From assembly GCF_003201775.1 (NCBI RefSeq), contig NZ_QJJZ01000002.1, positions 124,001 through 188,000 of the forward strand: a stretch of 64,000 nucleotides of DNA. The letters are read 5' to 3'. Each line of letters opens with the position of its first letter. Within the stretch, counting starts at the first letter, position 1. Below, piece by piece: positions 1 through 64,000 of the stretch. Source of the DNA: Arenibacter sp. ARW7G5Y1 (GTDB lineage: Bacteria > Bacteroidota > Bacteroidia > Flavobacteriales > Flavobacteriaceae). A program made the translations under genes and the position numbers. The notes beneath the pieces are model-generated. The model saw nothing but the letters and a program-made list of their open reading frames with translations. It had not been told where the DNA came from and did not search any database.

Positions 1-78
1 TCAAATTTTAACCGACATTTTAAGTCCATAACTGGGATGTCTCCCTCCGATTATATTAAACTTCATACTCAAAATTGA
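1..78 (+). CDS. AraC-family transcriptional regulator, C-terminal fragment
   Basis: Frame 1 is open from the first base and stops at TGA 76-78. It encodes 25 residues that begin SNFNRHFK and contain GMSPSDYIK. This is the end of the second helix-turn-helix of an AraC/XylS DNA-binding domain, where S-N-F-N-R-x-F-K and G-x-S-P-x-x-Y are family hallmarks. The rest of the gene lies left of the window. It runs in the same direction as the fuconate dehydratase gene that follows, so it may be the local activator of the fucose genes, but that is inferred only from position. Confidence 0.8.
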   Translation, partial: SNFNRHFKSITGMSPSDYIKLHTQN

Positions 79-129
79 CAAAAATAGTAATGTTGGCAAA
101 AAAAGTATTGAAATTGGTACTTCTTGTGG

Positions 130-160
130 TTGCTATGGATGTGGTTTGGAATTAGTTTTG
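130..160 (+). promoter_or_regulatory. candidate Bacteroidota promoter for the fuconate dehydratase gene
   Basis: A TTG at 130-132 is followed after 20 bp by TAGTTTTG at 153-160. This fits the Bacteroidota housekeeping promoter (-33 TTG/TTTG, -7 TAnnTTTG, spacer 19-21 bp). The downstream ATG is at 182, which leaves a leader of roughly 15 nt. No other box of this quality was seen in the 100 bp between the AraC stop and this start codon. Confidence 0.5.
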
Positions 161-181
161 TCTTGATTAATATTTCACATA

Positions 182-1507
182 ATGAACAGCAAAATTATTA
201 TAACGGATGTTCTGGTTAAAGATGTCCGATTTCCTACCAGCAAATCACTGGACGGATCAGATGCCATGAATCCGGATCCGGACTATTCCGCAGCTTATGT
301 AATACTGAAGACCGATCATCCAGACGGACTGGAGGGCCATGGATTAACCTTTACCATTGGTAGGGGCAATGAATTGTGTGCTGCGGCCATCCATTCATTG
401 GCGCCTTTGGTAAAAGGAAAATCTTTGGAGAGTTTTACTGCAAATATGGGGGCGTTTTGGAAGATGATCACCGGGGACAGTCAATTGCGTTGGCTGGGTC
501 CTGAAAAAGGTGTTATTCATTTGGCAACGGGTGCTGTGGTAAATGCCGTTTGGGATCTTTATGCCAAGGTAGAAAAGAAACCATTGTGGAAATTGCTGGC
601 CGATATGACACCGGAGGAATTGGTTTCCTGCATAGATTTTACTTACATTACGGACGCCATTACACCTGCAGAAGCTCTGGAACTTTTGAAGGCCAAAGCT
701 TCTTCCAAGCAGGAGCGTATTGATAAACTTTTAAAGGATGGATATCCTGCATATACCACCTCTGCCGGTTGGCTTGGTTATTCGGATGACAAAATGAGGA
801 GACTTTGCAAGGAAGCAAAGGCTTCTGGATTTAAGCATATGAAAATAAAGGTAGGATCAGATTTAAAGGATGATATGCGGCGCGCATCCATAATCCGTGA
901 AGAGATCGGTACCGACCTAAAATTGATGATGGACGCCAACCAGAAATGGGATGTGGACGAGGCCATTGCCAATATGGCTGAGCTAAAAAAGTTTGATCCA
1001 TGGTGGATCGAGGAGCCAACTAGTCCTGACGATATTTTGGGCCATGCGAAAATAGCAAAAGCCGTTTATCCTATAAAAGTGGCAACAGGGGAACACTGTC
1101 AGAATAGGGTTGTATTTAAACAATTAATGCAGGCCGATGCCATTGGTATCTGTCAGATAGATAGCTGCAGGGTAGGTGGGGTAAATGAAATTTTGGCCAT
1201 TCTTTTAATGGCGGCAAAGTTCAATATTCCTGTTTGTCCCCATGCAGGGGGAGTAGGACTCTGCGAATATGTGCAACATCTGTCCATGATAGATTATATT
1301 GCTATAAGCGGTTCTTTGGAAAACCGAATAATAGAATATGTGGATCATTTGCACGAACATTTTTATGACCCTGTGGTAATAAATAATGGGGCCTATATGC
1401 CCCCGTCAATGTCGGGCTATAGCATCACTATGAAAGAACAATCTTTGGAGGATTATAGTTTTCCGGAAGGTGTAATTTGGAAGGATGGTGCAAAGGCCAA
1501 ACAATAG
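182..1507 (+). CDS. L-fuconate dehydratase (enolase superfamily)
   Basis: The 441-residue protein dehydrates L-fuconate to 2-keto-3-deoxy-L-fuconate, the second oxidative step of the non-phosphorylating fucose pathway. It has the mandelate-racemase layout of an N-terminal capping domain and a (beta/alpha)7-beta barrel. The barrel shows the K-x-K pair K221/K223, metal ligands D251 (MMDAN) and E277 (WWIEEP), a third ligand region in ATGEH, and the catalytic His H354 in CPHAGG. Length and residue spacing match the characterised Xanthomonas fuconate dehydratase and human ENOSF1 type closely. The gene is 45 bp upstream of an SDR gene, and the two probably form one operon that ends at the hairpin at 2363-2404. 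Substrate assignment is supported by the fucose permease and mutarotase in the same cluster. Confidence 0.9.
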   Translation: MNSKIIITDVLVKDVRFPTSKSLDGSDAMNPDPDYSAAYVILKTDHPDGLEGHGLTFTIGRGNELCAAAIHSLAPLVKGKSLESFTANMGAFWKMITGDSQLRWLGPEKGVIHLATGAVVNAVWDLYAKVEKKPLWKLLADMTPEELVSCIDFTYITDAITPAEALELLKAKASSKQERIDKLLKDGYPAYTTSAGWLGYSDDKMRRLCKEAKASGFKHMKIKVGSDLKDDMRRASIIREEIGTDLKLMMDANQKWDVDEAIANMAELKKFDPWWIEEPTSPDDILGHAKIAKAVYPIKVATGEHCQNRVVFKQLMQADAIGICQIDSCRVGGVNEILAILLMAAKFNIPVCPHAGGVGLCEYVQHLSMIDYIAISGSLENRIIEYVDHLHEHFYDPVVINNGAYMPPSMSGYSITMKEQSLEDYSFPEGVIWKDGAKAKQ

Positions 1508-1552
1508 GGAACAAAATAGAATAGTAACCGAGATAAATAACTTTAAGAAAAT

Positions 1553-2329
1553 ATGTCACTTTTTAGTCTAGAAAATAAAACAGCCATTGTTACCGGTGGT
1601 GCCAGTGGTATTGGTGAAGCTATATCCAAAGCCTTTGCCGGCCAGGGAGCGCATGTGCACATCCTGGAATTTAATGTGGAAAACGGAGAACGTGTAGTTG
1701 GGGAAATAGAAGCTAAGGGCGGTAAGGCCAAGTTTCACGCTTGCGATGTTTCCAATAATGCCCAGGTAGCCGAAATTATATCCGCTATTGGCGCCCAGAG
1801 TTATATTAATATTTTGGTGAACAATGCGGGGATAGCCCATGTGGGAAATTTGGAGGGAACCGCAGTAGAGGATATGGATCGCATATATAATGTAAACATC
1901 AAAGGGGTTTATAATTGTATGCATGCCGTTATCTCCAAGATGAAGGAGAAAGGAGGGGTCATTTTAAATATGGCTTCCATTGCCTCCACGGTTGGTATCT
2001 CGGATAGATTTGCTTACTCCATGTCCAAAGGAGCAGTGCTAACCATGACCTATTCCGTGGCCAAGGATTATTTGGATCTGGGCATTCGCTGTAATAGCAT
2101 TTCTCCGGCACGAATCCATACGCCGTTTGTAGACGGATTTATAAAGAAGAACTACCCAGGTAAGGAAGCGGAAATGTTTGAAAAATTATCCAAATCCCAA
2201 CCTATTGGAAGGATGGGCAAACCTGAAGAGGTGGCTAACTTGGCAGTTTATCTCTGCTCGGACGAGGCTTCCTTTATAACGGGAACCGATTTTCCTATAG
2301 ATGGAGGGTATATAAAATTAAATGGATAG
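1553..2329 (+). CDS. SDR dehydrogenase, probable 2-keto-3-deoxy-L-fuconate dehydrogenase
   Basis: This is a classical 258-residue short-chain dehydrogenase. It has the Rossmann motif TGGASGIGEA near the N terminus, NNAG in the middle, and an intact catalytic pair Y155 and K159 in YSMSK. The C terminus carries ITGTDFPIDGGY. It follows the fuconate dehydratase gene directly, and the Xanthomonas fucose pathway uses an SDR to oxidise 2-keto-3-deoxy-L-fuconate to the 2,4-diketo acid, so that role is the best guess. It could instead be the L-fucose dehydrogenase, because the other SDR at 18790 lacks the usual active-site Lys. The family is certain; the exact substrate is inferred from context. Confidence 0.82.
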   Translation: MSLFSLENKTAIVTGGASGIGEAISKAFAGQGAHVHILEFNVENGERVVGEIEAKGGKAKFHACDVSNNAQVAEIISAIGAQSYINILVNNAGIAHVGNLEGTAVEDMDRIYNVNIKGVYNCMHAVISKMKEKGGVILNMASIASTVGISDRFAYSMSKGAVLTMTYSVAKDYLDLGIRCNSISPARIHTPFVDGFIKKNYPGKEAEMFEKLSKSQPIGRMGKPEEVANLAVYLCSDEASFITGTDFPIDGGYIKLNG

Positions 2330-2362
2330 GTTATTCTGAAAACCTGTTTTTGGACCAATTTA

Positions 2363-2404
2363 AAAATGGAACTAAATATCAAATGGATGTTTTAGTTCCA
2401 TTTT
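2363..2404. terminator. rho-independent-type hairpin after the dehydratase-SDR pair
   Basis: A 14-bp perfect stem (left arm 2363-2376, right arm 2391-2404) encloses a 14-nt loop. It is flanked by A and T runs, so it could act in either direction. It lies 34 bp after the SDR stop and 60 bp before the GH29 start, and it marks a likely transcript boundary. Confidence 0.55.
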
Positions 2405-2464
2405 ATAAAACCAGTAACACCTGCTCCGGGAATATTCGGAAATATATTCAAACATCAATTCTTA

Positions 2465-4708
2465 ATGAATAAAATAGTTCAATACCTAGCCATAATATCT
2501 CTTTTGGCCGCTTGTACCCAGAAATCGGAGCCAAATGCCTTGGTGATGCCGGTGTCCAACACCATTGAAGTAAAAGATACGGACAGTAAGGATTCCATTT
2601 TGCTCAAGGCGGCCCATGTGGTGCCTACAGCCAATCAGTATGAGGCTCTGCAAAACGAGTTTATCGCTTTCATCCATTTTGGCCCAAATACCTTTACCCG
2701 TATGGAGTGGGGTAATGGGATGGAAGATCCTAAAATATTCGACTTACGGAATTTGGATACGGACCAATGGTGTAAGGCTATGAAGGCTGCCGGGATGAAA
2801 ATGGTAATTTTTACCGCCAAGCACCACGATGGTTTTGTTTTATGGCAAAGCCGCTATACCGATCACGGGCTAATGTCTTCGCCTTTTAGGGAGGGCAAAG
2901 GGGACGTCCTCAAGGAATTGTCCGAATCCTGTAAAAAATACGGTCTTAAACTGGGGGTATATTTATCTCCGGCCGATCTGTTCCAAATAGAAAGCAAGGA
3001 TGGCCTATATGGAAATTTAAGCGAGTACACGGATAGAACCATTCCGAGACAGGTGGAAGGTAGGCCATTTGAAAACAAGACTACATTCACCTTTAAAGTG
3101 GACGACTATAATGAATATTTTTTAAACCAGCTCTTTGAATTGCTTACCGAGTACGGACCCATCCATGAAGTTTGGTTTGATGGTGCCCACCCTAAAAGAA
3201 AAGGAGGCCAGACCTACAACTATTTGGCATGGAAAGAATTGATAAGGGCCTTGGCCCCTAAGGCGGTTATTTTTGGGAAGGAGGATATTCGTTGGTGCGG
3301 CAATGAATCTGGCAAAACCAGGGATACGGAATGGAATGTGATTCCCTATCTGGAAAACCCCCATCAAATGAACAGTTTTGCAGATTTGACAGAGGAATCC
3401 TTAGGAAGTAGGGAAGATCTTTATAAGGGGAAATATCTACATTACCAACAGGCGGAAACCAATACCTCTATCCGCGAAGGATGGTTCTATAGGGATGACA
3501 CGGACCAGAAAGTCCGAAGTACGGATGATGTGTTCGATATATATGAAAGATCGGTGGGTGGTAACTCTACCTTTTTGCTGAACATTCCCCCGAATAGGGA
3601 AGGGAAATTCTCTCCAAGGGATGTTGCCGTATTGGAAGAGGTCGGCCAACGGATCAATGAAACCTACAGTGTCAATTTGTTGTCCAGCGCCAACGGACCT
3701 AAAGCTATTTTGGATGAAAACTTAAACAGTTTTGAATTGTTGGGCAAAGGACCTCAAGAGATCATAATTGAAAACAATGCACCAATCACTATAAACAGAT
3801 TGGTTATTCAGGAAGCTGTAGCTTCCCATGGGGAAAGGGTTGAAAAGCATGCCTTGGATGCTTGGGTGGACAATGCCTGGAAAGAAATTGCCACAGCTAC
3901 CAATATTGGTTATAAACGCATATTGCGATTCCCGGAAGTTGCTACCCAAAAATTGCGAATTAGAATCTTGGATTCGCGCTTTTATCCTGCTATAGCGAGC
4001 GTATCCGCCCATTATTACAAGGCAAGGCCACCCCAGCTCAGTATTGTAAGATCTTTGGAGGGAGTGGTAACCATATCGCCCAAAAAGGACACTTTTGGAT
4101 GGAAACCACACGGGGAAGATATAGCGGGAAACATCAATTCTGGTTATAAAATTCGTTATACTACTAACGGTGGGGAGCCCACGGCCGAATCTACAATTTA
4201 TAAGGAAGCTTTTGAAATACCGTCGGGAGAGGTGAAGGCAGTAGCCGAGGTCAATGGGCAATTGGGTAGTGTTGCTTCACAGCTTTTCGGAATGGTAAAA
4301 AAGGATTGGAAACCTGCAGGAGTGGATAGTGTTAAAGGGGAACATGCCGCCTTGAATGCTTTCGATGGCGATTCTGAAACCTACTGGAGTTCGGTTGAAA
4401 AATCTGGATCGCACTACATCAATATAGACCTTGGAAAAGTATATGACATGAGTGGATTTACCTATACCCCACAAACTTCCTCTTCAGAAGGGATGATAGA
4501 AAAGGGTGTTGTTAGGATAAGCGAAGATGGAAAAGCTTGGGAAAATGTGGAGGACTTCCAGTTTGGGAACTTAATAAACGATCCCACTGCCAGAACCCAT
4601 ATGTTCAAGGCCAAAATTAAATCAAGATATATCGGCATTGAAACGAAAGTGATTGCAGGAAATGGCAGAACTGCGGCTATTGCAGAATTGGATTTTTTAT
4701 TGGACTAA
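2465..4708 (+). CDS. GH29 alpha-L-fucosidase, lipoprotein with C-terminal discoidin-like domain
   Basis: The 747-residue protein has a lipoprotein signal (lipobox around LLAACT), so it is probably anchored to the outer membrane or periplasmic. The GH29 barrel covers about residues 60-400, with IHFGPNTF, FTAKHHDGFVLW and GVYLSPAD. The catalytic nucleophile is D239 in VWFDGA. The specific AHPKR and NYLAW segments resemble the GH29-B type, which prefers alpha-1,3/1,4-linked fucose. After the barrel come a beta-sandwich, a chitobiase-C-like segment (GYKIRYTTNGGEPT), and an F5/8 type C-like carbohydrate-binding domain (about 620-747, AFDGDSETYWSS). It is the first gene of a four-gene block with a GH141-like protein, a sulfatase and an FAH hydrolase. 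Confidence 0.92.
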   Translation: MNKIVQYLAIISLLAACTQKSEPNALVMPVSNTIEVKDTDSKDSILLKAAHVVPTANQYEALQNEFIAFIHFGPNTFTRMEWGNGMEDPKIFDLRNLDTDQWCKAMKAAGMKMVIFTAKHHDGFVLWQSRYTDHGLMSSPFREGKGDVLKELSESCKKYGLKLGVYLSPADLFQIESKDGLYGNLSEYTDRTIPRQVEGRPFENKTTFTFKVDDYNEYFLNQLFELLTEYGPIHEVWFDGAHPKRKGGQTYNYLAWKELIRALAPKAVIFGKEDIRWCGNESGKTRDTEWNVIPYLENPHQMNSFADLTEESLGSREDLYKGKYLHYQQAETNTSIREGWFYRDDTDQKVRSTDDVFDIYERSVGGNSTFLLNIPPNREGKFSPRDVAVLEEVGQRINETYSVNLLSSANGPKAILDENLNSFELLGKGPQEIIIENNAPITINRLVIQEAVASHGERVEKHALDAWVDNAWKEIATATNIGYKRILRFPEVATQKLRIRILDSRFYPAIASVSAHYYKARPPQLSIVRSLEGVVTISPKKDTFGWKPHGEDIAGNINSGYKIRYTTNGGEPTAESTIYKEAFEIPSGEVKAVAEVNGQLGSVASQLFGMVKKDWKPAGVDSVKGEHAALNAFDGDSETYWSSVEKSGSHYINIDLGKVYDMSGFTYTPQTSSSEGMIEKGVVRISEDGKAWENVEDFQFGNLINDPTARTHMFKAKIKSRYIGIETKVIAGNGRTAAIAELDFLLD

Positions 4709-4739
4709 TATTTAGGATATGATTTCTTACTAAAATATA

Positions 4740-7091
4740 ATGAAACAAAAGGCCTTATATTATTTTGTATTTGCCCTATCCTTAATTGGTTGTTCACCAT
4801 CGGTCTCTGACATTTATATAACTGCCAATAGGGAGATTTATAAAAATGGAGAGCTGGTATTTGGCACTATCAATGAAGGGATAAATGCTGTGGACCAACT
4901 TCGCAAAGAGCGAAACAAAAATACCCTGACCCTTCATCTAATGGAAGGGGAATATAGAATAAGCGCGCCCATTAGAATATCACCAGAAATTGGCCCGTTG
5001 AATATTATTGGGGAAGGCGTTGGGAAGTCTGTGGTTAAGGGGTCCAAATTGCTCAACCCTCAATGGGAAAAGTTTAATGACCATATTTGGGTGGCACAAT
5101 TACAGAAAGAGGATGATTTTGATCAGCTGTTTGTTAACGGGCATAAGCAAATATTGGCGCGTTACCCCAATTACGATGAGAATGGCGGGCATTGGCAAGG
5201 ACATGCCGAAGATGCTATTTCCCCAGAGAGGATAAAGACCTGGGACAATTACATCGGGGTTATAGTCCATGCTATGCATAGTGGGGAGTGGGGCGGATTT
5301 CACTATGTTTCCACAGGGATTGATGAAAATGGGGACCTTATATTGTCCGGAGGGAATCAGAATAATCGTCCCTCAAAAATGCACGCCAAGTATCGTATGG
5401 TAGAAAATGTATTCGAGGAATTGGATGCTCCCGGCGAATGGTTCATGGATAGGGATCATAAATTATATTATTGGCCTACCGAGGGAACGGACATTGGGAA
5501 TGTCTTGATAGAAGGGGTCCAACAAAAACATTTGCTGGAAATAGTGGGCTCTGAGGAGAATCCAGTTCGGGATATAGAAATAAGCGGAATAAGGTTTGAA
5601 CATGCCCAGCGTACTTTTATGGAAAAGTATGAGCCATTGTTGAGAAGCGATTGGACCTTTTATAGAGGGGCGGCCATTATTCTTGAAGGGACACAAAACG
5701 TGAAAATTGGAAATTGCGAACTGACCAATTTGGGGGGGAATGCTATTTTGGTTAATAACTTCAACAGGGACGTGACCATTTCCAACAACCATATACATGA
5801 CATTGGGGCGTCTGGTATCAGTTTTGTAGGTAGTCCCGAAGCCGTGAGATCACCATCGTTCCAATACGATGAATTTGTTCCTATGGTGGAAATGGATACC
5901 GTTCCCGGGCCAAAATCAAACAAATACCCCAGCAAATCCATAGCGGAGAACAATCTAATATATCGAATAGGAAGGGTAGAAAAGCAAACGGCCGGGGTAC
6001 AGATTGCCATGGCCATGGATATTACGGTTAGTCACAATAGTATATATGACGTTCCCAGAGCGGGAATCAATATTGGCGATGGCACTTGGGGCGGACATAT
6101 AATTGAATACAATGATGTATTTAATACTGTCTTGGAATCTGGAGATCATGGGGCTTTTAATTCTTGGGGCAGGGACCGGTTTTGGCACCCTAATCGCGAG
6201 ACTTTGAATGAAATAGTAGCCGCCAACCCAGAAATGCCCAAATGGGATGCCATTCACACTACCGTAATCAGAAATAATAGGTTTCGCTGCGATCATGGCT
6301 GGGATATAGATTTGGATGACGGAGCCTCCAATTACCATATATACAACAATCTGTGTTTAAATGGTGGAATTAAATTGAGGGAAGGATTTTATCGCACCGT
6401 GGAAAACAACATTACCATTAATAATGGTTTCCACCCACATGTGTGGTTTAAGAGTAGTGGGGATGTTTTTAAACATAATATTGTATTTACGGAACACAAG
6501 GATATACGACTACAGGATTGGGGCAAGGAAGTGGATTATAATCTTTTTCCAGATGAGGCAAGCCTGAAACAAACCCAAAAAAAAGGGGTGGACAAACACA
6601 GTATTTTTGGTGATGCATTATTTGTTGATGCAAAATTGGGGAATTATACGGTTAAAGAGGAATCGCCTGCCTTTGAAATAGGGTTTAAAAACATAGATAT
6701 GGATAGTTTTGGGGTTACCGATATTGAGCTCAAATCCTTGGCCAAAACCCCTACAATACCTACCATGTTTTTTGGTGATAGCGGTGAAGGGGACGCAGTG
6801 GTCCAATGGTTGGGTTCACAAATCAAAAGTGTAACTACAATGGCCGAGAGGTCGGCTTCAGGCCTAAACAAGACAGCAGGTGTCCTTGTATTGGCCATAG
6901 AACCGCAGACTGTTATAAGCAAATCCCCGCTTCAGGTAGGGGATGTTATTATATCCGCCGAAGGCGATGAAATAAATACGGTGGCAGATTTAATGAAAAC
7001 TTACCAAAATAATAATTGGAAAGGGAAATTGAATCTAACTATATTTAGGAATCAAAAAGAAAGGCAGATTTCATTGACGACTAAAAAATAA
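4740..7091 (+). CDS. GH141-like right-handed beta-helix lipoprotein with C-terminal PDZ domain
   Basis: The 783-residue protein has a lipoprotein signal (SLIGCS). From about residue 30 to 660 it shows a right-handed parallel beta-helix pattern: many short N-rich turns such as NVKIGNCELTNLGGNAI and IIRNNRF-like repeats. An N-terminal part (GHKQILARYPNYDENGG, YYWPTEGTD) is typical of GH141 proteins, a family with alpha-L-fucosidase and xylanase members. The last 80 residues look like a PDZ domain (GVLVLAIEP, SPLQVGDVIISAEG, LTIFRNQKER), which is unusual for a secreted glycosidase. The gene sits between a GH29 fucosidase and a sulfatase with 12-31 bp gaps. GH141 assignment is from layout and context, since no catalytic residues could be pinned. 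Confidence 0.75.
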   Translation: MKQKALYYFVFALSLIGCSPSVSDIYITANREIYKNGELVFGTINEGINAVDQLRKERNKNTLTLHLMEGEYRISAPIRISPEIGPLNIIGEGVGKSVVKGSKLLNPQWEKFNDHIWVAQLQKEDDFDQLFVNGHKQILARYPNYDENGGHWQGHAEDAISPERIKTWDNYIGVIVHAMHSGEWGGFHYVSTGIDENGDLILSGGNQNNRPSKMHAKYRMVENVFEELDAPGEWFMDRDHKLYYWPTEGTDIGNVLIEGVQQKHLLEIVGSEENPVRDIEISGIRFEHAQRTFMEKYEPLLRSDWTFYRGAAIILEGTQNVKIGNCELTNLGGNAILVNNFNRDVTISNNHIHDIGASGISFVGSPEAVRSPSFQYDEFVPMVEMDTVPGPKSNKYPSKSIAENNLIYRIGRVEKQTAGVQIAMAMDITVSHNSIYDVPRAGINIGDGTWGGHIIEYNDVFNTVLESGDHGAFNSWGRDRFWHPNRETLNEIVAANPEMPKWDAIHTTVIRNNRFRCDHGWDIDLDDGASNYHIYNNLCLNGGIKLREGFYRTVENNITINNGFHPHVWFKSSGDVFKHNIVFTEHKDIRLQDWGKEVDYNLFPDEASLKQTQKKGVDKHSIFGDALFVDAKLGNYTVKEESPAFEIGFKNIDMDSFGVTDIELKSLAKTPTIPTMFFGDSGEGDAVVQWLGSQIKSVTTMAERSASGLNKTAGVLVLAIEPQTVISKSPLQVGDVIISAEGDEINTVADLMKTYQNNNWKGKLNLTIFRNQKERQISLTTKK

Positions 7092-7103
7092 TGGATTGGA
7101 ATT

Positions 7104-8687
7104 ATGAAGGGTTGGTATAAGTATTTTATTGTTGCAGTTTTGATTGGTGGAACCATCTATGGCCTTAATGGCAAAAGATCCACAAATGTTGAAAAACAGC
7201 CGAATATTATTTATGTTTTGGCGGATGACCTCGGATATGGTGATATAGCAATCTATAATCCTGACAGTAAGATAAAAACACCCAATCTGGATGCTATGGG
7301 ATCTGCAGGGATAATATTCACGGATGCCCATACCTCTTCCTCTGTTTGTACCCCTACGCGATATGGAATTATTACCGGAAGGTACAATTGGAGGAGTCCA
7401 TTAAAAAGTTCGGTCCTTACCGGAAATTCCAAGGCATTGATTCCTAAAAATAGAACTACCGTGGCCTCCTTGCTTAAAAAGGAGGGCTACGAAACTGCAT
7501 TTATTGGCAAATGGCACCTGGGATGGGACTGGGCTCTTAAAAATCCTAGTTTAGAATCAGGTGAAGGTTGGAATGCAGAGGATTTTGATAATATAGATTT
7601 TTCCAAAGAAGTTAAGAATTCACCAAAAGGCCTTGGTTTTAAATATTCTTATGGGCACTGTGGTTCCTTGGATATGGCGCCATATGTTTATGTGGAAAAC
7701 GGTATGCCGACCATGGTCCCTGATACCGTTACAGAAAGCAAGGATAAGTATGGTTGGTGGCGTAAAGGGCCTACTGCCCGGGATTTTGATTTTGATGATG
7801 TTACCCCCAACTTCTTTAGAAAATCCTTTGGCTATATCAAAGAAAAATCCCAAGAAAAGTCTCCTTTCTTTTTGTATTTGGCATTGCCTTCGCCCCATAC
7901 CCCCATTTTACCTACCGACGAATGGAAGGGAAAAAGTAATCTAAATCCATACGGGGATTTTATGATGATGATCGATGACTATATGGGACAATTGACAGAG
8001 GTGTTAAGGGAAGCAGGGATCGAAGATAATACCATGGTGATCTTTACCAGTGATAATGGTTGTTCCCCTGCCGCCAAGATTAATGAAATGATGGCCAAGG
8101 GGCATAGTCCCAATGGAATTTTAAGAGGCCATAAGGCAGATATTTTTGAAGGTGGACACCGTGTGCCCTTTATGGTAAAATGGCCCGCAAAGATTAAGCC
8201 GAATACCCAATCGGATAAGACCATATGCACCACGGATTTGTTGGCTACCTGTGCAGATATAGTGAATGTTGAATTGGAGGATGACGAAGGTGAGGATAGC
8301 TTTTCCTTTTTACCACTGTTGACCGATCCAGCGTCCAAAGATTATCATAGGGAGGCAACGGTACATCATTCCATCAACGGCAGTTTTGCCATAAGAAAGG
8401 AAAATTGGAAAATGATTTTCTGCCCGGGTTCTGGTGGATGGAGTGATCCCAAACCTAATTCGGAAGGTATAGGCGACCTCCCCAAATTTCAGTTGTATGA
8501 CCTGAGCAAGGACCCCCGGGAAGAAAATAATGTTTACGGTCAGTTTCATGAAGTGGAAAGTGCCCTGACCAGACTATTGGTCTCTTATATTGAAAATGGA
8601 AGAAGTAGGATTGGGGAAAAGCAAAAGAACGACCCTGAAGGATATGGTACTAAGGATTGGAAACAATTGAAGGTATTTTATAATTGA
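7104..8687 (+). CDS. S1-type sulfatase (formylglycine-dependent)
   Basis: The 527-residue arylsulfatase-fold protein starts with a signal peptide (about residues 1-25). An early metal motif is LADDLGYGDI. The active-site signature C-T-P-T-R has C82 as the residue expected to become formylglycine, followed by GIITGRY. Further catalytic-core motifs are GKWHLGW, PHTPILP and FTSDNGC. It probably removes sulfate esters from the fucose glycan before or after GH29 attack. The gene is 12 bp after the GH141-like gene. No formylglycine-generating enzyme or anSME is in the window, so maturation must depend on a gene elsewhere. The S1 subfamily cannot be told by eye. Confidence 0.9.
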   Translation: MKGWYKYFIVAVLIGGTIYGLNGKRSTNVEKQPNIIYVLADDLGYGDIAIYNPDSKIKTPNLDAMGSAGIIFTDAHTSSSVCTPTRYGIITGRYNWRSPLKSSVLTGNSKALIPKNRTTVASLLKKEGYETAFIGKWHLGWDWALKNPSLESGEGWNAEDFDNIDFSKEVKNSPKGLGFKYSYGHCGSLDMAPYVYVENGMPTMVPDTVTESKDKYGWWRKGPTARDFDFDDVTPNFFRKSFGYIKEKSQEKSPFFLYLALPSPHTPILPTDEWKGKSNLNPYGDFMMMIDDYMGQLTEVLREAGIEDNTMVIFTSDNGCSPAAKINEMMAKGHSPNGILRGHKADIFEGGHRVPFMVKWPAKIKPNTQSDKTICTTDLLATCADIVNVELEDDEGEDSFSFLPLLTDPASKDYHREATVHHSINGSFAIRKENWKMIFCPGSGGWSDPKPNSEGIGDLPKFQLYDLSKDPREENNVYGQFHEVESALTRLLVSYIENGRSRIGEKQKNDPEGYGTKDWKQLKVFYN

Positions 8688-8777
8688 TTTGAAAATTTGA
8701 AATTGCTTAATTTGAATATTTATTCCCAAAACCATAAGCAAAAATTATATTAATAGTAATTCAATAAATAGAGACAA

Positions 8778-9638
8778 ATGAAACTAATAAGATTTGGAGA
8801 AGTAGGAAAGGAAAAGCCGGGAGTGCAATTGGAAAATGGTACCCGATTGGACGTATCGGCCTTTGGAAGGGATTATAACGAGGATTTCTTTGGAACGGAT
8901 GGCTTGGCCCAGCTAGAAGATTGGTTGGCAAAAAATGAAGGTAGTTGTCCTAAAGTGGCTAATGATGTACGTTTGGGTGCACCCCTGGTGAGACCATCAA
9001 AAATTGTATGTGTGGGTCTTAATTATGCCAAACACGCAGCAGAAAGCGGAATGGCAGTTCCTAAGGAGCCGGTATTGTTCTTTAAAGCTACCTCCGCAAT
9101 GGTTGGCCCTAACGATGACGTGATTATTCCAAAAGGAAGTGAAAAAACGGATTGGGAAGTGGAGCTGGCCGTAGTTATTGGCAAAAAGGCGTCCTATGTT
9201 TCGGAAGCCAACGCTTTGGATCATGTTGCCGGTTATGTGTTGCACAACGACTACAGTGAAAGGGCCTTTCAAATAGAACGTGAAGGACAATGGGTTAAAG
9301 GAAAAAGTTGTGACACTTTTGCTCCTGTAGGACCTTTCATTGCCACCAAAGAGGAAATTAAGGACCCTAACAATTTACATTTGTGGTTAAAACTAAATGG
9401 GGAAACCGTACAGGATAGTTCAACTTCCGATTTTATCTTTAATGTGCAAGAGGTGGTGAGTTATATCAGTCAGTTTATGACCCTTTTGCCAGGGGATATT
9501 ATTTCAACTGGGACTCCTTTTGGAGTAGGATTAGGATTCAACCCCCCTAAATACTTAAAAGCTGGGGACGTGGTAGAATTGGGCATTGAAGGGCTTGGAA
9601 GTTCCAAGCAAACTGCAAGGGCCTATAGCGGGAAATAA
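8778..9638 (+). CDS. FAH-family hydrolase, probable 2,4-diketo-3-deoxy-L-fuconate hydrolase
   Basis: The 286-residue protein belongs to the fumarylacetoacetate hydrolase family. Motifs are VCVGLNYAKHA, a metal-binding acidic segment DWEVELAVVIG, GYVLHNDYSERAFQ, GKSCDTFAPVGP and ISTGTPFGVGLG. There is no signal peptide, so it is cytoplasmic. In the oxidative fucose pathway an FAH enzyme cleaves the 2,4-diketo acid to pyruvate and lactate, which fits the lactate dehydrogenase-like gene at 22720. It lies 90 bp after the sulfatase and is followed by a strong hairpin. Other FAH members (ureidoglycolate lyase-like, acylpyruvase) are possible, and the context favours fuconate metabolism. Confidence 0.85.
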   Translation: MKLIRFGEVGKEKPGVQLENGTRLDVSAFGRDYNEDFFGTDGLAQLEDWLAKNEGSCPKVANDVRLGAPLVRPSKIVCVGLNYAKHAAESGMAVPKEPVLFFKATSAMVGPNDDVIIPKGSEKTDWEVELAVVIGKKASYVSEANALDHVAGYVLHNDYSERAFQIEREGQWVKGKSCDTFAPVGPFIATKEEIKDPNNLHLWLKLNGETVQDSSTSDFIFNVQEVVSYISQFMTLLPGDIISTGTPFGVGLGFNPPKYLKAGDVVELGIEGLGSSKQTARAYSGK

Positions 9639-9667
9639 AACCAAACTTATTTTTAATGTACCCTAAT

Positions 9668-9698
9668 ATATGTGGACGGGTCCATCCCGATCACATAT
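9668..9698 (+). terminator. terminator hairpin after the FAH gene
   Basis: A 7-bp outer stem (9668-9674 with 9692-9698) and a 4-bp GC-rich inner stem (9677-9680 with 9686-9689) enclose a 5-nt loop. A U-rich stretch follows. It lies 30 bp after the FAH stop and separates the block at 2465-9638 from the next one. Confidence 0.6.
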
Positions 9699-9730
9699 TT
9701 TAATTTTTGAATTGTTCAGGTCCTGCCTTT

Positions 9731-9752
9731 GCCTGTCTGCGGATAGGCAGGC
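9731..9752. repeat. short GC-rich imperfect palindrome (REP-like) in the 9639-9866 gap
   Basis: An 8-bp stem with one G-T pair (GCCTGTCT / AGGCAGGC) and a 6-nt loop. It is clearly more GC-rich than its surroundings and is preceded by another CCTGCC copy. Such short palindromes are often scattered as dispersed repeats in flavobacterial genomes, but copy number cannot be judged from one window. The rest of the gap shows only the terminator and the presumed leader of the GH31 gene. Confidence 0.4.
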
Positions 9753-9866
9753 CGTACCGGACAATATTTTATCCTTTAGTGTTCCTTCGAGCGGGATCGA
9801 AAGGTCATCGGTTTTGTACGCCACACAAAATCTATAGTGGAAACTTAATTTAAAAACGAAACTAAC

Positions 9867-12020
9867 ATGAAATCCAAATTCCAGGTAATTATATTGTGTC
9901 TATTGGCTACTATTAAGGTTGCCACAACATATGGACAGAAGTTGGAATGGACCGAGATCGAAAATGGAATTTGGAAAGCCAGTATAGGGGATCCGGAGGA
10001 TATAAGCTTGCTTCGGGCTGCGGATATAGAGCCCATGGTAAAGGCTCTAAACAGATTGCCCGCCGCCGATTTTCCTTTTCAAAAAGATAGGATCAAAACT
10101 AAAATAGTGGACGGGAAGACCTATTTGCAGTTTCCGCTGACCAGGGAAGAGCAAATTTATGGCTTGGGACTCAACTTTAAAACAGTACACCAGAGAGGCC
10201 GTATCATGCAATTGCATGTGGATCATTACGGTGGTCGCGATGATGGCCGTACGCACGCCCCGGTTCCTTTTTATGTATCTTCCAAAGGGTATGGAGTGTT
10301 GATAGACGCGGCCAGATATATTACGGTGTACGCCGGAACGGGTGTTAGGGTGGAGGCCGATGATAAACCGGTTTTGAGGGACAGGAACACTGATCCCCAT
10401 TGGCAGGCGCAACCTTATTCCGATGCCGTGGAGATTTTGGTGCCGGCAAAGGGAACCGATGTCTATGTATATGGCGGTTCTACCCCTATGGAGGCCGTAC
10501 AACGTTATAATTTATATAACGGAGGTGGTTATATTCCCCCGAAATGGGGCCTTGGTTTTACCCAGAGGGTACCTACGCTTTACAGTCAGGCTGATATTGC
10601 CCAAGAAGCCCAAGAGTTTAAAGATCACGATTTCCCATTAGATTTTATTGGAGTGGAACCGGGCTGGCACAGTATGGCCTATCCCTGTACATTTGAATGG
10701 GACAGTACAAGATTCCCTGACCCAAAGAGGTTCAATAATGAATTGTTGGAGGATGGGATTAGAACAAATTTATGGTTGAACCCCTATGTGTCCCCAGAAG
10801 GTTCCCTATATCCGAAATTAAAGGGTCTCTCCGCTTCGCATACGGTGTGGAACGGTATAGTGCCCGATTTGATGCTTCCCGAAACCCGGGATATTTTGAA
10901 GGCACACTTTGTTCAAAATCATTTGGACCTAGGGGTTAGCGGTTATAAAATAGATGAGGTGGATGGTTTTGATTTTTGGATTTGGCCAGATGTAGCTACG
11001 TTTCCATCAGGCTATAGTGGCGAACAAATGAGACAGGTTTACGGACTGTTGATTCAGGACATGACGGCCAAATGGTTCAAAGAAAGAAATCAGAGAACCT
11101 ACGGTTTGGTAAGGGCGTCCAACGCCGGGGCAAGTTCCTTGCCCTACGTTATTTACAATGATTATTACAGCCACAGGGATTTTATAACGGCCCTGGTAAA
11201 TAGCAGTTTTATTGGAGTGCTTTGGACGCCGGAGGTAAGAGCTTCCAAGACGGCCGAGGAGTGGTTAAGGAGAATGCAATCTGTTTGCTTTTCACCTATG
11301 GCCATGCTGAATGCCTGGGCAGACGGTACCAAGCCATGGTCATTTCCCGAAGTGGAAGAGGCGGTACGGGATGTGGCCAATTTAAGGATGCAGTTATTGC
11401 CTTATATTTATTCTACCTTTTCCCAATATCATTTTGAAGGGTTACCACCTTTTAGGGCCATGAATTTGGTAGACGGATTTTCCTATGACCAAGAGATAGC
11501 CGAAGGGGAATTGGACTCTACGGACAATCCCTATAAAGTAGCCATTAAAAGTGAAATAAAGGATCAGTATATGATGGGCGACAATATTTTGGTGGCCCCC
11601 ATGTTCGAAGGCGAAAAGGAGAGAAAGGTAATCCTGCCCAAAGGAAAATGGTTCGATTTCTACGACGGTAATTTCGTAGGTGAAAATGAAGTGATTACAG
11701 TTGCTCCCGGTTTGGAAAAAATTCCCTTGTTTGTCAGGGATGGGGGTATAATTCCTATGCGACCGGTTAGGAGACAGGCTCCAAAATTGGGCGAGAAAGT
11801 AGATTTGATTATTCGGCATTACGGAACAAAAGAAGGAAAGTATACTCTTTACGATGATGACGGACTAAGTTTCGATTTTGAAAAGGGACAATTTACCAAT
11901 GTAGAAATACAGGTCAAAAAGGACCGCAAAGGAAAACTTGTAGGCACCATAGGTAGCCCTGAAAAAGGGAAGCCATATAGCTATAACAAAAAGGTGACCT
12001 GGGATTTTAAAACCAAATAA
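9867..12020 (+). CDS. GH31 family glycoside hydrolase
   Basis: The 717-residue protein has a signal peptide ending near TTYGQ. An N-terminal beta-sandwich carries IYGLGLNFK. The barrel has FIGVEPGWHS, and the nucleophile is probably D363 in GYKIDEVDGFD. The acid/base region is less standard: WTPEVRA replaces the usual RSGD-type motif. A C-terminal DUF5110-like beta domain ends YTLYDDDG. GH31 enzymes cleave alpha-glucosides, -xylosides or -galactosides. In this cluster it probably removes a non-fucose alpha-linked branch. It opens a run of ten closely spaced genes. Confidence 0.88.
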   Translation: MKSKFQVIILCLLATIKVATTYGQKLEWTEIENGIWKASIGDPEDISLLRAADIEPMVKALNRLPAADFPFQKDRIKTKIVDGKTYLQFPLTREEQIYGLGLNFKTVHQRGRIMQLHVDHYGGRDDGRTHAPVPFYVSSKGYGVLIDAARYITVYAGTGVRVEADDKPVLRDRNTDPHWQAQPYSDAVEILVPAKGTDVYVYGGSTPMEAVQRYNLYNGGGYIPPKWGLGFTQRVPTLYSQADIAQEAQEFKDHDFPLDFIGVEPGWHSMAYPCTFEWDSTRFPDPKRFNNELLEDGIRTNLWLNPYVSPEGSLYPKLKGLSASHTVWNGIVPDLMLPETRDILKAHFVQNHLDLGVSGYKIDEVDGFDFWIWPDVATFPSGYSGEQMRQVYGLLIQDMTAKWFKERNQRTYGLVRASNAGASSLPYVIYNDYYSHRDFITALVNSSFIGVLWTPEVRASKTAEEWLRRMQSVCFSPMAMLNAWADGTKPWSFPEVEEAVRDVANLRMQLLPYIYSTFSQYHFEGLPPFRAMNLVDGFSYDQEIAEGELDSTDNPYKVAIKSEIKDQYMMGDNILVAPMFEGEKERKVILPKGKWFDFYDGNFVGENEVITVAPGLEKIPLFVRDGGIIPMRPVRRQAPKLGEKVDLIIRHYGTKEGKYTLYDDDGLSFDFEKGQFTNVEIQVKKDRKGKLVGTIGSPEKGKPYSYNKKVTWDFKTK

Positions 12021-12041
12021 TATCTATATAAGAACTGAAAT

Positions 12042-13436
12042 ATGAAAAAACTATTGGGATTGTTGCTCTTGCTTTTTGCCTCCAATACCTATGGAGAAAT
12101 CTGGCTTCCTTCCATTCTTTCGGATAATATGGTGCTGCAACAAAAGTCGAACGTTACTATCTGGGGGTGGACCACAGCTACCAGCGAGGAGATTACGGTT
12201 TATGGTACTTGGAACAATGAAAAAGTGACCACCAAGGCGTTTCAAGGGGTTTGGTCCTTGCAATTGCCTACACCTAAGGCCGGAGGTACGTACAGTGTAA
12301 TTGTGGAAGGCCACGAGAAATTGGAGTTGAGGAATGTCCTGATAGGCGAAGTTTGGCTGGGTTCCGGACAAAGCAATATGCAATGGACCCCAAAACACGG
12401 TTTGGACAATGCGGAAGAAGAAATAAAAAATGCCAATTACCCAGAAATACGGTTTTTTCAGGTAGCGCAGCAAATATCGGACAACCCCCAGGACCAACTA
12501 AGGGGTAAATGGGAGGTTTGCACGCCCGGAACTATGGAGAAATTTAGTTCCGTAGCTTATTTTTTTGGTAGGGAGCTGCATCAAAATTTGAGTGTCCCTG
12601 TAGGTGTTATCAACTCCAGTTGGGGTGGTACGCCAGTGGAAGTTTGGTTAAAAAAGGAATTAATTACCCAAGATGCCCAATTAAAGGAAGCGGCCAAGAA
12701 ACTGAATGAAGTTGCCTGGTGGCCCAGTAAGCCGGGCTTGGCCTATAATGCCATGATACACCCCATTACTAAATTCAAAATAGCAGGTTGTATTTGGTAC
12801 CAAGGGGAATCCAATAGGGTAAACCCGGTTTCCTATTACAAATCCTTTCCCTTGATGATCGAATCCTGGAGGGAGGAATGGGGCAAAGATCTACCCTTTT
12901 ATTTTGTGCAGATAGCCCCATATAAATATGATGATCCCATGGATACGGATGCGGCACATGTAAGGGATGCGCAATTGTATACAATGCAAAATTTGGACAA
13001 TACGGGTATGGTGGTTACCAATGATATTGGTAATTTGGAAAATATACATCCCACAAACAAGCAGGATGTAGGGTATCGTTTGGCACTTTGGGCATTGGCC
13101 AAAACCTATGGAAAGGAAGGGATGCAATATTCGGGACCTGTGTACAGGTCCAAGGAAATTAAAAATAAAAAAATTGTCCTCAGTTTCGATTATGCCGAAA
13201 CGGGTTTAATGCAAAAAGGCAAGGACTTACGCGAGTTTTTTATTGCCGGGGAAGACGGGGTGTTTTATCCCGCCAAGGCCAAAATTAGGGGTAATACGGT
13301 AGAGGTGTCTTCTTCAAAGGTCAAAAAACCAGCAGCGGTCCGATTTGCTTTTACCAATGGGGCATTGCCCAATCTATTTAATTTAGCGGGCTTGCCAGCT
13401 ACGGCTTTTAGAACGGATAATTGGGAATTGGAATAG
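12042..13436 (+). CDS. SASA-type (sialate O-acetylesterase-like) SGNH esterase
   Basis: The 464-residue protein has an N-terminal signal peptide (about residues 1-18). The block GEVWLGSGQSNMQW contains the SGNH nucleophile S111, and CIWYQGESN is the conserved SASA block III. The family removes acetyl groups from carbohydrates. Although named for sialic acid, flavobacterial members often sit in plant or algal polysaccharide clusters, and no sialic acid catabolic gene is present here. Deacetylation of acetylated fucan or of an attached sugar is the likely job. It is 21 bp after GH31 and 23 bp before the next GH29. Confidence 0.85.
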   Translation: MKKLLGLLLLLFASNTYGEIWLPSILSDNMVLQQKSNVTIWGWTTATSEEITVYGTWNNEKVTTKAFQGVWSLQLPTPKAGGTYSVIVEGHEKLELRNVLIGEVWLGSGQSNMQWTPKHGLDNAEEEIKNANYPEIRFFQVAQQISDNPQDQLRGKWEVCTPGTMEKFSSVAYFFGRELHQNLSVPVGVINSSWGGTPVEVWLKKELITQDAQLKEAAKKLNEVAWWPSKPGLAYNAMIHPITKFKIAGCIWYQGESNRVNPVSYYKSFPLMIESWREEWGKDLPFYFVQIAPYKYDDPMDTDAAHVRDAQLYTMQNLDNTGMVVTNDIGNLENIHPTNKQDVGYRLALWALAKTYGKEGMQYSGPVYRSKEIKNKKIVLSFDYAETGLMQKGKDLREFFIAGEDGVFYPAKAKIRGNTVEVSSSKVKKPAAVRFAFTNGALPNLFNLAGLPATAFRTDNWELE

Positions 13437-13459
13437 TTTAAATTACTTAGTTTTTACAC

Positions 13460-14800
13460 ATGAAGAGACTTATTACCACTTTATTTATAATGTCGATCGC
13501 GACAAATTTAGCCCAAGAGCAAGCAGGTGATACCGTTCTGCGGAACGAGCAAAAGATGCAATGGTTTAAAGACGCCAAATTGGGAATCTTTATCCATTGG
13601 GGCTTGTATTCCGTAAACGGGATCGATGAATCCTGGTCGTTTTACAATGGTTATATTTCCCATGAAAATTATCTAAAGCAAACCAAGGGGTTCACCGCCA
13701 AAAAATACGACCCAAAAGCCTGGGCCGATTTAATTAAACGCAGTGGCGCCAAATATTCGGTGATCACTGCCAAACATCACGAAGGCTTTGCCCTTTGGGA
13801 TACTAAATTTGGAGATTTTAACGCCGTTAAGAGCTCGGCGGCAAAAAAGGATGTGTTAACGCCCTTTGTTTCCGAACTCCGAAACAATAAGATAAAGGTG
13901 GGCATTTATTACTCCTTGCCCGATTGGTCATACCATGACTATACCCACTTTACTAGGGATTCCATTAGATATAAAATTTCCGAAGAACCAAGACGATGGA
14001 ACAAGTTCCTAAACTATTATCAAGGGCAATTAAAGGAATTGTCCCATAATTACGATCCCGACCTTTATTGGTTTGATGGGGATTGGGAGCACAATTCGGA
14101 GGAATGGGAAGTGCCCAAGGTGCGACAAATGCTTTTTGACAAGAATCCCAATACCATTTTGAACTCCAGATTACGGGAACAAGGGGATTACGCCACTCCG
14201 GAACAAGGGATGCCCATTACCAGACCAAAGAACAAATTTTGGGAACTATGCCTTACTATGAACGATTCCTGGGGTTTTCAAAAAAACGATCACAACTACA
14301 AAACTACGGACCAGATTATTGGAATTTTTGCCGATGTAATAGGTAACGGAGGCAATATGTTACTGGATATAGGTCCCAAGGGCGATGGCAGTATTCCTGA
14401 GGAACAGGTTGCGATTTTGGAAGGTTTGGGACGGTGGACCAACAAACATAAGGAGGCTATCTATGGTACGCGTTCCGGGATTCCCAAAGAACATTTTTAT
14501 GGTCCTACAACCTTATCCAAAGATGGGAAAATTCTTTATTTGTTCGTGAAGGGCAATTCGAATGGCGAGGTAGTTATACGAGGACTTAAAAATAGGATCA
14601 ATCGAATTTATGTTGTGGGGGAGGGGACAAAGTTATCACATCAGGTTATTGGCAAGGTATATTGGAGCCATTACCCAGGGATTAACTATATAAAGTTGCC
14701 GGAACATGTTCTGGATGAAAACATGACCGTCCTGGCCGTTTTGTTGGATGGTAAGGTAGATCTTTATCGCGAAGATGGTGCAGTAATAGAGAGCAACTAA
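13460..14800 (+). CDS. GH29 alpha-L-fucosidase, compact form
   Basis: The 446-residue protein has a signal peptide (cleavage near NLAQE), is not a lipoprotein, and is predicted periplasmic. The GH29 barrel starts at LGIFIHWGLYSV, continues with ITAKHHEGFALWDT and YSLPDWSYHDY, and has the nucleophile D206 in YWFDGDWEH. NGGNMLLDIGPKGDG is a strong GH29-A-type block, so broad alpha-L-fucosidase activity is expected. A short C-terminal beta-sandwich follows and there is no discoidin domain, unlike the enzyme at 2465. The tight intergenic gaps (23 and 27 bp) put it in the same transcript as the esterase and the following sulfatase. Confidence 0.92.
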   Translation: MKRLITTLFIMSIATNLAQEQAGDTVLRNEQKMQWFKDAKLGIFIHWGLYSVNGIDESWSFYNGYISHENYLKQTKGFTAKKYDPKAWADLIKRSGAKYSVITAKHHEGFALWDTKFGDFNAVKSSAAKKDVLTPFVSELRNNKIKVGIYYSLPDWSYHDYTHFTRDSIRYKISEEPRRWNKFLNYYQGQLKELSHNYDPDLYWFDGDWEHNSEEWEVPKVRQMLFDKNPNTILNSRLREQGDYATPEQGMPITRPKNKFWELCLTMNDSWGFQKNDHNYKTTDQIIGIFADVIGNGGNMLLDIGPKGDGSIPEEQVAILEGLGRWTNKHKEAIYGTRSGIPKEHFYGPTTLSKDGKILYLFVKGNSNGEVVIRGLKNRINRIYVVGEGTKLSHQVIGKVYWSHYPGINYIKLPEHVLDENMTVLAVLLDGKVDLYREDGAVIESN

Positions 14801-14827
14801 GCCTTGAATAGAAAAAATTTTTAACAG

Positions 14828-16387
14828 ATGAAAAGACATTTACTTAGGGTTTTAAGCATTGGACTTCTAATATTGGGATGTAAGGAGACCACAAAACCTA
14901 TTAATGCCAATAAAACCCAACCACCAAATATTGTATTATTCTTAGTGGATGACATGGGATGGCAAGATACATCTGTACCTTTTTGGAGTCAAAGAACGAC
15001 TTATAATGATATTTATCAAACCCCAAATATGGAGCGATTGGCTAGAGAAGGGATGAAATTTACCCAGGCTTACGCTACTGCGGTATGTTCACCAACACGT
15101 GTTAGTCTAATGACAGGGATGAATGCGGCCAGACACAGGGTAACCAACTGGACCTTACATAAAGATAAATTGCAACCCATGGAAACCAACCATAAGGTAC
15201 TCCAATTTCCAGAGTGGAACGTAAATGGGTTAAGTCCGGTTGCCAGTACTGAAAAAGCGGTGCATGCCACTCCCTTGCCTCAATTGTTGAAAGAGGCGGG
15301 GTACTTTACCATACATTCCGGGAAAGCCCATTTGGGAGCTATTGGCACTCCAGGGGAAGATCCTTTGAACCTTGGCTTTGTTGTAAATATAGCCGGACAT
15401 GCTGCAGGAGCTCCAGGAAGTTATTTAGGTAAGGAAAATTTTGGGAATGGGAAAGCAGGAAAGAAAGTTTGGGCCGTACCTGGATTGGAGAAATACCATG
15501 GCAAGGATATATTTCTAACCGAGGCCATTACCCAAGAGGCAAAACAGGCCATGGATTCCGCCTTGGAAAAAAAACAACCCTTCTTTTTGTATATGGCACA
15601 TTATGCAGTCCATACCCCCATTATGGCGGATAGTAGATTTGTTCAAAAATACTACGATAAGGGGCTGGATTCCACCGAAGCTAAATATGCATCCTTGGTA
15701 GAGGGAATGGACAAGAGCCTGGGGGATATTATGGATTACCTGGATGATAAGAAGATTAGTGACAATACTATAATCCTTTTTATGTCGGACAATGGTGGGC
15801 TCAGCGCCGGGGCCAGGGGAGGAAAAAAGCACACCCATAATAAACCCTTGAGCAGCGGAAAAGGCTCTGCCCACGAAGGTGGGATTAGAGAACCTATGTT
15901 GGTAAAATGGCCGGGAAAAACAGTGCCTAATTCCATTACTGACCAACAAGTTATAATCGAAGATTTCTACCCATCCATTATGGAAATGGCAGGGGCTAAG
16001 AGTTATGAATCAGTACAGAAGGTAGACGGCATTAGTTTTGTCCCAGTACTTTCGGGAAAGGGAGCTATTGGTGACCGGCCCTTATTTTGGCATTATCCCA
16101 ACGAATGGGGGCGATCTGGTCCCGGAATTGGGGCTTCAAGTAGTACCCGGGTGGGCGACTGGAAGTTTATTTATTATTATAGGGACGGCAGTATGGAGTT
16201 GTTCAATATTAAAGAAGATATAGGGGAAACCAAGAATCTAATAAAAGAGCAGCCCGAAAAAGCAAGGGAGTTGGCCGTGATATTATCGGAATATTTAAGG
16301 AAAGTAGGGGCCCAGATACCTTATAGAAAGGATACCGGAGAGCAGATTGCCTATCCCGATGAGATTTTAAATTCTTACAAAAGCTAA
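14828..16387 (+). CDS. S1-type sulfatase, lipoprotein
   Basis: The 519-residue protein has a lipobox (LLILGCK). Motifs are LVDDMGWQDTS, the formylglycine signature C-S-P-T-R at C87 followed by VSLMTGM, SGKAHLGA, YAVHTPI and FMSDNGG. It differs clearly from the sulfatase at 7104 (HRVTNW after the signature), so the two probably attack different sulfate positions. The lipid anchor suggests placement at the outer membrane or its periplasmic face. It ends 7 bp before the following fusion gene, which suggests coupled translation. It depends on an unlinked sulfatase maturase. Confidence 0.9.
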   Translation: MKRHLLRVLSIGLLILGCKETTKPINANKTQPPNIVLFLVDDMGWQDTSVPFWSQRTTYNDIYQTPNMERLAREGMKFTQAYATAVCSPTRVSLMTGMNAARHRVTNWTLHKDKLQPMETNHKVLQFPEWNVNGLSPVASTEKAVHATPLPQLLKEAGYFTIHSGKAHLGAIGTPGEDPLNLGFVVNIAGHAAGAPGSYLGKENFGNGKAGKKVWAVPGLEKYHGKDIFLTEAITQEAKQAMDSALEKKQPFFLYMAHYAVHTPIMADSRFVQKYYDKGLDSTEAKYASLVEGMDKSLGDIMDYLDDKKISDNTIILFMSDNGGLSAGARGGKKHTHNKPLSSGKGSAHEGGIREPMLVKWPGKTVPNSITDQQVIIEDFYPSIMEMAGAKSYESVQKVDGISFVPVLSGKGAIGDRPLFWHYPNEWGRSGPGIGASSSTRVGDWKFIYYYRDGSMELFNIKEDIGETKNLIKEQPEKARELAVILSEYLRKVGAQIPYRKDTGEQIAYPDEILNSYKS

Positions 16388-16394
16388 AAGGAAT

Positions 16395-18779
16395 ATGAAG
16401 TTAAGATTGTTTGTACTTAGCTGCTTTTGTTTTGTTTTGGCTTTTGCCCAAAACAGGGAGGACGATTTATATCTATACGATAATTTCGGACAGGTGTCCA
16501 GGGATAACATTTTTAAAACAGACGCATACTACAATTGGGGAGGTTCCATAATCAAGGAAAAGGAAGGGAAATACCATTTATTTTATTCCCGATGGAAAAA
16601 AGAATATGGTTTTGGAGGGTGGCTTACCCACTCCGAAATTGCCCACGCCACAAGTAAAAACCCGGTGGGACCATGGAAATATAAGGAGACTGTGCTCAGT
16701 GGTAGCGGTAATGGGAATTGGGATGCCATTACGGCGCATAACCCAAAAATCAAATATTTTGAAGGGAAATATTATTTGTACTACATAGCGACCAATATGG
16801 GTGATAGGGCTTATTCGGATAATGAATTGGTGGAAACCGCCAAAACAGGTTACAACCATCCCAATTGGAAAATATTACGTCCCAACCAGCGTACGGGCGT
16901 GGCGGTATCAAATTCTTTGAAGGGACCCTGGAGGAGAATGGATAAGCCTTTACTGGAGCCCTCAGGACCCATTACCACACTTACTGTTAATCCGGCTATT
17001 GATAAGGGTGTGGATGGCAAGTACTATTTAATAGTAAAGGGTGATAAGCCCAACGAAAAGAGATTTATCAGGAACCAGGCAGTTGCAGTTGGGGAACATC
17101 CCGATGGCCCTTTTGAGGTTCAGGAGAAACCGGTAATAGATTATATGGACACCGAAGATATGTCTATTTGGTATGATAAAAATAGGGGCCGGTTTTATGG
17201 TGTTTTTCATGCCCATAATTATATTGGCTTGGTGACTTCGGTGAATGGTACCGAGTGGGAAAAGGCCAATGAGTTTGTCCTTAAGAATAAAGAAATTTTA
17301 TTGGAAGATGGGACTGTCATCAATCCAGATAGAATGGAACGTCCTTTTGTATATCAGGAAAACGGAGAGCCCATTGTGTTGTCTGTAGCGGTAAAGAAAG
17401 GAGATGAATCCTTTAATGTTTTTATCCCCATCATCAAAAATGAATTCCCCGTCCCCAACAAGAGACAGTTGGCATGGCAGGAGGCGGAGTTGGGCGTAGT
17501 TTTCCATTATGACCTGCATGTGTTTGATGGGATAAAATATGGGCAGGGAAACAATAGGATTGATCCAGTAGCAGACTATCAAATTTTTAATCCTGAAAAA
17601 TTGGATACCGACCAATGGGTAAAAGCGGCCAAAGATGCCGGGGCCAATTTTGCCATTTTAACAGCTACCCATGAGACCGGATTTGCATTGTTTCAATCCA
17701 AAGTAAACCCTTACAGTGTTAAAGCCTTGAATTGGAAGGACGGGAAAGGGGATGTAGTGGCAGATTTTGTTGCATCATGTAGAAAATACGGCATAAAGCC
17801 AGGGATATATCTAGGAATCAGGTGGAATTCCTTTTTGGGGGTGCACGACTTCAAAGTAAATGGAGAGGGCGACTTCAAGGAGAATCGCCAGGAATGGTAT
17901 AACAGGATGGTAGAGGGAATGGTCAAGGAAATTTGTACCAATTACGGAGAGTTGTTCGAAATCTGGTTCGATGGGGGTGCGGACCATCCAAAAAACGGTG
18001 CCCCGGGCGTATTGCCCATTGTAAGGCAGTATCAACCAAATTGTTTATTCTACCACAATGGTCAATTGGCGGAGGCCCGCTGGGGTGGTTCCGAATCGGG
18101 CACGGTTGCCTATCCCAATTGGTCCACATTTCCCTATAGGGCTACAGGAGCAGGTGAAAGTGCCAAAAAGAAAATAGCGGACAACAATTTTCAATTGCTG
18201 AAGGAAGGGGATCCCAAGGGCGGGTTTTGGGTGCCGGCCATGGCAGATGCTCCTTTAAGGGGATTTAACGGCCGTCATGAATGGTTTTGGGAGCCAGGGG
18301 ATGAGGCCCACATATTTCCTTTGGAAAATTTAATGGATATGTACTATAAATCGGTTGGAAGAAACGCCACTTTGATAATGGGGCTTACCCCTGGTCCTGA
18401 CGGACTCCTGCCAGAGCCGGATGTGCAGCGTTTGAAGGAGTGGGGAGATGAAATAAAAAGAAGATTTTCCAATCCCTTGGCAAGTACCAATGGGAAAGGG
18501 CATCTGTTGGAATTAAAATTGAAAGAACCCATGGAAATAAACCATGTGATACTTCAGGAAAATATTGCTGACGGGGAAAGAATAAGAAAGTATCAAATTG
18601 AAGGTTATTCTGAGGGCCGTTGGAACGTCTTGGCCAGTGGAGAGAGCATTGGCAATAAAAGAATAGAAAAATTTGATACAGAAAAATTAAGTAGAATACG
18701 AATAAAAATTATAGATTCGGACGGTTTAGTACAAATTGGGAATATGAGTGCCTATTTTGTTGAGGAAAATGAACTATAA
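16395..18779 (+). CDS. bifunctional protein: N-terminal GH43-like propeller fused to GH29 fucosidase
   Basis: The 794-residue protein has a signal peptide (cleavage near AFAQN). About residues 25-350 form a five-bladed-propeller-like domain of GH43/GH117 style, with GGSIIKEKEGKYHLFYSRW, NPKIKYFEGKYYLYYIA and DMSIWYD. About residues 355-690 form a GH29 barrel with LGVVFHYDLHVFDG, ILTATHETGFALF, and nucleophile D526 in EIWFDGGAD. A C-terminal beta-sandwich resembles the one in the 2465 enzyme. The reading frame is continuous, so this is a real fusion. The likely role is stepwise removal of two adjacent sugars. It lies 7 bp after the sulfatase and 10 bp before an SDR. The GH43-like family number cannot be fixed by eye. 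Confidence 0.8.
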   Translation: MKLRLFVLSCFCFVLAFAQNREDDLYLYDNFGQVSRDNIFKTDAYYNWGGSIIKEKEGKYHLFYSRWKKEYGFGGWLTHSEIAHATSKNPVGPWKYKETVLSGSGNGNWDAITAHNPKIKYFEGKYYLYYIATNMGDRAYSDNELVETAKTGYNHPNWKILRPNQRTGVAVSNSLKGPWRRMDKPLLEPSGPITTLTVNPAIDKGVDGKYYLIVKGDKPNEKRFIRNQAVAVGEHPDGPFEVQEKPVIDYMDTEDMSIWYDKNRGRFYGVFHAHNYIGLVTSVNGTEWEKANEFVLKNKEILLEDGTVINPDRMERPFVYQENGEPIVLSVAVKKGDESFNVFIPIIKNEFPVPNKRQLAWQEAELGVVFHYDLHVFDGIKYGQGNNRIDPVADYQIFNPEKLDTDQWVKAAKDAGANFAILTATHETGFALFQSKVNPYSVKALNWKDGKGDVVADFVASCRKYGIKPGIYLGIRWNSFLGVHDFKVNGEGDFKENRQEWYNRMVEGMVKEICTNYGELFEIWFDGGADHPKNGAPGVLPIVRQYQPNCLFYHNGQLAEARWGGSESGTVAYPNWSTFPYRATGAGESAKKKIADNNFQLLKEGDPKGGFWVPAMADAPLRGFNGRHEWFWEPGDEAHIFPLENLMDMYYKSVGRNATLIMGLTPGPDGLLPEPDVQRLKEWGDEIKRRFSNPLASTNGKGHLLELKLKEPMEINHVILQENIADGERIRKYQIEGYSEGRWNVLASGESIGNKRIEKFDTEKLSRIRIKIIDSDGLVQIGNMSAYFVEENEL

Positions 18780-18789
18780 ATAAAGGAAA

Positions 18790-19572
18790 ATGGATTTACA
18801 ACTCAAGGATAAAGTAATTTTAGTAACCGGAGGTTCCAAAGGAATCGGTAAGGGAATAAGTGTTCAATTGGCAGCTGAAGGAGCTATTCCGGTCATTATT
18901 GGTAGGGATAGAAAAAGTATGTTGGAGGTGGTTGCCGATATCGAAAGAAGTGGTGGTAAAGCCTCATTTGTGACGGCAGAACTTACAGATCCGGAACAAT
19001 GTAGACTTGCTGTGGAAAGTACAGTGGAAAAATTTGGTAAGATTGATGGCGTCGTTAATAATGCAGGAGTCAATGATGGGGTTGGACTGGAGAATGGGAA
19101 TTATGAAGATTTCCTGAGGTCCATTAACCGTAATCTTACCCATTATTATTTAATGGCACATTATGCGTTGCCAGAACTAAAGAAAACCCAGGGAGCCATT
19201 GTTAATATCGGTTCCAAGACTTCGGTAACGGGTCAAGGGGGTACCTCGGGTTATGCCGCGGCCAATGGAGGGCGCAATGCCATTACACGGGAATGGGCAG
19301 TGGAATTATTGCCCTATAATATAAGAGTCAATGCAGTTATTGTGGCTGAATGCTATACCCCATTATACGATAGATGGATAAAGACTTTTGATAATCCCGA
19401 AGAAAAATTAAAGGGCATAACCGATAAAATTCCGTTGGGACAAAGAATGACGACTGCAGAGGAAATTGCCAGTACGGTGGCCTTTTTACTTTCCAATAGA
19501 TCTAGCCACACTACAGGGCAATTGCTCTTTGTAGATGGAGGTTATACCCATTTGGACCGTTCAATTTCATAA
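18790..19572 (+). CDS. SDR oxidoreductase, possible L-fucose dehydrogenase, with catalytic Lys replaced by Asn
   Basis: The 260-residue cytoplasmic SDR has TGGSKGIGKG, NNAG and a late VDGGY. The active-site segment reads GYAAANGG: Y155 is present, but the position four residues later, normally Lys, is N159. The DNA reads TAT GCC GCG GCC AAT, so this is not a frame problem. The other SDR of this cluster has Y155/K159. The gene lies just before the fucose permease and mutarotase, which suggests it acts on L-fucose or fuconolactone. Either the family uses another base, or the enzyme is altered. It could also be a non-catalytic or epimerase-like paralogue. Confidence 0.8.
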   Translation: MDLQLKDKVILVTGGSKGIGKGISVQLAAEGAIPVIIGRDRKSMLEVVADIERSGGKASFVTAELTDPEQCRLAVESTVEKFGKIDGVVNNAGVNDGVGLENGNYEDFLRSINRNLTHYYLMAHYALPELKKTQGAIVNIGSKTSVTGQGGTSGYAAANGGRNAITREWAVELLPYNIRVNAVIVAECYTPLYDRWIKTFDNPEEKLKGITDKIPLGQRMTTAEEIASTVAFLLSNRSSHTTGQLLFVDGGYTHLDRSIS

Positions 19573-19631
19573 ACATGTGAATAAATAATTAAAGCATAAG
19601 AAATCAATACAAAACAATAATCAACAATTCA

Positions 19632-20942
19632 ATGAAAGACCAAAGACCGCCCGTAGTATCCAAAAAGGTGCTTATTCCCTTTATTTTAATTACCTCCCTT
19701 TTTGCCCTTTGGGGATTTGCCAATGCAGTTACAGATCCCATGGTACAAGCCTTTAAAAAGGTATTGGAACTATCCAATTCCCAAGCTGCTTGGGTGCAAA
19801 TGGCCTTTTATGGGGGCTATTTCTGTATGGCCCTTCCCGCTGCGCTTTTTGTGCGTAAATACTCTTATAAGGTAGGGGTGTTAATTGGGTTGGCCTTGTA
19901 CGCAGGAGGGGCTTTATTATTTTATCCAGCAGCAATTACGGAACAATTTTGGTTCTTTTGTTTGGGGCTTTATGTACTTACCTTCGGGTTGGCATTTTTG
20001 GAAACAACTGCCAATCCTTATATTTTGGCTATGGGGGCCCCGGAAACTGCCACCCAGCGTTTAAATTTGGCCCAGGCCTTTAATCCAGTGGGATTATTAC
20101 TGGGATTGTTGGTGGCACAGCAATTTGTACTTAAAAAATTGCAATCCGATGATATTGAGGATTACTCATCCTTGGCAGAGGCAAAAAAGGCCTTGATCAG
20201 GACTACGGATTTAATGGTGATTCGGGACCCTTACGTTATTTTGGGATTGGTAATCCTTGCCGTATTTGTATTGATAGTAATAAGTAAGATGCCCCAGGCC
20301 AAGGATGAAGGGGGCATACCTAGTTTGGGAGATACTTTTAGTGGCTTGTTCAAAAATAAAAAATATGTCCTTGGAGTATTGGCCCAAGTTTTTTATGTAG
20401 GTGCCCAGATCATGTGTTGGACCTATATTTATCAGTATGCAGAGGCTATTGGGATGTCTAGTGAAGATGCGGCAACATACCAATTTGCGGCCTTTATACT
20501 TTTCTTGGTGGGTAGGGCCATTGGCACCTATATGTTGCGATTTATGAGTCCGGGAAAACTATTGATGTACTTTGCTGTTTTTGCAACCTTGTGTTGTTTG
20601 GGAACTATTTATATCGAAGGTATGATTGGCTTGTACTGTTTGGTGGGAATTACCTTTTTCATGTCCCTTATGTTCCCAACTATCTATGGTATTGCATTGA
20701 ACGGACTCAATGAGGAAGAATCCAAGATTGGTGCGGCAGGTCTCGTTATGGCAATCGTAGGTGGGGCCCTAATGCCAAAGCTTCAGGGGATGATTATTGA
20801 TGCCGGGGGGAATGCCGTAAACGATATACGGATTATGGGCGCTACGGAGGTGAATTTTTCTTTCATCCTTCCAGCACTTTGCTTTGTCTATATCGCATGG
20901 TACGGATTGCGTGTATTTAAAAAGTATGAACTACAGGCCTAA
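19632..20942 (+). CDS. fucP: L-fucose:proton symporter
   Basis: The 436-residue MFS transporter has twelve predicted membrane segments. FucP hallmarks are ALWGFANAVTDPMV in helix 1, AAWVQMAFYGGYF in helix 2, and ETTANPYI in helix 4, where the Glu corresponds to the proton/sugar-coupling acid in E. coli FucP. Length is close to E. coli FucP (438). It imports L-fucose released in the periplasm. It lies 59 bp after the SDR and 58 bp before the mutarotase, which places it with the oxidative pathway rather than with the fucI/kinase genes. A second sugar symporter of another family is at 25155. Confidence 0.9.
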   Translation: MKDQRPPVVSKKVLIPFILITSLFALWGFANAVTDPMVQAFKKVLELSNSQAAWVQMAFYGGYFCMALPAALFVRKYSYKVGVLIGLALYAGGALLFYPAAITEQFWFFCLGLYVLTFGLAFLETTANPYILAMGAPETATQRLNLAQAFNPVGLLLGLLVAQQFVLKKLQSDDIEDYSSLAEAKKALIRTTDLMVIRDPYVILGLVILAVFVLIVISKMPQAKDEGGIPSLGDTFSGLFKNKKYVLGVLAQVFYVGAQIMCWTYIYQYAEAIGMSSEDAATYQFAAFILFLVGRAIGTYMLRFMSPGKLLMYFAVFATLCCLGTIYIEGMIGLYCLVGITFFMSLMFPTIYGIALNGLNEEESKIGAAGLVMAIVGGALMPKLQGMIIDAGGNAVNDIRIMGATEVNFSFILPALCFVYIAWYGLRVFKKYELQA

Positions 20943-20945
20943 GGA

Positions 20946-20961
20946 ATGGGACTGGTCCCAT
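20946..20961. other. short intercistronic palindrome after fucP
   Basis: A 7-bp perfect inverted repeat (ATGGGAC / GTCCCAT) with a 2-nt centre, starting 4 bp after the fucP stop. There is no T-tract, so it is more likely an RNA-stability element or chance than a terminator. Confidence 0.3.
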
Positions 20962-21000
20962 GGGTGGCTTTTGTAATAATAAACCAAAAAAATTAAAGTA

Positions 21001-21330
21001 ATGAAAAGATATTGTTTGGCATTGGATCTTAAGGATGATCCCGAGTTAATAAAGGCTTATGATGATTACCATAAGAAAGTTTGGCCAGAGATCCTTCAAA
21101 GTCTAAGGGAATCCGGTATAAAGGATATGGAAATCTATAGGGTGGGGAACCGTATGTTTATGATCATTGATGCGGATGACAATTTTTCCTTTGAAAAAAA
21201 GGCAAAGATTGATGCCAAGTATCCGGAAAATGAGAAGTGGGAGGAATTGATGTGGAAATACCAACAGGCACTTCCATTTGCAAAACCTGGGGAAAAATGG
21301 ATGTTGATGGAAAAGGTTTTTCAATTATAA
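21001..21330 (+). CDS. L-rhamnose/L-fucose mutarotase family protein
   Basis: The 109-residue protein matches the RhaM/DUF718 family in length and motifs: an N-terminal LALDLKDDPELI, YDDYHKKVWPEI with a His expected in the active site, RVGNRMFMIID, and a C-terminal MEKVFQL. The family interconverts alpha and beta anomers of 6-deoxy sugars. Next to fucP it probably supplies the anomer used by the fucose dehydrogenase or isomerase. It has no signal peptide and is cytoplasmic. It starts 58 bp after fucP and ends 31 bp before a lipoprotein gene. Confidence 0.88.
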   Translation: MKRYCLALDLKDDPELIKAYDDYHKKVWPEILQSLRESGIKDMEIYRVGNRMFMIIDADDNFSFEKKAKIDAKYPENEKWEELMWKYQQALPFAKPGEKWMLMEKVFQL

Positions 21331-21361
21331 AACTAAAAGGCAAAGACTAAATTAAACTGGT

Positions 21362-22621
21362 ATGGAAAGTAGAGTTAACTTTTACGGATTTGGAATTGTT
21401 CTAAGATCAATAGTACTCTGCGCTTTTCTTAGTTTATTGGCTTGTAAAACAAAAAATGAACAAAGTGCAAATGCCCTGTCGAATGACGAAGTGGCGTTTT
21501 CCTTAGGCTCATTTGGATATGACCGGGAGTTTTTGTCCAGGTACTATAAAGACTTGGTGGTGCTGGAAAATGGGGAGTCGAGCATCTTGATTTCCCCGGA
21601 ACTCCAAGGTCGGGTCATGACTAGTACTGCCTCTGGTGATGAGGGCCAAAGCTTTGGGTGGATCAACCATGATCTTATTTCATCAGGAGAAATAAAAGAA
21701 CACTTTAATCCCACTGGTGGCGAAGAGCGTTTTTGGTTAGGACCTGAAGGCGGACAGTATGCCCTTTACTTTGAAAAGGATGCCAAGTTTGGGTTGGACA
21801 ATTGGTACGTTCCCAGGGAATTGGATACCGAGGCCTTTGGTTTGGTGCGAAGAAGTGAAGATAAGGCCTTTTTTGAGAGGGAAATGAAACTGGTGAATTA
21901 TACCGGAGCTACTTTCAATTTACGTGTTCAAAGGAATATTACACTTCTAACCAGGGAGGAAACCGCTCAAATCCTTGGAATCAGTATTCCTGAATCCATA
22001 AAAATTGTAGGATTTGCTTCCGAGAACAGTTTGACCAATATAGGGTCTGAAGATTGGGATAAGAAAACAGGTCTGTTGTCTATATGGATATTGAGCATGT
22101 TCAATTCCTCGGATCAAACCACTATAATTATACCTTTTAAAAAGGGGGATGAGGCCATTTTGGGCAAAAAGGTAACGGACGATTATTTTGGTAAAATTCC
22201 GAAAGAGCGATTACAGGTCAAAGATAGCGTACTATTTTTCAAGGCGGACGGAAAAGAGCGTGGTAAGATTGGAATTTCCCCCCAAAGGGCCCTGCCGGTC
22301 ATGGGAAGTTATGATGCAAAGAACAAGGTACTTACCATTGCCAAGTTTAGCTTACGTGAAGGTGCCATGGATTACGTTAATTCATTATGGGAGTTGCAGG
22401 AGTTTCCCTTTTCGGGCGATGTGGTAAATGCCTATAACGATGGTGGTGGGTTAGGTCCATTTTATGAATTGGAAAGTTCATCCCCTGCCATGGATCTGAA
22501 GTCCAATGAAAGCAGTAGCCATATCCACCAGACCTTTCATTTTGTGGGTAACGAAGGAGAATTGGAGAAACTGGCTAAAGGCATATTGGGAGTATCCATT
22601 AAAGAATTATCGGGAGAGTAA
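21362..22621 (+). CDS. lipoprotein of unknown function (DUF6786-like)
   Basis: The 419-residue protein has a lipobox near LSLLACKT after a rather long N-terminal leader. ILISPELQGRVMTSTA, GQSFGWINHDLI and GEERFWLGPEGGQ resemble proteins annotated as DUF6786, whose beta-rich fold suggests relation to galactose-mutarotase-like domains. No catalytic residues can be assigned. Its position after the mutarotase and before the lactate dehydrogenase-like gene suggests a sugar-binding or sugar-processing role in the periplasm. The family name is from memory of motifs and should be treated as tentative. Confidence 0.7.
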   Translation: MESRVNFYGFGIVLRSIVLCAFLSLLACKTKNEQSANALSNDEVAFSLGSFGYDREFLSRYYKDLVVLENGESSILISPELQGRVMTSTASGDEGQSFGWINHDLISSGEIKEHFNPTGGEERFWLGPEGGQYALYFEKDAKFGLDNWYVPRELDTEAFGLVRRSEDKAFFEREMKLVNYTGATFNLRVQRNITLLTREETAQILGISIPESIKIVGFASENSLTNIGSEDWDKKTGLLSIWILSMFNSSDQTTIIIPFKKGDEAILGKKVTDDYFGKIPKERLQVKDSVLFFKADGKERGKIGISPQRALPVMGSYDAKNKVLTIAKFSLREGAMDYVNSLWELQEFPFSGDVVNAYNDGGGLGPFYELESSSPAMDLKSNESSSHIHQTFHFVGNEGELEKLAKGILGVSIKELSGE

Positions 22622-22719
22622 TAAAGAAAAATATCCAATCCCCTGTAAGTTGTCAATAGCAATTTGGGAGCGGGAAATTAAAAGAGAAAAATTCAAGAAC
22701 AATTGCAGATAAAAATGCC

Positions 22720-23877
22720 ATGGAGAAAAAAAAGGAAATAAGGATCAATAGCAAATATCCATCCGTTGTTGATTTAAGGAACAAAGCTCAAAAAAGGATT
22801 CCCAAGTTCGCATTTGAATACTTGGATGGGGGCTGTAATGAAGATGTAAACTTACATAAGAATACGGCTGAAATTAGGGACATAGAACTCTTGCCCTATT
22901 ATCTTAGCAAGCATACCGGTTCCAGTATGAAGACAGAATTGTTCGGACATGTTTATGATGCTCCTTTTGGAATAGCGCCAGTGGGACTACAGGGTTTAAT
23001 GTGGCCCAATGCCCCTGAAATATTGGCTAAGTCGGCCTTTGAACATAACATTCCGTTTATTTTAAGTACGGTTTCCACCAGTAGTATAGAACGCATAAGT
23101 GAGATTACCGAGGGGAGGGCCTGGTTTCAACTATATCATCCTACAGAAGATGTTGTTAGGGACGATATTATTAAAAGGGCCGAAGCGGCCGAATGCCCCG
23201 TGTTGGTTATTTTGTGCGATGTGCCCACTTTTGGCTTCCGTCCTAGGGACGTTCGCAACGGTTTGGCCATGCCTCCAAAAATGTCCGTTAAGAATATATT
23301 GCAGATAATGGGCAAGCCTAATTGGGCAATGCAGACCCTAATCCACGGTCAGCCCAACTTTGAAACCCTTAAGCCCTATATGCCCAAAGGCTTGGATTTG
23401 GCGCAATTGGGAAAATTCATGGACAAAACCTTTTCCGGAAGATTGAATGAGGAGAAGATAAAACCGATAAGGGATATGTGGAAGGGTAAATTGGTGATAA
23501 AGGGAGTTGCTAACGAGGCCGATGCGGAGAGCGCCATTAGACTAGGATTGGATGGCATTATAGTTTCCAATCACGGGGGTAGGCAATTGGATGCCGGCGA
23601 ATCTACCATAAAGCCGTTAACAAGAATAGCTGCAAAATATGGCGACCAAATAAAGGTGATGATGGACAGTGGCCTTAGAGGTGGTCCGGATATTGCCAGG
23701 ACCATGGCCAGTGGTGCGGAATTTACTTTTATGGGTCGGTCCTTTATGTACGGGGTAGCGGCATTGGGCGCCAAAGGTGGGGACCATACCATTTCACTTT
23801 TAAAAACTGAATTACAACAAGTAATGGAACAGATTTGCTGTGAGGAGGTAAAGGACTTCCCAAATCACCTTATTTAG
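22720..23877 (+). CDS. FMN-dependent alpha-hydroxy-acid dehydrogenase, L-lactate dehydrogenase-like
   Basis: The 385-residue protein is close in length to E. coli LldD. FMN-binding and catalytic motifs are FGIAPVGLQG, WFQLYHP, DVPTFGFRPRD, IVSNHGGRQLD with catalytic H285, and MMDSGLRGGPDIA. It oxidises an L-2-hydroxy acid to a 2-keto acid. Since the oxidative fucose route releases lactate and pyruvate, oxidation of L-lactate to pyruvate is the natural role. A preceding 98-bp gap shows no terminator. It is the last + strand gene of the cluster and converges on the lacI-type gene. Confidence 0.88.
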   Translation: MEKKKEIRINSKYPSVVDLRNKAQKRIPKFAFEYLDGGCNEDVNLHKNTAEIRDIELLPYYLSKHTGSSMKTELFGHVYDAPFGIAPVGLQGLMWPNAPEILAKSAFEHNIPFILSTVSTSSIERISEITEGRAWFQLYHPTEDVVRDDIIKRAEAAECPVLVILCDVPTFGFRPRDVRNGLAMPPKMSVKNILQIMGKPNWAMQTLIHGQPNFETLKPYMPKGLDLAQLGKFMDKTFSGRLNEEKIKPIRDMWKGKLVIKGVANEADAESAIRLGLDGIIVSNHGGRQLDAGESTIKPLTRIAAKYGDQIKVMMDSGLRGGPDIARTMASGAEFTFMGRSFMYGVAALGAKGGDHTISLLKTELQQVMEQICCEEVKDFPNHLI

Positions 23878-23934
23878 TAATTCCTTTTCTTGAGAAATAT
23901 TACAGTCCAGTAGGCATTGGGCCCCTAAAGGATT

Positions 23935-24948
23935 TTAGGGCTCCATTGGTCTGCTTTCCAATCTAGTATCAAAGGATATCTGTTGTAGCGCTTGGGTAGG
24001 TTCCTGGATCTGTTCTATAAGGATTCTCAATGCTTTTTGTCCTATTTCCTTAATGGGTTGATGGAGATAGGGGATAGGGTCTTCTAAGAAATTGTAGGAT
24101 GAATTTTGATCGAATACAACCACATCAACCTTCTTAAGTATCTTTCTGTCCAGGCTCAACATTTGTGTTAAGCCCTCCTCAGCTAGGGTGTTGGTGTGAA
24201 AATAAATGGCATCCACTCCCGCGTCCTGTACCAATTCTTTAACAACATTTTGCATTTCCACTTTTAAGGACCCGTGATTAATTTTTTTTATAAGTTGGGC
24301 ATCAATGGGCAAGCCGGCCTGTTTAAGGGCTTCTACGTAGCCCTGATGTCTTTCTTTGTAGTGGTGTAAGGTTGATTTGTAAAGAACAGCCCCTATTTTT
24401 TTGTTTCCCTTTCCCAGAAGATAGTTGGTGGCCTGCATAGAGGCCTTAAAATTATCTACGGTTACGTAATTGGTGGTAAGGTCATTGAAGAATCTATCTA
24501 TCAATACAAAGGGAATTCCGGCTTTGGCCAGATCGGCAATTATATCCCTGGAACCTTCGGGCGCTGCGATGATAAAACCATCTACCTGTCTCATTTTAAG
24601 AAAATCCAACACCTTATTGAATTTTTCCACCTTTTCGTCCGAAGATCCAAAAATTACCGTATAGTCCTGGGAAAAGGCTTCGTCCTCTATAGTCCTTGCC
24701 AAATTGGAGAAGAAGGGGTTTGAAATATCGGCCACAATAACTCCTATAGACCTTGTTTTATTGGTCTTAAGGCTTCTCGCATTCCAGTTGGGATGATAAT
24801 TCAATTCCTTGGCTACCTCCCTTATTCTTTTGGCGGTTTTTTCGGAAACCCTATTCTCCTTGCCTTTATTGCTCAATACATACGAAACCAGGGGTATGGA
24901 AACCCCTACAATTTTTGCAATATCCTTTAATGATGTTTTAGGTTTCAT
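23935..24948 (-). CDS. LacI-family transcriptional regulator
   Basis: The 337-residue protein has an N-terminal helix-turn-helix (SLKDIAKIVGVSIPLVSYVLSN), a hinge ending NARSLKTNKTRSIGVIVAD, and a periplasmic-binding-protein-like sensor domain with NPFFSNLARTIEDEA and FVLIDRFF. It probably represses the sugar genes until fucose or a related sugar binds. It is transcribed divergently from nothing and lies at the 3' end of the minus-strand cluster, behind the symporter. Candidate operators with a CG centre are at 26802-26817 and 34276-34287. A weak hairpin (23924-23944) overlaps its stop codon and may end transcription from both sides. Confidence 0.9.
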   Translation of the reverse strand: MKPKTSLKDIAKIVGVSIPLVSYVLSNKGKENRVSEKTAKRIREVAKELNYHPNWNARSLKTNKTRSIGVIVADISNPFFSNLARTIEDEAFSQDYTVIFGSSDEKVEKFNKVLDFLKMRQVDGFIIAAPEGSRDIIADLAKAGIPFVLIDRFFNDLTTNYVTVDNFKASMQATNYLLGKGNKKIGAVLYKSTLHHYKERHQGYVEALKQAGLPIDAQLIKKINHGSLKVEMQNVVKELVQDAGVDAIYFHTNTLAEEGLTQMLSLDRKILKKVDVVVFDQNSSYNFLEDPIPYLHQPIKEIGQKALRILIEQIQEPTQALQQISFDTRLESRPMEP

Positions 24949-25154
24949 ATTCGTCTTAGGTTAAAATTGACGGGTTGGGGTCAATCCTGTAGGTAATATG
25001 TTGTTAATAAGTAAGTTATTTGGTTTGTGGGAAGGGTTTTCAAAAGGTTAAAATTACGAAATTCATACCAAATGGGCATATTTATCTTTGTTGGCAATTG
25101 ATAACAAAATCCTTTTCTTGTGTCCTTTCAACCCAATTAAACTATTTCCTCAAT

Positions 25155-26639
25155 TTAATTTTCATACATTTCATCGGTCTTTTTATTGATTATGGAGATC
25201 AAGAAGCCCACTAGGAATATGGCCGCGGTTCCAAAAACAATAGTTAAATAGGTATGGAAGGAAGCACCAAGGGAATCCTCTCCGAAAAGGGTGCCGGATA
25301 AGCTCATCCATACGATGACCAAAATACCTACCAATACCCCGATAAGAGCACCTTTTACATTTTTAGTTTTGGAGAACAGTCCCAAAAGTAATAGTCCCAA
25401 CATGCCCCCACTAAAAATGGAGGAAAGTTTCCACCAGGCATCCAAGGCACTTTTTACATTGATCATTGCTATGGCAATAACGATACCAATAACGCTAATG
25501 ATAGCCGAGGAAATATAGAGTACACGCATTCCCTCCTTGTCCGATGCCGTCTTTTTAAAATATTTATTGTAATAATCCGTAAGAAAAACGGTCGCGGAAC
25601 TATTAAAACTAGTAGAGATGGTACTCATTCCTGCCGCAAAGATTGAGGCGATCATTAGTCCTGTTATCCCTGCAGGCAAAGCATTTACAATGAAATGGGG
25701 GAATACACTATCGCTCTTATTTATATCTTGAAGTTCTATAGGCAAAGTGGCAGCCGAATGGTAATATGCAAAAAGCGAAGTTCCTATAAAAAGAAATACG
25801 GCGGAAATGGGTAGATAGATCAACCCACCTATCAATGCAGATTTTTGGGCCTCCTTGTCAGATTTCGAAGCCATATATCGCTGTACATAATTCTGGTCTA
25901 TACCATAATTTTGCAGATTGATGAATACACCGTAAACGAGTACTACCCAGAATGTAGGTTCTGTAAGGCTAAGACTGAAGCTCCCCAATCCAAATTTATC
26001 ATTATCTGCAGCAATTTGGAATACTTGTCCGGGGCCTTCCGGCATGTTAAAGAGAATAAAGCCAACACATACAAGGGCGCCAACAATTAGAATAATGCCC
26101 TGAATGGCATCGGTCCATAATACTGCTGTAATTCCGCCCAACATAGAGTATACGGATACTACCAGACCGGTAAAAATTATGATGGTGACCATATCCCAAC
26201 CAACTATTGCATTTAGGGTCAGGGCCAAAAGGTAGAGTATGGTCCCAATTCGCATTAATTGGGTCAATAAGTAACAAAGGGACACATAGATTCTGGCCCA
26301 AGCACCAAAACGTTGTTCCATATAGGTGTAGGCAGACGGACTATTGATCTTTCTGTACAACGGAACAAAATATTTTACGGCTATCAAAGAGGCAATGGGA
26401 AGGGACAGGCTAAAGGCCAGGGCGTTCCAATTGGATTGATAGGCATTCCCCGGTAGGGCAAGGTAACTTATACTACTCACAAAGGTAGCAAATATGGACA
26501 TGGTAACTACCCATCCAGGGATGTCCTTGTTGCCCATGGTGTAGGAAGAGGAAGTTCTACTCTTTTTAAAAAATGAGCCTCCGAAAAGGGCTATTCCCCC
26601 TATGTAAATAAAAAATACGATTAAATCTAAACTGTTCAT
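25155..26639 (-). CDS. sodium:solute symporter (SSS family), probable sugar importer
   Basis: The 494-residue membrane protein has about 13 hydrophobic segments. It starts LDLIVFFIYIGGIALFGG and contains YTMGNKDIPGWVVTMSIFATFVS, SPSAYTYMEQRFG and FAAGMSTISTSFNSSATV, all typical of SSS sugar transporters. It probably uses sodium to import a monosaccharide released by the neighbouring enzymes. This makes it a possible second fucose porter next to fucP or a carrier for a different sugar. The lacI-type gene follows 206 bp later. The 290-bp upstream gap carries a candidate operator and direct repeats. Confidence 0.88.
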   Translation of the reverse strand: MNSLDLIVFFIYIGGIALFGGSFFKKSRTSSSYTMGNKDIPGWVVTMSIFATFVSSISYLALPGNAYQSNWNALAFSLSLPIASLIAVKYFVPLYRKINSPSAYTYMEQRFGAWARIYVSLCYLLTQLMRIGTILYLLALTLNAIVGWDMVTIIIFTGLVVSVYSMLGGITAVLWTDAIQGIILIVGALVCVGFILFNMPEGPGQVFQIAADNDKFGLGSFSLSLTEPTFWVVLVYGVFINLQNYGIDQNYVQRYMASKSDKEAQKSALIGGLIYLPISAVFLFIGTSLFAYYHSAATLPIELQDINKSDSVFPHFIVNALPAGITGLMIASIFAAGMSTISTSFNSSATVFLTDYYNKYFKKTASDKEGMRVLYISSAIISVIGIVIAIAMINVKSALDAWWKLSSIFSGGMLGLLLLGLFSKTKNVKGALIGVLVGILVIVWMSLSGTLFGEDSLGASFHTYLTIVFGTAAIFLVGFLISIINKKTDEMYEN

Positions 26640-26674
26640 TGGTGTTGGCTATTTAGCTTATATGGTGTTAGCTA
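26640..26674 (-). repeat. pair of 12-bp direct repeats just upstream of the symporter start
   Basis: TGGTGTTGGCTA at 26640-26651 and TGGTGTTAGCTA at 26663-26674 (+ strand) match at 11 of 12 positions. They are 23 bp apart, about two helical turns, and touch the start codon of the symporter gene. They could be regulator half-sites or part of a structured leader. Confidence 0.4.
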
Positions 26675-26801
26675 CTAAAAGTAGGATTTTTGCACCACTT
26701 AAAGATTGGTTATTTGCAAAATTCTTAATTTACCTCAACGATCAAAGCAATGGATCAATTGGCCTTCACAAAGGAAATTGATTGTCAGACCGTTAATAGG
26801 T

Positions 26802-26817
26802 GCTTTATCGATTAAGC
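26802..26817. promoter_or_regulatory. candidate LacI-type operator upstream of the symporter
   Basis: A 16-bp near-palindrome GCTTTATCGATTAAGC is centred on CG, as LacI-family operators are. The half CG-n-TTAAGCAA also occurs at the palindrome upstream of the kinase gene (34276). It lies 163 bp upstream of the symporter start, inside the 290-bp gap 26640-26929, which has no gene. Confidence 0.4.
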
Positions 26818-26929
26818 AATGATAATTAATTATTTCGTGATTTCAAAAGAAAGTGGATTTATTTTGAGAGGGCAGTTAGTGGTAGGCACTTAATTTTAGC
26901 ATACTGTACAAGGTGGGGCAGATGGTAAA

Positions 26930-28153
26930 TTACTTATTCCGCATCTTCAACTCATCCAAATCCGAGACTTTTACTTTTACCACTTCTATTTTCTGTTTGG
27001 CATCCCCTGCAAAGGCTATCAGTAGATATCCATCGTGCTCCAATACATGGGGGTAATCTATGTGTCTTCCTCCAACTAAATATCCAATTTTTGTGAATAC
27101 CATGCCATCGTCACTTATAGCCAAGGTTAAAGGGTCCCGTTTTTTATAATTGGAATTGGATACCAGGACATATCTTCCATCCTGCAATCGGAGGCCGTGA
27201 AATTTGGATCGGGCATCCGGAAAGTTGGATTGAATGGGTGAACTCCAGCTACGGCCATTGTCGGTTGAAAAGGAGCGATACAAAAATCCACTTTTGCGAT
27301 TGTCCCGAAAAAGTGCCATCAAGTTTTTATTGTCGGGTAGGATCCACCAATAGGGTTCTTCCGCTTCCAGATGCGTACTGGTTCCAAAAACGGGATAGAC
27401 TTCCCATTGGTCAAAACTGTCTTTTGCCCCAACCATAAAATCGACTCCCCTTTCAACATAGTCAAACGACCTGCGAGACATGAGCCACTCCCCGGTAGGT
27501 AATCTCTTGGGAGGGAAATTATTGATCGCATTTTCCATAACTATGCCATGGTACTCCCATGATTCTGATTCTTTGTTCCATTTAAAGGCATGGAGGGCCA
27601 ATACTGGACCAAAAAAGCCTTTAGCCTCATCCAAGGAAGCCAATGCCAAAAATTCTCCTTTGTATTCCCAAAAACCTCTCGAAATCCACCTGAGGCCCTG
27701 ATCTGTTCTAGTGTTGTAATTGGGGGACTCCGGTCCTGAACCTTCAGGATATGTGGTTAGGAATTTTGGTTTGTCCCATTGCAGACCATCGGTGCTGGTA
27801 GAATATTTAACTACCTGACCCACTCTATCCTCAACCCCTGGGCCATCGCTCCACATAATCCAATAGCGATTGTCATGATAGGCCAAATAATTGTGTTGGT
27901 TAACTCCGTCTGGGGTAACATCGCTTACCACAGTATGCTCAACAGGGATTTTGGGGAGTTTGTCAAAATCAATTTCATGTGGATCTTGAAGCCAATCTCC
28001 CTGTAGCATCAATTTGGATTGTGGATTGGAAACCGGATTGGGATAATCTTCGGTTTTATCCTCTTTACATCCAGAGAATATAAGTGGAATAAGTATCAAC
28101 AAAAACATGATAACCACGGACTGCCACTTTTTAAGTATTTTATATTTCTCCAT
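26930..28153 (-). CDS. sialidase-like propeller lipoprotein A
   Basis: The frame is open from 28219. I prefer the ATG at 28153, because the next 30 residues (MEKYKILKK, then a hydrophobic core and SGCKED lipobox) form a lipoprotein signal, and the 22 residues before them do not. The mature part of about 380 residues has BNR/Asp-box turns (STDGLQWD, STDNGRSWS, SDDGMVF) of a six-bladed sialidase-like propeller. It probably acts on or binds a glycan in the periplasm or at the surface. No sialic acid genes are nearby, so true sialidase activity is doubtful. It is the third of three related propeller genes. Confidence 0.75.
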   Translation of the reverse strand: MEKYKILKKWQSVVIMFLLILIPLIFSGCKEDKTEDYPNPVSNPQSKLMLQGDWLQDPHEIDFDKLPKIPVEHTVVSDVTPDGVNQHNYLAYHDNRYWIMWSDGPGVEDRVGQVVKYSTSTDGLQWDKPKFLTTYPEGSGPESPNYNTRTDQGLRWISRGFWEYKGEFLALASLDEAKGFFGPVLALHAFKWNKESESWEYHGIVMENAINNFPPKRLPTGEWLMSRRSFDYVERGVDFMVGAKDSFDQWEVYPVFGTSTHLEAEEPYWWILPDNKNLMALFRDNRKSGFLYRSFSTDNGRSWSSPIQSNFPDARSKFHGLRLQDGRYVLVSNSNYKKRDPLTLAISDDGMVFTKIGYLVGGRHIDYPHVLEHDGYLLIAFAGDAKQKIEVVKVKVSDLDELKMRNK

Positions 28154-28233
28154 GCTTATCTTTTGGATGTCATAAGTGTTTTCTGATACCAATATCTTTC
28201 CAGTTGTTCTTTGGACCAATTACTTTTTACAGA

Positions 28234-29394
28234 TTACAACTGCTTTGGGTCTATTACTACATGTTTTACAGATTGCCTTACATAGGTGTAGGTAATGTGT
28301 ACCAAGCCATCCGAGGTTTGTATTACAGCAGGGTATGAATATCCTGATTCGGCCGGAACATTCTCCAAGGTCATTACGGGCTTCCAGTTGATGCCGTCAT
28401 CGGATATCGCCAAATTCAGCATATTTCTCCCTTTGGGTTCTTCCCCTTCTTTAGTGGTATGATTGTATATGAGCAACTGCCTGTTATCTTTTAATGTCAC
28501 GGCATCGGTGCCGGAATTGGGATTGGGAAGTTCGGTAGCGGTCATTTTACTCCAGGTCCGGCCTTGATCCTCGGACCAACTTTGGGAAATTACATTTTGT
28601 CTCGTTCTACACAGAACTTGCATTTTACCATTGGGATAAGTAAGAATGCTAGGCTGAATGGCATCAAATTCCTTTCCATCGTTGATCGGTCCAACTACCT
28701 CCCAAGTCTTGCCATTGTCCTTGCTTATTTCAAAGTGTACCATCCAATCCACATCCCCATCTTCCAGTTTATATTCGGTACTGGTAGGTGAGATTATGGT
28801 GCCATCGGCCAGCTGGATGGGTTTGTTTTTTACAGGCCCCAACAAGTGTCCAATTTTCTCGTCGGTTCCCATTTTTTCTGGTTTGGACCATGTTATTCCC
28901 CCATCGGGGGAGGTCATCAACATTCCCCACCAAGTCCTGGGGTCGGGGCCTTCTTTATAGAACAACATTAGCGGACCTTCTGCCGGCTGAAATAGTACTG
29001 GATTCCAAAGAGGGTAGCGAAGAGTATCATTTTGCACGCCATTGACCACTTCTTCCGGCCATGTCCATTCCCCATCGACCATACGGGATACCCGAATACC
29101 AACATCCGGGTGTTTCTCATGGGTACCTGCAAAAAATGCGCTCACCATCCCGGTGGGGGTTTCCACTATGGTAGAGGCATGGCATTCCGGTGTGGGTTTG
29201 TTATCCAAGGGGTAGATAAGCTCCCCACTGAGGTAGGCTCCTTGACCTGGTTGGGACAGGGGGGGCAAAGTGAAATTGCCAGTAATGTCATTGCCGCTTT
29301 TAAGTTCTTCTGTTGTTGCCGTTTTTTCCGTTTTGTCTTTGCAGGAAAAAATCATTAAGGTCAATACTGTTAGAAAATAGTGAATGCTTTTCAT
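28234..29394 (-). CDS. sialidase-like (BNR) propeller lipoprotein B
   Basis: The 386-residue protein has a lipobox (LMIFSCKD). It shows regular Asp boxes: SPDGGITWS, SKDNGKTWE, SEDQGRTWS and SDDGINW. ECHASTIVETPTGMVSAFFAG near the N terminus is typical of the BNR_2 group of exo-sialidase-like proteins. Homologues in polysaccharide loci are often uncharacterised hydrolases or lyases, not sialidases. Here it lies between two other propeller proteins behind fucI, so an exo-acting role on a fucose-bearing side chain is the likely guess. Start at 29394 gives a clean signal peptide. Confidence 0.78.
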   Translation of the reverse strand: MKSIHYFLTVLTLMIFSCKDKTEKTATTEELKSGNDITGNFTLPPLSQPGQGAYLSGELIYPLDNKPTPECHASTIVETPTGMVSAFFAGTHEKHPDVGIRVSRMVDGEWTWPEEVVNGVQNDTLRYPLWNPVLFQPAEGPLMLFYKEGPDPRTWWGMLMTSPDGGITWSKPEKMGTDEKIGHLLGPVKNKPIQLADGTIISPTSTEYKLEDGDVDWMVHFEISKDNGKTWEVVGPINDGKEFDAIQPSILTYPNGKMQVLCRTRQNVISQSWSEDQGRTWSKMTATELPNPNSGTDAVTLKDNRQLLIYNHTTKEGEEPKGRNMLNLAISDDGINWKPVMTLENVPAESGYSYPAVIQTSDGLVHITYTYVRQSVKHVVIDPKQL

Positions 29395-29470
29395 AGTGAT
29401 TTTTGTTTTATCTATTAGACAATCAATAAATGGGAACTTTTATCAGGCTGTATGTTAATAATAATGAATT

Positions 29471-30658
29471 TTAATCTTCAATGGATGGGGGATTCCAAAT
29501 GGTGGCCGCTATATAACGTTCCGGGCCAGTGTTCTTGTCCATAAAATAATAGAGGGCCACAATTTTTCCGTCTGCCCGTTGCACTACCCTGGGGTAACCG
29601 AGATCTTTTCCGGAACCGTCGTCACGTAGCACATAATCCTTGCTCCATGTTCTTCCATTGTCTTTACTAATTTTGGCCCTGATCTCGCTCTTGTCCCGTT
29701 TGTTTTTGATATCCTCCTCCAATGCCCTGTATCCATAGATCAGGCATATTCTTCCGTCTTTCATTTTTACCATGGCGGGGGGATTTCCCTGTCCGCAATT
29801 GTCCACTGGGTTGGGCAGGCGGTTCCAGCTTAAACCATTGTCCTGGGAAAGGTAGGCGTCAATAAATTTTCCTGATTCCTCTCTTCTGCGAGTGGTTACC
29901 AAAATTTCTTTATCGGATATCCTAACGGAAGCTGGCATAATGGAAAATCCTTTTGGTTCCGGCCCTATCCATGAAACGAAGTTCCATTTTTTACCGCCAT
30001 CAATTGTTTTTACACAAAGCACACGCCCCTCTTTTCCATTCTCTTTGGCTGCAGTAAGAAATAGCATACACTCATTTTTACCATCAATAATATAGTCGGT
30101 TCGTGCTCCAATTCCAGGCGTATTAAAATTGGGCAACTTAAACGGACCTTCCCAATCCTTTCCCCTGTCATAGGAATACCAAAGACGTGATTCTGCACCG
30201 TGGTGGTCCGTCATACGTATTGTAAAGGCCAGATCGGGATTGGTGAAATCGATTTGTTCGGCAGCGATCGGTTCAGGGGCTTTGACATCTTTTCTGATAA
30301 TGCCGTGATAACTTCCGTTATCGGGTACCACCAGATCCCCGTTTACTGCTCCGGGGTCTTCCATGGTCCATGTTTCACCTCCGTTAAGACTTCGGGCCAG
30401 CACATGAAGCTCTGGATTATCCTTGTCGAAATTATGACGATCGGGACCCAGATCCTTGTAATGGCCCTTGGAAAAACCTACCAAAATCTCATCGCCCCAA
30501 CTCCATATCCCATGGTTGGCCGGCCAGCCCCCGAACATACCGGGCTCATAATACACTTTTACATGTTTTACCGTTCCTTCTGTACCCTGAGCCTGTAGGT
30601 ACAGGGTACAGAAAAAGTACATTAGCTTTATAAGTTGGGTGCATCTATTGTGGATCAT
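29471..30658 (-). CDS. sialidase-like (BNR) propeller, secreted protein C
   Basis: The frame opens at 30700. The ATG at 30658 gives a better signal peptide (MIHNRCTQLIKLMYFF, cleavage near LQAQG) and is chosen here. Five Asp-box-like turns are visible: SLNGGETWT, SYDRGKDWE, TIDGGKKWN, SQDNGLSWN and SKDNGRTWS, so a six-bladed propeller is expected. It has no lipobox, unlike its two neighbours. It follows fucI by about 90 bp. A soluble periplasmic exo-hydrolase is the simplest guess, and the substrate is unknown. Confidence 0.75.
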   Translation of the reverse strand: MIHNRCTQLIKLMYFFCTLYLQAQGTEGTVKHVKVYYEPGMFGGWPANHGIWSWGDEILVGFSKGHYKDLGPDRHNFDKDNPELHVLARSLNGGETWTMEDPGAVNGDLVVPDNGSYHGIIRKDVKAPEPIAAEQIDFTNPDLAFTIRMTDHHGAESRLWYSYDRGKDWEGPFKLPNFNTPGIGARTDYIIDGKNECMLFLTAAKENGKEGRVLCVKTIDGGKKWNFVSWIGPEPKGFSIMPASVRISDKEILVTTRRREESGKFIDAYLSQDNGLSWNRLPNPVDNCGQGNPPAMVKMKDGRICLIYGYRALEEDIKNKRDKSEIRAKISKDNGRTWSKDYVLRDDGSGKDLGYPRVVQRADGKIVALYYFMDKNTGPERYIAATIWNPPSIED

Positions 30659-30747
30659 GTTCTGTGTCAAGGTGTGGTCATAATTTTTAATTTCCATCAA
30701 TATATGAAATATGGACGTTCCTTTCAGTAAGAATAATTTTCACTGGT

Positions 30748-32529
30748 CTAATAAAGGGGGCCATAATTTTGGCAGGCCCTATAGTCGGCTGCTTCCTGAT
30801 CCATGCCAAAAGAAGCCCAGTCCTTGGGCCTAAAAATTCGTTCCGGTTCAACATTGTGCATATTTACCGGAATTCTCAGCATGGAACAAAGTGTTATTAT
30901 TTCGTCCCCAAAATGACCATAACTAAAAGCCCCGTGATTGGCTCCCCAATTGTTCATTACGCTATATACATCCTTAAAGGCTTGATCTTTGTTTAATCTA
31001 GGAGCGAACCAAGTGGTGGGCCAGGTAGGATTGGTCCTGGCATCCAAAGTATTATGTACATCTTCGGGGAGGCCTACCGTCCATCCTTCAACAATCTGCA
31101 TAACGGGCCCCAATCCTTTTACCACATTGATCCTACACATGGTCACTGGCATTTCGCCTTTGGTAACAAAATGGGAGGAGTATCCCCCGCCTCCAAAATA
31201 CTCGTACATAGCGGGTGGCCAGTCTGTGGCTTCCAGGCATTTTGCAGCTTCCGATTCCGAAATTTCCCAGAAAGGTTTCATGGCCGGTTTCCCGTCTATT
31301 TCCTGCTCTCCTGTCCCGTCGAGCGTTGATGATCCGGAATTGATAAGGTGTATAATTCCATTGGCCGCCTTGCCTTGAAGCTTGTGGCCAGTGACCCTTT
31401 CTACGGAAGCCGGACTCCAAAAGGTTCTTACATCGGAGAACATTTGTGCTTGGTTGGTCAATAGATAACCAAATAGCATGGAGATGCCGTTTAAACTGTC
31501 ATTTTCAGTAGCCATCATATATGGAGGGCGAACTCCAGACCAATCAAAGGAGGAGTTGAGAATGGCCTCCATAAAATCGCCATTGGGCATATAGTCGTTC
31601 CATTGTCGTTGCCCTTGGAATCCTGCTGCAATGGCGCCGTGCCCTAGCGCTTCCTCACCGTAGCCCAATTCGGCCAATTTGGGGTTGCCGATCATAAGGT
31701 CTCTGGCTATCAATGTCATTTTTACCACGGTTTCCCATTCTTCATCCATACGAGGCCTTGGTTTTTGTAATTCTTTGGCATTGTAATTTTTACCTTCCTT
31801 GCAGTTCTCCTTGGTCCATTCCAAGGCTTTTTTAAATTCTTCCGGATCAAATATGCCGTGCTGCATCCTACGGTTTACCTCGCTCATATCCACATACTCA
31901 TTCCGCATGCCCAAGTAATCCTGAAAAAAACTTTCATTGACTATGGAACCGGCTATCCCCATGGAAACAGAACCTATGGATAGGTACGATTTACCGTTCA
32001 TCATGGCCACTGCCAATCCGGCTTTGGTAAATTGCAATAACAGCTTTTGAACATCTTCAGGGATGTTCTCGTCATCGCTGTCCTGCACTTCTTTTCCGTA
32101 AATACTAAAGGCAGGCACCCCTTTTTGGGCATGTCCGGCCAAGGCGGCCGCTAAGTATACCGCCCCAGGTCTTTCCGTACCGTTAAATCCCCAAATGGCT
32201 TTTGGGCGAGTGGGGTTCATATCTATGGTTTCGGTGCCGTAACACCAGCATGATGTTACTGTGATGGAAAGTCCTACCCCTTCCCTAAGAAATTTTTCCT
32301 CACATTTCTGTGCTTCGGGAACCCTGCCAATGGTGGTATCCGCAATGACACATTCTACCTGGCTGCCGTTATAGTTTCTGAGGTTGTTGGAAAGAAAATC
32401 GGCGACCCGTTGGGCCATGGCCATGGTGGTCTGTTCCAAGGATTCCCTTATTCCACCCAATCGGGCATCGATTACCGGTCTTATCCCTACTTTGGGTACG
32501 GCTCCTAAATGGTTGTGTTTGTTTTGCAT
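30748..32529 (-). CDS. fucI: L-fucose isomerase
   Basis: The 593-residue protein matches E. coli FucI (591) in length and in motifs: [20 protein letters not shown] at the start, [30 protein letters not shown], and the active-site region [19 protein letters not shown]. It converts L-fucose to L-fuculose and needs a divalent metal. Cytoplasmic. The preceding gene, 38 bp upstream, encodes a sugar kinase, so the two should act in series. D-arabinose is also a substrate of this family. No fuculose-1-phosphate aldolase is in the window. Confidence 0.94.
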
Positions 32530-32567
32530 TACTTATATTTTAGTGTGTTGATTTCTAGCATTTGAGT

Positions 32568-34247
32568 TTATTGTAATTCTTGGGTTTCTACAAAGTGGCC
32601 CAATGCGTTGTAATTGGCATATAGCTCCTTATATTTTTTTGCATTTTCAGGGACAGGGAAGTATTCTTTTTGAAATCCGCTGCCCATAGCATTTTGTGCC
32701 TCCAGAAAGGTGTTGTGGATACCCGAGGCTACTGCTGCTGCCATGGCCGCACCAAGGGCACAGGTTTGTTCCGATTTGATTATGCGAATGGGAAAGTTGA
32801 GGACATCGGCTAGGATCTGCATAACAAAGCCCGACTTTTGGGCTACTCCGCCCATCGCGATAATACCGTCTATACGGACACCCTCCGCTTGGAATTGTTC
32901 TACTATTTTTTTGGAACCAAAGGCCGTAGCCTCTACCAAGGCCCTAAAGATATGTGGGGCCGTAGTTCCCAAGGTCAGGCCTTGAATGGCTCCTTTAAGG
33001 TTTTGATTGGAGTCTGGGGTTCTCCTGCCGTTCATCCAGTCGAGCGCAATTATTCCAGAGGTGTCTATATCTATTTTGCTAGCGGCTAGTGTCAATTCGT
33101 TAAGGATGCCATCGGCCATTTCTTCCAACAATTTTGATTTGGTTTCCCTATCCAATAAGTTGCTGTCCCCAATGATTTTGTTTGCGGGCCAAAGCAACAA
33201 TTCCCTATACCAGGCATAAAGATCGCCGAAGGCAGCTTGGCCAGCTTCCAGTCCGATCATATTTGGAAGAATGGACCCATCTACCTGTCCACAGATACCG
33301 CGGATGGCCTTTTTTCCTATTTCTTCCGTAGGAGCAACGATCATATCGCAGGTAGAGGTGCCGATCACCTTTACCATATGGTAGGGTTTTATAGCGCTGC
33401 CAATGGCCCCAATATGGGCATCGATAGATCCTGTGCCAATAATTACATCTTTGGGCAGTCCCAATATTTGTGCCCAATCTTCGGAAATAGTGCCTACGGC
33501 CTGATCTGAGGTGTAGGTGTATTTATATAAACGCTCTCTTAATCCGGTTAGGAGAGGGTCCAGTTCGGTCCAGAAACTTTCTGGTGGCAGGCCGCCCCAG
33601 TCGGGGTGCCACATGGCCTTGTGCCCTGCCGCACATCGGCTTCTTTTTATACTTAGGGGATCGGTAGTTCCTGTGAGTAGTGCCGGTATCCAATCGCAGT
33701 GTTCTATCCAGGAGAAGGCCGCTTCCCGTACTTTGTTATCAACGCGCAGGGTATGTAGGATCTTGGCCCAAAACCACTCAGAGGAATATTCGCCACCACT
33801 GTATTTGGTATAGTCAATGCCATTTTCTTGGTGTGCCAATTCGTTGATTTCCTTGGCTTCCCCAACGGCTGTATGATCTTTCCAAAGTATAAACATGCCG
33901 TGTGGATTTTCTTCAAAACCCGGGAGCATTGCCAAGGGCGTGCCCTCCTTGTTGATGGCTATGGGAGTAGAACCGGTGGTGGCAATAGAAATGGCAGCTA
34001 TGCCGTCTATGATTTCTTGGGAAAGAGGTGCAGTGGCCTCTTTAATGGCTTTTTTGAGGCCTTCAATGTAATCCAAGGGGTGTTGTCTAAACTGATTTAT
34101 TTCCGGACGACAGTACATATCTTGGCCCCATCTTTCGTATAAGGCAACGGCCTGACCCATAATCTGGCCATTGCTGGTATCTATTATCATGGTCCTTACG
34201 GAGTCTGTTCCATAGTCGACCCCAAGGGTATATTTCCGGTTTTGCAT
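32568..34247 (-). CDS. FGGY-family kinase of ribulokinase type, probable L-fuculokinase role
   Basis: The 559-residue protein fits the AraB subfamily in length (AraB 566; FucK about 480). Motifs are LGVDYGTDSVRTMIID at the phosphate-binding start, KVIGTSTCDMIV, IALDWMNGRRTPDSN and the second signature GVAQKSGFVMQILADVL. It phosphorylates a ketose at O1 or O5. Because it sits in front of fucI, with no arabinose isomerase or epimerase nearby, L-fuculose is the likely substrate. It heads the minus-strand cluster, and its upstream region holds a 12-bp palindrome that may be the LacI-type operator. Confidence 0.85.
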   Translation of the reverse strand: MQNRKYTLGVDYGTDSVRTMIIDTSNGQIMGQAVALYERWGQDMYCRPEINQFRQHPLDYIEGLKKAIKEATAPLSQEIIDGIAAISIATTGSTPIAINKEGTPLAMLPGFEENPHGMFILWKDHTAVGEAKEINELAHQENGIDYTKYSGGEYSSEWFWAKILHTLRVDNKVREAAFSWIEHCDWIPALLTGTTDPLSIKRSRCAAGHKAMWHPDWGGLPPESFWTELDPLLTGLRERLYKYTYTSDQAVGTISEDWAQILGLPKDVIIGTGSIDAHIGAIGSAIKPYHMVKVIGTSTCDMIVAPTEEIGKKAIRGICGQVDGSILPNMIGLEAGQAAFGDLYAWYRELLLWPANKIIGDSNLLDRETKSKLLEEMADGILNELTLAASKIDIDTSGIIALDWMNGRRTPDSNQNLKGAIQGLTLGTTAPHIFRALVEATAFGSKKIVEQFQAEGVRIDGIIAMGGVAQKSGFVMQILADVLNFPIRIIKSEQTCALGAAMAAAVASGIHNTFLEAQNAMGSGFQKEYFPVPENAKKYKELYANYNALGHFVETQELQ

Positions 34248-34275
34248 TAGCGGTTGGAATAAAGGTTTAACGAAT

Positions 34276-34287
34276 TTAAACGTTTAA
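34276..34287. promoter_or_regulatory. candidate LacI-type operator upstream of the kinase-fucI operon
   Basis: TTAAACGTTTAA is a perfect 12-bp palindrome with a CG centre, 29 bp before the kinase start codon. Its right side continues with GCAA, so it shares CG-n-TTAAGCAA with the site at 26802. The position fits a repressor that blocks transcription initiation or elongation of the minus-strand operon. The rest of 34288-34495 is AT-rich with no gene seen. Confidence 0.5.
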
Positions 34288-34495
34288 GCAAGCAATTTAA
34301 AAAATTATCCCCATACTCCTGTTATATATTTAGTTATTTAACAAATGGGGCTATTGGTTAACAATTGCGGCAATTTATTGACTTAAAAATTGTATTTATG
34401 AGGTTTTCTGCTGAAAAAGACACCGAAAAAGCAAATACATTGCAATTATTCAAAAACTATCCATAAAGTATCGAGTTTTTTTATCAAATATATTT

Positions 34496-34503
34496 TACTT
34501 TTG
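34496..34503 (+). promoter_or_regulatory. -7 box of the tRNA-Arg promoter
   Basis: TACTTTTG is a perfect match to TAnnTTTG and lies 31 bp upstream of the tRNA 5' end. A T-run about 20 bp further upstream may serve as the -33 element. Confidence 0.55.
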
Positions 34504-34534
34504 CAGCCGCAGTTTAAAATAATGAACTGCCAAT

Positions 34535-34606
34535 GGCCTCATAGTTCAACGGATAGAATAGAAGTTTCCTAAACTTTAGATCCAAGTTCGATTCTTGGTG
34601 AGGTCA
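34535..34606 (+). tRNA. tRNA-Arg (anticodon CCT)
   Basis: A 72-nt cloverleaf can be folded by hand. The acceptor stem is GGCCTCA with TGAGGTC (one G-U), with discriminator A at 34606. The D stem is GTTC/GAAT. The anticodon stem GAAGT/ACTTT encloses TTCCTAA with anticodon CCT. The T arm is CCAAG TTCGATT CTTGG. CCA is not encoded. It reads AGG codons. Its 3' end from 34586 is the target of the integrative element that follows and is restored intact by the insertion. Confidence 0.93.
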
Positions 34607-34607
34607 C
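34586..34607 (+). repeat. left attachment-site repeat (inside tRNA-Arg)
   Basis: This 22-bp segment starts GTTCGATTCTTGG and covers part of the T arm, the 3' acceptor strand, the discriminator and one further base. It is identical to 37324-37345, and identity ends abruptly on both sides of the two copies. Confidence 0.85.
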
Positions 34608-34710
34608 TTTTTAACTTGTAAAGTGGGTTAATTTAATACAAATTAAACTGATTTACAGTGTTTTAGATAAATTTTGATATCAAATGGGTTTATTTGATAT
34701 CAAAGGATAG

Positions 34711-34731
34711 AGTTCACAAATCGTCAACATT
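34711..34731 (+). repeat. inner 21-bp direct repeat, left copy
   Basis: This segment starts AGTTCACAAATCG and is identical over 21 bp to 37252-37272 in the same orientation. It lies 103 bp inside the left att repeat. It may be an integrase arm-binding site or the core of an older or nested insertion. Confidence 0.75.
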
Positions 34732-34833
34732 TTTTTCAAATGTTTTCGTAACTTGAAGCAACTTATTTTCAAGGTCTAAGATGAACTATTATTGGTGATT
34801 TGACTTTCGTCTTCAATTAAGTTCAACTTAAAG

Positions 34834-35562
34834 ATGATTGTTATGCGCTCTACCACAACTTTTTCTATCCTATTCTGGATATACGCCAAAAGAACTAAGA
34901 ATAATCTTGCTCCGCTCTATGCAAGAATAACCGTAGATGGGAAAAAGCTCAATATTAGCCTTAAAAGGCGAATCGATATACAGCTTTGGAACCCTCAAAA
35001 ACAACGGATAAGGGGAACAGGCAAAACTGCAAGGGACCTCAATCAGTACTTGGACGAGGTGCATTCTAAACTATTTCAATGTTATCAGGAATTAAGGGCG
35101 GAGGATAGGCGTATTACTCCCCAGATAATCAAAGCCAAATTTGTTGGGGATGTCAAAGTGGTGCATTACACCTTAAAGGATATTATCGAGTATCATAATA
35201 CCAAAATGTTCCACAAACTCCATCACAATACTTCACGGCTATACCTCATTAGCCAAAAGTATATTTTACTTTTTTTAAAAAAAGAATACAAAATGGACAA
35301 CATAGAGTTGTCGGAACTCGACTACCAGTTTATCTTGAATTTTGAGAATTTCCTCCGTGGTCATACTCCTAGGCATTACCAAAAGAAAATAGGAAATAAT
35401 GCAGTAATGAAGCATATACAGCGACTTCGCAGAATGGTTACCCTGGCTTATCAAATTGAATGGAAAAAGGGGAAGGCTACAAAAAGGGGAAGGCTACAGT
35501 TGGATGGTATAAAATTCCAATCAAAACAGAATTATCATAAAGGGAATTTGAAATTATATTGA
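34834..35562 (+). pseudogene. tyrosine-type integrase, truncated: N-terminal domains only
   Basis: The 242 residues start with the arm-binding beta-strand domain usual in Bacteroidota integrases (ILFWIYAKRTKNNLAPLYARITVDGKK, ISLKRRIDIQLWNP). A core-binding SAM-like helical domain (LSELDYQFILNFENFLRG, NNAVMKHIQRLRRMVTLAY) follows. Family members have about 400 residues and end in a catalytic domain with R...HxxR...Y. Here the protein stops at 35562 and no catalytic motif follows in any frame. A 17-bp tandem duplication at 35464-35497 falls just where homology would pass into the linker. The start could also be the Met at 34843. Confidence 0.8.
35464..35497 (+). repeat. 17-bp tandem duplication in the integrase remnant
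   Basis: AAAAAGGGGAAGGCTAC occurs twice in direct succession (35464-35480, 35481-35497). Seventeen is not a multiple of three, so gain or loss of one copy changes the downstream frame. Confidence 0.9.
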
Positions 35563-35644
35563 GTACAGATTCTGAGCATTTTATTTCTCACCCGATCCAT
35601 TGTGCTACATTCTGACAAAATTTCCATGAGAATGTGATTTTTTG

Positions 35645-35652
35645 TAAATTTG
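35645..35652 (+). promoter_or_regulatory. -7 box of the first toxin-antitoxin operon
   Basis: TAAATTTG matches TAnnTTTG and lies 16 bp before the antitoxin ATG at 35669. Confidence 0.4.
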
Positions 35653-35668
35653 AAGGAAAGGAATCGAA

Positions 35669-35887
35669 ATGGATATCAAAGCATCAAAAATAGAACTTGT
35701 CAAAATGATATTGAATATCGAAAATGATAACTTCATAAAAAAAGTAACGGATTTTATTAACAACGAAAAATCCGACTTTTGGAATGAATTAAGCGAATCA
35801 GAACAAGCCGAAATTAAGAAGGGAATCAAGCAATTGGAAGACGGAAAACGGACTTCATTTAGCGAAGTGCTTAAAAAGATTTCTTGA
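35669..35887 (+). CDS. antitoxin of a ParE/RelE-type module (first module)
   Basis: The 72-residue acidic, helical protein (IELVKMILNIENDNFIKKV, FWNELSESEQAEIKKGIKQLEDG, then SFSEVLKKIS) looks like the small antitoxins encoded before ParE-type toxins in Bacteroidota. In those, the C-terminal tail wraps the toxin. Its stop overlaps the toxin start by 4 bp (ATGA at 35884-35887), so translation is coupled. It is likely autoregulatory. Because its toxin is truncated, the antitoxin may now be an orphan. Confidence 0.75.
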   Translation: MDIKASKIELVKMILNIENDNFIKKVTDFINNEKSDFWNELSESEQAEIKKGIKQLEDGKRTSFSEVLKKIS

Positions 35888-36192
35888 TGGAGGTTTTCTT
35901 TTCTGAACTTGCCGAATACAAACTCAGAAAACTTACCGAATATTTATTGGAGGAATGGAACCTTAAGGTTAAAAAAGACTTTTTGGCAAAATTGAATGCA
36001 AAAATTGAGCAGATTTCGGAATACCCTGAAAGTTGTCAAAAATCAATGGAATTTGGAGGAATGTACAAATGCGTGGTTACAAAGCAAACTACATTTTTCT
36101 ACCGCGTAAATTTCCCCTAGAAGGAAATAGAAATTATCACTCTCTTCGATACAAGAGAGGATCCCAAAAAGTTAAAACAGCGATCTAAATAA
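35884..36192 (+). pseudogene. ParE/RelE-type toxin interrupted by an in-frame TAG
   Basis: The frame from 35884 encodes 78 residues (FFSELAEYKLRKLTEYLLEEW, then FFYRVNFP) and stops at TAG 36118-36120. If that codon is read through, the same frame runs 23 codons further to TAA at 36190-36192. That part encodes KEIEIITLFDTREDPKKLK, which is precisely the C-terminal beta-strand and tail expected for this toxin family. The gene thus has a single nonsense mutation that removes the conserved last strand. The toxin is probably inactive. The open part is 35884-36120. Confidence 0.82.
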
Positions 36193-36554
36193 ATATAAAA
36201 GCACAATTGACTAGGAATAGGTTTGTCACACCTCTAATATTCCCATAGAACTGTATGCACGGTTGCTGTTTACCTGAGTAATAAGACCAAGTGAAATGCA
36301 CTTTAAAATATTTTAATAAAATTACAACGGGCATTACAATTATTCAACATAAGCTCAATGCGCCCTATTTCGATTTTATGTAACGCTTATCTGCCTGAAC
36401 ACTATAAAATCGAAACAGGATCCGGCGCAAGGTTAGTCCTGGTAAGATTTGGAGAAAAATGGTCTGGGCAAATCAAGAGCTATAACAGTCATCAAATAAT
36501 TAAAAGTGGGGTCAAATTCAATAATTCTGTATCTTTGAGTAAAAGCTAATTAAA
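36193..36554. other. gene-free stretch between the two toxin-antitoxin modules, with a 12-bp inverted repeat
   Basis: I see no supported gene. A perfect 12-bp inverted repeat, TTTCGATTTTAT at 36368-36379 and its complement at 36404-36415, encloses 24 nt. TATCTTTG at 36530-36537 matches the -7 consensus and sits 17 bp before the second antitoxin start, so it is the likely promoter of that module. A 63-residue frame at 36358 has no recognisable protein features. Confidence 0.5.
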
Positions 36555-36797
36555 ATGGACCTACAATCTAGAAAAATTAAGTTTGTACAGGAGTTTTTGA
36601 AATTACAAAGCGAAGAGGTCATTTCCCATCTTGAAAAAATATTGAGCAAAGAAACCAAAACTTTAACTAACGAAGAGTTTGAGCCTTTGACGATCGAAGA
36701 GTTTAATGACCGAATTAATCAATCGATGGACGATTCCAAAAATGGGAGACTAATCAAGGCAAGCGATTTAAAAGCCAAAATCGACAAATGGGTTTAG
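36555..36797 (+). CDS. antitoxin of a ParE/RelE-type module (second module)
   Basis: The 80-residue acidic protein starts with an amphipathic helix (SRKIKFVQEFLKLQSEEVISHLEKIL) and continues LTIEEFNDRINQSMDDSKNGRLIKASDLKAKI. The IEEFNDRINQSMDDSKNGR pattern is common in Bacteroidota antitoxins located before RelE/ParE toxins. Its 3' end overlaps the toxin gene by 10 bp. A -7 box at 36530-36537 lies directly upstream. It should neutralise the toxin and repress the operon. Confidence 0.8.
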   Translation: MDLQSRKIKFVQEFLKLQSEEVISHLEKILSKETKTLTNEEFEPLTIEEFNDRINQSMDDSKNGRLIKASDLKAKIDKWV

Positions 36798-37108
36798 AAA
36801 TATTTTGGACGGGATTCGCCGAGGATCAACTTCATAGTATATTTAAACATTATCAGAAAAAAGCAGGTAATCGTATAGCCAAAAAACTTGTGGACGGAAT
36901 TTTTAATGAGCCTTCTAAATTAAATATCCAACCTGAAATTGGCCAAATCGAAGAATTATTAAAAGACAGGGGGCAAGGTTTTCGATATCTGATCTACAAA
37001 AAAAATTATAAAATTATTTACTGGGTAAACAAAGACGAAAATCGCGTTGAAATCATTGATGTTTTCGACGTTCGACAATATCCCCTAAAAATAAGGAGGT
37101 CGCAGTAA
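36788..37108 (+). CDS. ParE/RelE-type toxin (second module)
   Basis: The 106-residue protein has the fold pattern of the family: LEIFWTGFAEDQLHSIFKHY, a helical hairpin, GFRYLIYKKNYKIIYWVN, and a C-terminal strand VEIIDVFDVRQYPLKI. It is intact, in contrast to the toxin of the first module. Members either poison gyrase (ParE) or cleave mRNA on the ribosome (RelE), and the sequence alone does not decide. It is the last gene before the right att repeat and probably helps keep the element in the chromosome. Confidence 0.85.
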   Translation: MGLEIFWTGFAEDQLHSIFKHYQKKAGNRIAKKLVDGIFNEPSKLNIQPEIGQIEELLKDRGQGFRYLIYKKNYKIIYWVNKDENRVEIIDVFDVRQYPLKIRRSQ

Positions 37109-37251
37109 ATACGATAGTTCAGTCACAGATTAACTCATAAGTGATGGAATTACCTTGATTACTATTCGGTTTTAAACATGGGTAGTTTTAAGCAATACCT
37201 TTTATATCCATTTGATTACTTTTGTAATGACGGAAGAAAAATCCTGAAAAA

Positions 37252-37272
37252 AGTTCACAAATCGTCAACATT
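37252..37272 (+). repeat. inner 21-bp direct repeat, right copy
   Basis: Identical to 34711-34731 and in the same orientation. It lies 51 bp inside the right att repeat. Confidence 0.75.
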
Positions 37273-37323
37273 GAAAAGCCTTATAAGAGGAGTACCTATA
37301 AAATATAGGGCTTGCGAATAGAG

Positions 37324-37345
37324 GTTCGATTCTTGGTGAGGTCAC
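37324..37345 (+). repeat. right attachment-site repeat
   Basis: A 22-bp exact copy of the tRNA-Arg 3' end. No rest of a tRNA precedes it, so it is the att copy left at the far end of the element. Confidence 0.85.
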
Positions 37346-38149
37346 GAACCAAAGGTGCGCAGCACCAAAAGCGCCAGCTTTTGAATCGAAGCCTGTGCTG
37401 AGCGGAGCCGAAGTGATTCCTGACTTGGCTGCGGAGTAGTTGTTATAGGCGTGATCAGCACAAAAGGAGTTGGTATTTGAATGCAATCCTGTGCTGAACA
37501 TTCTAATATAGAACCAAATTTTTAAAGGCTCCATCCTTTTTGACCACAGCATTAATTGGATCATATCTGTATCTCAAAATGTTGTGTTATATACACCACT
37601 GTAAGCAACAACATTGCTACCTATTTATTTTTTTAGATATTTCAAAAAACTACTATGTTTTTTACGAGGTTTTTTTATCGAACTGAGGTTTTGTAACTCA
37701 TGTCCGCTATTTGCTTAACTAATAAATGGCTGATGGACGTGGTTCTCTAGCTTGGCTTTGCTGGTATGTCCAATTTCAATGTCCTAGGGGTTCTGGCCAC
37801 CTTCTTTCAAAATCGGGATTTGACCAGTGTTCTATTTACAACTTAAAACTCGGAAGGCTTACCTGTTTTTTGATAGATTAAGCCCATATATTTCAATATG
37901 AAACTTAACTGCGGAATAGTAATGCTATACGGAATACGGTTATTTTTTATCTGAATTTAGGTATATGGACAGTGTAAGTCGTCTATATGGTGATAAATCT
38001 TTAAGGCCGATTGTTTTAGATTCCTATATGCCTAATAATCAGATAAATTGTTGTGGCAATTTTAATATGGCGAGGTCCCTATTGGAGGTTATCTTAAGAT
38101 CAAAGTTTAATTAAATCAACCGAAATAATATTAATACTAGAATTATTTT
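37346..38149. other. 800-bp gene-free region right of the integrated element
   Basis: I see no supported gene. The first 150 bp are more GC-rich and hold two adjacent hairpins: GGTGC/GCACC at 37354-37366 and CAAAAGC/GCTTTTG at 37366-37383. The motif CCTGTGCTGA occurs twice (about 37392 and 37487). This part is probably the original tRNA downstream flank. The remainder is AT-rich and ends in the leader of the cytochrome c fusion gene. Confidence 0.5.
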
Positions 38150-41125
38150 ATGAAGCAATTAGTTGTATCCTTTTTTGCCTTTGGGCTTTTAGTGAGTTGT
38201 AATTTGAACAAGTCCAAATCTGATGTTGAACGACCTAGGGACGTTTGGGTCTTTAGGTCGGTTTTGGATGAAAAACCTAGAATGGCTACAGCTGCTCTGG
38301 ACGAAAATCTTTGGCTTTCCTATGACACCCAAACCGCTACCTTGTATAAGGCCTGGAGTGGGGGAGTGTCATTTGATGGGGCGGTATATACAACCAATCA
38401 CGGTCCCCAACCCACTAGCCTTGGGTATGCCTATTACTCCCATGAAGAGTCCTGGGTTCTGTTAAAGGATGGAGTGGAAGAGGTTCCAGAGGTCCAGTAT
38501 AAGGGACATAGGTTTGAGAAGGGGGAAGTAATTTTTAAGTTCCAACTTATAACTCCTGAAGGAAGGGTAATATTGGTAGAGGAATCACCCAGGTACCAAC
38601 GCGATGGGGATAAAAACGGATTGATCAGGTATTTTACGCTGGCCAACCCTACTGATTATAAGGTGGGTTTAAGGACTGTACTTTCTTCCCTGGAAAATGA
38701 AGGGGATTTTTCCACGGATGGCACTTTTGGGGAAATAAAGAAGGAGTTCGTACCCTTTGATGATGGCGAAATTATTGAAATTGAAGGCACCCTTCTATTA
38801 AACAAAGTCAATACAAAATTAAGCCTCTTTTTTCATCCCGGTTTTGATAAGCTGGAGGGGAATGCGGTAATTTCCGGGTCAGGGAATGGTGCACAACCAA
38901 CAGGTGCGGCCCTTGTAGCGCAAAACGATTGTGTGGCCTGCCATAACGAAACGGCAAAGACTGTTGGGCCTTCGTATATGAGCATTGCGGAAAAATATGG
39001 TGATGATTCGGGAACGATCGAAAAATTGGTCGGTAAAATAAAGACGGGTGGAAGTGGTGTTTGGGGCCAGGCGGCAATGACCCCACATCCCGACTTGGAT
39101 GATAATGACCTAGAGGAAATGGTGAAATATATACTTGCTTTGGATGACAATGGCAATAATGACTCCGAGGGCAACCCTTTAAAATACACCTTGGGCGAAG
39201 CATCCAATCCATTAAATTTCGAGTCGGATATGGAACCAAAAAATGGTGCCGGCCTTGTGGCCAATTTATATGTTAAGGATCCTATTGACAAGGAGGGGGG
39301 ATATACCGAAGCTCCAATAAAGAACGGGGTAACCAATAGTATTCATGTACTCTCCACCAAGGACTTTGGGGAGTATGGCAAGGACATAAAAATTATTTTC
39401 CAGGGCGAGATAAAGATAGAGAAGGAGGATAGCTATGTGTTCAGATTAATTAGTGATGACGGTTCTCACCTGTATATTGATGATAAATTGGTTATAGACA
39501 ATGGGGGATATCATGCTTTTGAGGCCATAGATGGGGAAACCTATCTAAAGGCGGGGAAACATGCGATAAAGATAGTTTTTGAACAGGGAGGTGGGGGCGC
39601 TGCAGTTTCCTTGCAATGGTTTGATAAAAAAACCAACACATTTGGGATTGTTTCCGAAGAAGTACTTTCCTATTCTTCCAAAGATTTTATAAAATCCAAA
39701 CCATTGCCGCCTCCCCCTCCACAAGAGGTGCACATGCCGGGCGACAAAACATCACTGGTAGCTGTACACCCATCCTTTTCCCTTTACGATATGAGGCCCG
39801 ATGGTTTTGAACCAAGGGTAGGGGGCATGGACTTTAAACCAGATAGCACCCTCGTTTTAAGTACTTGGGATGCCGATGGCTCTGTGTACTATATTAAAAA
39901 CTATTTGGCGAAGGACCGCAATGACATTGAGGTAAAAAGAATCGCGACAGGTCTGGCCGAACCTTTGGGGGTCAAAGTAGTGGGCAATGAGATCTACGTA
40001 TTGCAAAAACATGAGCTTACCAGGCTCATTGACCATGACGGTGATGAAGTTGTAGACGAGTACGAGACGGTGAGCAACGATTGGAGGGTTTCGGCCAACT
40101 TTCACGAATTCGCATTTGGTCTGGCGTATAAGGAGGGTTATTTCTATGCTACACTGGCAACCGCCATATTACCTGGTGGGGCAAGTGCCGATCCACAGAT
40201 AGCGGATAGGGGCAAGGTCGTTAAAATAAATCCATTGGATGGAACTGTCCAATTTATAGCTTCTGGCCTTAGAACTCCCAATGGAATCGGACTCAATGGG
40301 GATGACGAGATTTTTGTGGCGGACAACCAAGGGGATTGGCTGCCCGCGTCCAAAATCGTTCATATTAAAAAGGGGGAATTCTATGGGTCACGGTCCGTAG
40401 ACTTCAATGGTACTAAGGATTTGAAAGAAAAACTTCCAGTGGTTTGGCTGCCCCAGGACGAAATAGGCAATTCTCCCAGTCAGCCAACCTACTTAAACCT
40501 CGGCCCATATAAAAACCAGTTGATTCATGGGGAGGTTACCCATGGAGGTATAAAGAGGGTTGCTTATGAAGAGGTAGAAGGGCAATTACAGGGGAGTGTG
40601 TTCAGGTTTTCCCAAGGAGTCGAGGCCGGGGTAAATAGATTGGTATGGGCCCCTGATGGATCTTTGATTGTGGGTGGTATTGGTGTTTCGGGGAATTGGG
40701 GTCATTATGGGAAATTAAACTATGGTCTCCAGCGTTTGGAATTCAATGGGAGTTCCACATTTGAAATGTTGCGCATAAATGCGTTGTCCAATGGCTTTGA
40801 AATTGAGTTGACGGAGCCATTGGCCGGGGATATAACTTTAAGTCCGTCGCATATGGAAGTGGAAACTTGGTATTATTTGCCCACTCCAGAATACGGAGGC
40901 CCTAAATTAGGGAAAGCCAAAATGAAATTATCGCGGGTACAATTATCCAAAGATCGTAAGAAAGTATTTGTGGCTATCAATGGATTGCAGGAAAATCATA
41001 TGGTCTACTTTCACCTAAACCCCACATTGAAAAGTGATACGGGGAAAACACTCTGGTCTACCGAGGCTTGGTACACCTTGAACAAAATACCTAAGGACAA
41101 GTCAATAAACGTAACGGACTATTAG
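38150..41125 (+). CDS. multidomain lipoprotein: cytochrome c, PA14 and sorbosone-dehydrogenase-like propeller
   Basis: The 991-residue protein has a lipobox (GLLVSCN). Residues about 25-245 form a domain of unknown function rich in beta strands. Residues about 250-335 are a c-type cytochrome with heme motif C261-V-A-C264-H265 and a later Met region (AAMTPHPDL). Residues about 360-500 are a PA14 carbohydrate-binding domain (DSYVFRLISDDGSHLYIDDKLV). Then comes a Pro-rich linker (LPPPPPQ) and, at about 530-880, a glucose/sorbosone dehydrogenase-like beta-propeller (GLAEPLGVKVVGNEIYV, LRTPNGIGLNG). It probably oxidises a sugar in the periplasm and passes electrons to the heme. It has its own terminator and stands alone. 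Confidence 0.85.
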   Translation: MKQLVVSFFAFGLLVSCNLNKSKSDVERPRDVWVFRSVLDEKPRMATAALDENLWLSYDTQTATLYKAWSGGVSFDGAVYTTNHGPQPTSLGYAYYSHEESWVLLKDGVEEVPEVQYKGHRFEKGEVIFKFQLITPEGRVILVEESPRYQRDGDKNGLIRYFTLANPTDYKVGLRTVLSSLENEGDFSTDGTFGEIKKEFVPFDDGEIIEIEGTLLLNKVNTKLSLFFHPGFDKLEGNAVISGSGNGAQPTGAALVAQNDCVACHNETAKTVGPSYMSIAEKYGDDSGTIEKLVGKIKTGGSGVWGQAAMTPHPDLDDNDLEEMVKYILALDDNGNNDSEGNPLKYTLGEASNPLNFESDMEPKNGAGLVANLYVKDPIDKEGGYTEAPIKNGVTNSIHVLSTKDFGEYGKDIKIIFQGEIKIEKEDSYVFRLISDDGSHLYIDDKLVIDNGGYHAFEAIDGETYLKAGKHAIKIVFEQGGGGAAVSLQWFDKKTNTFGIVSEEVLSYSSKDFIKSKPLPPPPPQEVHMPGDKTSLVAVHPSFSLYDMRPDGFEPRVGGMDFKPDSTLVLSTWDADGSVYYIKNYLAKDRNDIEVKRIATGLAEPLGVKVVGNEIYVLQKHELTRLIDHDGDEVVDEYETVSNDWRVSANFHEFAFGLAYKEGYFYATLATAILPGGASADPQIADRGKVVKINPLDGTVQFIASGLRTPNGIGLNGDDEIFVADNQGDWLPASKIVHIKKGEFYGSRSVDFNGTKDLKEKLPVVWLPQDEIGNSPSQPTYLNLGPYKNQLIHGEVTHGGIKRVAYEEVEGQLQGSVFRFSQGVEAGVNRLVWAPDGSLIVGGIGVSGNWGHYGKLNYGLQRLEFNGSSTFEMLRINALSNGFEIELTEPLAGDITLSPSHMEVETWYYLPTPEYGGPKLGKAKMKLSRVQLSKDRKKVFVAINGLQENHMVYFHLNPTLKSDTGKTLWSTEAWYTLNKIPKDKSINVTDY

Positions 41126-41140
41126 TTGAAAGTCCATTGA

Positions 41141-41172
41141 ACAGGGTCATGTAATCATGGCCCTGTTTTTTT
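41141..41172 (+). terminator. rho-independent terminator
   Basis: An 11-bp stem (41141-41151 with 41156-41166, one G-T pair) and a TAAT loop are followed by a seven-T run, 15 bp after the stop of the cytochrome fusion gene. Confidence 0.85.
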
Positions 41173-41828
41173 ATTACCTCTGGAATAAGCACTGTTCCGA
41201 TAGCCAATGTTAAGATACCGTAGGTTTATGAATATTGACAAGGAGTTTTTAATTGATCTACAATATATTTTTGCTTATATCTATGTTTATTGGTGAAGGC
41301 TAAAAGTATCTTGTATATATAATTGAATTGCGAACTCTGGTCTTTGCTGTTGGAATACTGGGTCTCTAATGTAGTTCCTAAGACAGGGTGAATGGGACAA
41401 GGGTATATATATCCTATAGGAATTTTGACCTGGAATTTAGGGAATGGCCCTGTATTTTACCATTAGGCCTTCATATTGGGGAAAATGTATATATTTAACA
41501 AAAATCCTGGAAATTTAATATTATTGATAGGGCCAAATTGTGGGATAGAGATTTATAGCGTTTGAAATTCTGGTAATATATCCTATATTGGTAGGCGTTT
41601 ATTTTTAATGATTGCTATGGAGAATTAATAAAATGGGTACCAGTTCCAGTTAAGAACCCTAGGGTTTATATTGGACATCATATATAAAACCCCTGTACTT
41701 TCCGATCCATTTGGAAAATACATGGACGATTACAATAATTTGGAACGAGGAATTTATTTAATTAAAAATACTATCGCAAACTAGACTGAGACTTATAATT
41801 AAAATCCTGAAAAACCACCACCACCAAC
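41173..41828. other. 650-bp gene-free AT-rich region before the first sigma factor
   Basis: No gene, RNA gene or repeat can be supported here. It must contain the promoter of the sigma/FecR operon; no clear TAnnTTTG box was found close to the GTG start. Confidence 0.4.
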
Positions 41829-42410
41829 GTGCATTCCATTTTTTTTATTGATCTTTTAAAAAAGGGAGATGAAGAGGCCTATGAAGCTTTGTTTCGCCTT
41901 TATTACGATAAACTATTGCATATATCCAAAGGGTATTTAGGTTCAATGGAGGAAGCAGAGGATATAGTTCAGAATGTATTTTTAAAGGTTTGGGAGCAGA
42001 AAGATAAGCTTGATAAGATCAACAATGTCAATAATTATCTTTATACGATGACCAAAAATGCATGCTTGGACCAAATTAAGCATAGAAAGGTTAAGAATTT
42101 ATATTCCCATAATTATTACCAAGGAAACATGGAGGCACAATGCCGGTTTATAAAAGATGAATCGGCCTCTTTACTTTTGGAAAATGAACTAAATAAAAAG
42201 ATTAGAAACAGTATTGAATTGCTTCCGGAAAAGTGCAAAAATGTCTTTATAAAAAGCCGGGTAGAGGGGCTGAGCAACAGAGAGGTTGCGCAAATACTTA
42301 ATCTTTCCAAACGAACGGTAGACAACCATATCTTCAATGCCTTAAAACATATGAAATTCCATTTAAAGGATTTTTTGCCTTTTTTTTTATTTTTTTCAAT
42401 TTTGGCTTAA
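41829..42410 (+). CDS. ECF sigma factor (FecI-like), module 1
   Basis: The 193-residue protein begins at a GTG, since no ATG is usable before region 2. Region 2 is YEALFRLYYDKLLHISKGYLGSMEEAEDIVQNVFLKVWE. Region 4 is LPEKCKNVFIKSRVEGLSNREVAQILNLSKRTVDNHIFNALK. These are typical of the Bacteroidota sigma factors that control SusCD operons. It should be held by the FecR-like protein encoded 49 bp downstream and released when substrate passes through SusC. A hydrophobic tail (FFLFFSILA) closes the protein. Confidence 0.9.
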   Translation: MHSIFFIDLLKKGDEEAYEALFRLYYDKLLHISKGYLGSMEEAEDIVQNVFLKVWEQKDKLDKINNVNNYLYTMTKNACLDQIKHRKVKNLYSHNYYQGNMEAQCRFIKDESASLLLENELNKKIRNSIELLPEKCKNVFIKSRVEGLSNREVAQILNLSKRTVDNHIFNALKHMKFHLKDFLPFFLFFSILA

Positions 42411-42459
42411 GTACCTTTCCATTTTGAATCGTCTATACTTTATAGTATAGCAAAAAATT

Positions 42460-43635
42460 GTGGACAAGGAAAAAATAATAAAATATATAAGGGGTACCTC
42501 CACCCCTGCCGAGAATAATGCGGTTAAGGCTTGGATTGCTTCTTCGGTGGAAAACGAAAAACGATTCCATTGGATAAAGGCAGAATATATTGCCTCTACT
42601 TTTGACGAAACCACCAAACGTATAGATCTTGAAAAGGGCATTTTCCAGTATAAGGAAAACATAAGGCAACATATTGAAAATAGGCGTAAAAAGGTTAAGA
42701 TCACAACTTTGAAATACGCTGCTATGTCGGCAGTTGTTTTTGGTCTTGGATGTGTCTTGTACCTTGTGAAGGGAGGGTTGGGTAGCCAGGTTGAAATAAC
42801 CGATAATGCTATAAAGCTAGAATTGGAAAGTGGCAATACCCAAGTTATAAAGGAGGATGGCTCTATTTTGGTACTGGACTCCGAAGGAAGGGAGATTGGA
42901 GCCCAAAAAGGACAAAGCTTGGTGTATAGTAATAAGGTGGTCAAGGAAGTATTGGAGTACAATACGTTAAGGGTCCCTTATGGAAAACGATTTAATCTAC
43001 TCCTTTCGGATGGTACCAGAATTATATTAAATGCGGGTACATCCCTTAAATATCCAATACAATTTATCAAGGGAAGTAAAAGGGAGGTTTTTTTATGTGG
43101 TGAGGCATTTTTCGAAGTTGCCAAAGATTCTTCCCATCCATTTGTGGTGAATACAAAAGGGTTGGATGTCAATGTGCTGGGAACCAGATTCAATGTTTCG
43201 GCCTATCCCGAGGATAGTAAAACCAGTACTGTTTTGGCCGAAGGGTCGGTGAGGGTCCATTTGCGTGGGCGGAAAGAAGGTGCCGAAAAACCAATATTAT
43301 TGACACCTGCCCATATGGCTGCCTGGGAAAAGTCCCAAAATAAAATTAAGGTGGATCCGGTGGATGTAAATGAACATATTGCCTGGGTTAGTGGAAGGTT
43401 GGTCTTTAAGAGTAAACCTTTTTCCGAAATCCTCAAAGTACTCGAAAGACATTATAACGTCTCCATAATAAACAATTATACCTTTTTAAACGACCAAAAA
43501 TTCCTGGCAAAGTTTGATTCCGAAACCATAGAGGAGGTGCTGAGGTCCTTTCAGACCAGTGAAGATTTTTCATTTGAGATAAATGGAAACAAAATAGAAA
43601 TCAATCAACCCTTAAAACATGAGCCCATGACATAG
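42460..43635 (+). CDS. FecR-like anti-sigma factor, module 1
   Basis: The 391-residue protein begins at GTG. A cytoplasmic N-terminal part (YIRGTSTPAENNAVKAWI) is followed by one membrane helix (about residues 85-105, YAAMSAVVFGLGCVLYLV). The FecR domain has VPYGKRFNLLLSDGTRIILNAGT, LCGEAFFEVAKDSSHPFVV, VLGTRFNVSAYPED and VLAEGSVRV. A C-terminal secretin-like DUF4974 region (FSEILKVLERHYNVSI) receives the signal from the STN domain of SusC. It sits between its sigma factor and its susC. Confidence 0.92.
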   Translation: MDKEKIIKYIRGTSTPAENNAVKAWIASSVENEKRFHWIKAEYIASTFDETTKRIDLEKGIFQYKENIRQHIENRRKKVKITTLKYAAMSAVVFGLGCVLYLVKGGLGSQVEITDNAIKLELESGNTQVIKEDGSILVLDSEGREIGAQKGQSLVYSNKVVKEVLEYNTLRVPYGKRFNLLLSDGTRIILNAGTSLKYPIQFIKGSKREVFLCGEAFFEVAKDSSHPFVVNTKGLDVNVLGTRFNVSAYPEDSKTSTVLAEGSVRVHLRGRKEGAEKPILLTPAHMAAWEKSQNKIKVDPVDVNEHIAWVSGRLVFKSKPFSEILKVLERHYNVSIINNYTFLNDQKFLAKFDSETIEEVLRSFQTSEDFSFEINGNKIEINQPLKHEPMT

Positions 43636-43669
43636 AAAGCAATTTAAATTTCTTAAGAATTCGCTTTAT

Positions 43670-43705
43670 AAAAAAATCGGAATATGCTACGAACATATCC
43701 CGATT
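43670..43705 (-). terminator. antisense-strand terminator in the fecR-susC gap, module 1
   Basis: Read on the - strand, AATCGGGATATG and CATATTCCGATT form a 12-bp stem with one G-U pair and a 7-nt loop, followed by a T-run. Read on the + (sense) strand the same position is an A-C mismatch and no T-run follows. The structure is therefore optimised for a transcript running antisense to susC. Confidence 0.65.
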
Positions 43706-43744
43706 GGGTAAGGCGATCAATTAAATTAATTAACCACCAAGAAA
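43670..43744 (-). ncRNA. predicted cis-antisense RNA to the susC leader, module 1
   Basis: A -7-like box TACTTTTA (7 of 8 matches) lies on the - strand at 43757-43750; its first T is opposite the A of the susC ATG. The terminator hairpin begins 44 nt further on. The predicted RNA is about 75 nt and covers the susC leader up to near the start codon. No -33 box was found. The layout resembles the antisense RNAs described between anti-sigma and susC genes in Bacteroides (DonS type). Confidence 0.4.
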
Positions 43745-43756
43745 CACATTAAAAGT

Positions 43757-46700
43757 ATGAAAAAAATACTTAATATTTGGGGGCCTATATGGTATGGCCT
43801 TCCCAAGTATAATTTAAAAATGAAACTAACTACCTTATTTTTAATTATCACTTTCTTTAGGATCGAGGCCAATACGTATTCCCAGAATACAAAAATCTCC
43901 TTAGATCTTGATGCTGTGCATGTTATAGATGTGCTAGAGGAGATAGAGGCGCTGAGCGAATTCAAAGTGCTGGCTAACGAAAACCTATTGGACAAGCATC
44001 GTTTGGTGTCCGCACATTATAAGGAAAAAAGAATAGACCGAATACTACGGGACCTGTTTTCAGGGACCCAAGTTACTTTTACCGTTGTTGGCAAACAAAT
44101 AGTTCTCCGCAAAAAGGAGGAAAAGGATAATCCTGGAATCAAGGTAATTCCATCTGCTCCCATTAGGGCCCCAATGTTACAACAAAAGATAGGGGGTACT
44201 ATTACGGATGATCAGGGAACACCCTTGGCCGGGGTCAATATTTTAAAAGAGGGGACATTGATAGGTACCCAGAGCGATTTTGATGGCCAATATTTGATTT
44301 TGGCTACCAAGGGGGATCGTTTAACTTTTTCCTATTTAGGAATGCTATCCAAAACCATAACGGTGGGAGATTCGGATACAATTGATGTTGTGATGTTGGA
44401 AGATTCGGCCAAATTGGACGAAGTGGTCCTAGTAGGTTTTGGAACTCAGAAAAAATCCAGTGTAGTGGGAGCCGTTGAAACCATTTCCCCCTCGGAACTT
44501 AGGGTTACTTCAAGCAACCTTACCACAGCTCTTGCAGGAAGGGTTTCCGGTCTTATTTCTTATCAGAGAAGTGGAGAGCCCGGGGCGGATAATGCTGAAT
44601 TTTTTGTGAGAGGTGTAACTTCTTTCGGTTATAAAAAAGATCCCCTAATATTAATTGATGGGGTAGAATTAACCCTGGACGACCTTTCTAGATTACAAAC
44701 CGATGATATTGCCAGTTTTTCCATTTTAAAAGATGCTACTGCCACCGCCATATATGGTGCAAGGGGTGCAAACGGGATTATTTTGGTAACTACCAAGAGC
44801 GGTGTAACGGGCAAGGTAAAGATATCTGTTAGATTTGAAAATTCGTTTTCAAGCCCAACAAGAAAAGTGGATTTTGCAGACCCTATTACCTATATGCAAT
44901 TGCATAATGAGGCGGTTAGAACAAGAAACCCAATAGGTCCACTTCCATATAGCGAAAGTAAGATTGCAAACACCATGGCCGGACTCAATCCAAATGTATA
45001 TCCAGCGATCAATTGGCAGGAAGAATTGTTCCAGGACTTTACGAACAACCAAAAAATGAACCTTAATTTGAGTGGTGGAGGTAGTGCTGTCCGCTACTAC
45101 TTGGCAAGCTCCTATGGTGTGGACAATGGTCTCTTGAAGGTGGATAAGCGCAATAATTTTAATAACAATATTAAGCTAAAACGCCTAACACTGAGATCTA
45201 ACATTAATATAGACCTTACCAAGACCACAGAGGCCATTGTTAGGTTCAATGGTACATTCGATGACTATATAGGGCCAATAGACGGTGGAGCCGAAATCTA
45301 TAAAAAGGCCTTGAGAACAAATCCTGTATTATATCCGAAATATTATGAGCCAGATGAGGCAAATGCTTCTACTGGTCATATTTTATTTGGAAATAGTGCA
45401 GGGAGCAGTAGTACCGGGGCCAGATATCTAAATCCTTATGCCGATCTGGTAAAAGGCTATCGTGAGAATAGTAAAACCTTGCTGTTGTCCCAGGTAGAGA
45501 TCAAGCAAAATTTTGATATGATTACCCAAGGCCTAAAGGCCAGAATATTGATGAATACGACCAGGGCATCAGATTTTGATGTTATAAGACAGTATAATCC
45601 ATATTTTTATGAAATAGGCCGCTATGATAAGGACACCGATACCTATACCCTTAATTCCTTAAATGAGGAAACCGGTACAGAATATTTGGATTTTAATGAA
45701 AATACCCCAAATATTTCAACCTCGTTTTATTTAGAGGGTGCAATTGATTACAGCCGTACATTTAATGAAAAACACGAGGTAACCGGGCTTGTGGTCTATA
45801 CCAAGAGATCGTCCTTGAGAAATAATACAGGGAGTTTCCAAAAGTCATTACCCTATAGGAATTTGGGGGTTTCCTCTAGACTTTCCTATGGTTATGACAG
45901 TAAATATTTTGGGGAATTCAATTTTGGTTATAATGGTTCCGAACGTTTTTCCAATAATAACCGGTTCGGATTCTTTCCTTCTGCCGGTTTAAGCTGGGCT
46001 GTGTCCGAGGAATCCTTTTTTGAGCCTTTGCTCTCAGTAGTATCCAGGTTAAAATTAAGAGCTAGTTACGGAATTGTCGGTAACGATGCCATAGGTGATC
46101 AAGATGATAGATTTTTCTACCTATCGCAGGTAAATCTTGACGACGACGGTCGTGGGTATCGCTTCGGGAAGAATTTTGACTATTATCGCAGGGGGGTAAG
46201 TATTGGTCGCTATGCCAATGATAGAATTACCTGGGAAAGGGCGTACAAGTCCAATTTGGGTCTGGAGATCAACTTTTTAAACGATAGGGTGAAAGTATTG
46301 GCCGATGTCTTTAGGGAGAAAAGGGACAACATTTTAATGAACAGGGCTTTTATTCCTCCTAGTATAGGACTTGAATCGGATGTAAGGGCCAATGTAGGGG
46401 AGGCACAAAGTGAAGGAATCGATTTTTCCATAGACTATAACAACAGTTTTAATAAGGACCTGTGGCTTTCGGGAAGGGTCAATTTCACCTATGCAAGAGG
46501 TGAATTCAAGGTTTTTGAAGAACCTAATTATGTAGATGCACCTTGGCGTTCCCATCCGGGACAGGCAATTAACCAACAATATGGATTAATAGCCGAACGC
46601 CTTTTTGTAGACGAGGAGGAAGTAGCCAATTCCCCCCAGCAATTTGGTATTTATGGTGCCGGGGATATCAAATATCACGATTTGAACGGTGATGGCCTAA

Positions 46701-47251
46701 TAGATGATAATGATAAGGCCCCAATTGGCTTTCCTACAACACCGGAAATTGTTTATGGATTTGGTTTTTCTATGGGATACAAAAATTTTGATCTATCCGG
46801 CTTTTTCCAGGGATCCGCCAGATCCTCTTTCTGGGTAGACCCTTACGCAACCGCTCCATTTATAGATAATCGTGATGCCGGTTATGAAAACGTTATTGAT
46901 AGTAATGCCCTTTTGCAAATATATGCCGATAGCCATTGGTCGGAAGCCAATCAAGATGTATATGCCCTATGGCCAAGGTTATCAACGACCGTAAATGAAA
47001 ACAACAGTCAGACCAGTACCTGGTTTATGAGAAATGGAGCCTTTTTAAGGTTTAAGGAAGTAGAACTCGGTTTTTCATTTCCTGACAGTTTGATCGATAA
47101 ATGGCACCTTACAAAGTTTAGGATGTACCTGACCGGGACCAACCTTCTTTCCATTAGCAAATTTAAACTGTGGGATCCTGAGATGGGCGGTAATGGTTTG
47201 GGGTATCCTGTACAGAGGGTATTTAATTTTGGGATGCAAATAACATTATAA
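43757..47251 (+). CDS. SusC/RagA-like TonB-dependent receptor, module 1
   Basis: The 1164-residue outer-membrane protein starts with a signal peptide in an extended leader (cleavage near ANTYSQN). An STN signalling domain (about 45-115) follows, then a carboxypeptidase-regulatory-like domain (IGGTITDDQGTPLAGVNIL). The TonB plug runs from DEVVLVGFGTQKK through ILKDATATAIYGARGANGII, and the 22-strand barrel ends FNFGMQITL. It imports an oligosaccharide together with the SusD encoded 12 bp downstream. The STN domain and the upstream sigma/FecR pair show trans-envelope regulation. Its substrate is unknown, since no CAZyme is adjacent. Confidence 0.94.
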   Translation: MKKILNIWGPIWYGLPKYNLKMKLTTLFLIITFFRIEANTYSQNTKISLDLDAVHVIDVLEEIEALSEFKVLANENLLDKHRLVSAHYKEKRIDRILRDLFSGTQVTFTVVGKQIVLRKKEEKDNPGIKVIPSAPIRAPMLQQKIGGTITDDQGTPLAGVNILKEGTLIGTQSDFDGQYLILATKGDRLTFSYLGMLSKTITVGDSDTIDVVMLEDSAKLDEVVLVGFGTQKKSSVVGAVETISPSELRVTSSNLTTALAGRVSGLISYQRSGEPGADNAEFFVRGVTSFGYKKDPLILIDGVELTLDDLSRLQTDDIASFSILKDATATAIYGARGANGIILVTTKSGVTGKVKISVRFENSFSSPTRKVDFADPITYMQLHNEAVRTRNPIGPLPYSESKIANTMAGLNPNVYPAINWQEELFQDFTNNQKMNLNLSGGGSAVRYYLASSYGVDNGLLKVDKRNNFNNNIKLKRLTLRSNINIDLTKTTEAIVRFNGTFDDYIGPIDGGAEIYKKALRTNPVLYPKYYEPDEANASTGHILFGNSAGSSSTGARYLNPYADLVKGYRENSKTLLLSQVEIKQNFDMITQGLKARILMNTTRASDFDVIRQYNPYFYEIGRYDKDTDTYTLNSLNEETGTEYLDFNENTPNISTSFYLEGAIDYSRTFNEKHEVTGLVVYTKRSSLRNNTGSFQKSLPYRNLGVSSRLSYGYDSKYFGEFNFGYNGSERFSNNNRFGFFPSAGLSWAVSEESFFEPLLSVVSRLKLRASYGIVGNDAIGDQDDRFFYLSQVNLDDDGRGYRFGKNFDYYRRGVSIGRYANDRITWERAYKSNLGLEINFLNDRVKVLADVFREKRDNILMNRAFIPPSIGLESDVRANVGEAQSEGIDFSIDYNNSFNKDLWLSGRVNFTYARGEFKVFEEPNYVDAPWRSHPGQAINQQYGLIAERLFVDEEEVANSPQQFGIYGAGDIKYHDLNGDGLIDDNDKAPIGFPTTPEIVYGFGFSMGYKNFDLSGFFQGSARSSFWVDPYATAPFIDNRDAGYENVIDSNALLQIYADSHWSEANQDVYALWPRLSTTVNENNSQTSTWFMRNGAFLRFKEVELGFSFPDSLIDKWHLTKFRMYLTGTNLLSISKFKLWDPEMGGNGLGYPVQRVFNFGMQITL

Positions 47252-47263
47252 CAGAAATTTAGG

Positions 47264-49144
47264 ATGAAAAAATCAATATATTTAATCGTATTTCTCATGG
47301 GGTTATTTGCCTCATGTGATAATTACTTGGATGTAGTCCCTGATAACGTGGCTACCATAGATAATGCCTTTACGGATGAAGTACAGGCCAGGAAATATTT
47401 ATTCACCTGCTATTCGTATTTACCAAATGTTAGTGGTGTGGGCTGGGTTCCAGGTTGGTATACAGGGGACGAATTTTGGCCCAATTCAGAGGTTTACAAT
47501 TGGCTGCAAAATCCGTCCAATATTGCAAGAAATGCCCAAAATGCCAATGAACCCTTGCTTAATTTTTATGAGGGAAGAGGAGGTGGAAGCGATTTATTTC
47601 AAGGAATCAGGGTCTGTAATACCTTTATATCCAGGGTAGACAATGTTCCTGGGCTGGACAATGTTGAGAAAATAAAATGGAAGGCAGAAGCAAAATTTTT
47701 AAAAGCTTACTACCATTATTACCTCACAAAAATGTACGGGCCCATTCCGTTGATTACAGAGAACATAGATGTTTCGGCCACACCTGATGAAGTTAGGTTG
47801 CCTAGGGCATCTTTTGACGAGTGTATAAATTTTATCGTGGACCTACTTGATGAAGCTGCGGAAGGTTTGCCTACCACTATTCTAAATGAATTGGACGAGT
47901 TGGGCCGTATTACCAAATCCATAGCATTGGCGGTTAAGGCAGACGTATTACTTACGGCGGCTAGCCCTTTGTTTAACGGGAATCCTGATTACTCCACTTT
48001 TAACAATATAGATGGGACTCCTTTTTTTGGACCATATGACAAGGAAAAATGGAAGCGGGCAGCCGATGCCGGTTTGGAAGCTATAGAAGAAGCTGAGGCG
48101 GCGGGTGCCGTCCTGTATGAGTTTTCCGATTTAGTCGTTACAAACCCGTCAGCGGAAACGGTTCGCAAGCTTACATTAAGGGGTAGGGTTACGGATCCTT
48201 GGAACAAGGAAATTGTATGGGGTAGCTCGCAAAACGATGACCGGCAATACGACTCCCAAGCCAATTTTGTTACGGCCGGGGAAACGGTAACAGGACAATG
48301 GATGGCGCCCACTTATAGAATTGTGGAACAGTATTACACCAATCACGGTGTCCCCATTGAGGAGGACATTGCATGGGCAGGTAGAGATCCACTAGCGTTC
48401 AGAACGGCCCAGGCTTCACATTCCCTGGATATCCAAGAGGGAGCTGAAATTCCACAAATACACTTTGATAGGGAACCTAGGTTTTACGCCGATCTAGGAT
48501 TTGATCGCGGTACCTGGTATGGTCAAGGTAAATTGGACGAAAATGATCAGCATATTGTAAAGGCCAAAAGAGGGGAGACTTCGGGAAAAAAGACCATTTC
48601 CAAATTCTCCATTACCGGATATTTTCCAAAGAAGCTGGTAAATTATGAAAATGCCTTTGGAACTAGCAATTCATATTCTAGTAAGCGCTATTCATTTCCT
48701 TATATCCGTTTGGCAGAATTGTATTTAAATTATGCAGAGGCCTTAAATGAATATAGTGGTCCCAGTGCAGAGGTATATTCCTATATAGACAAGATTAGGG
48801 AACGTGCCGGTCTGGAAGGGGTGGTGCAAAGTTGGGGGAATTATACCAATAACCCAGGGAAACCTACCAACGTAGATGGGCTGCGCGATATAATTCAGAA
48901 AGAACGCTTGATAGAACTGTCCTTTGAGAACCATAGATATTGGGACCTTAGACGGTGGAAACTACTACAAGATCATATGAACGGCCCAATACAAGGGTGG
49001 AATATAGATTCTGATCAAAATGATGGGTATTACAACTTGATTACCTTTTTTAATCAAAAGTTCACCATGCGCAATTACCTATGGCCAATAAGGAGCGAAG
49101 TCCTTTTGTTGAATCCTAATTTGGTTCAAAACCCGGGCTGGTAA
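47264..49144 (+). CDS. SusD/RagB-like glycan-binding lipoprotein, module 1
   Basis: The 626-residue lipoprotein (GLFASCDNYLD) begins with the N-terminal SusD signature DNYLDVVPDNVATIDNAF. TPR-like helical segments follow (KWKAEAKFLKAYYHYYLTKMYGPIPLI, PYIRLAELYLNYAEALNEY). The C terminus is FENHRYWDLRRWK, then NPGW. It caps the SusC barrel as a lid and binds the glycan. It is longer than a typical SusD of about 550 residues because of an insertion around residues 300-400. Confidence 0.94.
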   Translation: MKKSIYLIVFLMGLFASCDNYLDVVPDNVATIDNAFTDEVQARKYLFTCYSYLPNVSGVGWVPGWYTGDEFWPNSEVYNWLQNPSNIARNAQNANEPLLNFYEGRGGGSDLFQGIRVCNTFISRVDNVPGLDNVEKIKWKAEAKFLKAYYHYYLTKMYGPIPLITENIDVSATPDEVRLPRASFDECINFIVDLLDEAAEGLPTTILNELDELGRITKSIALAVKADVLLTAASPLFNGNPDYSTFNNIDGTPFFGPYDKEKWKRAADAGLEAIEEAEAAGAVLYEFSDLVVTNPSAETVRKLTLRGRVTDPWNKEIVWGSSQNDDRQYDSQANFVTAGETVTGQWMAPTYRIVEQYYTNHGVPIEEDIAWAGRDPLAFRTAQASHSLDIQEGAEIPQIHFDREPRFYADLGFDRGTWYGQGKLDENDQHIVKAKRGETSGKKTISKFSITGYFPKKLVNYENAFGTSNSYSSKRYSFPYIRLAELYLNYAEALNEYSGPSAEVYSYIDKIRERAGLEGVVQSWGNYTNNPGKPTNVDGLRDIIQKERLIELSFENHRYWDLRRWKLLQDHMNGPIQGWNIDSDQNDGYYNLITFFNQKFTMRNYLWPIRSEVLLLNPNLVQNPGW

Positions 49145-49167
49145 TTATTAACTAAAAAACATAAAAA

Positions 49168-50382
49168 ATGAAATTTAATATACACCTTGTTGTTTTGGCA
49201 TTGGGCATTATAGTTTTTGCCGGATGTTCACAAGATCAAAATCAACCCATCTCCAATGATGGCATAGCACCGGGCAAAATTATAGAGGCCGTAGTCACCA
49301 ATATACCTGGCGGGGCTATTATTAAATATACCCCACCTAGTGATGAAGATCTTTTGTATATAGAAGCTAAGTATAGATTAAAGAATGGTAATGAGTTTAA
49401 GGTGAGGTCTTCTGTTTATTCCGATACCTTGGTTGTAAAGGGTTTTGGCGACACCGATACTTACAACGTGGATATCTATAGTGTAGATCGAAGTGAAAAT
49501 GTCTCAGAGCCATTAAAAGTGGAGGTAGCGCCCTTAACGCCTCCAATTGAGAATATTTTCAAGACCATCAATATGAGAAAAACTTTTGGTGGCGTGAATA
49601 TTACTTGGGAAAATGAAGATTCTGATCCAATTGCGGTCATATTAAGTGCCTCCACAAAGGAGGAAGGACCGGACGGTCCCTTGGAGGTCATTGAAACTTT
49701 CTATTCGGATGCCCCTAGTGGCAAACAATCCGTAAGGGGTTTTGATACCGATGCCTATCGCTTTAGGGCAAGGATAAGGGATAGATGGGGAAATTTTTCC
49801 GCGTACAAGGATGTAGTAATAAATCCGTACTTCGAGTCCAAGTTGGATAAAGGTTTGTTCAAGGAAGTAATCCTTCCTGGAGATGTCAAGCAAACAGAAC
49901 CTTGGAATCCAAATGGCGGAAGTTCTATCCCAAGATTGTGGGACGAGAATACCGATAGTCGATTGGTTGGTTTCAATGGTGATATGCCGGATAATTACAC
50001 CTATACTTTTGACCTTGGTGTTTTAGCCAGCTTGAGTAGGATGAAATTTTGGCAGTTTACACAAGGCGATGGCTATTATTTATACTTCGATGCCCAATAT
50101 AGAAAATTTGAAATATGGGGTGCCAGTGAGTTGAATGTTAGTGGAGGCTGGGAAGGATGGACCTTACTCAAGGACTATGAAGTTGTAAAACCTTCGGGAT
50201 TACCGGAAGGCCTGGGTAGTTACACCAATGAAGACAAGGAAATTGCTTTTGCAGGGCACGACATTGAATTTGGATTGGACATTCCAAAAGTACGGTACAT
50301 CAGAATTAAGGTCAAATCTACATTTTCAGGCTTGGATTGGGGATCTTGTGGGGAAATGACCTTCTGGGGAGATATCAATTAA
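49168..50382 (+). CDS. surface lipoprotein of the DUF4959/DUF5126/DUF5000 type
   Basis: The 404-residue lipoprotein (IVFAGCSQD) has three beta-rich parts: an N-terminal Fn3-like DUF4959 (PGKIIEAVVTNIPGGAIIKYTPP), a central DUF5126-like part (VNITWENEDSDPIAVILSA), and a C-terminal DUF5000 discoidin-like domain (SIPRLWDENTDSRLVGF, VRYIRIKVKS). Such proteins follow SusCD pairs in Bacteroidota and probably bind glycan at the surface, as SusE/F do. It follows susD by 23 bp and precedes a second protein of similar design. Confidence 0.85.
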   Translation: MKFNIHLVVLALGIIVFAGCSQDQNQPISNDGIAPGKIIEAVVTNIPGGAIIKYTPPSDEDLLYIEAKYRLKNGNEFKVRSSVYSDTLVVKGFGDTDTYNVDIYSVDRSENVSEPLKVEVAPLTPPIENIFKTINMRKTFGGVNITWENEDSDPIAVILSASTKEEGPDGPLEVIETFYSDAPSGKQSVRGFDTDAYRFRARIRDRWGNFSAYKDVVINPYFESKLDKGLFKEVILPGDVKQTEPWNPNGGSSIPRLWDENTDSRLVGFNGDMPDNYTYTFDLGVLASLSRMKFWQFTQGDGYYLYFDAQYRKFEIWGASELNVSGGWEGWTLLKDYEVVKPSGLPEGLGSYTNEDKEIAFAGHDIEFGLDIPKVRYIRIKVKSTFSGLDWGSCGEMTFWGDIN

Positions 50383-50414
50383 TATTGAGGCCTAAATAAT
50401 TAAATAAAATAAAG

Positions 50415-51818
50415 ATGAATAATCTATCATATATAAGAAAAACAGTGTATTCCTTTTATCTATTGGCAATTATGGGTCTAGTGCTAGGTTCCTGTGATAA
50501 AATGGAAGATAATTATAAAGCGTTTATTGCGGATGGAGAAGTAACCTATACGCCAAAAGCACTCGATATAGAAGGAAAGTCCGGTAATAAGCGAGTCCAA
50601 TTGGAATGGGATGTTACCAGCAATACCAATATTGAAAAATGGTTGTTTTCCTTTGGGGAAAAGACTATTACGTTGGACAATACAGACCGGGAAAACTCTC
50701 ATAAAACCTATATCCTAGAGGATCTGGAAGAAGGTGATTATGTCTTTTCTGTACAGAGCATAAGTAAAAATGGCAGTAAATCTCTCGCTACAGAACTACC
50801 ATTAACCGTATTTGGGGAAGCTTATAGGGCTTCTTTAGTACCCAGAAGGTTAAAGTCCTTTGCCTATGACGGGGTTCAGGGCCTTGCCGATTTTGCTCCG
50901 GCTACCTCCTTGATTAGAAATACCGAAGTGAGATATACTTCAAATGGGGAGAGTATCACAGCAATTTTGGATAAAGAGGACGAGGTCATTGAACTCCCAA
51001 ACTTGGATTTTACACAGGTGGTGGAATACCGTACCTTTTATGTTCCTACGGGTGAAAAGGATGGGGAGGAAACCGTGATAGATGAATTTGCGTCCGATTG
51101 GCTAACGGTAGAAAGACCAGTGGCTTTGGAGGCCATCCTGGAAAGTGCTGTGGTGAGTCCCGTTCTTGGGGGAGCCATTATAAGTTGGGAAAACACCGAT
51201 TTGATGAATATTGATGTTCAAATGAATTATCTCAATTGGGATAATCAAGAAGTTTCTGTTTCCCTGAACTCAATGGCCGACACCGAGGAGGTATACCTCC
51301 CTTTTATGATGGGAGGGACGCAATCTATAAGGGTAGCAATGGCAGATGAAAAAAAGAATGCCATAGTCAGATTTATCGAGGTAGATGTTGTGCAAACCAA
51401 TTACTTGGACAGAAGTGGCTGGGTTGCTTTGGAAGTTTCATCCGAAGCCTATGACGGCTGGAATATAGAAAGAATGTGGGATGGGGACCTAAATACGGCA
51501 TGGCACTCGCCCTGGGGAGGAGCTTCCCAATATCCGCATCATTTTGTCATAGATATGGGTGAGGAAAAGACACTTACCGGTTTTAAGATTGCAAATAAAT
51601 GGGACGATAGGGTGCCAACAAAAACAAAGTTTGAAGTTAGTACGGATAATGTAAATTGGACCGATCTAGGGACATTTAACAATCCCGACCAATACAGTAA
51701 TGATCCACAATTATATGGATTGGCCGGTGAGCCCAAGGCACGCTACTTTAGAGTAACATTTGTTGAAGGTGTAGGTTCCGAAGCCGTAATAAGGGAATTT
51801 GATGTTACGGGTATTTAG
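50415..51818 (+). CDS. surface lipoprotein, DUF4998 plus F5/8 type C domain
   Basis: The 467-residue lipoprotein (LVLGSCDKM) has two Fn3-like/DUF4998 repeats: residues about 45-135 (GKSGNKRVQLEWDVTSNTNIEKW) and about 140-330. A C-terminal discoidin domain (about 335-467) has WNIERMWDGDLNTAWHSPWG, FVIDMGEEKTLTGFKI and ARYFRVTFVEG. This is a carbohydrate-binding module. It is the last gene of SusCD module 1 and is followed by a strong terminator. A second surface glycan-binding role is likely. Confidence 0.87.
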   Translation: MNNLSYIRKTVYSFYLLAIMGLVLGSCDKMEDNYKAFIADGEVTYTPKALDIEGKSGNKRVQLEWDVTSNTNIEKWLFSFGEKTITLDNTDRENSHKTYILEDLEEGDYVFSVQSISKNGSKSLATELPLTVFGEAYRASLVPRRLKSFAYDGVQGLADFAPATSLIRNTEVRYTSNGESITAILDKEDEVIELPNLDFTQVVEYRTFYVPTGEKDGEETVIDEFASDWLTVERPVALEAILESAVVSPVLGGAIISWENTDLMNIDVQMNYLNWDNQEVSVSLNSMADTEEVYLPFMMGGTQSIRVAMADEKKNAIVRFIEVDVVQTNYLDRSGWVALEVSSEAYDGWNIERMWDGDLNTAWHSPWGGASQYPHHFVIDMGEEKTLTGFKIANKWDDRVPTKTKFEVSTDNVNWTDLGTFNNPDQYSNDPQLYGLAGEPKARYFRVTFVEGVGSEAVIREFDVTGI

Positions 51819-51872
51819 ACAACGTTATGCCCTTTTAATTTTATAGGTTTTGGTGTAAGGCCACCTTTATAA

Positions 51873-51909
51873 AATAGGCTCCCAGGAAACTGGGAGCCTA
51901 TTGTTTTTT
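51873..51909 (+). terminator. strong rho-independent terminator of SusCD module 1
   Basis: A perfect 13-bp stem (51873-51885 with 51890-51902) with a GAAA tetraloop is followed by GTTTTTT. The A-run before it may let it also work for the opposite strand. The remaining gap up to 52160 shows no supported gene. Confidence 0.92.
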
Positions 51910-52160
51910 AAAACCGATGCTCCATTAGGACTTTAAAAGTGGGATGGATGGCAATTGGGAATATAGGGTAGTTTGGGAATTAATGGGGTATTATAATATA
52001 TCTGCCAGTCGCGTATGCTGGAAAGAATGGGTAACCGCTTCCATTCATTGTTCTCCTACCCATGAACCAACTGGTTTTTGGGAATACTGGAATAACCCCC
52101 ATTTTTTCCAAGTATTTCCAATAACTTTTGTATCCTGGATTTCTTTCTTTCAACCTTTGA

Positions 52161-55100
52161 TTATTTAGGTTGATCTATTTTTAAGATTTCCAGTGGGGCA
52201 TTGTTTTTGGCAACTATCAAGTGTTGCCCGTTGATCAATTCCAAGTCCCTAATCTCTCCTTCGACCCATAATCCGCTTTCGTTGGGACTTACGGACTTAA
52301 AGCCCTGTGGACTACCTTTTAGGAAACTGCCAAAACTGGCATCATACCTGCCAAATTCAGGTTTAACACCATATAAATTACCTCCACAAACCAAGTCCAA
52401 ATAGCCGTCATTGTCAAAATCTTTTACTACAAACGCGTATATGGGAGTAGTTTGGACTTCATAGGGAAGTGTCTTTACTTCGAAATTTCCTTGGCCTTGG
52501 TTAATTAAGAGAGAGGATTGTAAGTTGGTAACCTCTAATGTAATACTGCCCTTCATCTCCTCCGCAGTAAAAATGTCATGAACCGAATTGAATTTATAGC
52601 TCTCATATTTGAGATATTTTTTTTTGAGATGGGGCATTTGATTTACCAAATCGTGTTTCAATGCAATGGGATAAGATTCGTCGTTATTGTATCCACTTAT
52701 TATCTGTTCAACCTTTCCGTTGGAGTCAAAATCATTGACATACATGGATATGGGTTTGCTCAAGGTAGCCCTGAACCTGGAATTTTCCCCATGGTTGCCC
52801 AAGACGAAGTCCATATCCCCATCATTGTCAAAATCCCCTTCCTCGATTGTATTCCACCAGCCATTGGTTCCGGACAAACCTGCACTTTCTGTACGGTTCA
52901 GAAGTGCTCCCTCCACATTTTCAAAAACACTTACTGGCATCCAATCTCCCACGGTAATCAAATCGGGGTCTCCGTCTAAATCGATATCGCTCCACACAGC
53001 ATCTGTAAACATACCGTATTTTAACAATCCTGGGGCCTTTGCCGAGGTTACGTTTGTAAACTTTCCTTTATTATTCTCCAGTAAGTAGCCATTGCAAGGG
53101 AATCCATAGACATTGGGGACCAACCTAATTCCCACAAACAAGTCGGTATCGCCATCCCCGTCATAGTCTGCAGCCTTTACACAGGAGCTACTTTCAAATT
53201 TACCATTAGGAAGGATTTGTGAAGACTTAGAGAAACCTCCTTTGCCATCATTGATATACAAAATGTCGCTTAAGGCTACCGAAGTATTGGAAAATTCATT
53301 GCCCCCATTGGCAACATATAAGTCCATATCCCCATCTTGATCTGCATCAAAAAAAATAGCGTCTACTACTTCCCCCTCCTTGTCTGCTTCAAAAAGTGCC
53401 ACATTGGTTTGGAGGTAGTCATTTTGATTATTTTGTATATACAGTGCGCTGGAAGAACTCTTTGCACCGCCAATAAAGAAATCCTCAAGGCCATCCCCAT
53501 TAACATCTCCTACCGTTACTTTTGGCCCCTCGGTGGACAACATGAAATTTATTAGTGGGTCCCGGTCAAAATCCACATACTTGTTTTCTTTATGGGAATA
53601 TAGACTTTCATACCGGGACAAGGGAAAGGAGAAAATTCTATTTTCCTGTTCAATTTTATTTTTGGCAACTGCTGGGTTGGTATCTTTGAAATAGGATAGC
53701 TCCAACATCTGATTTATGGCTATGTCCTTCCGGAAAGTTGTTTTTCCATCTGGCCATTTCACTAATAGGGAATCAATTTTGGCAGATTTGCCTAAACCAA
53801 AATTGGGCCTTGGATCAACTGAAGACTGAAAGCCCCTTGTGGCGTTTAATTCTTGAAAATGTGCGGTGCCATCTACCCAAACGGTAATTTTGGAGCCAAT
53901 TGCCATGGTGTTGTTTTTACGGCCATCAAGTTTCAATTTTAAATAGCCATTTTCAGGGAAAAACTGCCTTGCCTTGTTTTTATATACAAAACATGGCATA
54001 TTAACATTGTTGACTACAAGGTCCAAATCCCCATCGTTATCCAAATCCCCATAGGCCGATCCGTTGGAAAAACTGGGCTGCGACAAACCGTAATTCTGGG
54101 ATACATCTTCAAATTTGTTTCCATCCAGGTTTTTAAAGGCTACATTTGGTATGGGGTTGGATGGGATGACCTCTACCAGTTTTTCAAAATTTATTTTGTT
54201 ATTGGTCGCCATTTCCTTTCTGGTAGCTTCATCCGAGATAAACTGGATATAATCTTGATCGGTAAGGTCCTTGAAAATTCCATTGGCTACAAAAATATCC
54301 TTTAGGCCGTCATTTTCCATGTCGAAAATTAGGGCGCCCCAACTCCAATCCGTCGCTTCAACTCCCGAGAGACGACCGGCTTCGGAAAAGAAAATATCCT
54401 CGCAATAAGGTTTTTTCCCCTGGTTGAATTGAAGTGTATTCCTGGTAAATTGATGATAGTAATCATTCTCCAGGTTAAATTGATACTTATTCCAATTTTC
54501 AAATGTGGTCTTTGTTTTCAGGCGGGCTTCATCCTTGGGTAACATCTCAGTCACAAAAATATCCAGAAGTCCGTCGTTGTTCAAGTCGGCAGCATCGGCT
54601 CCCATAGAAGTTGCGCTAATACTTTTGGTTTGTGACTCCAAGGTCTCTCTAAAGGTTCCATTTCCATTGTTCATGTAAATATAGTCCCGTTCAAAAAAAT
54701 CATTGGAAACATATATGTCTGGCCAATCATCATTGTCAAAGTCTCCCACGGTGACTCCCATGCCAAACCCTATTATACTACCGTATATTCCGGCATCCTG
54801 GCTCACATCCTTAAAATATCCTCCTTCATTTCTATATAATTTATCACCACCAACACTATCCCGTACAAAACGTTCGTTTATCCGTAAATTAAAGGTGCCG
54901 ATAGGTCTAAAGGAGTTGTTTAGTAAATACATATCCAAATCGCCATCCCTATCATAATCGAAAAATGCGGCATGCGTACTAAATCCCATATCCGCCACTT
55001 GAAACTCGGTGGCTTTTTCCGTGAACGTTACTAAACCTTTACTATTGGGACCATTATTGATAAACAATTCATTTGGCCTATTACCTCCTTTAATATTCCC

Positions 55101-55550
55101 TGAATTACAAACATAAATATCCAGCCAGCCATCCCCATTAACATCTGCCATGCTTACCCCTGTAGACCAGGACTGTCCTCCCTGTACACCAGCCTTTTCC
55201 GATACATCCCTGAAACTAAACCCGTCCTCACCTTTATTAAGGTACAGTTTGTTTTCAGACATATTGGAGGTGAAATAAATATCCAAAAATCCATCGTTAT
55301 TAACGTCTCCCAAGGCTACCCCTCCTCCGTTGTAATAATTTCTATACTTATACACATTAAAATCCGAACTGAATGTCAATTTATTAATAAAATCAAGGCC
55401 AGTTTCTTCCGTGGATAACAAACTGAAAAGCGTATTGGATGGGGGCTTTTCCTCTATACGGTCCCCACATGAATTGCAACAGTAAAAAACCCAGAGTATT
55501 ACCAGGCCTTTTTGAATTATTCCCAATTGAACTATTTGGTTTAATCGCAT
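52161..55550 (-). CDS. FG-GAP/VCBS-repeat protein with ASPIC/UnbV domains
   Basis: The 1129-residue exported protein has a Cys-rich signal end (YCCNSCGD) that may be a lipobox. It carries many FG-GAP/VCBS units with the calcium-loop pattern D-x-N-x-D-G (VALGDVNNDGFLDIYF, VSMADVNGDGWLDIYVC, AYGDLDNDGDLDLVVNN, VTVGDVNGDGLEDFFIGG), forming one or two propellers. An ASPIC/UnbV segment (NATRGFQSSVDPRPNFGLG, VKWPDGKTT) lies in the middle. Such proteins often accompany SusCD pairs in marine Bacteroidota, where they may bind glycan or protein at the surface. Some homologues are named RNA-binding by error. It is the last large gene of module 2. Confidence 0.88.
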   Translation of the reverse strand: MRLNQIVQLGIIQKGLVILWVFYCCNSCGDRIEEKPPSNTLFSLLSTEETGLDFINKLTFSSDFNVYKYRNYYNGGGVALGDVNNDGFLDIYFTSNMSENKLYLNKGEDGFSFRDVSEKAGVQGGQSWSTGVSMADVNGDGWLDIYVCNSGNIKGGNRPNELFINNGPNSKGLVTFTEKATEFQVADMGFSTHAAFFDYDRDGDLDMYLLNNSFRPIGTFNLRINERFVRDSVGGDKLYRNEGGYFKDVSQDAGIYGSIIGFGMGVTVGDFDNDDWPDIYVSNDFFERDYIYMNNGNGTFRETLESQTKSISATSMGADAADLNNDGLLDIFVTEMLPKDEARLKTKTTFENWNKYQFNLENDYYHQFTRNTLQFNQGKKPYCEDIFFSEAGRLSGVEATDWSWGALIFDMENDGLKDIFVANGIFKDLTDQDYIQFISDEATRKEMATNNKINFEKLVEVIPSNPIPNVAFKNLDGNKFEDVSQNYGLSQPSFSNGSAYGDLDNDGDLDLVVNNVNMPCFVYKNKARQFFPENGYLKLKLDGRKNNTMAIGSKITVWVDGTAHFQELNATRGFQSSVDPRPNFGLGKSAKIDSLLVKWPDGKTTFRKDIAINQMLELSYFKDTNPAVAKNKIEQENRIFSFPLSRYESLYSHKENKYVDFDRDPLINFMLSTEGPKVTVGDVNGDGLEDFFIGGAKSSSSALYIQNNQNDYLQTNVALFEADKEGEVVDAIFFDADQDGDMDLYVANGGNEFSNTSVALSDILYINDGKGGFSKSSQILPNGKFESSSCVKAADYDGDGDTDLFVGIRLVPNVYGFPCNGYLLENNKGKFTNVTSAKAPGLLKYGMFTDAVWSDIDLDGDPDLITVGDWMPVSVFENVEGALLNRTESAGLSGTNGWWNTIEEGDFDNDGDMDFVLGNHGENSRFRATLSKPISMYVNDFDSNGKVEQIISGYNNDESYPIALKHDLVNQMPHLKKKYLKYESYKFNSVHDIFTAEEMKGSITLEVTNLQSSLLINQGQGNFEVKTLPYEVQTTPIYAFVVKDFDNDGYLDLVCGGNLYGVKPEFGRYDASFGSFLKGSPQGFKSVSPNESGLWVEGEIRDLELINGQHLIVAKNNAPLEILKIDQPK

Positions 55551-55573
55551 TATGTTTTAGATATTAACACTAT

Positions 55574-56161
55574 TTAGCTATTGGTTTTTCTCAGATTAGT
55601 GAATCTGGCATTCACTTTTGCCTCGTCCTTTTGGAATAAAGTGATTCTTTGGTTGCCCAAAACCCATACTAGAGCTGGTCTAGCACTTTGGTTGGATTTA
55701 AATTGAATAAAATTTGGACCATATTTATTCCTATAAAGATTAATAACATCTTTCCACAGGAGGTCATCTGTGGTGCGTTTGTTCCAAGGAGCCCAGCTAA
55801 CATAGCTATAGGTAACCCTCATAACCTGAATGCTGTCATTGATATATTCTGGAACAAAATTCATTCTGATCTTGGTGTCAAATTCATCAATTTCGCATTG
55901 TACACTCATGTCACCCCCTTGTGACACTTTGCCCTGGTGTCCCAGCGCTGTAATATGATTATAATATTCATCATAGGTCATCCCAAAATATACGCCATGG
56001 AATAAGGTGTCATTGGTAATTCCACTATTTAATTGGTTTTTCACCAATTTTCGGTATTGTATTGCAGGATCACAACCAATTAACATTGATAAAAAGAATC
56101 CCAAGAAGAAAACAATACGTATTTTTTTTACAAGCTCGCTTAATGAGAAACAGTTCTGCAT
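55574..56161 (-). CDS. lipoprotein of unknown function
   Basis: The frame is open from 56365, but the ATG at 56161 is chosen because a lipoprotein signal starts there (KKIRIVFFLGFFLSMLIGCDP); the preceding 68 residues look non-coding. The mature protein of about 165 residues contains FHGVYFGMTYDEYYNHITALG and VTYSYVSWAPWNKRTTDDLL, and ends in a charged tail. FGMTYDE recalls the short helical motif at the start of BamE-like domains, but I do not recognise the family. It lies between the FG-GAP gene and susD of module 2 and is probably in that operon. Confidence 0.65.
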   Translation of the reverse strand: MQNCFSLSELVKKIRIVFFLGFFLSMLIGCDPAIQYRKLVKNQLNSGITNDTLFHGVYFGMTYDEYYNHITALGHQGKVSQGGDMSVQCEIDEFDTKIRMNFVPEYINDSIQVMRVTYSYVSWAPWNKRTTDDLLWKDVINLYRNKYGPNFIQFKSNQSARPALVWVLGNQRITLFQKDEAKVNARFTNLRKTNS

Positions 56162-56394
56162 AGTCAATTCTTTTGAAAAGTCATTGTTGTTTTCTTTAGT
56201 ATCCAATAGGAAATAAATAGTTTCATATAACATTTCCGCCAATACACATGGCAATTCTATTAGAGATAATGCAATGATTTTGAATTTACTAGAGGATCTA
56301 TACACAAAAAAGCAATGACCTCGAGGAAGGATTTTAAAGATACTAACCTCGAGGACCATTTGCAATCAAACTAACTAACTCAATTTTCTAATTA

Positions 56395-57933
56395 TCAATA
56401 TCCAGGATTCTGGGTCAAACTTGCATTGGAGTCAAGTTGATTCTGTGGTATTGGAAATATTGTTTTGGTGGCATCTGATGGAGCTTTTTCAAACCAGGCA
56501 TCACCATATGTTCCAAATCTAATCATATCATGTCTACGGATACCTTCAGCAAACAACTCCCGGCCCCTTTCATCATAGATATTCTTTTCTGTGAGTTCCG
56601 TATAGGGCAATACTCCTGCTCTATCCCTTACGGCGTTTACAAGGGCTAAGGCAGTACCTTGTTCCCGATCCAATCTCCATAACATTTCTGCTTCCAAAAG
56701 CACAAAATCTGTGTATCGGTATATTGCAAAATCATTGTTCATGTCTATCCTACCACCTTTTTCATATTCAAATTTCGACAATCTTGCACCATCTTGCCTT
56801 AACCAGAATAAGCCATTGGTAGAAGTTGGGTGCGGTGTAAATACCAGGATGGCCCCATCTGGGTCTTCTGGTTCAAAACCATTATCAATCAAAGGTTCGC
56901 CGCTGCTACTGAATTGTTGTCCCACAAGAAAATTCCCTCTTACACTGGCATTTTCTGGCACCCCTTTTCTCTTATCCGTATCTTCATAGGAATCATAAAA
57001 CTCGCCGACCGAAGTCCAGCCGTTCCAAGGTTGATAGGCTAAATCATAGGTATCCTGATTAGCTGCATGCAAGGATATTACTCCCATAATATTGCCCCTG
57101 GCATTGGTTTCATCATAAGGAATGGCAAAAATAAACTCGGATGTTCCCTGGGTATCCGCATCAAAATTGATAAAGTATTCCAACGTCATGCTAAAGGCAC
57201 CAGAACCTGTTATTTCCCTACAGGCCGCCAAGCAATCCTCCCATCGAGCTTCTCCTATATATTCCTCGGAATTCGCATATAATTTGGCCAAAGTTGCCTG
57301 TGCGGCATAAAAGTTCATCCGTCCATAGGACGATGACACATTTTTAGAGAGATCGTTAAGCGTAGATTTAAGCTCACTTTCTATGAAGTCGTAAACCTCT
57401 TTACGCGAAGCACGGGAGGGTTTGGGGTTGTCGTCCAAGAAATCGGTAATAAGTGGTACTCCCCCGTACAGATCCATCAAGTGAAAGTAGTAAAAAGCCC
57501 TAAAGGCCCTAAGCTCGGGCACAAACGCCAGGGCTTCATCCGTACCTATTTCCTCCAATTGATAAATGACCCGGTTACATGAATTTACACCAAAAAATAG
57601 CATGTTCCAATTGATGTTGAAATAAGGCTCCGTAGGAAGCCATTCATGCCGGTGCAAACGCTGCCAATGTCCGTTTTCATACCAATCCGTTCCTGTAGTA
57701 GGAATAGTCATCTCGTCTGTGGAAGCCTCGTTAAGAGACCACATATTGTCATTGCCCAGATAGTTATATAGATTCGTATAGATACTTCCTATAGAGGTGA
57801 CCACCTGTTCATCTGTTAAAAAGAAATTATCGGCGGTAACCTCGCTATATACCTCCTCTTCCAAATCGAAGCATCCTAAGAATAACAAGGCGCCTATGAG
57901 TAAAGTTCCTATTTTAAGATTATTTATTTTCAT
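56395..57933 (-). CDS. SusD/RagB-like glycan-binding lipoprotein, module 2
   Basis: The 512-residue lipoprotein (ALLFLGCFD) has the SusD signature EVTADNFFLTDEQVVTSIGSIY. Helical TPR-like parts are FVPELRAFRAFYYFHLMDLYGGVPLI and IYRYTDFVLLEAEMLWRL. It closes with RRHDMIRFGTYGDAW, then SLTQNPGY. Its length is typical. It pairs with the SusC encoded 12 bp upstream. Its sequence is well diverged from the module 1 SusD, so a different glycan is likely. Confidence 0.94.
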   Translation of the reverse strand: MKINNLKIGTLLIGALLFLGCFDLEEEVYSEVTADNFFLTDEQVVTSIGSIYTNLYNYLGNDNMWSLNEASTDEMTIPTTGTDWYENGHWQRLHRHEWLPTEPYFNINWNMLFFGVNSCNRVIYQLEEIGTDEALAFVPELRAFRAFYYFHLMDLYGGVPLITDFLDDNPKPSRASRKEVYDFIESELKSTLNDLSKNVSSSYGRMNFYAAQATLAKLYANSEEYIGEARWEDCLAACREITGSGAFSMTLEYFINFDADTQGTSEFIFAIPYDETNARGNIMGVISLHAANQDTYDLAYQPWNGWTSVGEFYDSYEDTDKRKGVPENASVRGNFLVGQQFSSSGEPLIDNGFEPEDPDGAILVFTPHPTSTNGLFWLRQDGARLSKFEYEKGGRIDMNNDFAIYRYTDFVLLEAEMLWRLDREQGTALALVNAVRDRAGVLPYTELTEKNIYDERGRELFAEGIRRHDMIRFGTYGDAWFEKAPSDATKTIFPIPQNQLDSNASLTQNPGY

Positions 57934-57945
57934 TACAAGTCTTTT

Positions 57946-60900
57946 TTAAAATTTAGCATTTAGTCCCAATGTGAAAGTTGTTGAGGTAAACCAAGTATTT
58001 CTACGGTCTATTCCTGGAGCCAATACATTTCCTCCGTCGGCATATCTAACTTCTGGATCCACACCGGTATAATCGGTAATTGTAAACAAATTTTGACCTG
58101 TAGCGTATAATTTTAATCCCTTCAAAGCCTTAAAGTCTGAAACATCAAAATTATAGCCAATATCTAAATTTTGTAATCTAAAGAACGACGCATCTTCTAC
58201 ATGATAGTCTGAATAAATGGCTCTATCGGTCAACTCGGGCAGGTAGTATTTGGTTTTAGTTACATTATATGCCAAAGACACTGATTGAGCTTCATAAAAT
58301 GCTCTAAACGTATTGATCAAATCATGTCCAAAAGACCCTCTGAAGAACGCATTCATATCAAATCTGCCGATTTTAAGTGAATTATTAAATCCGATTTCGT
58401 AATCCGGCAGACCATTTCCAATAATCATTTCATCTTTGGTGTCTATTGTTCCATCACCGTTTTGATCCTTAAACCTCCAAGTTCCGTCATCATTGACACC
58501 GTCAAATTGCCATCCAAAAAACTGGCCAATTTCTGCGCCTTCTTCTACTTGGATCAAATTAACATTCTGGCCAGGAGCACCCATAATGGCCAATTTTTGA
58601 ACCCCATTATCACCAAAAGTGGCATCGTCTCCCGAAAGTGATATTAATTCAGTTTTATAGGTTGAAAAGGTGAAGGTAGGTGTATAGGAAAAAGTCTTTC
58701 CTAAATCTAGATTGTAGGCAAGGGTTACCTCTATTCCGGCGTTTTTAATTTCACCTACATTCAACCACTTATCTTGATACAGGTTAGGTGGAACTGAAAC
58801 AGGAAGATTAAAAATTCCATCAGTCGTTCTTCTATCGTAGTAGTCTATAGAACCGGAAAGACTGTCGTCAAAAAAGGCAAAGTCCAAACCAAAATCCAAT
58901 TCCTCCTTCTTTTCCCATTTTAAATCCGGATTAGGGTTGCTAGAAGGCCGAAAGGCTGGTATAAATTCCCCATTATAGAAGAAATTATTTCCAGAACTGA
59001 ATCTTAATTGGGAAAGATAATTGCTCGAGGGCACAGCACCGGTGATACCATAACTTCCCCTAAGTTTTAATTGGGTTATTTTGTCACTATCCAATAGCTG
59101 TGAAAAATCTATACCAGCACCAACCCCGGGGAAATTTCCCCATTTGTTATTTTCTCCAAATTTGGTAGACCCTTCTCTTCGTATGCTCGCATTAAGGAAA
59201 AATGTATCCAGATAATTCAGACTCACTCTTGCAAAACTGCCGATCAATTTGGAAGCACCCTTATAACTTCCCACATTCCCCAGTCCATTGGTAAAATCTT
59301 GAGAAAGTCCGAGGTTGTTGTACAATAGCTCATCGGTAATAAAATCTCCTCCATTTGCATTGAAGCTTTCATTTGTAAATTCTTGATACGAATAACCGGC
59401 AACGGCATCCAGACCAAAATCCCCCAAATCTTTATTGTAGGACAAGGTAGTTTCAAAAAGCTGGGTCTCAATATCATTTATATTCCTTGAAGCACTTCCG
59501 TTTGAGGAAAATCCATTCAAATAACTATCACTCCTGTAGTAGGAACCATCTAGCCAGCTAATATCTTCTCGGGAGTATCGGGCACCAATCTTCAAACCGT
59601 CAATCAACTTAAAATCCGCATCTACGTTAATTAGACTGGCTTTGCGTTTTTGATCGTTATTGTTTTGTTCAAGAACGGCTACAGGATTGTAATAGCCGAA
59701 CAAAATTTCCTGCCAATATCCGCCAAACCTTTCAGCTTCAGGCCCTCCATGCACAGGGGCTGTAGGATTGTAGGTAGTGGCAAATTGAAATGCCGCAGCA
59801 TTACCTTTTTGCTCTTTTCTATTTTGACTTGTTAGGTTTAAAGACACCCTTAACCTATCATCAATAGCTCTGTGGGTAATATTGACCCTACCTATAAGTT
59901 GTTGAAAACCAGTATTAAGTGCAATGCCTTCAGCATCCCTGTAATTTACAGAAGCCCTATAGGTAGTTCCTCCGTTACCTCCACTAAAGGAAAGGTTATG
60001 TACATGGGTTGCAGCAGATCTGGTAATTTCATCGAACCAATCCGTCTCACTGCCATGGTCTGTACCACCAACGGCTATAAATTCGGAGGGGGTCATTACA
60101 GAGGGCTTGCGAGCCACATTTTCCAGGCTTACATAAGTATTGTATTCCAGAACGGATTGACCCGCCTTCCCACTCTTCGTGGTAACCAATACTACACCAC
60201 TGGAGCCCCGTGTGCCATAAATGGCTGCAGCAGAGCCATCTTTAAGGACATCCATAGATTCAATATCATTTGGGTCGATAGTTAATAGCGAAACCCCTGG
60301 AACACCATCAACAACGATTAATGGACCTGTATTGGCCCCTAAGGTGGACAATCCTCTTAACCTGATCGAAAAACCGCCATTTGGATCGGATCCCGGATTA
60401 GTAATGCTTAAACCTGCCACTTTACCTTGTAGCAATTGTGCCGGATTGGTAATATTGCCTGTGTTAAAGTCCTCTGCCTTAATACTTGTTACGGCACTGG
60501 TTATTTCCTTTTTCTTTTGTGTACCGTATCCCACAACAACTACTTCATTTAATTTGGAAGCGTCAGGTAACAGTGCTACTTCAATATTGGTGAGCCCATT
60601 GAGCGGAATTTCTTTGGAGGTATACCCGAGATAGGAAAACACTAGTATAGCATTCCCATCGGTAACGGATATGGAAAAGTTTCCATCAAAATCGGTCTGT
60701 GTTCCCTTGGTGGTTCCTTTTTCCAGTATATTGGCACCTGGCAATGGCAAACCATTTTCGTCCAATACGGAACCTGTAACCAAATGTCCTTGTTTTAAGG
60801 GTTTGGTTATTGCACTCAATGCAAACTCCGATTTTGAAGGTTGTATTTCCTTTTTAATTATTATGTGCTTGCCATATATCTCATAAGTTACTAGATCGTT

Positions 60901-61206
60901 ATTGAAAATCTTATCCAAAATGGGCTCAATACGTAAATTTTTCACCTTTAAGGTTATTAATTTATCGAGTTGCACGTCCTCATTTTTATAAAAGAATTTA
61001 AACTCGGTCTTACTTTCAATCTCCGAGATAACGTCTGCCAAAGTTGACAGGGAAAGGTCAAGACTAACCTTCACGTTTTGGGAATATCCGGAATTTGCCT
61101 TTAATTGAAAGAGGGTGACAATAAGAAAAAGGAAAGTTAATTTCATTTTCAAATCAATTTTAGGAACGATTTTGCACAACCATTCCACGGTGTTTGGTTT
61201 TTTCAT
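57946..61206 (-). CDS. SusC/RagA-like TonB-dependent receptor, module 2
   Basis: The 1086-residue outer-membrane protein has a signal peptide in an extended leader (cleavage near SGYSQN). The STN domain (about 45-115, VSLDLSLSTLADVISEIE) is followed by the regulatory-like domain (VTGSVLDENGLPLPGANIL), the plug (NEVVVVGYGTQKKK, DVLKDGSAAAIYGTRGSSGV), and the barrel ending FTLGLNAKF. The STN domain shows that it signals to the FecR encoded upstream. The start codon carries on its opposite strand a perfect -7 box of a predicted antisense RNA. Confidence 0.94.
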   Translation of the reverse strand: MKKPNTVEWLCKIVPKIDLKMKLTFLFLIVTLFQLKANSGYSQNVKVSLDLSLSTLADVISEIESKTEFKFFYKNEDVQLDKLITLKVKNLRIEPILDKIFNNDLVTYEIYGKHIIIKKEIQPSKSEFALSAITKPLKQGHLVTGSVLDENGLPLPGANILEKGTTKGTQTDFDGNFSISVTDGNAILVFSYLGYTSKEIPLNGLTNIEVALLPDASKLNEVVVVGYGTQKKKEITSAVTSIKAEDFNTGNITNPAQLLQGKVAGLSITNPGSDPNGGFSIRLRGLSTLGANTGPLIVVDGVPGVSLLTIDPNDIESMDVLKDGSAAAIYGTRGSSGVVLVTTKSGKAGQSVLEYNTYVSLENVARKPSVMTPSEFIAVGGTDHGSETDWFDEITRSAATHVHNLSFSGGNGGTTYRASVNYRDAEGIALNTGFQQLIGRVNITHRAIDDRLRVSLNLTSQNRKEQKGNAAAFQFATTYNPTAPVHGGPEAERFGGYWQEILFGYYNPVAVLEQNNNDQKRKASLINVDADFKLIDGLKIGARYSREDISWLDGSYYRSDSYLNGFSSNGSASRNINDIETQLFETTLSYNKDLGDFGLDAVAGYSYQEFTNESFNANGGDFITDELLYNNLGLSQDFTNGLGNVGSYKGASKLIGSFARVSLNYLDTFFLNASIRREGSTKFGENNKWGNFPGVGAGIDFSQLLDSDKITQLKLRGSYGITGAVPSSNYLSQLRFSSGNNFFYNGEFIPAFRPSSNPNPDLKWEKKEELDFGLDFAFFDDSLSGSIDYYDRRTTDGIFNLPVSVPPNLYQDKWLNVGEIKNAGIEVTLAYNLDLGKTFSYTPTFTFSTYKTELISLSGDDATFGDNGVQKLAIMGAPGQNVNLIQVEEGAEIGQFFGWQFDGVNDDGTWRFKDQNGDGTIDTKDEMIIGNGLPDYEIGFNNSLKIGRFDMNAFFRGSFGHDLINTFRAFYEAQSVSLAYNVTKTKYYLPELTDRAIYSDYHVEDASFFRLQNLDIGYNFDVSDFKALKGLKLYATGQNLFTITDYTGVDPEVRYADGGNVLAPGIDRRNTWFTSTTFTLGLNAKF

Positions 61207-61213
61207 AAATTTG
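61206..61213 (+). promoter_or_regulatory. -7 box on the strand antisense to susC, module 2
   Basis: TAAATTTG is a perfect TAnnTTTG match. Its first T is opposite the A of the susC ATG. No clear -33 box is visible at the standard distance. Confidence 0.4.
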
Positions 61214-61219
61214 AATGAT

Positions 61220-61296
61220 TTTTAAGTTTGTTACAGACAGCTGTAAAATCAGTTTTGAAATCGGGGAATGCAGCAACATTTCCCGATTTTTTTTTT
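61220..61296 (+). ncRNA. predicted cis-antisense RNA to the susC leader, module 2
   Basis: The RNA would start about 7 nt after the -7 box at 61206-61213 and end in the T-run of the hairpin at 61258-61289, so it is about 77 nt long. Box-to-hairpin distance is 44 nt, exactly as in module 1. The RNA would be complementary to the susC mRNA leader and could block its translation or end its transcription. Confidence 0.45.
61258..61296 (+). terminator. antisense-strand terminator in the fecR-susC gap, module 2
   Basis: On the + strand, AAATCGGGGAATG and CATTTCCCGATTT form a 13-bp stem with one G-U pair and a 6-nt loop, followed by a ten-T run that begins within the stem. On the - strand, which is the susC sense strand, the same position is an A-C mismatch and an A-run precedes instead. 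The hairpin thus ends a + strand transcript. Confidence 0.75.
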
Positions 61297-61355
61297 GATG
61301 AATTATGTCTTTCGGTTTATCTCATAGGCAGCATCAGTTTAGTTTTCTATAGTGT

Positions 61356-62531
61356 TTAGTTGAATTCTGTGGGTTCCTGGGTAGGCTCAATAATTATTTC
61401 ACCATTCTTCTTTAAATAGTCAAATTGGCTATTCTTTTTAAAAGTGTCCAATATCTGATCAATTGTTTCCGAATCAAAGGTTCCAGTATATCTGGTACGG
61501 TTCAAATCCAAATAATTGTTTTGGATTTTGATATTAAAATGCCTTTCCAATTCTTTGATGATATTCTCGAAACAATCATTTACAAAGTATAGTTTACCTG
61601 TTGTCCAGGCAATATGTTTCTGAACATTTACCTCCTGTACTATGATATCATCTTCTTGAAATACCGCTTGGTGTTTGGGAGGGAGAACAACATTTTTATT
61701 CTCATCAAAAATTTCCGAGGGTCTGTATACGGCAACACTTCCCTCTACCAATACGGCGGAGGTATTGCTTTCGTTTTTATAACTGGAAACATTAAACTTG
61801 GTCCCCAAGACACGTACGTTCATTTTTTCGGTATGTACAATAAACGGTTGGGAGGCATTTTTCTTTACGCTGAACATGGCTTCCCCATCTAAAAATACCT
61901 CCCTACTTTTTGGATCGGTAAACAACCTGGGATATTTGAATTTTGTGCCGGCATTGAGATAAACAATTGTACCGTCCGCCAGTTCCACCTCAAATCGTTT
62001 TCCGTAGGGCACGGTAAGTTGATTGTAGACCAACTCGGTCCCTTCAATCTCTTTGTTATCCTCATATTTAATTTTGCCGTACTCTTGGCTAACCACTTTT
62101 TCGCCTTCCTTGTTGGTAATGGCCGTGCGTTTATTTTCCTCTAATATCTGAAGACTTCCGTCCTCCAATTCCAAGGTAATCTCTGTAGCACTTTCTATTT
62201 GGGCATTGGACCTAAACGAAGCGTCAACGTTTAAAATATGGTAAAGAAGAAAAGAGGTGCCCACTATTAAGAGCAGGACGGCAGCATATTTAAATATACT
62301 ACGGCTCTTTCCAAAAGTCCATTTATTATTTATGGTAGTTTTCTTAAGAATACTGTCATAAGCTTTTTCTGAATCAATTGTACGCAATACGTAATCCAAT
62401 TCTTGATTGGCTCGCACTGTGGCCTTAAATTCCTCTCGATTTTTTTTTGATTCCTTAAGCCAGTCCCGCAAGATTTCGGTTTCCTCTTCTGAGAGAGCAC
62501 TAGTTAAATATTTAGCAATAAGTGTTTTCAC
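61356..62531 (-). CDS. FecR-like anti-sigma factor, module 2
   Basis: The 391-residue protein has an N-terminal cytoplasmic part (YLTSALSEEETEILRDWL) and one membrane helix (about residues 80-100, YAAVLLLIVGTSFLLYHIL). The FecR domain has VPYGKRFEVELADGTIVYLNAGT, FLDGEAMFSVKKNASQPFIV and VLGTKFNVSSYKN. A DUF4974-like end is FENIIKELERHFNIKI. It has the same length as the module 1 FecR and is clearly paralogous. It is transcribed away from its sigma gene, with a 141-bp divergent gap. It probably controls the sigma factor at 62673. Confidence 0.92.
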   Translation of the reverse strand: MKTLIAKYLTSALSEEETEILRDWLKESKKNREEFKATVRANQELDYVLRTIDSEKAYDSILKKTTINNKWTFGKSRSIFKYAAVLLLIVGTSFLLYHILNVDASFRSNAQIESATEITLELEDGSLQILEENKRTAITNKEGEKVVSQEYGKIKYEDNKEIEGTELVYNQLTVPYGKRFEVELADGTIVYLNAGTKFKYPRLFTDPKSREVFLDGEAMFSVKKNASQPFIVHTEKMNVRVLGTKFNVSSYKNESNTSAVLVEGSVAVYRPSEIFDENKNVVLPPKHQAVFQEDDIIVQEVNVQKHIAWTTGKLYFVNDCFENIIKELERHFNIKIQNNYLDLNRTRYTGTFDSETIDQILDTFKKNSQFDYLKKNGEIIIEPTQEPTEFN

Positions 62532-62672
62532 TTTATATGATTATGAATTAGAAATGGGTACTTTTAGTTGTATGATACAAAAACCTGCATTTACCCCTAA
62601 AGAGTATTCTAGTTTTTTTTTTTAATCTTTACATAACCGTACTTAGATTACAGAATTCGATCAAATCATTTT

Positions 62673-63263
62673 ATGGAGGAAAAAATCTTGTGGAAGCGCA
62701 TCCAAAAAAGTGATAATAATGCTGTAAAAGAGCTTTTCGATTTGCATTATAGACCACTTTGTTCTTACGCTTTTCAGTTTACAGGCCTCATGGAGGATGC
62801 GGAAGATATTGTTCAGAACGAATTTATAAAGCTCTGGACAAGAAGATCTGAACTACGGATACATACTTCTCTCAAGGCTTATTTGTACAAATCTGTTTAC
62901 AACGCCTTTTTGCATCAAACCCGGAAAGTGAAAAAACAAGATGACTTCCTGGTTGCCTTAAAGTATGAAGCAATGTCCTATAGGGTTGATGAGGATGACA
63001 CAGTTTTTTTGGAGAAAATAGAAAGGATAAAAGGATTATTGGATCTTTTGCCGGATAAATGCAGGGAAATTTTGCTGCTTAGTAAAAGGGATGGATATCG
63101 AAATAGGGAAATCGCGGATAAATTGGGGATTTCCATCAAAACGGTGGAATCTCAGATAAGTATCGCTTTCAAAAAAATAAGAAATGGTTTTCTTGATAAG
63201 AATCTGCTTTTGTTTATCGTGTCAAAAAAAATCGGAAGGTGTATTGGCCGGTCTTGGCGGTAA
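62673..63263 (+). CDS. ECF sigma factor (FecI-like), module 2
   Basis: The 196-residue protein has region 2 (VKELFDLHYRPLCSYAFQFTGLMEDAEDIVQNEFIKLWT) and region 4 (LLPDKCREILLLSKRDGYRNREIADKLGISIKTVESQISIAFKKIR). It is divergent from fecR, unlike module 1 where sigma and fecR form one operon. It probably drives expression of the fecR or susC operon of module 2. The tail after region 4 (LLLFIVSKKIGRCIGRSWR) is longer than usual. The T-rich 141-bp gap to fecR must hold both promoters. Confidence 0.9.
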   Translation: MEEKILWKRIQKSDNNAVKELFDLHYRPLCSYAFQFTGLMEDAEDIVQNEFIKLWTRRSELRIHTSLKAYLYKSVYNAFLHQTRKVKKQDDFLVALKYEAMSYRVDEDDTVFLEKIERIKGLLDLLPDKCREILLLSKRDGYRNREIADKLGISIKTVESQISIAFKKIRNGFLDKNLLLFIVSKKIGRCIGRSWR

Positions 63264-63427
63264 TCAAATGCCGTTCTTGGAATAGTTTTTTTCAAAAAGT
63301 ATATTGAACTCCGCCCACCTATATTTTGTTGGTTTTGCGTTGGGAGGTCTTTTTTCTGTAAACATTGTCTAGGACGCTGGTTCCATACCAAAATCCGTCC
63401 AAATATACAGCCGAGGATTTGGTTTTT

Positions 63428-64000
63428 CTAGGCCTTTTTCTTTCGATATTCCCTTGGGCTCATTCCCTTTACACTCGCAAATTGATTGTTGAAGTTGGAA
63501 AGGCTGTTAAAACCACAGTCAAAAGCTATTTCAATGATTTTTTTTTCGGTATTCAACAAAAGCTGACAAGCTTTGCCAACCCTAAATTCAATTAAGAATT
63601 TTGAAAAGGTCATATTGGTTCTTCTTTTAAAATACCTACAAAAAGAATTAGGGGTCATGTTTGCTATATCTGCCACTTCCTTCAGTGTTATACTCTTCTT
63701 ATAGTTGGACATTATGAATTCAAGACAATTATCCAAACGGTCATAATCCCTGTAGCTTACATCTGGAATGTAACCTTTACTACAAAGGACCTCAGATGTT
63801 TCAAACTGCGCCATTTCATTCAATAGTCTTATCGATGTTAGTATTCTGTCAATTCCCTTTTCATTATATGCCTGGAGCATTAAGTTCTTCAATTTTTCAG
63901 AACGATGACCGGAAAATCTTAGTCCCCTTTTAGCCTCGGTCAACATTCTCTTAATATCTGACATTTCTTCGATTGACAGAAATTCAGTACCGAACGTCTC
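63428..64000 (-). CDS. AraC-family transcriptional regulator, N terminus outside the window
   Basis: The frame is open from the right edge: residues FLSIEE precede the Met encoded at 63964, so that Met is internal. The visible 190 residues have a connector (KRGLRFSGH, typical of the cupin-type AraC group) and a full C-terminal DNA-binding domain. The first HTH is SITLKEVADIANMTPNSFCRYFKRRT, and the second is IIEIAFDCGFNSLSNFNNQFASVKGMSPREYRKK. It converges with the sigma factor. It resembles the AraC fragment at the left edge, and both could sense sugars or sugar derivatives. Confidence 0.9.
   Translation of the reverse strand, partial: ETFGTEFLSIEEMSDIKRMLTEAKRGLRFSGHRSEKLKNLMLQAYNEKGIDRILTSIRLLNEMAQFETSEVLCSKGYIPDVSYRDYDRLDNCLEFIMSNYKKSITLKEVADIANMTPNSFCRYFKRRTNMTFSKFLIEFRVGKACQLLLNTEKKIIEIAFDCGFNSLSNFNNQFASVKGMSPREYRKKKA

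Follow-up and report, generated by a model that had tools for sequence, protein, structure and literature searches.

Evidence for a conserved cis-antisense RNA opposite the start of susC in FecR-linked SusCD operons of Flavobacteriaceae and Marinilabiliales

In this study, we establish the conservation, structure, strand, position and promoter box of a predicted antisense RNA encoded opposite the start of susC in FecR-linked SusCD operons. Its position, the covariation of its stem, the polarity of its G-U pairs, a −7 box and a 5′ hairpin that folds mainly in the antisense direction together strongly support a real, conserved cis-antisense RNA of ~76–79 nt in Flavobacteriaceae and Marinilabiliales. 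The initial annotation of two SusCD modules in the window (the whole 64,000-nt stretch of DNA analysed here) had proposed a conserved antisense RNA of about 75 nt, and the same five features back one of ~75–80 nt. Judged from sequence, such an RNA is very probably transcribed and, following the precedent of DonS, it would probably lower susC output by pairing with the susC leader.

According to domain profiles run over the 64,000-nt window, both modules are ECF-sigma/FecR/SusC/SusD units (Table 1). In module 2, fecR-susCD and the ECF sigma gene are divergently arranged, whereas all genes of module 1 share one strand. Both SusC proteins of the window (43757–43820; 61206–61144) start with MKK, followed after ~20 residues by a second Met that opens a signal-peptide-like stretch; the antisense −7 box is on the first ATG. 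Elsewhere in the window (34535–35562), a tRNA gene is followed by an ORF with tyrosine-integrase N-terminal domains (Arm-DNA-bind_5, Phage_int_SAM_5), an arrangement that resembles an integration site.

Table 1. Positions of the antisense elements and of the neighbouring genes, in window coordinates
Feature	Position	Strand	Basis or remark
−7-like box TAAATTTG, module 2 antisense RNA	61206..61213	+	first base opposite A of susC ATG
Predicted antisense RNA, module 2, ~79 nt	61218..61296	+	start inferred from box at −12 to −5, end in T-run
5′ hairpin, module 2 antisense RNA	61216..61251	+	fold prediction; family-wide 5′ folding
Terminator hairpin, module 2, 14 pairs	61257..61290	+	fold; covariation
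T-run, module 2, ten T	61287..61296	+	
−7-like box TACTTTTA, module 1 antisense RNA	43750..43757	−	first base opposite A of susC ATG
Predicted antisense RNA, module 1, ~76 nt	43670..43745	−	predicted ends
5′ hairpin, module 1 antisense RNA	43712..43738	−	fold prediction
Terminator hairpin, module 1, 14 pairs	43675..43705	−	fold
T-run, module 1, seven T	43670..43676	−	
susC, module 2	57946..61206	−	CarbopepD_reg_2, Plug and barrel matches; STN below cut-off
fecR anti-sigma factor, module 2	61356..62531	−	
ECF sigma factor, module 2	62673..63263	+	divergent from module 2 fecR
susC, module 1	43757..47251	+	STN, CarbopepD_reg_2 and Plug matches
fecR anti-sigma factor, module 1	42460..43635	+	
ECF sigma factor, module 1	41829..42410	+	

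On the strand opposite susC, both fecR-susC gaps present the same order of elements: an 8-base box, exactly 44 nt, a 14-pair hairpin and a T-run. The hairpin with ten Ts that had been described for module 2, and the same arrangement in module 1, were re-found at 61257–61296 (+) and 43705–43670 (−). The −7-like box claimed to start opposite the A of the susC ATG, 44 nt from the hairpin, is exact in both modules, and both folds show the one stem position said to form a G-U pair in the antisense RNA but an A-C mismatch in the sense RNA. The antisense strands of the two copies fold at −27.0 kcal/mol (z −5.5) and −27.7 kcal/mol (z −4.3), and the sense strands at −19.6 kcal/mol (z −4.6) and −20.9 kcal/mol (z −4.3); for each of the four folds, 0 of 200 shuffles were as good. 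Since the sense folds also beat all shuffles, the two window copies alone leave the strand undecided. In module 2, the two outermost pairs of the 5′ hairpin would be lost if the RNA started at 61218.

The arrangement recurs within the same genome. The FecR_C profile PF16344 gave 26 matches, of which the 22 strongest (L001–L022) were used and the four weakest (L023–L026) left out; for L006, a later ATG was set by hand in place of the start chosen by the script. By script, a best antisense hairpin of at least 11 pairs, with at least 4 G-C pairs and a T-run, was found in 20 of these 22 FecR-linked gaps. The L021 gap has no such hairpin, and in the L007 gap a hairpin is seen by eye only and its T-run is broken, which speaks against the antisense-RNA reading there. 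At L005, T-runs flank the hairpin on either side, and the gaps of L003 and L004 are identical. One hairpin type is common to 14 copies, which form an alignment of 112 columns; 11/11 stem pairs are kept in all 14, with two-sided changes in 7 pairs. The covariance model built on them, R1, finds 15 copies in the genome at E <1e-5, namely the 14 and L070. The window modules are two of the 15, matched at 61204–61296 (contig 185204–185296) for module 2 and at 43667–43759 (contig 167667–167759) for module 1. Among the FecR-less SusC leaders of the genome, which served as a control, the script found an antisense terminator in 0/13 and a sense terminator in 1/13. Among the named genomes encountered, the closest is Arenibacter algicola (L295, 86.7% over 2506 nt; L358, 85.1% over 2917 nt).

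Some gaps of this genome hold other structures. Different hairpins, several of them long-looped, occupy the same place in six gaps (L001, L003, L005, L006, L007 and L009). R1 matches L003, L004 and L005 weakly (E about 0.8–0.9), and L001, L006, L007 and L009 are unmatched at E 1. Two further SusC genes, L034 and L048, have by eye a variant poly-A and hairpin before the start, with a sense A-C mismatch.

Across genomes, and with the own genome counted each time, R1 matches occur in 40 of 149 genomes of the own family (E 0.01), in 41 of 247 genomes of the order of Ancylomarina (E 0.05) and in 23 of 395 genomes of the phylum, all of the latter in the same family or class. In the NCBI taxonomy, Ancylomarina and Sunxiuqinia belong to Marinilabiliales, class Bacteroidia. 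We examined 159 R1 matches, comprising all 143 of the family scan (15 of them from the own genome) and 16 of 33 further ones from the phylum scan, with a SusC N-terminal HMM and a FecR HMM from the own genome (cut-off 1e-5); 14 of the own loci also trained R1 and both HMMs. An ATG occupies model positions 1–3 in 159/159, and an ORF of at least 180 aa begins exactly at that ATG in 155/159. The comparison of related fecR-susC gaps that had been suggested as a check on conservation came out in favour of it, with SusC at the start in 156/159 (all but L070, L193 and L119) and FecR upstream in 154/159 (L086 and L197 missing as well). Because the training copies of R1 include both CAT and the box, the 159 matches are biased towards them. 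Among 20 loci from the scan of the Ancylomarina order, three of which (L377, L379, L386) are identical to L119–L121 of the phylum scan, SusC starts exactly at the ATG in 18.

A second set of loci was chosen without CAT or box. We scanned 84,980 named genomes for an exact pattern made up of the stem, the loop and five Ts and obtained 107 stretches, of which 80 were examined. The SusC HMM matches behind the hairpin in 78/80; in the other two, L282 and L309, the contig ends within the gene, with a similar start visible. FecR lies before the hairpin in 78/80. The distance from hairpin to ATG is 42–63 nt in 77 of 78 loci, and 7 nt in the remaining one. Hosts include Arenibacter, Maribacter, Zobellia, Flagellimonas and Sinomicrobium and, in Marinilabiliales, Ancylomarina, Sunxiuqinia and Prolixibacteraceae. 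Since the hairpin lies before susC in 78 of the 80 loci, the other two being contig-cut, it is not a general terminator, and the context tests on the 159 copies and the 80 loci place its occurrence beyond chance.

We also surveyed gaps chosen by FecR: 20 of the 22 own gaps (the duplicate L004 was removed by hand and L021 failed the SusC test), 21 of 29 loci phylum-wide, and 20 of 30 loci from the order of Ancylomarina. L388 was dropped by hand, and the other drop-outs had no SusC-like ORF or 20-nt gap. With a loop limit of 10, which overlooks long-loop copies such as L001, L007 and L009, the antisense strand reached the terminator threshold in 13/20 own gaps, 8/20 gaps of the Ancylomarina order and 1/21 gaps phylum-wide, so that in FecR-SusC gaps of the phylum at large the arrangement is mostly not seen at this threshold. 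The sense strand reached it in 0/61 gaps (0/20 own), as did 0/610 shuffles in two-base blocks.

The stem covaries. In a structure alignment (A3) of 100 loci chosen from the 159 R1 matches, 99.5% of 1099 stem cells are paired, versus 89.1% after shuffling. The covariance check proposed for the hairpin gave two-sided changes in 11/11 stem pairs, with 109 such cells versus 18.7 in shuffles and at most 25 when slid. In the same alignment, which was fitted to the antisense structure, the wobbles are 113 G-U and 0 A-C cells of 1099, and this polarity, read within a structure-fitted alignment, points to the antisense RNA as the RNA under selection. When G-U and A-C were scored alike over the inner ten pairs of all 159 loci, loop-closing pairs included, 246 G-U stood against 42 A-C; the polarity of the hairpin is thus kept in homologous loci together with its spacing to the ATG, as the initial annotation had expected. 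A count of 49 G-U versus 3 A-C in 19 own stems is biased, because these stems were found with G-U allowed.

The region 5′ of the terminator also folds preferentially in the antisense strand. Over the 100 loci, its mean fold z against mononucleotide shuffles is −2.59 for antisense and −0.73 for sense, and z falls below −1 in 95/100 loci for antisense and in 31/100 for sense. A 5′ helix (helix 1), read by eye from the alignment of 100 loci, has 78.2% of its cells paired, two-sided changes in 7/8 pairs, and 144 G-U and 22 A-C cells. The two-helix structure lies above all 500 shuffles on all five measures.

The box opposite the start codon resembles a primary promoter element. Excerpts of PMC9723704 give a sigma-A box TAnnTTTG at −12 to −5 for Flavobacterium psychrophilum (F. 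psychrophilum), and TAAATTTG fits it. With the box spacing of the same excerpts, the antisense transcript would begin 12 nt upstream of the susC ATG; in the 80 hairpin-only loci, the antisense strand has G at that position in 50 loci, T in 21, C in 5 and A in 4. From this predicted start to the fifth T, the predicted length is 63–85 nt in the 80 loci; counted to the end of the T-run, the window copies would measure 76 and 79 nt. TAnnTTT[GA] stands opposite the ATG in 75 of the 80 hairpin-only loci (56 with TTTG) and in 139/159 R1 matches, a model-biased figure, versus 0/30 other window genes and 3/13 FecR-less SusC genes. In the gaps chosen by FecR, the box is present in 18/20 own loci, 12/20 of the Ancylomarina order and 7/21 phylum-wide. 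The A-rich region around the translation start is overlapped by the box, whose conservation may in part reflect a role in translation; the control genes make a translation signal insufficient as an explanation. The −33 boxes whose absence had been noted from the start are indeed missing, none being enriched at the susC codons where they are expected.

These observations would probably find their joint explanation in a cis-antisense RNA gene at each site that silences susC as part of a two-state switch, although we infer transcription, RNA ends, repression and switching alike. A primary-sigma promoter with its −7 box on the susC start codon would initiate a transcript ~12 nt before the ATG and directed away from susC. 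The RNA would consist of the 5′ hairpin and the conserved terminator hairpin with a U-tail, opposite the susC 5′ UTR (about −12 to −90). As long as FecR holds the ECF sigma factor, the antisense RNA would be made and would silence leaky susC mRNA by blocking its translation and/or promoting its decay. Release of the ECF sigma factor would let strong transcription in the sense direction cross the antisense promoter and turn that promoter off, a step which the geometry makes plausible. Profile searches of the own genome at E 0.001 gave no match to Hfq and none to RRM_1, the domain of RbpB. This favours a cis mechanism that works without Hfq or RRM_1 chaperones, and it suits a fully complementary cis RNA.

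Three other readings were weighed. The RNA might be made and its main action might still be transcriptional interference at the DNA by colliding polymerases, with the RNA as a by-product. The antisense box sits exactly on the susC start, facing the sense operon, as this would predict, and some action of the RNA itself would be compatible with it; a by-product, however, needs neither two covarying hairpins nor a sequence-conserved stem, and we consider this account improbable. It is very unlikely that the hairpin is an insulator terminator only, which stops stray antisense transcription from susC before fecR and involves no dedicated RNA. A terminator directed away from susC would serve that purpose, and antisense transcription is common, as illustrated by F. 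psychrophilum, for which excerpts of PMC9723704 report 287 regions that overlap a total of 281 CDSs on their antisense strand. An insulator, however, needs no fixed distance to the ATG (42–63 nt in 77/78), no conserved 5′ hairpin and no −7 box (75/80), and none of the 13 FecR-less SusC leaders has such a terminator. Least credible is action of the hairpin in the sense susC mRNA as a 5′-UTR structure, attenuator or stabiliser beside an accidental poly-A, since the better-than-shuffled sense folds of both window copies and the double T-run of L005 are set against G-U polarity in the antisense strand (113 versus 0 in the fitted alignment, 246 versus 42 scored alike), 5′ folding mainly in antisense, and a sense terminator threshold reached in 0/20 own gaps.

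DonS and DonS-like PUL antisense RNAs of Bacteroides were reportedly described by Cao et al. in 2016. As far as excerpts of PMC7366714 go, RNAs of this type measure 78–128 nt and lie opposite susC; the predicted RNA of 76–79 nt is likewise a short RNA opposite the susC homologue of a PUL. In contrast to DonS, which belongs to Bacteroides, it occurs in Flavobacteriaceae and Marinilabiliales (Ancylomarina, Sunxiuqinia, Prolixibacteraceae), and it has a sequence-conserved terminator common to paralogous loci (20/22 own FecR-linked gaps). It may be called DonS-like by layout, which does not imply common descent. The DonS mechanism is called unknown in excerpts of PMC11697453. For Bacteroides thetaiotaomicron (B. 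thetaiotaomicron), excerpts of PMC10994844 count 32 PUL antisense RNAs and describe some that are anti-correlated and some that are positively correlated with their PUL; the positively correlated ones are a point against repression.

The FopS and GibS sRNAs of B. thetaiotaomicron, as portrayed in excerpts of PMC11697453, resemble the present RNA in being multicopy small RNAs with a terminator hairpin, and FopS RNAs are translational repressors that bind close to the start codons of susC genes. According to the same excerpts, FopS acts in trans through an unpaired 5′ stretch and is countered by RbpB, whereas the gene of the present RNA lies opposite its target, the RNA forms a hairpin in its 5′ part, and the genome has no RRM_1 match. 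On these three grounds (cis position, 5′ hairpin, no RRM_1 match), we did not assign it to FopS. In Rfam 15, the window copies have no match above the gathering cut-off, and a search with 20 further loci of the family gave none at E 1. The DUF3800-I RNA (RF02969) scores 27.1 bits at module 2 (cut-off 44.2), best in the terminator part, and has no match at module 1. Rfam membership was rejected, since the matches are sub-threshold only, and the one to DUF3800-I falls mainly on the terminator and is seen neither at module 1 nor in the 20 family loci.

Antisense RNAs opposite susC are thus already known as a kind from Bacteroides. Among the matches listed in open-licence PMC papers, there is no earlier flavobacterial report of such RNAs; the nearest paper, PMC9723704, goes no further in its excerpts than to offer its list of antisense RNAs as a possible basis for work of this kind. 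Gut Bacteroides are the known home of PUL antisense RNAs, and the switch looks far more widespread. If the same device operates in marine flavobacteria and in Marinilabiliales at their FecR-linked SusCD operons, the control of glycan uptake would have an old and general layer that can be studied in genera such as Zobellia, Maribacter and Arenibacter. Since the promoter box sits on the start codon of the target, a switch by mutual exclusion is directly testable, and the alignment yields a covariance model for annotation, predicted RNA ends and sites to mutate.

Two copies stand apart. L070 (positions 1501–1593, own genome, C26) and L193 (positions 901–993, another genome, G129 C13) have RNA blocks alike in 80 of 98 bases and flanks alike in 59% and 54%, the ends of the blocks being set by shared letters. 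In both, the susC start behind the RNA block is decayed, with no intact susC at the ATG; another susC follows a few hundred nt on, and no FecR is seen nearby. Because the terminator stems are alike, each RNA could pair with other susC leaders. Predicted duplexes with paralogous leaders average −46.7 kcal/mol, versus −21.5 kcal/mol for shuffled RNAs, and the cis duplex −132.4 kcal/mol; as the stem is shared, strong paralogous duplexes are inevitable. That the paralogous copies, 15 of them strong, form a network in addition to acting in cis, with an active PUL damping or relieving others, is a doubtful proposal, which draws on two facts only, the conservation of L070 and L193 and the paralogous duplex energies. 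If it were true, orphans like these may be its trans-acting members.

A short motif was also seen in the neighbourhood of the hairpin. GCC[TA]ATGA occurs in the 260 nt before the hairpin in 39/159 loci, for example L008, L014, L016 and L019, versus 1.4 in shuffles. It lies in the tail of fecR and the fecR-susC gap, and often reads Pro-Met-X-stop, not always in the frame of fecR.
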